The notes under the pieces are model-generated. The model was given only the letters and a program-made list of their open reading frames with translations. It had not been told where the DNA came from and ran no database searches. From the IMG/VR virus record IMGVR_UViG_3300011114_000936, positions 1-30,688 of that record: a stretch of DNA of 30,688 nucleotides; one strand, given 5' to 3'. Below, in pieces: positions 1 through 30,688 of the stretch; position 1 is the first letter of the stretch; each line of letters opens with the position of its first letter. Origin of the DNA: a virus. The position numbers were made by a program, and so were the translations under genes.

Positions 1-714
1 CCGAAGGCATCACGGTCGAGCCGTCCACCGGTCGCGCTGAGATGCGGGCCATCCTTCAGAAGCCGAGCGGTCGCGGTGGTGCCCGCGCCCTGACGCCCCA
101 GGAAGAGGCTGATCTGAGGGCCAAGTCCCTGGACCCGATGGAGCAGCTGGCTGTCCAACGCTACATCGAGGCCCTTGGCGATGACTACCAGGCCACGGCC
201 GCTGACATTGGCGCTGGAAAGCCGTTCAAGGACCAGGCCGAGATGGACGCGGGAAGGTCCGCCTACGAGAAGGCGGCCAACCTGGGCGCCTATACCCGGG
301 CGCAGGCCCCCTACTTCAGCCCGGAGTTCCTGAAGCAGGGTCGTGAGTTGATGGCGTTGGAAAAGGCCAAGTCCACCGTTGGAGAGGCCTATGGCCAGCG
401 AGCTGGCCGCAGCCCGCTCGAAGTGCAGCAAGAGCAGGCCCGCCTCTTCCTCGAACAGCAGCGCATCCTGCGGGGTGAGCCCGCGCCCATTCCCCGTCCC
501 AGCGATGAGGTCGGCGGCAAGTGGTGGGATGAGACCAAGGCGAAGCGTCCCTGGCTGCTCGATAGCATGGCGCGTGCCAATCAGATCCTGCGTGAGGAGG
601 GCGACGGCGTCCTTGAAGGTGGGATGAGCGAAGCCCGCCGCCGTCGCCTGACCGGCGAGGCCAAGGCTCAGCGTCAGCTTGATCGCGCGCAGCGGCTGAC
701 CGAACAGTCTGTGC
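1..714. repeat. Terminal overlap, left copy (circular closure)
   Basis: These 714 bases align without gaps to 29975-30688. I counted 25 substitutions and no indels. 22 are synonymous in the gene that crosses the junction; three change residues (Glu to Ala at 240-242, Ser to Ala near 258, Pro to Ala near 487). The first ~127 and last ~60 positions are identical. I read this as the two ends of a circular or circularly permuted genome sampled from a mixed population, not a genuine duplication, because the reading frame joins perfectly across the junction. Confidence 0.9.
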
Positions 715-1355
715 GGTTGGAGGCCAAGTACGGACCTGGCAAGAAGGATGAGGTGCAGGACCAGAAGGGCTCGTATGTCCGGTACAGGTCTGGCCGCATC
801 ATCAAGAAACAGTATGGCGAGGAGATTCCGGTCACTGACCCGAATGACATCGCCAACTACGAGGCCGCGATGGGTCCGGCCCAGCCCATTCGGGAGTCCT
901 ACTTCCGCCAGCCCGACGTCGAAGCCAAGGACAAGAAGGCCATCGAGCTGCGCGCCAAGGGGCAGGCTGGCATGGCTGCGGCCACCGGAGAGGCTGGGAC
1001 GCGGAGGGCCCAGGCCAAGGTGTCGGGCCGGCTGGCGTCGTTCGCTGATCCCTGGGAGTTCGCCAAGGACCTCTACGACATCAACCCTGACGAGGCCATG
1101 GACGTGGTGCGCGCCAACGTGCAGAAGCGCTTTGAGGACCCCGAGAAGGCCCAGCACGCGCTCGACTACTACGTGGCCCGCAAGCTCGCGATGGAGCACA
1201 AGGCCAAGACCAACCGGCCTATTGAGCAACAGCCTGCCTTGAATGAGGTTCCTGCCTCTCCGGTGGTGAAGCCGGTGCCGCCGATTTCACCGTTTGATAG
1301 GGTCTTCAACCGCATCCCTGGAAGCCGCAACACCAGTTCAAGCTACTCCGAGTAG
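3..1355 (+). CDS. Internal virion (ejectosome) protein, C-terminal part; 5' end lies at the window's far end
   Basis: The frame is open from base 3, and the true start is at 29191 on the other side of the circular junction. Joined, the protein is about 712 aa, close to the length of T7 gp15 (747 aa). This part is charged and helical, rich in Ala, Glu, Lys and Arg, with Gln/Glu-rich stretches in its first third suggesting coiled coil, and a Pro-rich tail before the stop (TAG 1353-1355). No enzymatic motif is visible. It lies between a 214-aa and a 2338-aa protein, so the three match the T7 gp14-gp15-gp16 order of proteins ejected to form the DNA-delivery channel. The role is inferred from order and size, not from a recognised domain. 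The in-frame ATG at 42 is internal, not a start. Confidence 0.7.
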   Translation, partial: EGITVEPSTGRAEMRAILQKPSGRGGARALTPQEEADLRAKSLDPMEQLAVQRYIEALGDDYQATAADIGAGKPFKDQAEMDAGRSAYEKAANLGAYTRAQAPYFSPEFLKQGRELMALEKAKSTVGEAYGQRAGRSPLEVQQEQARLFLEQQRILRGEPAPIPRPSDEVGGKWWDETKAKRPWLLDSMARANQILREEGDGVLEGGMSEARRRRLTGEAKAQRQLDRAQRLTEQSVRLEAKYGPGKKDEVQDQKGSYVRYRSGRIIKKQYGEEIPVTDPNDIANYEAAMGPAQPIRESYFRQPDVEAKDKKAIELRAKGQAGMAAATGEAGTRRAQAKVSGRLASFADPWEFAKDLYDINPDEAMDVVRANVQKRFEDPEKAQHALDYYVARKLAMEHKAKTNRPIEQQPALNEVPASPVVKPVPPISPFDRVFNRIPGSRNTSSSYSE

Positions 1356-1361
1356 GTAGTT

Positions 1362-1379
1362 CCACCCCAGTAGGGGTGG
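1362..1379 (+). other. Perfect 7-bp hairpin between two ejection-protein genes
   Basis: The arms CCACCCC (1362-1368) and GGGGTGG (1373-1379) pair perfectly around the tetraloop AGTA. No T-run follows, so it is not a classical intrinsic terminator. The 3' arm runs straight into the ribosome binding site (GGAGG about 1381-1386) of the 2338-aa gene. It may set the translation ratio of the two genes, or protect or process the mRNA. Confidence 0.5.
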
Positions 1380-1391
1380 TGGAGGTAGGAG

Positions 1392-4300
1392 ATGGACGCC
1401 AAGACTTTGGAGCGCATGGCCGCGAGGGCCGAAGCTGGTGGTGACGCTGACGGCGCTGCGAGGCTGCGCCGCATGGCCGCTGCCTATGGGGCGTCTGTAC
1501 CTACTACTACTCCTACTACACCCCCTACTGCTCCTGTTCCGACGCCGATTCCTGAGCAGGTGGCCCCAACTCCGGCCCCTACCTACGAGATGACGCCACA
1601 GACCTACGAGACCTTGCTGGGCATCCCCAAGGCCGTGGGAGGCTCTGACCTTCTGAACCTCGCGGTCCAGGCCTACCAGCGGGAGATGGACAAAGGGCTG
1701 CAACAGCGCACGCAATCCATCGAAGAGACCCAGGCAAAAGCAGAGCAGGCCAAGCAGAAGATCTTGTCGACCGCGTCGACTGCGGCCGGCGAGAAGTATT
1801 CTCCGGCAGGGCTTCCTCCCGCGGCGGCGCTCGCTGGGCCGCTGGCCGCTCCGCTGACCTCGGGCTCCCGCATGATCCGTGGGATGCCTGGCTACGTGCT
1901 GGACGAGACCACGAACAAGCCGCGAGAGGCGACCAATCTGGAGCTTCTGACCGAGCCTTTCACGCGGCAGACCATCTACGAAGGGCCGGAAGCTGAAGCT
2001 CGAAAGGCCAAACTTCTGGCCGAGAAGGAGGCCAAGTACCAGGCTGCACGCGCGGCCGGGAAGACTGAGGACGAAGCTCGCCAGGAAGCTGAGCCCCTGA
2101 TCACCGGGACGCTGACTGCGGTTGAGCCCAACCGCATCGTTGAGACCCGCCTCATGGCGGCGATGCGCGACCTCGGCATGACCGAAGCCTTGCTCGGTGA
2201 GTTCGTCTTCGACACGCTGCCCCTGTTCTATGAGGTCGACGCCCAGGGCAACTTGCAGCATCCTGACGAGTACGGCGACCGCATCGCCAAGGCGGTCGAC
2301 GACTGGCTGAAGGCCAACGCGCCCAGCTACGCGAACCAGCCGTTCATCTTCGGGACCACCAAGACCGTCATCCCGCGCCCGTTTCAGTCCATCGACCGCG
2401 ATACGCCTACGACCTTGCCTGACGCTGGGGAGCGCACCGCGGTCTACACGCCTCGGGCCCTGGCTGACATCAGCACCTCGGTCGCCCGGGGCCGCAGCAT
2501 GGGCGACGAGTTCTTCAGCGTCCCGGCCTACCGCGACGCGCTCGGGGAGAACTACGGCACCGGCCTCACGGCCGCTTTGATCACCGGGTTTTTCATCCCC
2601 AACAGCCCGATTCCTGGCTTTGGCGCCATCGCTGACGCAGCCAAAGTCGGCGAAGATGTCGGCAAAGCGATCAAGTCGGCCAAGGTCGCCGAGGCGGCTG
2701 CTGCTGTCGGGAAGGCGGCAGAGACTGGGGCGGCCCTCACCAGCCCGACTCGCTGGGGCAAGGCTTACAAGCTGGCCACCGCGACGAATGAGCTGGCCGC
2801 AGCGACGGGAGGCAAGCCCGTCAGCGTGACCGAGGCGCTGCTCTCCCAGGGTGACGTGGCGAAGCGCGGCGCTGATCTGCTGGCGCAGGAGCTGGTGGCC
2901 CCCGCGTCGATCCGCGTGATGGCCAACGAAGGCGTCAAGGCGGAAGAGGTGCTTGGCTATGCCAGCAACTCAAAGTCCGGGCAGCACATCATGCGCATGG
3001 CCGGCATCGCCCCCGACGCGACCGGCGCGCTGAGCCCTGAGCAAGTCAAGGCCATCGAGACCGCGACCAAGGAGTGGCGCCTGGGCGCGGAGGCCAACAC
3101 CTTGGCCAGCGCGTTCACCGGGCCGAACGCCAAGGCGCTCACGCAACAGGTCCTCTCGGCTCCTGACGTCGAGATTCGCAAGGTTGTTGGCGACCTTGTC
3201 GGCAACAGCGACGACGCCATCCGTGGCACTCGCTACGAGCAGATCCTCGAAGATTTGCGGCGCGTGGCCCAGGCCGAGGGCGAGGTGAGTGTCGGGCAGT
3301 TTGATGAGGCCATGAAGCAGTGGCAGAAGCTCGCCAAGGAGAGCGGGTCCATGCCGATGCCCATCGGCAACAAGTACCTGCGCTCTGCCATCGCCTTTGT
3401 CGACCAGGTCGAGAACGTCGCGATTCGCTCCCATACTCCAGGGGCTGCTTCAAACAAAACCGGGTCCACCCTCGCTTTGATCGAGACCAGCTACCGCAGC
3501 CCGTTGACGCCCGCGTTCAAGGTCTCAAAGGCGGTCGCGCAGAACGTAGACGAGACTTCTCCACACACGCTCTTGAGTCTTGCGCTTCACCGGGCGGTCT
3601 CCGATGGGGCCGAGGACGTGATCCGCAACATGGTGCCGAAGGACATGGTCTTCGTCACCGATCGGCTCATGGTGCCGCGGTCGATGGTCACCGAACAGGC
3701 CGTCGAAGATGCTGGACAGTTGGTCGCCGCCGCGATTCCAAAGAGCGCCTACGCCGTCGAGAACGGGCTTCACACGGTTCCGTCAAAGAGCGTTGTCAAT
3801 GCCCTGGACACCGTGAATCGCGTGCAGGAGAGTTCATTCCTGCGGAAGCTCGCCGCGAAAGCTAATCGTAAAGAAGAGCTGGTCAGGCTTACCCCGGAGG
3901 AGTTCGCCTGGGTTGCTGACGCGCTGAGCGAAGGAGCCTGGCGCGCGACGCTTGGTGAGGAAACAGTAAGGACGCCAATCTTCAAGGGTCGACAAGTCGA
4001 GGCCGCGCTCGCGCCACAAGAGGCTGGAGCCCCTGTTCGGCGTTCGTTGGGACAAATATTTGACGACTACGTTCAGGTGGTTGAAGCCGTGGAGCTGTCC
4101 CTCCGCAAGACCCTCACCACCACCGTGGGCGGCTTCAAGCCCCAGGATGTGAAACGGGCGGAAGGCCTCGCCATCAGCGGCATCGTTTCTGACTGGCGCA
4201 AGAGCTTCAAGATCGACCTGACTCCGGCCGCTGTGCAGAAGACCATGGGTGACATCAACAACTTGATCGCCCCCATTCCTGAGCGGTTTCAGACCGAGCT

Positions 4301-7300
4301 TCTGGCAGACGCCAAGAAGGCGCGGGCCGCTGGCATGGCCAACCCTGGTGAGGTCGCGCTCAACGCCGCGCTGCTGCGGCGCTGGAACAGCATTGGCGAT
4401 GACGCCGTTGCCGCGTTGGATGAGCAGGTCCGAATTTTGGATAACCGCGAACTGGCGTCTCAGTTGCTGGGCGTAGAGTTGAAAAGTTTGCCGACTGAAG
4501 CCCAGGTCTACGCGATTGTCGCCTACCAAATGCGCGGGATCAGTGAGGTTGAGGGCACCGCGACTACGATGCAGCTCGGTCAGCGCATCGCCGCGATCGG
4601 AAAGATGAGCGTGGAGCAGCAGGCCAAGTTCATCTCCGTCACGAAGAAGGCCTTCCGCGACCAGGCCTACATGGTGGAGTGGCGTCGAATCCTCGAAAAC
4701 TACTTCATCGGCACGCTCTTCGGGAAGCCCATCGACCCGAACGCCAGCCAGTTGCAACAGGACATCAGCATCAGCCTCGGGAAGTTCGTGCGCGACGCCA
4801 AGGCGCAGGAGGCTTTGGAGAACCTGCGCGCGGCCCAGGCGGCCAATGCTCCATCGCCCACGCTCTACGCGCTGCACGACCTCGTGGTCAACGCTGGCGT
4901 CATGGCCCCGACCCCGGCCAACTTTGAGGTGGTCGTCAAGCGCATGAAGGACAGCTCCGAAGAGCTCGGAAAACGAGGCGCCGCGTCGTGGTCGTTGCTG
5001 TCCGTGGAGTGGAGGACCGCGAGCTTCGAGACCCTGTCGGCCTGGGCCATGGGTGTCGACAAGACGAAGATCGTCAACGATCAGCTGCGCATCATGTTCG
5101 ACATGAACCCGGCCGTGCGTCTGGACCTGCTGCCCTCGCAGTCGGCGCGCACGCAGGTCTTCAACGACAAGGTCACTCTGGCCAAGCTCACCGTGGCGCA
5201 GGACGTCGTTGACGCCATGGCCAAGTTCTACAAGCGAATCACGAAGAAGGAGCTGGCACCTGAACTTATCGCGGCTGCACGGGCTGAAGCTATGACGCCC
5301 TCCGGGGTCGAGGCTGTCCAGGCGGCCGAGCGTCTGACCCCGACCAAGCTCTACGCGGCTGAGCCCGCTGGGGTTCGAGCCCAAAGCCGCATCGCGCAGA
5401 AGCTCGCGCGTGAGACCGCAAAGGCGGAGAAGGCCACCTCCTACGCAGACTCACTGAAGGAAGCGGTCTCAAAGCTCGACGCCGAGATCTCGAAGCTCAA
5501 CGCGCGCAAGGACGCCATCATCAACTTCACCGGCGCTCCTGCTCGCAAGGCCCAGGCCGAGCAGCTGTGGCGGGATGTGGCCGCCGCGAAGACCGCCGCT
5601 GAAGATGCCGAGCGGATCGCGACCGCTGACCGAGAGGCGTTGTCGCAGGCAAAGGCCCAGCGCACGGCCTATCGGGAAGCCACGAAGGCCGCGAAGGCGG
5701 CGCCCGATAGCGGTGCGGTTGACGCGCTCCAGTCCCGGATCAAGAGCATCGAGGTGCAGCTCGCCGACGCGCAGGAAGCTGTCACCGAAATGGACGCTCT
5801 GCGTGCGAAGTTCAACAAGTCCAAGGGCAAGAGTCAGCGGTCAGCGCTCGCAGCGATGGATGCCTACGCGGTGGCCAAGGGCACTGACTTTGATTCGTAC
5901 TACAAAGCACAGAGCGATCTCGTGCAGCGTGGGCAGTCCATCCTTGACCAGCTCCGCGGTGAGCTGAAGGCGGCCCAGGCCGCACCTCCTCGCCCAGGGC
6001 CGGTTCCAAAGGGCGTGAGCAACGCCGACCTGAAGGTGCTCCTCGACAAGGCCAAGGCCTCTCGCACCCAGGCCAAGAAGCTCGCGGCCGAGCTGAAGCC
6101 GCTCGAAGCTCGCAAGGCCAAGTTCATCAGCCTCATCGCGGAGAAGGTGAACCCCATCGCGGCTCAGGTGAAGAAGCTCTCCGACGCGAAGTTCAAGGTC
6201 GCTGAGAAGCTGCGTGATGCCTCCTCGAAGGCGGCTTCGGCCCAAGCCAGCGTTGCGGCGCCCCTGGTCAGGACGGTCATCCCCTCGGTTGAGCGGCCGG
6301 TCATGGTGCCGATCATCGCGGACATCGACCGCTACGTGGACCTGCGCCTCCGCAGCCTGGGTGTTGAGGAGCGCGGGCAGATCATGGAGGACATCGTTGG
6401 CCGCATGGTGGCCGATGGGACTCTCTACCCGAACATGCGGTCGCTCCGCGCGAACACCTCCGTCAGGACGGCCGGCAATCGAGCGACCCTCGCCGCTGAA
6501 GCTCGCGGCGGCATCGGGCGGTTGCTGGAGTCGAAGGGGCCCAAGGCCGACACCGCGTTGCACAACCTGGTCTACACCGTGGCCCAGGAGATGAAGCGGC
6601 TTCAGGTCCCGCAGGACAAGCTGGTCGACGCTGTCGTCAACGCGGTGGACGCCCGCATGAGCGACGTGGTGTCGTCCGGCTTGATCGAGGACATCCGCGA
6701 CGTCATGCGCGGCTACGGATTCAGCACCATGCACAACGTCAGCGAAGGGACAAAAGTCGAGCTTCTCGGCAAGTTTATCGGCGTTGATCTGAACAGCCCA
6801 ACAGTCGTTGCTGTTGGGCGTGACATGGTGGAGAGCTTGAAGAAGCTCGAACTCCAGGCCGCCAACGGCGAGCTGGTCAGCAAGTTGGAGCGGTTGCAGA
6901 CGAAGAACATTTATGCGGCGGGCAACGCTGCCCAGCTGGCGATGTACCTCACCCTCGAAGGCCTGGCCTTCCTGAAGTCCACGGCGCAGAGTGGCTTGCT
7001 CGCGGCTGGCACCGCGATCCAGTTGTTGCCTTGGCCGCTCATCCCGAACGGCCGCTACCTGGGCGTCAACATCCTCACGAACCCGCTCATCATGCTCGCT
7101 ACGGTCGGGCCGAAACGCGCGGCGCAAGCTGCTGAGTTTGCAGTTGGTGAGCGCGCCTCCCGTCTTGTCGACGTGGTCACCCGTCGCCCGGCGACGGTGC
7201 CGATGTTTGTGGACGTCAAGGGCAAACCGTGGATGCAGGCCGACCTGGAAGATGCTTTCCTGCGCAACAACATCACGACCACCACGGCTGACATGAACCA

Positions 7301-8408
7301 GGCCGCGGACTTCTTCGAGTCGTTGAAACGTGACCTTCGCATCCTCTCCAGGTCCGAAGGCCTGAATGAGATGCACTGGTTCCGGGCTGCGGTAAATCAG
7401 CTTGATCCCACGGTGAGCAACATCTTCCAGCGCTTCGCGGTGGACTGCGACATGACCATGCGAAAGGCAACTTTCGCGACGGCCATTCGGGATGGCATGA
7501 CGGAGCAGCAGGCGGCCAAACTCGCGCGAGAAGCGACGTTGGACTACGGCAATATCCCCGACGCCGTGAAGACCTACGCCAATCGCTACATCCTCTTCGC
7601 TGCCTTCCAGATGGCCAGCACCAAGGCGATGCTCGAAGCCCTGGCCAACGACCCTACCACCTTCATCCGCGTCGCGCGGTTGCAGATGCGGCAGCAGCAG
7701 GCGGTCGGCAACTGGTACTACGGCGACGACTCCAACCGGGTCCGCATGTTCGTGGACGCGACCAAGACTGGGCCTGAGACCGACAACATGCCCGCCTTCA
7801 TCGCTGGCCCGCAGAACCCGATCCTGTCTTCCTACTGGCAGCTCATCAGCGTGCTCGGTTGGGGCAGCGAGCTGTTCGGGCCGCCTCGGGTCGACTGGGC
7901 CTCTCGCGGCGTCGAGGGCGTCATGGAGGCCCAGCTTCAGCCCGTGGCCCAGGCCGCGCTCGGGGTGATCTCCAGCCCGGGGGAGGGCGCCATCGGGCGG
8001 CTCGTCCCTGACGACTGGGTGTCCTTGCTGAAGACCTACCCGTGGGCCTGGGCGTCGATGAAGGCGTGGTGCGACATTGAGGAAGTGCCCATCGAGAAGC
8101 GCCGCCCCGGGACTCCGACCTTCGAGGGGACGCCTGGGGTCCAGTACCAGTTCACCTCGAAGTCCGGCTACCGCACTTGGCAGATGTGGATGCTGGCCGC
8201 GACCCAGGCCCGCATGGGCCGCACGTCTTCCGACTTTGAGAAGACGCTCATCGCGGGCGGCATGGGCGAGGAGGGCTACAACCCCAAGTACAGGGCGCTG
8301 GCCAACCCCTTCCTCTACGCTGTCGGCGCGCAGACGCCTGTTCGCGGGGTCACCCCCGAGGAGATCCAACGCAGGGCTTTGCAGACCGTTGAGCGTGAGG
8401 TACGCTGA
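1392..8408 (+). CDS. Giant internal virion / DNA-ejection protein, 2338 aa
   Basis: The ATG at 1392 follows GGAGG with good spacing. At 2338 aa this is about 23% of the genome and far longer than T7 gp16 (1318 aa), whose position it occupies as last of the three presumed ejectosome genes. Visible parts: an Ala/Arg/Asp-rich helical start (1-35), a Pro/Thr-rich linker (about 37-65), a long helical body, a Lys/Ala/Glu-rich coiled-coil block (about 1335-1620), hydrophobic, possibly membrane-inserting stretches (about 1840-1905), and a conserved-looking module near 2015-2080. That module has an Ala-Arg-Glu-Ala-Thr-Leu-Asp-Tyr-Gly core followed by an aromatic segment ending Phe-Gln, and recalls the LPD38-type C-terminal module of giant phage polyvalent proteins. 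I see no lysozyme/transglycosylase or RNA polymerase motif. The ejection role is inferred from context; the LPD38 resemblance is from memory. Confidence 0.75.
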   Translation: MDAKTLERMAARAEAGGDADGAARLRRMAAAYGASVPTTTPTTPPTAPVPTPIPEQVAPTPAPTYEMTPQTYETLLGIPKAVGGSDLLNLAVQAYQREMDKGLQQRTQSIEETQAKAEQAKQKILSTASTAAGEKYSPAGLPPAAALAGPLAAPLTSGSRMIRGMPGYVLDETTNKPREATNLELLTEPFTRQTIYEGPEAEARKAKLLAEKEAKYQAARAAGKTEDEARQEAEPLITGTLTAVEPNRIVETRLMAAMRDLGMTEALLGEFVFDTLPLFYEVDAQGNLQHPDEYGDRIAKAVDDWLKANAPSYANQPFIFGTTKTVIPRPFQSIDRDTPTTLPDAGERTAVYTPRALADISTSVARGRSMGDEFFSVPAYRDALGENYGTGLTAALITGFFIPNSPIPGFGAIADAAKVGEDVGKAIKSAKVAEAAAAVGKAAETGAALTSPTRWGKAYKLATATNELAAATGGKPVSVTEALLSQGDVAKRGADLLAQELVAPASIRVMANEGVKAEEVLGYASNSKSGQHIMRMAGIAPDATGALSPEQVKAIETATKEWRLGAEANTLASAFTGPNAKALTQQVLSAPDVEIRKVVGDLVGNSDDAIRGTRYEQILEDLRRVAQAEGEVSVGQFDEAMKQWQKLAKESGSMPMPIGNKYLRSAIAFVDQVENVAIRSHTPGAASNKTGSTLALIETSYRSPLTPAFKVSKAVAQNVDETSPHTLLSLALHRAVSDGAEDVIRNMVPKDMVFVTDRLMVPRSMVTEQAVEDAGQLVAAAIPKSAYAVENGLHTVPSKSVVNALDTVNRVQESSFLRKLAAKANRKEELVRLTPEEFAWVADALSEGAWRATLGEETVRTPIFKGRQVEAALAPQEAGAPVRRSLGQIFDDYVQVVEAVELSLRKTLTTTVGGFKPQDVKRAEGLAISGIVSDWRKSFKIDLTPAAVQKTMGDINNLIAPIPERFQTELLADAKKARAAGMANPGEVALNAALLRRWNSIGDDAVAALDEQVRILDNRELASQLLGVELKSLPTEAQVYAIVAYQMRGISEVEGTATTMQLGQRIAAIGKMSVEQQAKFISVTKKAFRDQAYMVEWRRILENYFIGTLFGKPIDPNASQLQQDISISLGKFVRDAKAQEALENLRAAQAANAPSPTLYALHDLVVNAGVMAPTPANFEVVVKRMKDSSEELGKRGAASWSLLSVEWRTASFETLSAWAMGVDKTKIVNDQLRIMFDMNPAVRLDLLPSQSARTQVFNDKVTLAKLTVAQDVVDAMAKFYKRITKKELAPELIAAARAEAMTPSGVEAVQAAERLTPTKLYAAEPAGVRAQSRIAQKLARETAKAEKATSYADSLKEAVSKLDAEISKLNARKDAIINFTGAPARKAQAEQLWRDVAAAKTAAEDAERIATADREALSQAKAQRTAYREATKAAKAAPDSGAVDALQSRIKSIEVQLADAQEAVTEMDALRAKFNKSKGKSQRSALAAMDAYAVAKGTDFDSYYKAQSDLVQRGQSILDQLRGELKAAQAAPPRPGPVPKGVSNADLKVLLDKAKASRTQAKKLAAELKPLEARKAKFISLIAEKVNPIAAQVKKLSDAKFKVAEKLRDASSKAASAQASVAAPLVRTVIPSVERPVMVPIIADIDRYVDLRLRSLGVEERGQIMEDIVGRMVADGTLYPNMRSLRANTSVRTAGNRATLAAEARGGIGRLLESKGPKADTALHNLVYTVAQEMKRLQVPQDKLVDAVVNAVDARMSDVVSSGLIEDIRDVMRGYGFSTMHNVSEGTKVELLGKFIGVDLNSPTVVAVGRDMVESLKKLELQAANGELVSKLERLQTKNIYAAGNAAQLAMYLTLEGLAFLKSTAQSGLLAAGTAIQLLPWPLIPNGRYLGVNILTNPLIMLATVGPKRAAQAAEFAVGERASRLVDVVTRRPATVPMFVDVKGKPWMQADLEDAFLRNNITTTTADMNQAADFFESLKRDLRILSRSEGLNEMHWFRAAVNQLDPTVSNIFQRFAVDCDMTMRKATFATAIRDGMTEQQAAKLAREATLDYGNIPDAVKTYANRYILFAAFQMASTKAMLEALANDPTTFIRVARLQMRQQQAVGNWYYGDDSNRVRMFVDATKTGPETDNMPAFIAGPQNPILSSYWQLISVLGWGSELFGPPRVDWASRGVEGVMEAQLQPVAQAALGVISSPGEGAIGRLVPDDWVSLLKTYPWAWASMKAWCDIEEVPIEKRRPGTPTFEGTPGVQYQFTSKSGYRTWQMWMLAATQARMGRTSSDFEKTLIAGGMGEEGYNPKYRALANPFLYAVGAQTPVRGVTPEEIQRRALQTVEREVR

Positions 8409-8438
8409 GGTCGCTCAGTCCGCACAGAGGAGAGCAAG

Positions 8439-8873
8439 ATGCCCGCACGAATCCGTCACTTTGTCCACACCAGCCAGACGACTGGCACTACCGCGCTGAC
8501 CACCGCCTACGGCACGGCTCGGACGCATAACCTCACGCAGAACCTGGCTTCTGCGGTCGCGGCGGCCACCAGCTGGAACGCCTTTCTGGAGTCGCTGAAC
8601 ATCACCGTCGACTCCATCGCTGGCGGCGCGACCTCCCTCACCGTGCGCGTGACCTCGGACGCGGGCGGCGACGAGTGCATCATCCCCGACACCACCGCGA
8701 CCATCAGCACCGGCATCAGCACCGCGACCGATGGCACCGTGGCCTTCAGCTCTGGCATCGCCTTCACGAACATCAACACGGCCAACCAGAGCGACGCCAT
8801 CGTGTACGTGTGGGCGAAGACCAACGCTGGAACGGCCAACCTCGCCCTGTCCACCATCGTCTGGACGGAGTGA
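8439..8873 (+). CDS. Small beta-rich virion-associated protein (hypothetical), 144 aa
   Basis: The start at 8439 follows an AGAGGAGAG ribosome binding site. The protein is rich in Thr, Ser, Ala, Asn and Ile/Val in alternating patterns typical of beta-sandwich virion surface proteins. It has no Cys cluster, signal peptide or membrane segment, and ends with a strand-like segment closing in Trp-Thr-Glu. It is the first of several small genes after the ejection proteins, separated from the next by only three bases. Decoration protein, fibre subunit or accessory coat are all possible. I do not recognise the family. Confidence 0.7.
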   Translation: MPARIRHFVHTSQTTGTTALTTAYGTARTHNLTQNLASAVAAATSWNAFLESLNITVDSIAGGATSLTVRVTSDAGGDECIIPDTTATISTGISTATDGTVAFSSGIAFTNINTANQSDAIVYVWAKTNAGTANLALSTIVWTE

Positions 8874-8876
8874 GCC

Positions 8877-9707
8877 ATGCCTGTCGTCCCCTTCTTTGAC
8901 CCCACGACCGGGGCCAACGGTGGGCCAACGTCTGGCACCACCGTCTACCAGAACACCTGGACGACCGTTGACGAGTTCGACTGGACCGCCCAGGTCACGT
9001 CCAGCGTGCTCAGCGGAGCGGGGTCCGCCGTGATGGGCGGAAAGACCGTTACCGCGTATACTGTCGGTGGGACGCCGACGTACACGACCCAGGCGGTGAA
9101 CGGCACCGGCCTCGTCTTCAACGTCAGCGCCGGGCTGGCTGGCACCGGGAGCTGCGGCTTCCGCTACGACCTGGACACGAGCCTGTTCAACACCGGCGAG
9201 CCGATCCTCGTTGACTACGTCATCGGGAACATCACGGCCTGGGGCACGGACGGCAACGTGCAGTCCGGCATCGGGAGCGGCAACAACTTCAGCAACGGCG
9301 AGCACTACGGCGTCAACCCGACCGCCGCTGCCGGCCCGGTCGTCAACCTTCAGGCCCGTCGCTACTCCACGGTCGGCGCGGCGAGCACGGTGACCATGAC
9401 TGGCGGCGCGAGCATCGCCCAGCCCACCACCTTCGCGGCCCAGGTGCTCTACATGGGCAACGTCGGCGCCTTCGTCGCCTGCAAGGCGGGCGCCACCGAC
9501 TACATGACGCGGCCCGTGCTCGGCAACGCAGCCCCCTTTGACGCCACGGGTGTCGCCGGGAGCCTGGGCTCCGACGCTCGGTCCCCCGTTGCGACCGCGA
9601 CCGAGGTGATCTTCGGCACCACGTTTCGGATGATCGCCGGCATTGGCGGCCGAAACATGAACATGGAGCTGAAGAAGGTTCGGCTCTCCCGTCAGACGAG
9701 GATGTGA
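8877..9707 (+). CDS. Beta-rich putative tail/surface protein, 276 aa
   Basis: The ATG lies three bases after the previous stop, with GGAG (8867-8870) inside the upstream gene's end, suggesting translational coupling. The composition (Gly, Thr, Val, Ala, Asn; few charges) and strand-like alternation suggest a jelly-roll or lectin-like fold, as seen in receptor-binding or surface proteins. The last ~15 residues turn basic (Lys/Arg-rich). No catalytic motif is seen, so there is no support for an endolysin or depolymerase. Function unassigned. Confidence 0.65.
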   Translation: MPVVPFFDPTTGANGGPTSGTTVYQNTWTTVDEFDWTAQVTSSVLSGAGSAVMGGKTVTAYTVGGTPTYTTQAVNGTGLVFNVSAGLAGTGSCGFRYDLDTSLFNTGEPILVDYVIGNITAWGTDGNVQSGIGSGNNFSNGEHYGVNPTAAAGPVVNLQARRYSTVGAASTVTMTGGASIAQPTTFAAQVLYMGNVGAFVACKAGATDYMTRPVLGNAAPFDATGVAGSLGSDARSPVATATEVIFGTTFRMIAGIGGRNMNMELKKVRLSRQTRM

Positions 9708-9709
9708 CC

Positions 9710-9916
9710 ATGGCGACTCCTGAAAACATCGGTAGCTACGTCACTACTGGCGATGATGGTGTCGAGAAATACATCATCAGTTTCTCCGTCCCCAAGGCCG
9801 ACGCCGACGCCGACGTGGCCACCTACGACCCGGCCAGCCCCCTGAGCCCGAGCGTGACCGTGGCCAGGACGTGGTGCCGTCCCATCTTCGACTCCCTCAA
9901 ACCGACTGGAGGTTGA
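9710..9916 (+). CDS. Hypothetical small protein, 68 aa
   Basis: I chose the ATG at 9710 over the in-frame GTG at 9704. GAGG (9698-9701) is 8 bases from the ATG but only 2 from the GTG, and the GTG overlaps the preceding stop. The N-terminal half looks strand-forming and contains an Asp/Ala repeat (Ala-Asp three times in a row); the C-terminal half is Pro/Ser-rich. No family recognised. It sits between a surface-type protein and a one-TM protein, so it may belong to virion or lysis functions. Confidence 0.55.
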   Translation: MATPENIGSYVTTGDDGVEKYIISFSVPKADADADVATYDPASPLSPSVTVARTWCRPIFDSLKPTGG

Positions 9917-9917
9917 A

Positions 9918-10229
9918 ATGGAGCAGATCAATGGGATCGCGCCGCTCCTTGTGGGTCCGGGCGCTGCTGTTGTGGTGCTGCTGGTCGTGCTTTACGGGCT
10001 CTATGCGCTGGCCGTCCAGCACCTCCTCCCCTTGGTCAAGTCCCTGGCCGACCGGCATCTGGCGCAGATCGACGCGCTCATCAAGGCCCAGCAAGAGGAA
10101 GGCAAGGCGGTCGCCAAAGCCTTGAACACCATCGACAAGCGGCTCGCCTACATCGAGGCCAAGTTCCACGGCGACACCAACAGCGGTGTCGACGGCCCTT
10201 CAACCCCACCCAGTATCTCTCGGAGGTAG
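9918..10229 (+). CDS. Single-TM protein with coiled-coil tail; candidate holin, 103 aa
   Basis: The start at 9918 is one base after the previous stop, with GGAGG just upstream. Residues about 9-34 form one strong hydrophobic segment (Leu/Val/Ala/Gly with Tyr at the end). A charged amphipathic helix (about 40-85; Lys, Glu, Gln, Asp) follows, then a short Pro/Ser tail. One N-terminal membrane helix plus a cytoplasmic coiled coil on about 100 aa fits small phage holins or other lysis-cassette membrane proteins, and it is the only clear membrane protein in this gene-dense stretch. No endolysin lies beside it, so the holin call is an inference. A virion-associated membrane anchor is the alternative. 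Confidence 0.55.
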   Translation: MEQINGIAPLLVGPGAAVVVLLVVLYGLYALAVQHLLPLVKSLADRHLAQIDALIKAQQEEGKAVAKALNTIDKRLAYIEAKFHGDTNSGVDGPSTPPSISRR

Positions 10230-10232
10230 ACC

Positions 10233-10538
10233 ATGAAGTACATCGACCCCAAGAACATCAGCCAGGGCGCCCTCGGCTCCTCTCCCGGCATCGGCGTCAT
10301 CGGCAGCGCCGTCGTCGCTGGGACCACGGCCGCCACCAACATCACCGTCACGGGCATCGGCCTCGCCGACAAGCTCGTCGCGGTGGTGCGCCTGGACCGT
10401 GACGCGACCGCCGCCAACATCAACATCACCAGCGTGCTCAGCGAGGCCAGCATCACGGCCGCGAACACCATCCAGCTGTCCACCACCAACACGACCGGCG
10501 ACTCGCTGCTCGTGCTCTGGCAGAACGGGACCACCTGA
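10233..10538 (+). CDS. Small beta-rich putative head decoration protein, 101 aa
   Basis: The ATG at 10233 has a strong site (CGGAGGTAG) overlapping the upstream gene's end. The pattern of Thr/Val/Ile-rich strands, an internal segment with Asp/Lys-Leu-Val-Ala-Val-Val-Arg, and a C-terminal Gly-Asp-Ser-Leu-Leu-Val-Leu-Trp resembles small beta proteins that are frequent in phage structural regions. Those are often listed as decoration or hypothetical virion proteins. Virion location is inferred from composition and the late operon. Confidence 0.6.
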   Translation: MKYIDPKNISQGALGSSPGIGVIGSAVVAGTTAATNITVTGIGLADKLVAVVRLDRDATAANINITSVLSEASITAANTIQLSTTNTTGDSLLVLWQNGTT

Positions 10539-10539
10539 G

Positions 10540-10794
10540 ATGGCGGCCAAACCATCCAAGGGCAAGGCCAAGGTCAAGGTCACCAGCTCTGGCAAGCGCG
10601 TGTCCTATGGGCAGGCCGGTCAAGCCAAGGGTGGTGGCCCTCGCGTCAAGCCTGGGACGGCCAAGGGAGATGCCTACTGCGCTCGGTCGGCGGGCCAGAT
10701 GAAGCAGCATCCCTCGGCCGCCTCCGATCCCAACTCGCCTCTGCGCTTGAGCCGTGCTCGGTGGAAGTGCAAGGGCGAAAAGTCCACGAAGTAG
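10540..10794 (+). CDS. Small Lys/Gly-rich basic protein, 84 aa
   Basis: The ATG at 10540 lies one base after the previous stop. The N-terminus is strongly basic (alternating Lys, Gly, Pro, Val). A conserved-looking core follows: Lys-Gly-Asp-Ala-Tyr-Cys-Ala-Arg-Ser near residues 45-53, then Ser-Arg-Ala-Arg-Trp-Lys-Cys near the end. I recall this Cys-Ala-Arg-Ser plus Trp-Lys-Cys pattern from a widespread family of small phage proteins of unknown function (possibly DUF6321), but could not check. The two Cys could bind a metal or form a disulfide. Nucleic-acid binding is plausible from charge only. Confidence 0.65.
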
Positions 10795-10802
10795 GAGGCA
10801 CC

Positions 10803-10937
10803 ATGCCGCTGAAGAAGGGAACCGGGAACAAGACGATCTCCTACAACATCAAGAAGATGATGAAGGAAGGTCGGCCTCAGAAGCAGGCCATCGCCATCGC
10901 CCTGCGGAAAGCGCACAAGCCGAAGCCGAAGAAGTGA
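10803..10937 (+). CDS. Tiny basic protein, 44 aa
   Basis: The ATG at 10803 follows AGGAGG (about 10793-10798), an excellent site, so the gene is well supported despite its size. The sequence is mostly Lys plus a helix with Gln-Lys-Gln-Ala-Ile-Ala-Ile-Ala-Leu, a signature shared with short phage and bacterial proteins (DUF6496-like) that follow or precede structural genes. It is the last gene of the plus-strand operon, upstream of a structured intergenic region and a terminator. Function unknown. Confidence 0.65.
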
Positions 10938-10942
10938 CGGCC

Positions 10943-11141
10943 GCGCTATATGTGGTACGATGACTGGCTGGCGCAAGCGCCCAGGGCAGCAGAGTGCTGA
11001 CTGGGCCACTTGCGTCAGTGGCCAGGGCATTGTGCCCAGCCCATCAGGGAGGAAGGTGAGGCGAGATGGACTGACGCAAGATTTAGCGCAGCGTGAGGTG
11101 GACAGGTCGCCGAATCCTGAGTGCACCAACTCACAAAGCAA
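10943..11141 (+). ncRNA. Candidate structured RNA (four hairpins plus long-range pairing) before the terminator
   Basis: This gene-free stretch contains four consecutive hairpins: 10968-10984 (CTGGCG/CGCC with AG), 10987-10999 (CAGCA/TGCTG, loop GAG), 11001-11025 (9 bp with one bulged G, loop TGCGTC) and 11025-11037 (GGGCA/TGCCC, loop TTG). Bases 11009-11019, covering the third hairpin's loop, are perfectly complementary over 11 nt to 11070-11080, which allows a pseudoknot or an alternative fold. It begins with the 11-mer GCGCTATATGT, which also occurs at 15095-15105 ahead of the plus-strand operon, and ends at a strong terminator. It could be a separate small RNA or a structured 3' UTR. No known RNA family is recognised. 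An ORF (10960-11166) crosses it but runs into the terminator stem. Confidence 0.4.
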
Positions 11142-11186
11142 AAGAGGGAGGCCCAGTTTTTACTGAGCCTCCCTCTTATCGTTTTT
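11142..11186. terminator. Bidirectional intrinsic terminator between convergent operons
   Basis: An 11-bp perfect stem (11142-11152 with 11167-11177, GC-rich core GAGGGAGGC/GCCTCCCTC) is extended inside by CAG/CTG around a T-rich loop. On the plus strand a T-run follows (11182-11186). On the minus strand the complement of the preceding A-rich stretch (about 11136-11144) gives a T-rich tail. It lies just beyond the last minus-strand stop (11191) and downstream of the last plus-strand gene, so it can end both operons. Confidence 0.9.
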
Positions 11187-11190
11187 GCCG

Positions 11191-11505
11191 TTAGTGCCAG
11201 ATGCCGTTGGGCAGCTCGATCTCAGCGCCGCTATCGACCTCGAAGGCGATCTCCATTTCGCCGTCGATGCCCAGCGCCATCAGCCGCTTCCTGGTCTCCC
11301 GCATCACGTAGCCGACGACGATTTCGCGAGCGGTGTTCGTGTCTTCCGGGCTCTGCATCTCGGCCACGACGCGAAGGAAACCCTTCGCCGTCTTCCAGCG
11401 ATGCTTGACGCTTGGCTTCATCATCTCGCGGCATAGCTCTCCGTGGTAGCTGTCCTCATCCAGACGATTCTTGATGTAGTCGCGGAAGGTGTTTTTTTCC
11501 AGCAT
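11191..11505 (-). CDS. Hypothetical protein, last gene of the early operon, 104 aa
   Basis: A longer frame opens at 11604, but I chose the ATG at 11505. A CGGAG site lies 6 bases upstream of it, and the extra N-terminal 33 residues are Pro/Ser-rich with no codon-like pattern. The protein is charged and mostly helical: a Lys/Arg/Asp-rich start, a central Arg-Glu-Ile-Val-Val-Gly-Tyr segment, and an acidic C-terminus with strand-like alternation. No catalytic or DNA-binding motif is recognised. Being last in the replication operon and next to the primase-helicase gene, it may be a replication accessory or host-takeover protein; this is a guess from position. Confidence 0.6.
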   Translation of the reverse strand: MLEKNTFRDYIKNRLDEDSYHGELCREMMKPSVKHRWKTAKGFLRVVAEMQSPEDTNTAREIVVGYVMRETRKRLMALGIDGEMEIAFEVDSGAEIELPNGIWH

Positions 11506-11600
11506 GGTTAGCTCCGAAGAACACGAGAGAAGAGGAGGCCGAGGCTGAAGAACAGGATGTGGGTCGAGAAGTCCTGAAGGACTTGCGCAGGGATCATGGT

Positions 11601-13898
11601 TCACCGAAAGCTGTTGGAGTTGACGTGGAAGTTACCAGCGATGATCTCAGGATCAACGGCGTGAAGACCGTTGCCGGGCATGGGCTCGACGCCCTGGTCC
11701 TCTCCTTCGAGGTACTTGTAGTAGTAGCTGACGCCGTTGATCTTCCCAGCTCCCCGGATGAAGCCGGCGTTGATGAGGGCGGCGCCAAGTGACAGGCCCT
11801 GACGCTGCACGTCGATGGGCTTGGTCTTGTCTTGCACGATCGCCATGGCGAACTGCTTGACCGTGATTCGGTTCTTCTTCCCTCCATAGTTGGCGTTGTA
11901 GATCTGCGTGGCGCACTCGGTGTAGTAGTCGGTGTAGGTGCTGGTCTCATTGTTCGAGTCCCGCATCTCCTCCTCTTCAGCGGTGAGCCACCACTGCTCT
12001 CCATTGAGAAAGTAGGTGACGGCTTCGGCGAGGAGCTGGTCCCTGTTCTCGCGCAGCCAGTCGAGGTCGGCCTTGGGCTGCTGCCAGCTGCGCGCGTTGA
12101 GGGTGTAGTCGCGCGGGCACTCAACGACCCAGTACCTGCGCGACCCAGTCGGGTCCTTCAGAAACATCCCCTCGTTGGTGGAGCTGACGAAGACGGAGTG
12201 GCGCGGCAGCGTGATGGTCCGGCGTCCATAGGGCGGGCGAAAGGTGTCTTCCTGCGTGGTGAGGAAGCGCTTCTTGGTCTCCTCATCCGCGCGCTTCCCG
12301 CTGGCCATCTCGGCGTCTTCGTAAATCCAGCACTTGCGCAAGGCCTCGTAGGCGTCCTTGTTGGTCATGTCGATGGGCGAGGAGTTCGTGTAGCACTTGT
12401 CCCCGATCTGCGTCCACACCCGGCAGATGGTGCTCTTGCCCATGCCCTGCACGCCCTTCAGGGTGAGGACGGTGTCGAGCTTGCACCCTGGCTTGGCGAC
12501 TCTGGCGATCAGCCCGATGGCCCAGCGACGGGAATAGGCAGCGATCAAAGGAGTCTGCTCGGCTCCGGTGGTGCGGTGCAACCAGGTGTCGAGGCGGGGC
12601 ACCTTGTCCCAGGCCAGCGTATTCAGATACTCAATCACAGGGTTGCGCTTGTTCATGTTGCAGACGCGCTGGATGGCGTCGTTCACGATGTCCTTGCCGC
12701 CCGGACGCAGCCAGTTGTAGTCGTCCTGCGCGATGCGGATGATGTCGAGATAGTCGTGGTCACTGACGGGCCGATCACCGTTCATCTCAACGCCATCGAA
12801 ATCGTCAAACCAAAAGTTAAACCTGGCGTCCTGGGTGATGAGCGTGATGAGATTGCTGATGGTCGGGAGGATCGCGCCGGGCATCCCATTCGCGCCGGGA
12901 GCCCGCGCGAGCTGGGCACGGCCAGGGGAGGGGGGAGTCGTGACGATGTTGCTGATGTTCCAGTAGGTCGTGTTGCGTGGCCCGCTGAAGTAACGGGTGC
13001 GGCCGTCCTCTTCCTTCTTAAAGAACCCAGAGCCAATGCTGGTTCCACCGAACGGGCAGATGACTTTTTCCTTTTCACCAGGATCAAGTCGATCCACGAT
13101 GGCCTGCCAGGTCTCTCCCTCACACTCCATGAGGTTGAAGTCGACGGTCTCGCTGGGGTTCTGCCCCTTTGGCTGCTTCCCGTTGGTCGGCGCCTTGGTC
13201 GCGGCCATGGCGTTGTGCTGATGGATGATGTTGGCGACCATCCCGCTGGTGAGCACCACGTCGGGATGCTCAGCGAGGAGCGAGACCACACGCGGTTGAG
13301 CGTCGCACTTGGTGTTGATGGACCCCGGAAGGCGGCAGATGCGGGCGCCGACATCCTGGGTCTTGTCCCAGCAAGCAGGCCAGGAGACGTGCTGTTGAAG
13401 CAGCTCCTGGGCGTACTGATGCAGCTCTTTGAGGGCCGCTTTCTCAGCGCCGAACTGCTGCGGCACAGCGATGTGGTAGTGACGGCCCCAGCCCGAGTCG
13501 ATGACAGCCGTGGGCTCACACCCAAAGACCTGGCGGAAGGCCTCCCCGCACTCGTTGTGCAGCTGCAAGGTCAGCTCGGCCAGAGTCTCCTGCGACTCGG
13601 CGTACATGAGCGCCTTCTTCGCCTTGGCATTGGGCGCCTTCTGCCCAGCGGGCGTGGGAGAGAGGTGCTTGGACTGCCAGAGCTGCACCAAGTCGGCGTC
13701 GAAGAAGAGGCTCGTGACACGGACGACGCTCTCCTCAGTGCGCCCGTTTTCATTGGCGTTGCGGTCGATAGAATCGAGCGCGAAAGTGCCGGTCGAAATG
13801 TAGGTCTGGCCCCCGAAGACGGGCATCGCGTAGCGACAATTATCTTCGGGGTCGGGCCACACGCTGCGCGGCCTGGTGTTATAAAGCTCTTGGGACAT
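11601..13898 (-). CDS. Primase-helicase: archaeo-eukaryotic-type primase fused to SF3/VirE-like ATPase, 765 aa
   Basis: N-terminal primase/polymerase motifs: Phe-Phe-Asp-Ala-Asp (acid pair D67, D69), Ser-Gly-Trp-Gly-Arg-His-Tyr-His (135-142), and Arg-Leu-Pro-Gly-Ser-Ile-Asn-Thr-Lys (189-197). This set is known from AEP/PrimPol enzymes such as the phage NrS-1 polymerase. C-terminal ATPase motifs: Walker A GVQGMGKST (482-490), Walker B Trp-Ile-Tyr-Glu-Asp-Ala-Glu (524-530), sensor Val-Ser-Ser-Thr-Asn-Glu (571-576) and an arginine-finger-type Gly-Ser-Arg-Arg-Tyr-Trp (585-590), as in VirE/D5-like SF3 helicases. It should unwind the origin and synthesise primers, and possibly longer DNA. The start is preceded by GAGG. 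It is the only recognisable replication enzyme here. Confidence 0.9.
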   Translation of the reverse strand: MSQELYNTRPRSVWPDPEDNCRYAMPVFGGQTYISTGTFALDSIDRNANENGRTEESVVRVTSLFFDADLVQLWQSKHLSPTPAGQKAPNAKAKKALMYAESQETLAELTLQLHNECGEAFRQVFGCEPTAVIDSGWGRHYHIAVPQQFGAEKAALKELHQYAQELLQQHVSWPACWDKTQDVGARICRLPGSINTKCDAQPRVVSLLAEHPDVVLTSGMVANIIHQHNAMAATKAPTNGKQPKGQNPSETVDFNLMECEGETWQAIVDRLDPGEKEKVICPFGGTSIGSGFFKKEEDGRTRYFSGPRNTTYWNISNIVTTPPSPGRAQLARAPGANGMPGAILPTISNLITLITQDARFNFWFDDFDGVEMNGDRPVSDHDYLDIIRIAQDDYNWLRPGGKDIVNDAIQRVCNMNKRNPVIEYLNTLAWDKVPRLDTWLHRTTGAEQTPLIAAYSRRWAIGLIARVAKPGCKLDTVLTLKGVQGMGKSTICRVWTQIGDKCYTNSSPIDMTNKDAYEALRKCWIYEDAEMASGKRADEETKKRFLTTQEDTFRPPYGRRTITLPRHSVFVSSTNEGMFLKDPTGSRRYWVVECPRDYTLNARSWQQPKADLDWLRENRDQLLAEAVTYFLNGEQWWLTAEEEEMRDSNNETSTYTDYYTECATQIYNANYGGKKNRITVKQFAMAIVQDKTKPIDVQRQGLSLGAALINAGFIRGAGKINGVSYYYKYLEGEDQGVEPMPGNGLHAVDPEIIAGNFHVNSNSFR

Positions 13899-13987
13899 GG
13901 GAAGGTCCTCGTTGAGTTGAGTGGAAGTGGAACGTGGTGTTGGGGCAGGATGGGCTGCAACCTATCCTGCCCCTCTCTATGTCGGGG

Positions 13988-14185
13988 TCACCGGGCTGCG
14001 AGGGGGTTGGAGCCGGCAGCTGCGACTTCGGCGACGGCGCGGCGCATGTCTTCGCGGACAACCTCGTACAGGTACAGCTCGACGTAGCGGCGCATCGACA
14101 TCCCGCGGACACGGGCAGCAACGCCGAGAAGCTCGCGAAACGAGATCGGCACCGCGATGGAGGTGACGTCTTTAGGAAGCGGCAT
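13988..14185 (-). CDS. Ribbon-helix-helix-like DNA-binding protein, 65 aa
   Basis: The start at 14185 overlaps the upstream gene's end by 14 bases and has GAGG at good spacing. The layout is a short strand (Thr-Ser-Ile-Ala-Val-Pro-Ile), then a helix with Leu-Leu-Gly-Val-Ala-Ala-Arg-Val-Arg-Gly, then Met-Ser and a second helix (Tyr-Val-Glu-Leu-Tyr-Leu-Tyr-Glu-Val-Val). This is the strand-helix-helix pattern of Arc/CopG/MetJ-type dimeric regulators, at their usual size. Such proteins bind tandem short palindromes, and a pair of GTTAGC-type palindromes lies upstream of this operon's promoter (14700-14729). It is a natural candidate for their binding factor, giving autoregulation of the replication operon. 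Fold call from pattern only. Confidence 0.6.
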   Translation of the reverse strand: MPLPKDVTSIAVPISFRELLGVAARVRGMSMRRYVELYLYEVVREDMRRAVAEVAAAGSNPLAAR

Positions 14186-14417
14186 TGACGACCTCGACGG
14201 TGAAGTGGCGCTCGAAGGAGCCCATCCCGCCCAGACGGGTGTAGCACTTCAAGTGCTGCGTGATGGACGTGGGCGAGCGCTCCTCGGAGAGGACCGACCA
14301 AGACCGGGAGTTCACGCCCTTGGCGACGTGAGCAGCGACCTTGGAACGGGCGGACTCGATGTTCTTGGCGCGGAAGGGCTCGCCAAAGTTGTAGGAAGAA
14401 CTGCGGAAAGTGAGCAT
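14172..14417 (-). CDS. Hypothetical protein, possible paralogue of the upstream gene, 81 aa
   Basis: The ATG at 14417 has GGAG about 5 bases upstream, within the end of the preceding gene, so translation is probably coupled. A larger frame to 14633 exists but overlaps the neighbour and lacks a site. Shared spacing with the upstream 75-aa protein includes an N-terminal aromatic-Arg..Tyr segment, a Phe..Ala then Ala..Val-Ala helix, a central Trp, a Tyr-Thr segment and a C-terminal Val/Ile-Glu strand. The likely fold is small alpha/beta. No known family recognised; the position in the early operon suggests a regulator or host-interacting protein. Confidence 0.6.
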   Translation of the reverse strand: MLTFRSSSYNFGEPFRAKNIESARSKVAAHVAKGVNSRSWSVLSEERSPTSITQHLKCYTRLGGMGSFERHFTVEVVNAAS

Positions 14418-14419
14418 TG

Positions 14420-14647
14420 TTACTCCAACTCGATGATGCTGATGAGGCGGCGCTGACGAGGCACCGTGTAGTAGCTGACCTCGAAGGTGGTCATGTTCAT
14501 GTCGGGGACGTGGCGGCTGTCCATCCAGGCCCAGGTCTTCGTGCCCAGCGTGCCACCGATGTACTGGGCGACGAGAGAGGCAGCGTGCTTCAAACTGTCG
14601 GCGGTGAAAGGGCGCATCTGGTAGGCGCGGCAACGGTAGCGGGGCAT
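14420..14647 (-). CDS. Hypothetical protein, first gene of the early operon, 75 aa
   Basis: The ATG at 14647 is preceded by GGAG at 9 bases. The upstream in-frame ATG (14662) has no binding site and sits at the predicted transcription start, so I reject it unless the mRNA is leaderless. The protein has a basic start (Arg/Tyr-rich), a helix (about 17-30), a Trp-rich middle and a strand-rich C-terminus ending Ile-Ile-Glu-Leu-Glu. It ends two bases before the next gene's ATG. No family recognised; weak similarity in layout to the next protein. Confidence 0.6.
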   Translation of the reverse strand: MPRYRCRAYQMRPFTADSLKHAASLVAQYIGGTLGTKTWAWMDSRHVPDMNMTTFEVSYYTVPRQRRLISIIELE

Positions 14648-14668
14648 TGGCGTGGTCTCCATGAGCTA

Positions 14669-14697
14669 AATGTAGCGGAGCCCATGGCGGTGGTCAA
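14669..14697 (-). promoter_or_regulatory. Sigma70-like promoter for the minus-strand replication operon
   Basis: Read on the minus strand: -35 TTGACC (14692-14697), exactly 17 bases (14675-14691), then -10 TACATT (14669-14674). The start would fall near 14662, giving a short leader that carries the GGAG used by the gene at 14647. Two tandem palindromes lie immediately upstream of the -35 box. Matches are 5 of 6 and 4 of 6 to consensus. Confidence 0.55.
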
Positions 14698-14699
14698 GT

Positions 14700-14729
14700 G
14701 TTAGCCGCTAAACTTTGTTAGCCGCTAAC
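14700..14729. promoter_or_regulatory. Tandem palindromic operators
   Basis: Two copies of the 13-mer GTTAGC-C-GCTAA(A/C) start at 14700 and 14717, 17 bases apart. The second is a perfect 6-bp inverted repeat about one central base; the first misses one outer pair. They abut the -35 box of the minus-strand promoter. A degenerate inverted copy of the half-site (TAGCGG) overlaps the -10 box near 14673. The arrangement suggests cooperative binding of a small dimeric regulator, possibly the ribbon-helix-helix-like protein at 13988-14185. Confidence 0.6.
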
Positions 14730-15074
14730 ATATCGTGGTTGAAACTCCAATATTGCGTGGTCGACCTAACAGCAGAGGACCTCCAACCAAGTCAGGGGGG
14801 AGTCTCCTACGGAGATAGTCAAGGATAAACCTGGTCCAGTAGGGGGTAGAGTACATATAGGAGTAAAATCAAAGAGTAGATACCTACACAGCAAACAGCT
14901 CAGCGCAGCACAGCGCACCAACTTCTGCTGCGCGCATCCCTCTTCGACTACTTTAGTTTGACCCCCCTACCCCCCCACTGCCCTATACTTTGGAACAGGA
15001 CCCAGGAACAACCGCCATCTTCTTTGGTAGGGGGGGTCAGCGCGGCGCTCGGGCAGGTAGGGGGTGCTAAATCT

Positions 15075-15104
15075 GTTGCACTTTGCAACGACCTGCGCTA
15101 TATG
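15075..15104 (+). promoter_or_regulatory. Promoter with palindromic operator for the plus-strand operon
   Basis: -35 TTGCAC (15076-15081), a 17-base spacer, then -10 TATATG (15099-15104). The perfect inverted repeat GTTGCA-CTT-TGCAAC (15075-15089) covers the -35 box, so a repressor bound there would block polymerase. The start would fall within a base or two of the ATG at 15111, which has no clear ribosome binding site, implying a leaderless mRNA. A second -10-like TATACT at 14984-14989 follows TTGACC (14958-14963), but with a 20-base gap, and could serve as a weaker upstream promoter. Confidence 0.4.
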
Positions 15105-15110
15105 TAGGGC

Positions 15111-15635
15111 ATGAAGTACCACATGATCATCGACACCGAGACTTCCGGCCTGCCCAACAACCAGCACGCTGCGCCCATTCAGGTGGGTGTCGCGGTCCTC
15201 GGGCCGGATCTCAACCTCGCCTACACCGACAGCTGGTACGTGATGCCGCGCATCATCGACACGGCGTCCTACCGCGGAGCGCAGAAGGTCCACGGCATCT
15301 CGCTCGCCACCCTGGAGCAGTACGCCTTCAGCTCGGAGGCTTCAGTTGAGAAGCTGAAGTCCAAGTGGCTGGAGTTCGGGCGGCCTCAGCTCTACGCCTA
15401 CAACGTCAGCTTTGACGAGCTGATGATCCAGCGGATGGGATGGGCACCCGGTGGCTACTGGGGCCCTTGCCTGATGAACGCGGCCACCTCGTACTTGCAG
15501 CGCCCGAAGAAGGTGAAGCTCGTGGAGGCCTGCAACGCCCTCGGCGTGCCCGGTCCTGGGGGCGACGCGCACGATGCCCTGGCCGACGCGGTCGCTGCTG
15601 CCAACGTGGGCCGTGCTATCGGAGCCTTCGTATGA
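15111..15635 (+). CDS. DEDDh 3'-5' exonuclease (DnaQ-like), 174 aa
   Basis: Exo I motif Ile-Asp-Thr-Glu-Thr at residues 7-11 (D8, E10), a His-Gly-Ile-Ser segment at 61-64, Exo II Tyr-Asn-Val-Ser-Phe-Asp at 97-102 (D102), and Exo III His-Asp-Ala-Leu-Ala-Asp at 154-159 (H154, D159). All four acidic residues and the His of the DEDDh class are present. The size matches stand-alone DnaQ-like nucleases. It may proofread or trim ends for the primase-helicase, which has no exonuclease domain of its own, or process host nucleic acid. First gene of the rightward operon, it overlaps the next by ATGA. The start has no evident Shine-Dalgarno sequence. Confidence 0.9.
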   Translation: MKYHMIIDTETSGLPNNQHAAPIQVGVAVLGPDLNLAYTDSWYVMPRIIDTASYRGAQKVHGISLATLEQYAFSSEASVEKLKSKWLEFGRPQLYAYNVSFDELMIQRMGWAPGGYWGPCLMNAATSYLQRPKKVKLVEACNALGVPGPGGDAHDALADAVAAANVGRAIGAFV

Positions 15636-15838
15636 AGTGCCCTGCCTGCGGCTCCGATGAGATCGGGGTCATCGCCACGCGGGCGCCCGACAAGGGGCCT
15701 GCGCTGGCTCGCGCAATTGGTGAGCGCCACCCTACGATGTTGACGCGCAAGCGTAGGTGCATCACCTGTCAGCATGTCTGGTGGACCGGTGAGATCAACT
15801 TGACCAGCATGGAGGCCGCATGCCGCACAACGAGCTGA
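15632..15838 (+). CDS. NrdR-like zinc-ribbon protein, 68 aa
   Basis: The ATG at 15632 overlaps the exonuclease stop (ATGA), with GGAG at 15621-15624. Two Cys pairs, C3-x2-C6 and C43-x2-C46, frame a segment with Val-Ile-Ala-Thr-Arg and an Arg/Lys-rich run before the second pair, ending Trp-Trp-Thr-Gly-Glu. This order copies the zinc ribbon of the ribonucleotide-reductase regulator NrdR, but the ATP-cone domain is absent. A DNA- or RNA-binding regulator is likely, perhaps of this operon. It may instead be a small zinc-ribbon packaging or structural accessory. Its last 19 bases overlap the next gene. Confidence 0.7.
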   Translation: MKCPACGSDEIGVIATRAPDKGPALARAIGERHPTMLTRKRRCITCQHVWWTGEINLTSMEAACRTTS

Positions 15839-16101
15839 AGCAGCTTCGGGTGATCGACGTCGATGTCATCGACCCTGTGCTGACGGATGAGCAGGTCGAT
15901 GCCGCCATCAAGGCCCTGCGCCCGGACGCCCTGGCTGTGGTCCAGCGGGCGTTGCGCATCGGAGCTGGGAACAAGGTCGCTGTGGACCTGGCCAAGTTCA
16001 TCCTGTTCGACGCCAAGCCCCGCGCCGCGAAGAACGAGGTCATTGAAACCGAGGAAGAGGCCGAGCTGAACAACGTCCTGAAGTTCGTGGTACCTGGGTG
16101 A
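15820..16101 (+). CDS. Putative terminase small subunit, 93 aa
   Basis: The ATG at 15820 follows GGAGG (15811-15815), and the end overlaps the large terminase start (GTGA). It is a small helical protein with a central Ala-Leu-Ala-Val-Val-Gln..Gly..Lys-Val-Ala-Val-Asp-Leu-Ala-Lys segment, like the oligomerisation/central helices of small terminases, then a Lys/Arg stretch and an acidic tail. No obvious helix-turn-helix. The assignment rests on position immediately before the large subunit, and on size. Confidence 0.6.
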   Translation: MPHNELKQLRVIDVDVIDPVLTDEQVDAAIKALRPDALAVVQRALRIGAGNKVAVDLAKFILFDAKPRAAKNEVIETEEEAELNNVLKFVVPG

Positions 16102-17636
16102 ACATCCATATTCCAAACAGCATCCCGGCAAAGATGCGGAGCAACGTCGCAAAGCTCCTCGCTGACCGGGACCTGTTTGTGCAGCTCTTGCAGATCAAGA
16201 ACAAGCAGACCGGGCAGTTCGAAGCGTTCAAGGCGAACCCTGCGCAGAAGAAGCTGTGGGCCATGCTCGACACCTTCAACCGGGTGATCGTGATGAAGGC
16301 CCGGCAGGTCGGCATCTCCACTGCGGTCAGGGCTTGGCAGTTCCACCGGGCCTACATCAGCAAAGACCCGATGAACTTCGCTGTGCTCAGCTTCCATGAG
16401 CGCTCGGCGCGCAACCTCCGGCGCATGGACCAGCGCTGGCTTCAAGAGCTGCCGACGCTGCTGAAGCGCGAGTTCCTGGTTGACAGTGCAGAAGACACCA
16501 TCTTCGCCGATACCAAAGCCGGCTTCTCCTCCTTCACCACGGGAGGCAAGGGCGGCACACGCAGCTTCGAGTTCAGCGGCGGGCATCTTTCCGAGTTCGC
16601 CTTCTACAACGACGCTGACGAGGTCCTGGCCCAGTCGCTCTCCACCGTGGGCGATGGGCCGCTCATCATCGAGAGCACGGTCAACGCCCCGGGCGACGCC
16701 TTCCACCGTCTGATCGACGGCGCACCGGACAACGGCTGGCGGGTCTTCACGTACTGGTGGTGGCAGCACGAGCCCTATCGGGATGAGAACCTGCCAGATG
16801 GCTGGGAGAGAACGGGCGAGGAGAAGGAGCTGGCTGTCCGCTACGGCCTGGATGACGCCCAGCTCTGGTGGCGCAGGCAACAGATCGCGACGCTCGGGCT
16901 GATGAAGTTCCGGCGCGAATACCCCGCCTGCATGGACGACGCTTTTCTCAGCCGCGATAGCACATACTTCGACGCTGACGACCTCGACAACATTGAGCAA
17001 ATCTGGTTTGATTCACCGCAAAGAGAGTTCGAGCCGCCTGTGGAGGACGAGGTCTACACCATGGGTGTCGACGTCGGGGGCGGCGTGGGCCAGGACTACT
17101 CGGCCTTGGCGGTCGTCGCCCTCGGCACCCGCCAGCCGGTCTACATCGAGCGCTCGAACACCATGGCGCCGCACGCCTGGGCCGCCAGGGTGGCGACGGT
17201 GGCCCAGCGCTACAACAACTGCATGGTCCTGTGCGAGAGCAACAACCACGGGCACGTCGTCCTGCGCGAGCTGAGCCAGCTGCGCTACCGCCGCGTGTGG
17301 TGCGACCGCGACGGGAAGCCATGGGTCACAACAGCAAAGAGCAAGATCGACGCCTACGATACCCTGCGCGAGATGGTCGCTAACCGCATCCTCTTCCGCT
17401 TGGACCAGTCCACGCTGCAAGAGCTGAAGTCGATCCAGATCCTGCGGGTCACACCGGAAGCGCCAGCCGGGCTACATGATGACCTTGCCATGGCCCTGGC
17501 TTTGGCCTACCGTGCGATTCGCGACACCCCACCTTCGCTGCGGAGAGAGGCCACCGAGCACCGAATGGACGATGCGATCAAGGCTGCGCGCGTCAGGCGG
17601 ATTCGGAAGATGGCAACTCCCTGGAGATCCCAATGA
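16098..17636 (+). CDS. terL: Terminase large subunit, 512 aa
   Basis: Packaging motor that pumps and cuts phage DNA. The start is GTG at 16098, overlapping the previous stop. ATPase domain: Walker A-like KARQVGIST (67-75), Walker B His-Leu-Ser-Glu-Phe-Ala-Phe-Tyr (163-170), coupling motif Ile-Glu-Ser-Thr (191-194). RNase H-like nuclease domain: Gly-Val-Asp-Val-Gly (D325), Glu-Ser-Asn-Asn-His-Gly (E380) and His-Asp-Asp-Leu-Ala (D461/D462) supply the metal-binding acids. The length is normal for TerL. It overlaps the portal gene by four bases (ATGA), as expected for a packaging module. Confidence 0.95.
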   Translation: MNIHIPNSIPAKMRSNVAKLLADRDLFVQLLQIKNKQTGQFEAFKANPAQKKLWAMLDTFNRVIVMKARQVGISTAVRAWQFHRAYISKDPMNFAVLSFHERSARNLRRMDQRWLQELPTLLKREFLVDSAEDTIFADTKAGFSSFTTGGKGGTRSFEFSGGHLSEFAFYNDADEVLAQSLSTVGDGPLIIESTVNAPGDAFHRLIDGAPDNGWRVFTYWWWQHEPYRDENLPDGWERTGEEKELAVRYGLDDAQLWWRRQQIATLGLMKFRREYPACMDDAFLSRDSTYFDADDLDNIEQIWFDSPQREFEPPVEDEVYTMGVDVGGGVGQDYSALAVVALGTRQPVYIERSNTMAPHAWAARVATVAQRYNNCMVLCESNNHGHVVLRELSQLRYRRVWCDRDGKPWVTTAKSKIDAYDTLREMVANRILFRLDQSTLQELKSIQILRVTPEAPAGLHDDLAMALALAYRAIRDTPPSLRREATEHRMDDAIKAARVRRIRKMATPWRSQ

Positions 17637-19336
17637 AAGCTCAAGAGTTTGCTGGTATCTACGACGCGCACGATTCGTGGTGGGAGGAGCGCCGCGCTGA
17701 GATGCGCCGACTGCGCAACGCCTACCTCATGCGGTACTGGCACAAGGGCAGGAACATGGATGAGAACCTGCTCATCGAGACCTCGCGCGGCTACGAGCTG
17801 ATCGAGTCCTACATCGCCAGCCTTTTCGTGAAGGACCCGAGCGTCGTCATCAAGCCCTCCCTGAAGAACCACGGCGATCCTGGCATCAGCCAGGAGGTCG
17901 TCAACTTCTGGCTGAAGACCACACGCAACGTCTTTGAGGACGCCCTCCGACTCAGCTTGATCTACCCCTTCGCCGCCGTGAAGCTGTCCAGCACGGACAA
18001 CACCGACGTGATGATGCGCGTCCAGCCAACAGCGGTCTCGCCCTGGGACGTCATCGTGGACGATACGGCGTCGAGCTGGGAGTCGCAGCGCTACTGCGCT
18101 CATCGCTACTTTCTGTCGCTCGACGTGGCCAAGAAGAAGTACGGCAACAAGCACTTCGCCGAGCGCACCTTCACCCGCTTCATCGACTACCAGGACAAGG
18201 ACGACGACACCCCTGCGCTGCGGCGGGGGCCGGACTCCGCGACCACTTCGCCCGCGACGAGGTTCATCATCGTGGTCGAGGTCTACGACATGCAGAACGA
18301 CAAGTTCTACGTGTGGTCGCCCGACTACGCCAGGGACAAGTGGCTCTACGACGGCGTTAAGCTGGACATCGGGCAGGACGAAGAGACCAGCGAGAAGTTC
18401 GACAAGATCCCGTTCCGCACGGCGAACGACCAGCCGCGAATCCCTTTGATCCCGCTATATATGTCTCGCGAACCCGACGAGCCGCTGCGTGGCTACTCCG
18501 CGTTGCGCCGGGTCTACGACCAAATCCGCGAGACCAACACCATGCGGACCTTCCAAGCCCAGGGCATCCGCAAGGCGGCGCGGCAGTGGATGGTGGAGAA
18601 GGGCGTGCTGGACCCCGAGGCCATGGCCAAGATCGCCCAGGGTCACGACGGGGAGTTCATCGAGATCGAGCTGTCCAACGGGCAGTCCCTGTCGGGCAGC
18701 ATCGTGCCTGTGCCGCACGCGCCGATTCCTCCTGAGCTTCAGGTCTACGCCAACATTGTTGACGAGGACTTCAGCCGCGGCAGCGTCATCGCGCCCTTCA
18801 CCAGGGGCGAAGCAACGAAGGCGTCCGCCACCGAGGTGCAGGCGCTGGCCGCCTACACCGCCAGCGAGATCGGCCGCATGGCTCGGGCTCGGGACGGCGC
18901 CATCACCTGCGTCGCGAGCACCTACCTGGTGATGCTGTCGACGCTGCTCGGGGAAGACAGCGACCTGATCCGCCTCAACGGCAAGGCCGTCACCGTGGTG
19001 GGCGACGACCTCAACGGAGACTTCGCCATCTACGCCCAGGACAGCGGCACTACTCCGATGAGCGAGGCCATCAAGAAGCAGGAGTTCCTGACCTTGATCC
19101 CCGTGCTTCAGAGCGTGGGCGTGAAGGCGGACAAGATCCTGAAGATGCTCATTCGCAGCTTCGACCTGCCTGAAGACTTCGTCGAGGAGGCGCCCCCGGC
19201 ACAGCCCCTCGCCGTGCAACCTCCTCTCCCTGAAGTCGCTGCTGGCATGGAGGTCCCGCCTGACCTCGCTGTCGCAGGCCTCAACCCTGGGCCGTCGCGG
19301 GTCGCGTCGGTCGTTCCCACCGGAGGCGTCGTCTGA
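17633..19336 (+). CDS. Portal (head-tail connector) protein, 567 aa
   Basis: Ring at the special head vertex through which DNA enters and leaves. The size is close to podovirus portals (T7 gp8, 536 aa). Typical features: an N-terminal aromatic/Arg-rich helix (Trp-Trp-Glu-Glu-Arg-Arg), an early Asn/Glu-rich Leu-Ile-Glu-Thr-Ser-Arg-Gly-Tyr-Glu helix with Leu-Phe-Val-Lys-Asp-Pro, a Val-Ser-Pro-Trp-Asp-Val-Ile-Val-Asp segment, a long central helix region (about 300-430), and a Pro-rich C-terminus. It lies directly after terminase and before scaffold and capsid. Confidence 0.9.
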   Translation: MKAQEFAGIYDAHDSWWEERRAEMRRLRNAYLMRYWHKGRNMDENLLIETSRGYELIESYIASLFVKDPSVVIKPSLKNHGDPGISQEVVNFWLKTTRNVFEDALRLSLIYPFAAVKLSSTDNTDVMMRVQPTAVSPWDVIVDDTASSWESQRYCAHRYFLSLDVAKKKYGNKHFAERTFTRFIDYQDKDDDTPALRRGPDSATTSPATRFIIVVEVYDMQNDKFYVWSPDYARDKWLYDGVKLDIGQDEETSEKFDKIPFRTANDQPRIPLIPLYMSREPDEPLRGYSALRRVYDQIRETNTMRTFQAQGIRKAARQWMVEKGVLDPEAMAKIAQGHDGEFIEIELSNGQSLSGSIVPVPHAPIPPELQVYANIVDEDFSRGSVIAPFTRGEATKASATEVQALAAYTASEIGRMARARDGAITCVASTYLVMLSTLLGEDSDLIRLNGKAVTVVGDDLNGDFAIYAQDSGTTPMSEAIKKQEFLTLIPVLQSVGVKADKILKMLIRSFDLPEDFVEEAPPAQPLAVQPPLPEVAAGMEVPPDLAVAGLNPGPSRVASVVPTGGVV

Positions 19337-19740
19337 TGCCCGTGTACGAATACGGATGTACCAAGTGCAATCTTGTGACGGAGCAGCTGCACAAGCACGC
19401 TGAGCGACCGCCCGAGATCGAGTGCCCCTGCGGCTACGAGGCCAAGCTCCTCGTCAGCGCTCCGGCTCGGACGGCCTGGTCCTGGGGCGACACCAAGTGG
19501 GACGGCTACCACGACCGTGGGCTCAACATCACGCTGCGGGATCAGAAGCATCGCGAGCGGGTGATGAAGCAGCGCGGCCTGCGTGAAGTGCAGGAGGGTG
19601 AAGTCGAGCGCGAGATCGCCCGGGTTACCCGTGAGAAGGAGGAGCATGACCGCCAGGTCAGCACCTTCACCAAGGTCCACAGCGAAACCGGGTCCACCGC
19701 GCTCGCTTGCGAGAAGGCGTTCGGGCCGGTCGAGGTCTGA
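19336..19740 (+). CDS. FmdB-like zinc-ribbon protein, 134 aa
   Basis: The ATG overlaps the portal stop by one base (TGATG), with CGGAGG just upstream. The N-terminus reads Met-Pro-Val-Tyr-Glu-Tyr..Cys-x2-Cys (C8, C11), then a Cys-Pro-Cys-Gly at 30-33, as in the FmdB/zf-ribbon_8 family, where the N-terminal strand also begins Met-Pro-x-Tyr. A charged helical C-terminal half (Arg/Glu/Lys, about 65-110) is probably coiled coil. Its function in phage morphogenesis is unknown; its place between portal and capsid genes suggests an assembly or head accessory. Confidence 0.7.
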   Translation: MPVYEYGCTKCNLVTEQLHKHAERPPEIECPCGYEAKLLVSAPARTAWSWGDTKWDGYHDRGLNITLRDQKHRERVMKQRGLREVQEGEVEREIARVTREKEEHDRQVSTFTKVHSETGSTALACEKAFGPVEV

Positions 19741-19773
19741 ACGAGTTGATCCTCCAACATCAGAGGTGTGAAG

Positions 19774-20301
19774 ATGGCGATGAAGCCCATGAACATGCAA
19801 GCTGACATGAACGCGATGGACTCCGAGATGGAAGACATCGGCATGCAGAAGGAAGCCGCTGCCAACGACTACTTTGCGGTCGGGGCGCCCAAGGGCAAGT
19901 TCACCGCGCGTGCGATGAACGGCCTGGTGGACGCCTACAACAAGGCGCTCGTGGCGATGGGCCAGCTGGGCGACTACCCGAAGTTCACCGCCGACGTGAC
20001 CGTGTTCCCGGCCGACTTCGTGCGCGGGCTGTCCATGCTGGCCGATGCCGCGCAGCAGGCCGGTGTGCAGGCCAACATCGAGCTGGGCAACGTCGCTGAG
20101 GACCGCGACGTGCTGCTTCTGGCCGGGGCTGTCGAGAAGCTGGCAAAGGACAAGACCTTCATCAAGAAGATGCAGAGCCCTGAGACCATGGGCTCTGAGA
20201 TGGGAGAGGACATGAAGGAAGGCAAGGGCAAGGACAAGGGCCTCAACTACCAGGGCGGTCAGGAGAACAACCTCGACGCCCTCTTCATGGGACGTGCCTG
20301 A
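19774..20301 (+). CDS. Hypothetical head-region protein, 175 aa
   Basis: I chose the ATG at 19774 because AGAGG (19762-19766) lies 7 bases away; the in-frame GTG at 19768 is only one base away. The N-terminus is Met-rich (many Met within 25 residues), the middle is helical with a Phe-Pro-Ala-Asp-Phe-Val segment, and the end is Lys/Gly-rich. It overlaps the scaffold gene by one base. The position between portal and scaffold fits a head-assembly accessory. The unusual Met density could mark a flexible amphipathic helix. Confidence 0.65.
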   Translation: MAMKPMNMQADMNAMDSEMEDIGMQKEAAANDYFAVGAPKGKFTARAMNGLVDAYNKALVAMGQLGDYPKFTADVTVFPADFVRGLSMLADAAQQAGVQANIELGNVAEDRDVLLLAGAVEKLAKDKTFIKKMQSPETMGSEMGEDMKEGKGKDKGLNYQGGQENNLDALFMGRA

Positions 20302-21122
20302 TGAACAGCGAGACCAACGCACCCGCTCCGGCGGACACGGCCGAGGTCAGCCTTGCAGAAGAGGCTGGGCTCCCCGAGAACGTCGGCAACCGCAACCCGA
20401 TGACCAGCTGGGAGGCTGAGATCGAAGCCGTCCTGTCGGCGGCCGAGAAGCGCGCCCCCGCTGCGGAGCCCGAAGCCGAAGCCGAGGGCCTGCACGAAGG
20501 CGAGAGCTGGGACGCGATCTTCAAGTCCCAGCCCCCTGAAGTGCAGCGCGCCATGGCGCAGATGCGGAAGGACTACACCCGCAAGACCCAGGAGCTGGCC
20601 AAGCAGCGCAAGGAGGTTGAGCTTCAGAGCCAAGCCCTTGTGTCGAGCCCGGCCTACCAGAAGATCGCGGCGCTGGCTGAAGCGCAAGGTCAGGAGTTCG
20701 ATCCGTTTGATCCGAAGTCTTTCGACTCGTTCATCGAGAAGAAGGTGGCGGAGCGCCTGGCTTCTGTGCTGGAGCCTGTTCGGCAAGAGCACGTCAGCAA
20801 CCAGGCCAAGGCGCGCTACGACAACTTTCTCGAAACGCACTCGGATCTGAAGACCGACACCGCGCTGCGCGACGAGGTCGCCAACGTGCTGCGGCAGAAC
20901 AGCAACATGACCCTGGAAGACGCCTACTACACGATCAAGGGCCGCAAGGCTGTTGAGCGTGAGCGAGAGCAGGCGACTCGGCAAGCGTCCGAACGCCGGG
21001 CGGCCAGGGCGGCAGCGCTCAACATCCAAGGCGGCTCGAAGCTGGCGGGCGGGGCGGTTCGCTCTGACCTGGGCAACAAGAGCGCCTGGGAGATCTACGA
21101 GACGCTTGCGAAGGGCAAGTAG
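20301..21122 (+). CDS. Capsid scaffolding protein, 273 aa
   Basis: Highly charged, Ala/Glu/Gln/Lys-rich and predicted almost all helical. It has an acidic, Pro-rich N-terminus (Ala-Pro, Glu-Ala repeats to about residue 65), a coiled-coil middle (about 90-125), and a basic, Arg-rich C-terminal helix that typically binds the coat protein. It lies directly upstream of the major capsid gene, as scaffolds do in podoviruses. There are no catalytic residues, so it is not a protease-fused scaffold. The start overlaps the upstream stop (TGATG). Confidence 0.85.
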   Translation: MNSETNAPAPADTAEVSLAEEAGLPENVGNRNPMTSWEAEIEAVLSAAEKRAPAAEPEAEAEGLHEGESWDAIFKSQPPEVQRAMAQMRKDYTRKTQELAKQRKEVELQSQALVSSPAYQKIAALAEAQGQEFDPFDPKSFDSFIEKKVAERLASVLEPVRQEHVSNQAKARYDNFLETHSDLKTDTALRDEVANVLRQNSNMTLEDAYYTIKGRKAVEREREQATRQASERRAARAAALNIQGGSKLAGGAVRSDLGNKSAWEIYETLAKGK

Positions 21123-21240
21123 CGGCGGTATGCTTGGGACAACCGTGACGACCCCTTAGTGGACACGCAGATCGGTTGGCCCCCGCAGCGGACACGCCTC
21201 ACGTTCATCGTTCAACCGTTCAACCAGAATGGAGGAAGTC
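21123..21240 (+). promoter_or_regulatory. Capsid-gene leader with short repeats
   Basis: This 118-bp gap between scaffold and capsid genes is unusual in an otherwise tightly overlapping operon. It contains CGTTCA three times (21202, 21209, 21217), the last two as a tandem CGTTCAAC, and GGACACGC twice (21161, 21190). A strong site (GGAGG, 21231-21235) precedes the capsid ATG. No convincing -35/-10 pair is seen. It may carry an extra promoter, an mRNA processing site or a translation enhancer for the most abundant virion protein. Confidence 0.35.
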
Positions 21241-22245
21241 ATGGCAATCCAGCCTGATATTCTCGCTACTACGCTGCGGATTCTGCGTGACAAGGAAGTC
21301 GACAACACCTTCCGCACGATTCCGCTCCTCGACTCCGTGCAGAAGATGGGCAACGTGGAGAAGGTCGACGGCGGCAGCTACGTCGATCACCCCGTCATCC
21401 TCACCGACCACAGCTCGATCACCCAGCTGTCCAGCGGCTATGAGGCCGTCAACCTCGCCGTCAAGGACCCTCTGCGGACTGCGACCTACAACTGGTGCGA
21501 CTTCGTCGCCCCCGTGGTCCTGACCAAGAAGGAGGAGCTGTCCAACAAGGGCCCGCGCGCCGTGGTCCGCATCGCCGAGGCCCGCCTCAAGCAGGTCATG
21601 GGCATGCTGAAGCGCGAGTTCGAGAAGCAGGTTGTGGCCGGCAGCTCGACCGTGCTCACCGAGCTTCAGTCCCTCAACGGCCTCGACGCCGCCACGGGCT
21701 GGTTCGAGGAGCTGGCCTTCGGCTCGCAGACCAACAGCGTCGGCGGCATCGCGAAGTCGAGCTTCCCGACCTCCTGGCAGAACCAGAAGCAGGACGGCAG
21801 CTTCGCGGCCAACGGCCTGAAGAAGATGCAGTCGCTTCTGATCGACTGCCAGCAGTACGCCCCGGAAGGCGACGTGGACCTGATCCTCGCTTCGCCCATC
21901 AGCTACGGGCTGTACAAGGACGAGCTTCAGCAGCTGGAGCGCTACACCTCGGCCACCGAGGAGCGCAACATGGCCGGTCGCCTGGCCCTCCAGTTCAACG
22001 GCGCGGCCATGTACATCGAGCCGAACCTGGGCTTCACCGGCTCCGGCGGCAGCAACAAGATGTCCATGTACTTCCTCAACTCGAAGCTGTTCACGGTCTA
22101 CTTCGACCAGGACGCCTTCTTCGAGCTGGGTGACATGGAGCACATCAGCGGCTACGCGGCGATGGCGGCCAACATCATGGTCCGTACCCAGCTCGCCACA
22201 AGCAACCTGTCGGGCCACGGCATCCTCATCAACGCGGAGACCTGA
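21241..22245 (+). CDS. Major capsid protein (HK97-fold type), 334 aa
   Basis: The ATG at 21241 follows GGAGG (21231-21235); the earlier in-frame ATG at 21229 overlaps that site and is rejected. The length is close to T7 gp10A (345 aa). N-arm and E-loop-like region to about residue 90, a long spine helix (about 105-130; Ala-Arg-Leu-Lys-Gln-Val-Met), the P-domain and a C-terminal A-domain with an Asp-Leu-Ile-Leu-Ala-Ser-Pro segment. It follows the scaffold and precedes a putative decoration protein. No maturation-protease site is evident. Confidence 0.9.
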   Translation: MAIQPDILATTLRILRDKEVDNTFRTIPLLDSVQKMGNVEKVDGGSYVDHPVILTDHSSITQLSSGYEAVNLAVKDPLRTATYNWCDFVAPVVLTKKEELSNKGPRAVVRIAEARLKQVMGMLKREFEKQVVAGSSTVLTELQSLNGLDAATGWFEELAFGSQTNSVGGIAKSSFPTSWQNQKQDGSFAANGLKKMQSLLIDCQQYAPEGDVDLILASPISYGLYKDELQQLERYTSATEERNMAGRLALQFNGAAMYIEPNLGFTGSGGSNKMSMYFLNSKLFTVYFDQDAFFELGDMEHISGYAAMAANIMVRTQLATSNLSGHGILINAET

Positions 22246-22247
22246 TC

Positions 22248-22730
22248 ATGGCCACCTCTACCCTCCTCCAGAGCCTCAATCCGACCGCCGATGGCAGCGG
22301 CTTCAACACCAGCGCGAAGTGCTCGGTTGAGACCTTCTACGCCTACGACGCGATCACCGCTGGTGACTGGGTCGCGCTCGTTGGTGTTGCGGCTATCTCC
22401 GGCTCGAAGGCGGCCATCACCGGCTCTGACGCCTCGCTGTGGGTGCAGCAGGCAGCTGCCGTCGCCAATGGAAACCCGCTGGTGATCGGTGTCGCCAAGA
22501 CCGCTGCAACCGCCTACGGCCAGACCATCCAGGTCTATGTCGAAGGTGTGGTCAATGACGCCAACGTGGACAGCACCGCTGTCACCGCTGTCGGCAAGGC
22601 GCTTGTGGTCGATACCACCGCTGGTCGCGCGCACGATGCGGCCGCCAGTGATCTGACCAACAGCTGCGGCGTGACCCTGTCTGTCCCGGCTGGCAACAAG
22701 GCGGTGGTCTTGATCAACAAGGCCATCTGA
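22248..22730 (+). CDS. Putative head decoration/stabilisation protein, 160 aa
   Basis: It starts two bases after the capsid stop, with GGAG in the capsid gene's end. The small beta-rich sequence has repeated Thr/Ala/Val strands, a Gly-Asp-Trp-Val-Ala-Leu-Val segment early and an Ala-Gly-Asn-Lys-Ala-Val-Val-Leu-Ile at the end. It resembles the beta-barrel decoration proteins (DUF2190-like) that follow many capsid genes. A terminator-like hairpin follows, so it is probably expressed at capsid-like levels. Confidence 0.65.
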   Translation: MATSTLLQSLNPTADGSGFNTSAKCSVETFYAYDAITAGDWVALVGVAAISGSKAAITGSDASLWVQQAAAVANGNPLVIGVAKTAATAYGQTIQVYVEGVVNDANVDSTAVTAVGKALVVDTTAGRAHDAAASDLTNSCGVTLSVPAGNKAVVLINKAI

Positions 22731-22745
22731 TCTGACCGCTGCAAC

Positions 22746-22787
22746 AGCCCCGTCCTTGGCCCTGACCAGGGGCGGGGCTTTCGCTTT
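22746..22787 (+). terminator. Intrinsic terminator or attenuator after the capsid cassette
   Basis: A long stem with arms 22746-22759 and 22766-22779 has a core AGCCCCG/CGGGGCT, two G-U wobbles, continuation TGG/CCA, and a 6-base loop. It is followed by a T/C-rich tail (22779-22787). The tail is imperfect, so partial read-through to the tail genes is likely. This would keep capsid and decoration transcripts above tail transcripts. Confidence 0.75.
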
Positions 22788-22798
22788 CAGGAGCACCA

Positions 22799-24097
22799 AT
22801 GCCGGCAACAGACCTGAAGTCGCTCCGTGAGTTCGTGGCCAACGTGCTCGACTACAACCCGAGCAATCCCACCTACAAGACCGAGCTTGACCGCCTCCTC
22901 AACGAGGCCGACCGCCGCGTGTGCTCCGAGAAGCCGTGGCCCTTCATCAACAAGGTCACCGACATCGTCGTGCATGCCGACGCCGTTGGAACCGTGACCT
23001 TTACCAACGGCTCCACGGTCATCACCAGCGCCGTCGCCTTCTTCGACGTGAGCTGGATGCCCGGGCAGATCATCAGCGACGGGGCCGTTGAGTACGAGAT
23101 CGCCTGGGTGAATACCTCGACCCAGGCCTACATCACCCTCGCCTACGGCGGGACGACCGGGGCCAAAACCGCCACGGTCATCAACCGCTACATCGACCTG
23201 CCCCTCGACTGCGTCACCGTGCTCGGCGTCGCCAAGCGCTCGCAGTCCATCACGCCCGAGGACCCAGGCCTCCTCACCCCGCTCGCTCGCTACGAAGATG
23301 AGTGGTACAACCTGCCTCTTGGTGAGAAGAACCTTCCGAAGTTTTGGGTGCCGGCCGACCCGTACTACCTGCCGGGGCCGCGCAAGGGCGTCACGACGGG
23401 GACGGCTGTGACGGTCGGCGCGGGTGTCCGCACCATCGAGGTGACCTGCACCTACCGCTACGCCAACGGGCGGGAGAGCGCCCACGGATCAATTCAAACG
23501 GTGAGCCTCACCGCGGTCCAGGACCTGACCTTGGACTTCGACGTGCTCGCCAACAGCACCGGGCTGTTCAAGGTGCCGTACTGGCGCTGCACTTCGGAAG
23601 GGCTCTACGCATGGCGGCGCTGCACGGACAAGGCGACCGGCGACTACCTCATCATCAAGCCCAACGACGGCGGCACCTACACCGTTGGCAACGTCACCCT
23701 GGTCAACATCCAGGCCGAGGCCATCTGGATTCAGGAGCGGCTGAACAACCCTGACGGAGCTGTGCAGCGCATCCGCCTCTACCCGCGGCAGGACAAGGAC
23801 TACACCTTCAGCATTCGCTACATGGCCCGCCACCAGACCATGGTTGAGGACAGCGACGTCAGCGCGGTGCCGCCTGACCACCGCATGATCATCGCCTACC
23901 GCGCCCTGGCCGACGTCCTCTTCAAGCACGACAACCCGACCCAGTCGGAGTTGTACAAGAAGAAGGCCGACAATGAGATGCTGAAGATGGAGCGGCGCTA
24001 CCTCATCACGCCAAGCCGGCGCATCATCAAGGGCAACTGGCTGGAGCAGTACGAGCCGCACACGTTCAACCGCTTCACCAAGCTGGTGCACACATGA
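22799..24097 (+). CDS. Tail adaptor (gp11-like tubular protein A) with inserted beta domains, 432 aa
   Basis: Forms the ring joining portal to tail nozzle. Typical adaptor parts are an N-terminal helix pair with Leu-Leu-Asn-Glu-Ala-Asp-Arg-Arg-Val-Cys..Trp-Pro-Phe (37-50) and a C-terminal helical bundle with Val-Pro-Pro-Asp-His-Arg-Met-Ile-Ile-Ala-Tyr-Arg (about 358-370). At 432 aa it is about twice T7 gp11 (196 aa). The excess is two beta-rich inserts (about 55-130 and 195-300). The second has the Tyr-Arg-Tyr-Ala-Asn-Gly-Arg-Glu-Ser feature of Ig/FN3-like tail insertions. It overlaps the nozzle gene (ATGA). Confidence 0.85.
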   Translation: MPATDLKSLREFVANVLDYNPSNPTYKTELDRLLNEADRRVCSEKPWPFINKVTDIVVHADAVGTVTFTNGSTVITSAVAFFDVSWMPGQIISDGAVEYEIAWVNTSTQAYITLAYGGTTGAKTATVINRYIDLPLDCVTVLGVAKRSQSITPEDPGLLTPLARYEDEWYNLPLGEKNLPKFWVPADPYYLPGPRKGVTTGTAVTVGAGVRTIEVTCTYRYANGRESAHGSIQTVSLTAVQDLTLDFDVLANSTGLFKVPYWRCTSEGLYAWRRCTDKATGDYLIIKPNDGGTYTVGNVTLVNIQAEAIWIQERLNNPDGAVQRIRLYPRQDKDYTFSIRYMARHQTMVEDSDVSAVPPDHRMIIAYRALADVLFKHDNPTQSELYKKKADNEMLKMERRYLITPSRRIIKGNWLEQYEPHTFNRFTKLVHT

Positions 24098-26241
24098 ACG
24101 GTTCGACGCAGCAAGTCCGCAAGCCGGGCGGTGTCACGGAGCAGCTGCCCCAGCCGATCGACGGCGCCAGCGAAATCGTGAACTACACGGTCGACAAGAC
24201 GACCAAGTGCTGGTCGACGCGCATCGGCTACGAGAAGTACAGGCCCAGGCCCGAGATCTTCTGGCAGCCCTTCAACTCTACGAAGCGCATTGACAGCCTC
24301 TTTGTGTTCAACCAGCTCGCCAACGGCGCCCGCTACCACATCCTCTTCGAGTCCAACGGGAACCTCTACCTCTTCTACGAGGCCATCGGGTCCACCCCGG
24401 TCCTGCGCGTGCTGGCGTCGGGCCGAAACATCTCTACTCCGACCGAGGCCTGCTCCCAGTACACGATCGTTGGGGACGCCGTGCTCGTCACCAACGGGCA
24501 CCAAGCACCCATTCTCGTGAGGCCTTGGCCCCTGGGCGACAGCACGGCCTCCGGTCAAGCCATCGAGCGTTGCGTGCGGGATCTGGGATGGACCGGCTTG
24601 CCGACCTCTCCAGACCTGCTGACCGTCGTCGCCTCCACCGGCGTGACCACCACGGCGCATCGCTGTGGTGGTGACTCGCTCGCGCTGTGGTGGCCAAGCA
24701 ACCCCTTCAGCATGGCCACTGGCTTCGGGAGCCTGGGTGGCATCGGCTTCAGCCAGCCCGACGCAGACGGCAACAACACCTCTGAGTTCCAGTACAAGGT
24801 GAGCTTCATCAGCGACACTGGAAGCGAGAGCCCCCTGAGTCCCCCCGCCGGGATCAGCTGGCAGAACGAGGGAACGGTCGGCTACCGCTACGCGGTCGGC
24901 ATGCGCGTCCCTACTGGGCCAAAAGGCACGGTCGCACGCCGGATCTACCGCACGAACAACTACGGCAAAGGCCTCGCCACCACCGACGACTACACCAGCT
25001 ACTTCGCCTTCGACATCCGAAACAGCGTTGAGGACCTGGCCTACGACGCCTACCGCCCGGCCAGCCTGGGCGCCATCGCGCCATCGGTTGAGGACAGCAT
25101 CCCTCTTCCCTGCCCCGAGGCCAGGTTCGGAGCGATGTTCGCAGACTGTCTATGGTTGGACGGTGGATTCAACGATGCGTACACGCTCTACTACTCTGCG
25201 GCTGGGCGCCCTGACCAGTTCGCAGCGTCTTCCTACATCCATCTGAGCGGGGACAACGGCGGCATCACGGCGCTGTTTGCCTGGTACAACGTGCTGCTTG
25301 TGTTCCGTGAGCGCGGCATCGACGTGGTTCGCGGCAACGCCAACGCTGGCTTCACGGTCACCACCCTGAGCACCCAAGTCAGCTGCAAGAGCCCGAACAC
25401 CATCGACACCGTGCCAGACGTCGGCGTGGTGTTTCTCGCGGTCGACGGGATCTACGCGCTCAGCGGCGGATTCGAGGGTGGGGCGGTCGCCCGGCTGGTG
25501 AAGCTCACGGAGTCCTTGGAGAGCACCATGACCCGGGCCACCCAGGACACCCTCGCCCGGGCAGTTGGGCGGTACAGCGCGCTGACCAACGAATACCACT
25601 GCTACTTCGCCGCAGATGGGCAGGATAGACCGAGCATTGGGGTTGTCTGGCACGTCGACAAGAAGGGCTGGAGCTTGCGGACGGGGTTCCCGGTCGGGGC
25701 CCTGGACAAGCTCCCGACTGAGGAGCTGCTGTTCGGGCACCACACGGGGACCGAGACCTCGAACACCGCAGAGGCAGGCCTCTTCGTCATCAGCTCGAAG
25801 CGCAACATGGGCGGCGTGCAGAGCGGCGAGTTCTATGTCACCAACCCACCACCGACCTCGAAGTGGAAGTCTCCGTGGCTGGACTTCGGAGATGCCCAGG
25901 TTCAGAAGCAGCCCCAGTACGTGACGCTGTGGGTGATGACTACGGGTAGTGTCAGCCTGACGCTGACACACTACAAGGACTTTGGCCGGACTGGGGTGAC
26001 CGAGACGAGCTACCTGGCCCAGCCCCCTGACGCCGCGCTCCTGCCGGTCTACGACACGGCGATCATCGGAACGGACGTGTGGGAGACCTCTCGCCTGGTT
26101 CCCATCCGCATCGCCGTCGCCTCGCAGAGCTGCGCCTGGTTTGCCTTTGAGTTCAGCACCACCAACGACTTGATCTTCGTCGGCTGGGAGGTCGAGTTCG
26201 TCACCCGTGGCACCCGCGTCATCGCCGGGAAGAAGGTCTGA
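24094..26241 (+). CDS. Tail nozzle (gp12-like tubular protein B), 715 aa
   Basis: Beta-propeller-like tail tip of short-tailed phages; T7 gp12 is 794 aa. The N-terminus has the usual Gly-Gly-Val..Gln (residues 12-20), and the body shows repeated strand patterns such as Leu-Phe-Val-Phe-Asn-Gln and Leu-Leu-Val-Phe-Arg-Glu-Arg-Gly (the latter near 405-415). Residues about 215-330 look like an inserted Ig/FN3-like domain (Thr-Gly-Ser-Glu-Ser-Pro-Leu-Ser-Pro, then Ala-Arg-Arg-Ile-Tyr-Arg-Thr), parallel to the insert in the adaptor next door. The position after the adaptor and before fibre-like genes supports the call. Confidence 0.85.
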   Translation: MNGSTQQVRKPGGVTEQLPQPIDGASEIVNYTVDKTTKCWSTRIGYEKYRPRPEIFWQPFNSTKRIDSLFVFNQLANGARYHILFESNGNLYLFYEAIGSTPVLRVLASGRNISTPTEACSQYTIVGDAVLVTNGHQAPILVRPWPLGDSTASGQAIERCVRDLGWTGLPTSPDLLTVVASTGVTTTAHRCGGDSLALWWPSNPFSMATGFGSLGGIGFSQPDADGNNTSEFQYKVSFISDTGSESPLSPPAGISWQNEGTVGYRYAVGMRVPTGPKGTVARRIYRTNNYGKGLATTDDYTSYFAFDIRNSVEDLAYDAYRPASLGAIAPSVEDSIPLPCPEARFGAMFADCLWLDGGFNDAYTLYYSAAGRPDQFAASSYIHLSGDNGGITALFAWYNVLLVFRERGIDVVRGNANAGFTVTTLSTQVSCKSPNTIDTVPDVGVVFLAVDGIYALSGGFEGGAVARLVKLTESLESTMTRATQDTLARAVGRYSALTNEYHCYFAADGQDRPSIGVVWHVDKKGWSLRTGFPVGALDKLPTEELLFGHHTGTETSNTAEAGLFVISSKRNMGGVQSGEFYVTNPPPTSKWKSPWLDFGDAQVQKQPQYVTLWVMTTGSVSLTLTHYKDFGRTGVTETSYLAQPPDAALLPVYDTAIIGTDVWETSRLVPIRIAVASQSCAWFAFEFSTTNDLIFVGWEVEFVTRGTRVIAGKKV

Positions 26242-26242
26242 C

Positions 26243-26923
26243 ATGAGCAAGAAGTGGGTGCAGTTTCAGCCTCGCTCGAACCAGCTCGTCGAGGCCGACC
26301 AGATCAACAGCGAGATGCAAGCGCACCGCAGCAGCATCACGTCGCTGGACCGCACGCAGATGCCGGACCTGAGCGCCACGACGGTGAACCTCATGCCCGC
26401 GGCGCTGCACAAGTGCTGGATAATCCCTCAGATCAATCCGAGCGGAGCCAGACCTGGAGAGCAGGTCAACTACAACGACGCCACGACGAACCAGGACCAA
26501 TGGCGCTGCGCTACCTACGTCCAGTACAACGGTGGCTGGGAAGTGCTCTATACGGCGACGCTGACCGGGCATCGAGGGGGCAGCATCTACGTTGAGTGGG
26601 CCGGCAGCGGGATGTGCCTTGGCATCGCGCACATGACCGACTCTGCGACAGCGAACATCACGCACCAGGAAAAGTTCCTGAGCTTGCGCATCCGCTGCGG
26701 TGGGCAGGTTGTCGCTGAGCGCTTTGGCGTTGGCAGCTCGATCGAGACCTTCCGCATCGGCGGGAGCATCTTGCTCTCGGCTGGCAATCCCGAGCTTAGC
26801 TTGGAGTGGAAGGGATCGGCGCCTGGGCAAAGCGACCCGACCATCGACACCACCACGAACAAGAACATCAGCCAGTACCACCTCTTCAACAGCTCGGTCT
26901 TCGCGATCGGGAGGTTCCGATGA
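26243..26923 (+). CDS. Putative tail fibre/spike-associated protein 1, 226 aa
   Basis: The ATG at 26243 lies one base after the nozzle stop, with AAGG upstream. The N-terminus carries Leu-Val-Glu-Ala-Asp-Gln-Ile-Asn (residues about 15-22), a variant of a motif also at the start of the next two proteins. A helical stretch follows, then a beta-rich C-terminal domain (about 90-226) ending in a basic Gly-Arg-Phe-Arg. It is probably a virion surface protein attached to the nozzle. The receptor-binding role is inferred from order and layout. Confidence 0.65.
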   Translation: MSKKWVQFQPRSNQLVEADQINSEMQAHRSSITSLDRTQMPDLSATTVNLMPAALHKCWIIPQINPSGARPGEQVNYNDATTNQDQWRCATYVQYNGGWEVLYTATLTGHRGGSIYVEWAGSGMCLGIAHMTDSATANITHQEKFLSLRIRCGGQVVAERFGVGSSIETFRIGGSILLSAGNPELSLEWKGSAPGQSDPTIDTTTNKNISQYHLFNSSVFAIGRFR

Positions 26924-27822
26924 GCCGCATCAGCAGGGCGCGCGTCGAGCCGGGCGACCTTGTCTCCGCCACGGATCTGAACAACCGCTACGCCGACTTC
27001 ACGCAGCCTGGAGCCATCAACCAGTACAACGCGCGGGATCACGCCTTCGACCTTCCGCAGATGGCGGACAGCGGTTTGATCCTGCTCAACAGCGTTGACG
27101 GGGACATTGGCACCGGCGACCTCTACCACTCTGCGCCGAACACGGTGCCCAGCACGACCGTCGCCCCGGCCACGCCGACCCTCATCACGGGCGCTGTGGG
27201 AAACGTGGTGGTCACGAGCGCGGGCGGCTGGGCGACCACCACCGGCGACATCATCAGGGTCTACTTCAACCTTCAGGCCCGCTCGCTCTACACCGGCTCG
27301 CCCATGTACGCGGCGGGTCCGCCTGCCGCGCTCGGGCTCTACAACGTGCTGGGCGGCGCGGGCAACATCGCTGACGGCAACCACGTCTGGTTGCTCCAGC
27401 TCGAATGGGACATCACGAGCGCTGCGCTGGCCAACTTCGTCCCTGTCTCCGGGCAGTCCCAGGCGCAAGGCATCTTCACCGGCGGCCTCTATGGCATGAA
27501 GCTCAGCGATCTCGCTGGGACCTGCTGCATCCCGGCCTGGCACAGCTCGGCGGATGAATGGGTGAATAGCACCCTCGCGGCTGGCGCTACGAAGCGGTAC
27601 ACGCGCAAGCTGTGGTGGCAGGGTGCTTCTGGCACCTGGCATTTCCAAAGCACTGGCCAGAAGATCTACGGCTTCCGCCTCCGGGCGCACGGCCTCTACC
27701 ACCCCTACCAAAATGCCGGTGGTGACAACGGCTTCGTGTTGGACGTGGCGGTTGGCGGCGTCACCCAGTACCTGGAATACGACGGCGGCCACATCGTGGC
27801 CATGCACATGCGGGAGCAGTGA
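26920..27822 (+). CDS. Putative tail fibre/spike-associated protein 2, 300 aa
   Basis: The ATG at 26920 overlaps the previous stop (ATGA), with GGGAGG just upstream; the longer in-frame ATG at 26806 would overlap the neighbour by 118 bases and is rejected. The N-terminus has Leu-Val-Ser-Ala-Thr-Asp-Leu-Asn-Asn (13-21), matching the motif in the flanking genes. The rest is strand-rich, with Gly/Thr/Ala turns and a Trp-rich C-terminal part. Such N-terminal anchors with variable beta domains are typical of fibre or spike proteins. Confidence 0.65.
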   Translation: MSRISRARVEPGDLVSATDLNNRYADFTQPGAINQYNARDHAFDLPQMADSGLILLNSVDGDIGTGDLYHSAPNTVPSTTVAPATPTLITGAVGNVVVTSAGGWATTTGDIIRVYFNLQARSLYTGSPMYAAGPPAALGLYNVLGGAGNIADGNHVWLLQLEWDITSAALANFVPVSGQSQAQGIFTGGLYGMKLSDLAGTCCIPAWHSSADEWVNSTLAAGATKRYTRKLWWQGASGTWHFQSTGQKIYGFRLRAHGLYHPYQNAGGDNGFVLDVAVGGVTQYLEYDGGHIVAMHMREQ

Positions 27823-28532
27823 TGGCGTACACTCCACCGGTCACGTTTACCAATGGTACGATCCTTGTCGCTGGCGATCTCCAGAACAACGACAATGCGC
27901 TCCGCGTCTACCTCCATGAGGACATCACCTCGGCTGACTTGCAGCAGAGCCAGTGGATCAACACGCAGCACATTCAGCCTCCTTCGTACAGCCCCATCGC
28001 CGGGGTTCAGCACGGCGTGACCGGGCATCAGGGAGGACAGTGGGCCGGAGGCACCACCGCCGCCTTCACCTTCGCCACGAGCTACCTGACCGGCGGCGCT
28101 CGCACCGTGAGCCATGCCAAGTGGGAGGTCATCCCTGGCACGTCGATGAAGTTCGACATCCGCAAGCCCGGTGTCGCTTTCTTCCATTGGTGGATCGAGG
28201 CGCTGAATGGGCCGGACGAGGTCCCCAACACGGTCGTCAGCAACGACGCCAAGCGCTGCGTGGTTCTCCCCTACCACACGGCTCACAACAACCCGGCGAA
28301 CCTGGACTTTACCTACGCCCAGGAGATGCAGAACAGCCAGGAAGGCTTTGACGCCTCCATTGGCGGCGTGGTGAAGCCCTACAACATCACCGGCTACGGG
28401 CAGCGGCAGGGCACCTTTCGGCATGGAACCAGCACGGGCACGGAGCTTGTCCTGGGGCTATGCCAATGGAGCCAGATCGACCGCACCCTGATCTTCAACT
28501 GGGGCATCAACGTCGAGATCTTCTACTTCTGA
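27822..28532 (+). CDS. Putative tail fibre/spike-associated protein 3, 236 aa
   Basis: The ATG at 27822 overlaps the previous stop (TGATG), with GGGAG upstream; an in-frame GTG at 27819 is too close to that site. The N-terminus reads Phe-Thr-Asn-Gly-Thr-Ile-Leu-Val-Ala-Gly-Asp-Leu-Gln-Asn (9-22), the clearest form of the shared motif. The C-terminal domain is beta-rich with several aromatics and ends Phe-Tyr-Phe, a common end for trimeric virion proteins. It is the third of a tandem set, and is followed by the ejectosome genes. Confidence 0.65.
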   Translation: MAYTPPVTFTNGTILVAGDLQNNDNALRVYLHEDITSADLQQSQWINTQHIQPPSYSPIAGVQHGVTGHQGGQWAGGTTAAFTFATSYLTGGARTVSHAKWEVIPGTSMKFDIRKPGVAFFHWWIEALNGPDEVPNTVVSNDAKRCVVLPYHTAHNNPANLDFTYAQEMQNSQEGFDASIGGVVKPYNITGYGQRQGTFRHGTSTGTELVLGLCQWSQIDRTLIFNWGINVEIFYF

Positions 28533-28539
28533 GGTGATC

Positions 28540-29184
28540 ATGGACCCGTACACCGCGATGGCCGTCGCGCAGTTGGGCGCCCAAACGATCGGCAGCGTTG
28601 GCCAAGGCGTCAGCCGGGCTGCTACTGCGCGGCAGTTCTACACGAAAGACGACGAAGCTCGCCGTAAGTTTCTCGAAGAGCAGCAGAAGGCCGGCAAGCT
28701 GGGGCTGACCCAGGCCGAGCAGTCCGCCATCGAGCAGCAGTTCGGCATCCAGCGCGGCGGCGCGACCCGGGCCGCTCAGGCGCAGGGGCTTCAGCAGGCC
28801 GCCATCATGGGCGGGCAGGGCTCGCTCTCTGGCCGGGACCTGTTCCTTCAGCAGCTCGCGCAGGAAGAGGCTGATCAGCGGCTCCGCAGCGCGCAGGCCG
28901 CCACCACGGCCCAGGCCGACCTCGCCGCCGCCGCGAAGCAGAACCAGGAGCTGAAGGATCTGGCCGCCGCCGAAGCGAAGATGAAGGCCGAACGCCGTGC
29001 GGGCATCATCCAGGCGCTGACGGGCGGTGCTACTGTGGCCGCGGGCGCAGCGGCCCCCGCTTTGGAGCGTCGCGTGCAGAAGCGGCAGATGACCCAGCAA
29101 GAGGAGTATGCTCAGCGCATGCTCGACTACGGCTACACGCCTGAAGAGACCGCTCGCCTGAACTACGCCTACGGCTGGAAGTGA
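28540..29184 (+). CDS. Internal virion protein (gp14-like), 214 aa
   Basis: The ATG at 28540 follows GAGG (28531-28534); an in-frame GTG at 28534 overlaps the site. The N-terminus is mildly hydrophobic and Gly/Ala-rich (Ala-Gln-Leu-Gly-Ala-Gln-Thr-Ile-Gly-Ser), followed by a long Ala/Gln/Glu helix (about 45-160) and a Gly/Ala segment (about 165-180) that could insert in a membrane. The size and position as first of three genes (214, 712, 2338 aa) parallel T7 gp14 (196 aa), gp15 and gp16. In T7, gp14 forms the outer-membrane pore of the ejection channel. The role is assigned by analogy. Confidence 0.65.
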   Translation: MDPYTAMAVAQLGAQTIGSVGQGVSRAATARQFYTKDDEARRKFLEEQQKAGKLGLTQAEQSAIEQQFGIQRGGATRAAQAQGLQQAAIMGGQGSLSGRDLFLQQLAQEEADQRLRSAQAATTAQADLAAAAKQNQELKDLAAAEAKMKAERRAGIIQALTGGATVAAGAAAPALERRVQKRQMTQQEEYAQRMLDYGYTPEETARLNYAYGWK

Positions 29185-29190
29185 GGACAC

Positions 29191-30688
29191 ATGGCTCAGC
29201 CCGCTTCTCCCATCACTGCTTTCGACCCGATCAACCCGGTTGACCAGCCCCTCCTCGCCGCCCCCGCCGACCCGCTCGGCAAGATCATCTTCTGGCGCTA
29301 CTTCCCCTACGACCAGACCAGGGTGAACTGGGAGCGGGCCAAGGAGCAGGCGGCGGCCAACCCCTACGCCGTTCAGCTGGAGCTTCTGCGGCAGGAGGTC
29401 AGCGCTCGTCGCGCCTCTCTCGACGCCTACCTGAAGGCGATTCAGGCCGAGCAGACGCCGCTGGAGCGCAAGCTCGCGGAGGCCGAAGCCGCGAAGAGCA
29501 AGCGCGGTGGCGGTGGAGGAGGTGGGGGAGGCCTGTCGGAGAAGGACAAGCTCGAAGGTTGGGACAAGGTCTCGCGTGGCGAGGAGACTCAGACCCGTGC
29601 GACGCAGGAACTTCGTGCAGCTGAGCGGCAAAAGGCTGAGAAGATCGGGCGTCCTGATCCGGCTGTGCTCGCGCCGAACACGCAGATGGCACAGGTAGTC
29701 AAGCAGGGCAAAGCTGCCAATTTGACCCCCGAACAGATCAATCAGCAGCTGAACGCCTTTCAAGCAGATCCTACTGGACCCGTCGCCAAGGCTGCACAAA
29801 GTAGCGATCCGCTGGTTCGCGCGTCCAACGCCGTGAACCTTGAACAGCAGCTGACTGCTGTTGGAATCGCGCCCGCCGAGGCAAAGACTCGGGCGGCTGA
29901 GGTTTACAAGGTGTCTCCTGACCTTGTCGATGCGAAAGGTCTGGAGCTTGCGCGTGGACAGATGCTGGCTGGTGCCGAAGGCATCACGGTCGAGCCGTCC
30001 ACCGGTCGCGCTGAGATGCGGGCCATCCTTCAGAAGCCGAGCGGTCGCGGTGGTGCCCGCGCCCTGACGCCCCAGGAAGAGGCTGATCTGAGGGCCAAGT
30101 CTCTGGACCCGATGGAACAGCTGGCTGTGCAGCGCTACATCGAGGCCCTGGGCGATGACTACCAGGCCACGGCCGCTGACATTGGCGCTGGAAAGCCGTT
30201 CAAGGACCAGGCCGCGATGGACGCTGGCAGGGCCGCCTATGAGAAGGCGGCCAACCTGGGCGCCTATACCCGGGCGCAGGCCCCCTACTTCAGCCCCGAG
30301 TTCCTGAAGCAGGGCCGTGAGTTGATGGCGTTGGAGAAGGCCAAGTCCACCGTTGGAGAGGCCTATGGCCAGCGAGCGGGCCGCAGTCCGCTCGAAGTGC
30401 AGCAAGAGCAGGCCCGCCTCTTCCTCGAACAGCAGCGCATCCTGCGTGGTGAACCCGCGGCCATTCCCCGTCCCAGCGATGAGGTCGGCGGGAAGTGGTG
30501 GGATGAGACCAAGGCGAAGCGTCCCTGGCTGCTCGATAGCATGGCTCGTGCCAACCAGATTCTGCGTGAGGAGGGCGACGGCGTCCTCGAAGGTGGAATG
30601 AGCGAAGCCCGCCGCCGCCGCCTGACCGGCGAGGCCAAGGCTCAGCGTCAGCTTGATCGCGCGCAGCGGCTGACCGAACAGTCTGTGC
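29191..30688 (+). CDS. Internal virion (ejectosome) protein, N-terminal part; continues at the window start
   Basis: The ATG at 29191 lies six bases after the previous stop, with GTGAGGA upstream. The frame is open to the window end and continues at base 3 after circular closure, giving about 712 aa. The N-terminus is Pro/Ala-rich, then a helical region (about 55-103) and a run of nine Gly (106-114), a flexible hinge, before a charged Gln/Glu/Ala body. From residue ~262 onward it matches the copy at the window start, with three residue differences. Its place between gp14-like and gp16-like genes suggests a gp15-like ejection-channel protein. Confidence 0.75.
   Translation, partial: MAQPASPITAFDPINPVDQPLLAAPADPLGKIIFWRYFPYDQTRVNWERAKEQAAANPYAVQLELLRQEVSARRASLDAYLKAIQAEQTPLERKLAEAEAAKSKRGGGGGGGGGLSEKDKLEGWDKVSRGEETQTRATQELRAAERQKAEKIGRPDPAVLAPNTQMAQVVKQGKAANLTPEQINQQLNAFQADPTGPVAKAAQSSDPLVRASNAVNLEQQLTAVGIAPAEAKTRAAEVYKVSPDLVDAKGLELARGQMLAGAEGITVEPSTGRAEMRAILQKPSGRGGARALTPQEEADLRAKSLDPMEQLAVQRYIEALGDDYQATAADIGAGKPFKDQAAMDAGRAAYEKAANLGAYTRAQAPYFSPEFLKQGRELMALEKAKSTVGEAYGQRAGRSPLEVQQEQARLFLEQQRILRGEPAAIPRPSDEVGGKWWDETKAKRPWLLDSMARANQILREEGDGVLEGGMSEARRRRLTGEAKAQRQLDRAQRLTEQSV
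29975..30688. repeat. Terminal overlap, right copy (circular closure)
   Basis: Partner of bases 1-714: same length, no indels, 25 substitutions confined to the central ~530 bases. Most are third-codon changes. This copy carries Ala where the left copy has Glu, Ser and Pro. It marks the join of a circular assembly made from at least two co-existing variants. Confidence 0.9.

Follow-up and report, generated by a model that had tools for sequence, protein, structure and literature searches.

The gene at 11601-13898 of the window (the whole stretch of viral DNA analysed here, 30,688 nucleotides) almost certainly encodes an AEP primase-polymerase (PrimPol) domain joined in one protein to a VapE/SF3 ring helicase. 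The AEP fold of its N-terminal half, the intact and invariant catalytic residues and the helicase family were established computationally. Both AEP-VapE fusions and PrimPol phages that lack a polymerase have been described before (S-2L, NrS-1, CRP-901); what is new is an AEP sequence family that is unrecognised by Pfam, PHROG and NCBIfam profiles, the phage lineage that carries it, and an association between SSB and PrimPol. The results define an uncultivated phage lineage of ~30-34 kb in whose core an AEP-VapE fusion is the one gene with a recognised replication function.

Domain architecture and active site

An earlier note on this DNA had described the product as a primase-helicase with AEP motifs and an SF3/VirE ATPase. 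The ORF had been placed correctly, and the architecture was borne out by the model of the N-terminal domain, which matches AEPs, and by the match of the C-terminal half to PF05272 (Table 1). The PF05272 search, which had been proposed as a check, assigned residues 425-653 as a VapE-like domain with 234.8 bits against a curated Pfam cut-off of 25, which confirms the SF3/VirE ATPase. PHROG DNA helicase families also matched the helicase half, down to E=4.8e-75. The middle module, modelled with pLDDT below 50 over most of its length, occupies the place of the PriCT/helix-bundle region.

Table 1. Positions of the PrimPol-helicase gene, its domains and motifs, and two neighbouring features in the window
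Feature	Position	Strand	Details
PrimPol-helicase, AEP primase-polymerase domain + VapE/SF3 helicase	11601..13898	minus	765 aa, ATG start
AEP (primase-polymerase) domain, aa 1-235	13194..13898	minus	AlphaFold2 pLDDT 92.2; 6zp9 Z 13.7
Motif I, D67-A-D69, metal binding	13692..13700	minus	invariant in 32 orthologs; aligns with S-2L E85/D87
Motif II, S135-G-W-G-R-H140-Y-H142, nucleotide binding	13473..13496	minus	H140, H142, W137, G138 invariant, S135 at least 90%
Motif III D178 (third catalytic acid) and motif IV R189..N195..K197	13308..13367	minus	invariant; spacings as in S-2L, PolpTN2
Middle module, aa 236-323, ..KVICPFGG..GSGFF..E.DGR.RYYS.P..TYWN..	12930..13193	minus	conserved in ortholog alignment
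SF3/VapE-type helicase domain, aa 324-734	11697..12929	minus	PF05272 E=1e-69; 7pds Z 31.6
Walker A, G482-S489 (GVQGMGKS, 482-489)	12432-12455	minus	within SF3/VapE helicase domain
Candidate origin/control region, (G)TAGGGGG x4 in both orientations	14839..15065		1/200 shuffles reaches it
DEDDh (RNase_T, phrog_192) exonuclease ORF	15111..15635	plus	PF00929 4.9e-6, phrog_192 2e-18

The profile check of the N-terminal half returned nothing trustworthy. Searches with this half (~235 residues) gave no trustworthy match in Pfam, PHROGs, NCBIfam or PDB; the inputs were 28 orthologs for Pfam, 32 for NCBIfam and the window protein for PHROGs, with 28-32 sequences over the Pfam, NCBIfam and PDB searches. 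By tblastn of the AEP half against isolate phages the window protein had no match and its ortholog L002 gave only fragments at E of at least 0.2, and a search of genome contigs found no relatives of the AEP half. Failure of the N-terminal domain to model as an AEP had been named as a refutation of the assignment. Modelled alone with AlphaFold2, the domain gave a confident AEP fold (pLDDT 92, pTM 0.89). Its nearest fold match was the AEP domain of S-2L PrimPol (6zp9; rmsd 2.5 Å over 156 residues), and the best 50 fold matches were all AEPs (archaeal PriS, human primase, RepB', the LigD Pol domain, CRISPR Prim-Pol).

In an alignment of 32 orthologs, the window's own among them, D67, D69, G136, W137, G138, H140, H142, D178, D182, R186, R189, P191, G192, N195 and K197 were invariant, and S135 was nearly so. 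The AEP signature motifs, defined as hhhDhD/E (I), sxH (II) and hD/E (III) (PMC5862659), are present as LFFD67-A-D69, G138-R139-H140 and W177-D178. Motif IV of PrimPol-PV1, an Rh pair with an Asn six residues on, is found as R189-L and N195, both invariant. The motif residues named in the earlier note (D67/D69, S135..H142, R189..K197) were right, although D178, the third catalytic acid and metal ligand, had been overlooked. Manual comparison of the two sequences, by motif and spacing, aligned S-2L Y63, E85, D87, T112, K115, H118, D146, R157 and H163 with Y33, D67, D69, S135, W137, H140, D178, R189 and N195, respectively. The D178-R189 spacing of 11 equals that of S-2L D146-R157, and the R189-N195 spacing of 6 equals that of PolpTN2 R231-N237 (motif IV; PMC5862659). 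D67/D69/D178, H140, R189 and N195 are in register with tested or structurally assigned residues of S-2L or PolpTN2, and the steric-gate Tyr of S-2L (Y63, dNTP selection) corresponds to the invariant Y33.

The phage lineage and its replication genes

A scan with the full protein found four full-length relatives of ~40% identity, and a scan with the N-terminal alignment found 50 loci; more than 30 full-length orthologs of 744-773 aa occur in viral contigs. Fourteen relatives are 30-34 kb long. Ten of these have matching end repeats of 90-149 bp, which indicates that their genomes are probably complete. Bases 1-714 of the window recur at 29975-30688, with 25 mismatches and without indels, as would fit a genome of ~29,974 bp that is circular or terminally redundant and was assembled across strains. 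Two strains appear to be joined in the record, the true length being about 29,974. With this overlap and the end repeats of the relatives, the earlier description of the circle as complete is reasonable.

Eleven genes are present in all 14 relatives: ORF 1392, PrimPol, TerL, portal, 20301, MCP, adaptor 22799, 24094, 26207, 26806 and 27819. PrimPol is the sole one with a recognised replication function; profiles identify several others as virion genes, and the remainder are without assignment. Matches to capsid and terminase proteins of isolate phages were below 30% identity among the matches listed, with no close relative. In the loci L022 (992-2338) and L021 (1127-2353), an ORF with a DPPYG methyltransferase-like motif lies between TerL and portal; it was not seen in the window. 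A small basic ORF at 10537-10794 of the window has a C-terminus weakly similar to phrog_10346 (0.0024) and resembling, by eye, the DUF5872 protein of a relative (L075:7746-8339).

Profiles of family A, B and C polymerases, run with positive controls, had no match in any of the 15 genomes (the window and the 14 relatives). Together with the lack of a ligase among the Pfam matches of the window and of an SSB in the window, this agrees with what the earlier note had reported. Its phrase "sole visible replication enzyme" holds in that no other core gene has a recognised replication function, but the situation is not unusual, since polymerase-less PrimPol phages have been published (PMC7102993, PMC8065100, PMC10149686). 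The relatives also carry an Erf-type annealase (12/14), an ExoVIII/RecE-like nuclease (12/14), a RuvC-like resolvase (11/14) and SSB (13/14); the clusters were counted by mechanical ORF picking and BLAST, with representatives alone profiled. No homolog of the annealase, nuclease, resolvase or SSB was found in the window in the comparison with these relatives. Each of the 13 SSBs inspected terminates in a tip of bacterial type, D-x-PF or a close variant. In bacterial SSB, proteins of host replication and repair dock at this tip. Since the window has no recognisable SSB, it probably borrows that of the host.

The earlier note had suggested the DEDDh exonuclease at 15111 as a separate proofreader. 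PF00929 RNase_T was found in none of 36 relatives with the same PrimPol, many in a set of 22 among them being short fragments in which absence says little, and tblastn of the exonuclease against phages gave no match. This lack of co-occurrence argues against the exonuclease as the proofreader of PrimPol; we rejected it as a partner, and it is probably not a conserved one. Immediately after it lies an ORF of NrdR-type zinc-ribbon similarity (15632-15835; PF22811, 2.2e-8).

SSB was present in 29 of 37 records. The eight without it are the window, G016 (L057), G020 (L021), G021 (L022), and G019, G025, G026 and G028, the last four being fragments of 7.5-11 kb. In a PrimPol tree of 32 sequences, the longest end branches were those of L057 (2.15), L021 (1.87) and the window (1.51), the median being 0.096; L022 is outside the tree, and its PrimPol ORF equals that of L021 in length and in the first 110 residues. 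The SSB-less lineages (the window, L057, L021/L022) are thus those with the longest PrimPol branches, an association noticed after the fact. The TerL branches are ordinary (window 0.36, G016 0.25), as if the replication module had been replaced or were fast-evolving. L021 and L022 are informative because their loci reach from TerL past PrimPol, which is surrounded only by small ORFs, as far as the homologs of ORFs 9918 and 8877 of the window, and neither SSB nor RNase_T gave a match in this stretch. In the tree the window groups with L021, possibly by long-branch attraction, so that SSB loss and PrimPol divergence may represent one to three independent events. G016 carries Erf and resolvase; since it has no end repeats, its SSB could sit in missing sequence.

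Candidate origins and elongation of the genome

The candidate origin region of the window, whose TAGGGGG motif was picked after the fact, has the PrimPol gene cluster on one side and the exonuclease and TerL genes on the other. Whole genomes, each compared with one shuffle, were scanned for 9-mers occurring at least 3 times in 300 bases; ACCCTGCAC stood out in G001, G010, G014 and G017. Arrays of CCCTGCAC with at least 4 copies within 400 bases were found in G001, G005, G007, G010, G014 and G017, as well as in L003, L004, L005, L015, L020, L027, L052, L055 and L061, and in none of the other records tested; in the window CCCTGCAC is not clustered. Wherever gene maps were made, these arrays sit between the TerL and PrimPol genes. 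They have 4-8 copies, and the four-copy arrays of several genomes show a near-fixed +/-/+/- spacing. Clustered 7-mers were evaluated in nine hand-picked stretches with 200 shuffles each, uncorrected for the number of stretches or words: none of the shuffles reached the clusters of L022 (ACCCCTC, 7 copies), G006 (CGCTCGC, 8), G015 (CGCACCA, 5) and G001 (CCCTGCA, 7), one of 200 reached that of the window (TAGGGGG, 4 copies in 14840-15064), those of G016 (GACAGGA, 5/200), G013 (CACGGCC, 12/200) and G012 (AGGTCTC, 17/200) were weaker, and G008 was at chance level (82/200). Several genomes, not all, therefore share the position of the array and differ in its sequence. The repeat region between TerL and PrimPol might serve as an origin, as an operator or as a packaging site. 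Its assignment as iterons of an origin is circumstantial, as the terminase genes nearby would also suit a packaging site or operators, and GC skew gave no clear origin.

Whether PrimPol copies the genome by itself or leaves this to a host polymerase, as the earlier note put it, is the right question. We think it somewhat probable that the protein is an initiator and primosome and that bulk elongation is performed by host Pol III. The C-terminal VapE-type SF3 domain would form a ring helicase; the protein would recognise the phage origin (candidate in Table 1), melt and unwind it, and prime both strands, the AEP domain making short primers, probably of deoxynucleotides. Host DNA polymerase III would then do the bulk elongation, with host SSB in the window phage. 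We infer the hexameric state of the ring, the origin binding, the dNTP preference and the elongating enzyme. Elongation by the host polymerase is favoured, with the same modest confidence, on general grounds: the small genome, the SSB tips of the relatives and the habit of such modules. The lack of family A, B and C polymerases in the 15 genomes, these SSB tips and the lack of SSB in the window point in this direction, and viruses below 40 kb tend to lack their own polymerase gene (PMC9860041). A role as origin-binding initiator is suggested by SaPI Rep helicases, which bind iterons at the origin (PMC7581432), together with the TerL-PrimPol repeat arrays. The pairing of AEP with VapE also suits a primase-helicase that binds an origin. 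Against host elongation, the sequence carries no sign of Pol III recruitment, the window itself lies outside the SSB-tip argument, and AEP enzymes of such kind can polymerise (NrS-1, S-2L).

The last point leads to the reading in which PrimPol would copy the whole ~30-kb genome, priming de novo and extending over kilobases in the wake of the helicase fused to it, whether or not the exonuclease at 15111 proofreads. Such self-copying was proposed for NrS-1 and S-2L. The complete AEP active site with its invariant steric-gate Tyr, the helicase fused in cis, the standing of PrimPol as the only recognised replication gene of the core with no other polymerase family present, and the NrS-1 precedent all agree with it, as does the TerL-to-9918/8877 stretch of L021/L022, where PrimPol is accompanied by small ORFs and by no SSB or RNase_T match. 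However, NrS-1 achieves processivity with an SSB of its own and another helicase, while the window has no SSB, and the absence of the exonuclease from every relative leaves no conserved proofreader. In small mobile elements such as phage P4, moreover, the primase-helicase usually leaves elongation to the host polymerase. We therefore regard self-copying as rather unlikely. For the window and L021/L022 in particular, the AEP-VapE polypeptide might be the whole phage-encoded replisome, SSB loss having accompanied rapid PrimPol divergence; it would initiate, unwind, prime and copy ~30 kb without a phage polymerase, SSB or conserved proofreader. This proposal as a whole appears doubtful to us.

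A divergent polymerase might instead be hidden in an unassigned protein, which the earlier note had named as a refutation, for example in the 2338-aa giant (1392-8408) or another matchless core ORF. The giant is core in 14/14 relatives and has no Pfam, PHROG or convincing PDB match. On the other hand, it varies from 1438 to 2338 aa with few invariant residues, unlike a replicative polymerase, its gene comes after the tail/virion gene block, and its 12-sequence profile found no polymerase in PDB, which makes a hidden polymerase highly improbable. The giant is perhaps a large virion or ejection protein. At least as improbable is a protein with an inactive AEP half that serves only as an origin-melting helicase, host DnaG being the primase. 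S-2L K115, a triphosphate contact, does appear to be replaced by the invariant W137, but orthologs down to 34% identity to the window protein all keep the three catalytic acids, the His of motif II and the Arg/Asn of motif IV, indicating purifying selection on the active site. With more than 30 natural variants, PrimPol replication of a phage genome becomes a testable question, and the SSB-less lineages with the most diverged PrimPols offer a natural experiment on the needs of the enzyme.

Comparison with known systems

The earlier note had likened the protein to NrS-1 polymerase. NrS-1 stands as a precedent: its polymerase likewise combines an N-terminal AEP domain with a ring SF3 helicase, its CTR (6k9c) matches the helicase half, though only at the fold level (Z 14.4), and replication of the phage is believed to be carried out by its PrimPol. 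The closest solved relatives, however, are S-2L PrimPol for the AEP half and PriRep1 for the helicase half. NrS-1 polymerase makes long DNA without a primer (PMC7102993, PMC8718748). No sequence similarity to it was found, its N300 was absent among the fold matches listed, which we do not read as exclusion, and its helix-bundle domain has no confident counterpart in the window protein; unlike the window, NrS-1 encodes a separate helicase and SSB.

S-2L PrimPol (6ZP9; All3500-like family of PrimPol-PV1) also joins an AEP domain to a C-terminal VirE/VapE helicase in one chain. Besides the AEP fold, it shares the order and spacing of the catalytic residues (D..D, H, D-11-R), and hhalign aligned it with the helicase half alone (probability 99.7). 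No other polymerase was detected in phage S-2L either (PMC8065100). The AEP halves are only 14% identical with no link at the sequence level, a nucleotide-contacting Lys in S-2L stands against Trp in the window protein, and S-2L PrimPol has a recognised PriCT-2 domain, from which the middle module differs. S-2L PrimPol extends primers, whereas primase activity was not shown in standard assays (PMC8065100).

PriRep1 (7PDS), deposited as similar to D. nodosus vapE, is the best solved match of the helicase half in the full-length model, its VapE helicase domain aligning over 383 residues with 25% identity; the 477-aa solved chain finds its counterpart only in residues 324 and beyond of the window protein, leaving the AEP half unaligned. 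The CRP-901-type roseophages are 52-53-kb phages with a separate helicase gene, and their PrimPol matches PF09250, whereas that of the window does not. Like the present lineage, they are polymerase-less and rely on a bifunctional primase-polymerase (PMC10149686).
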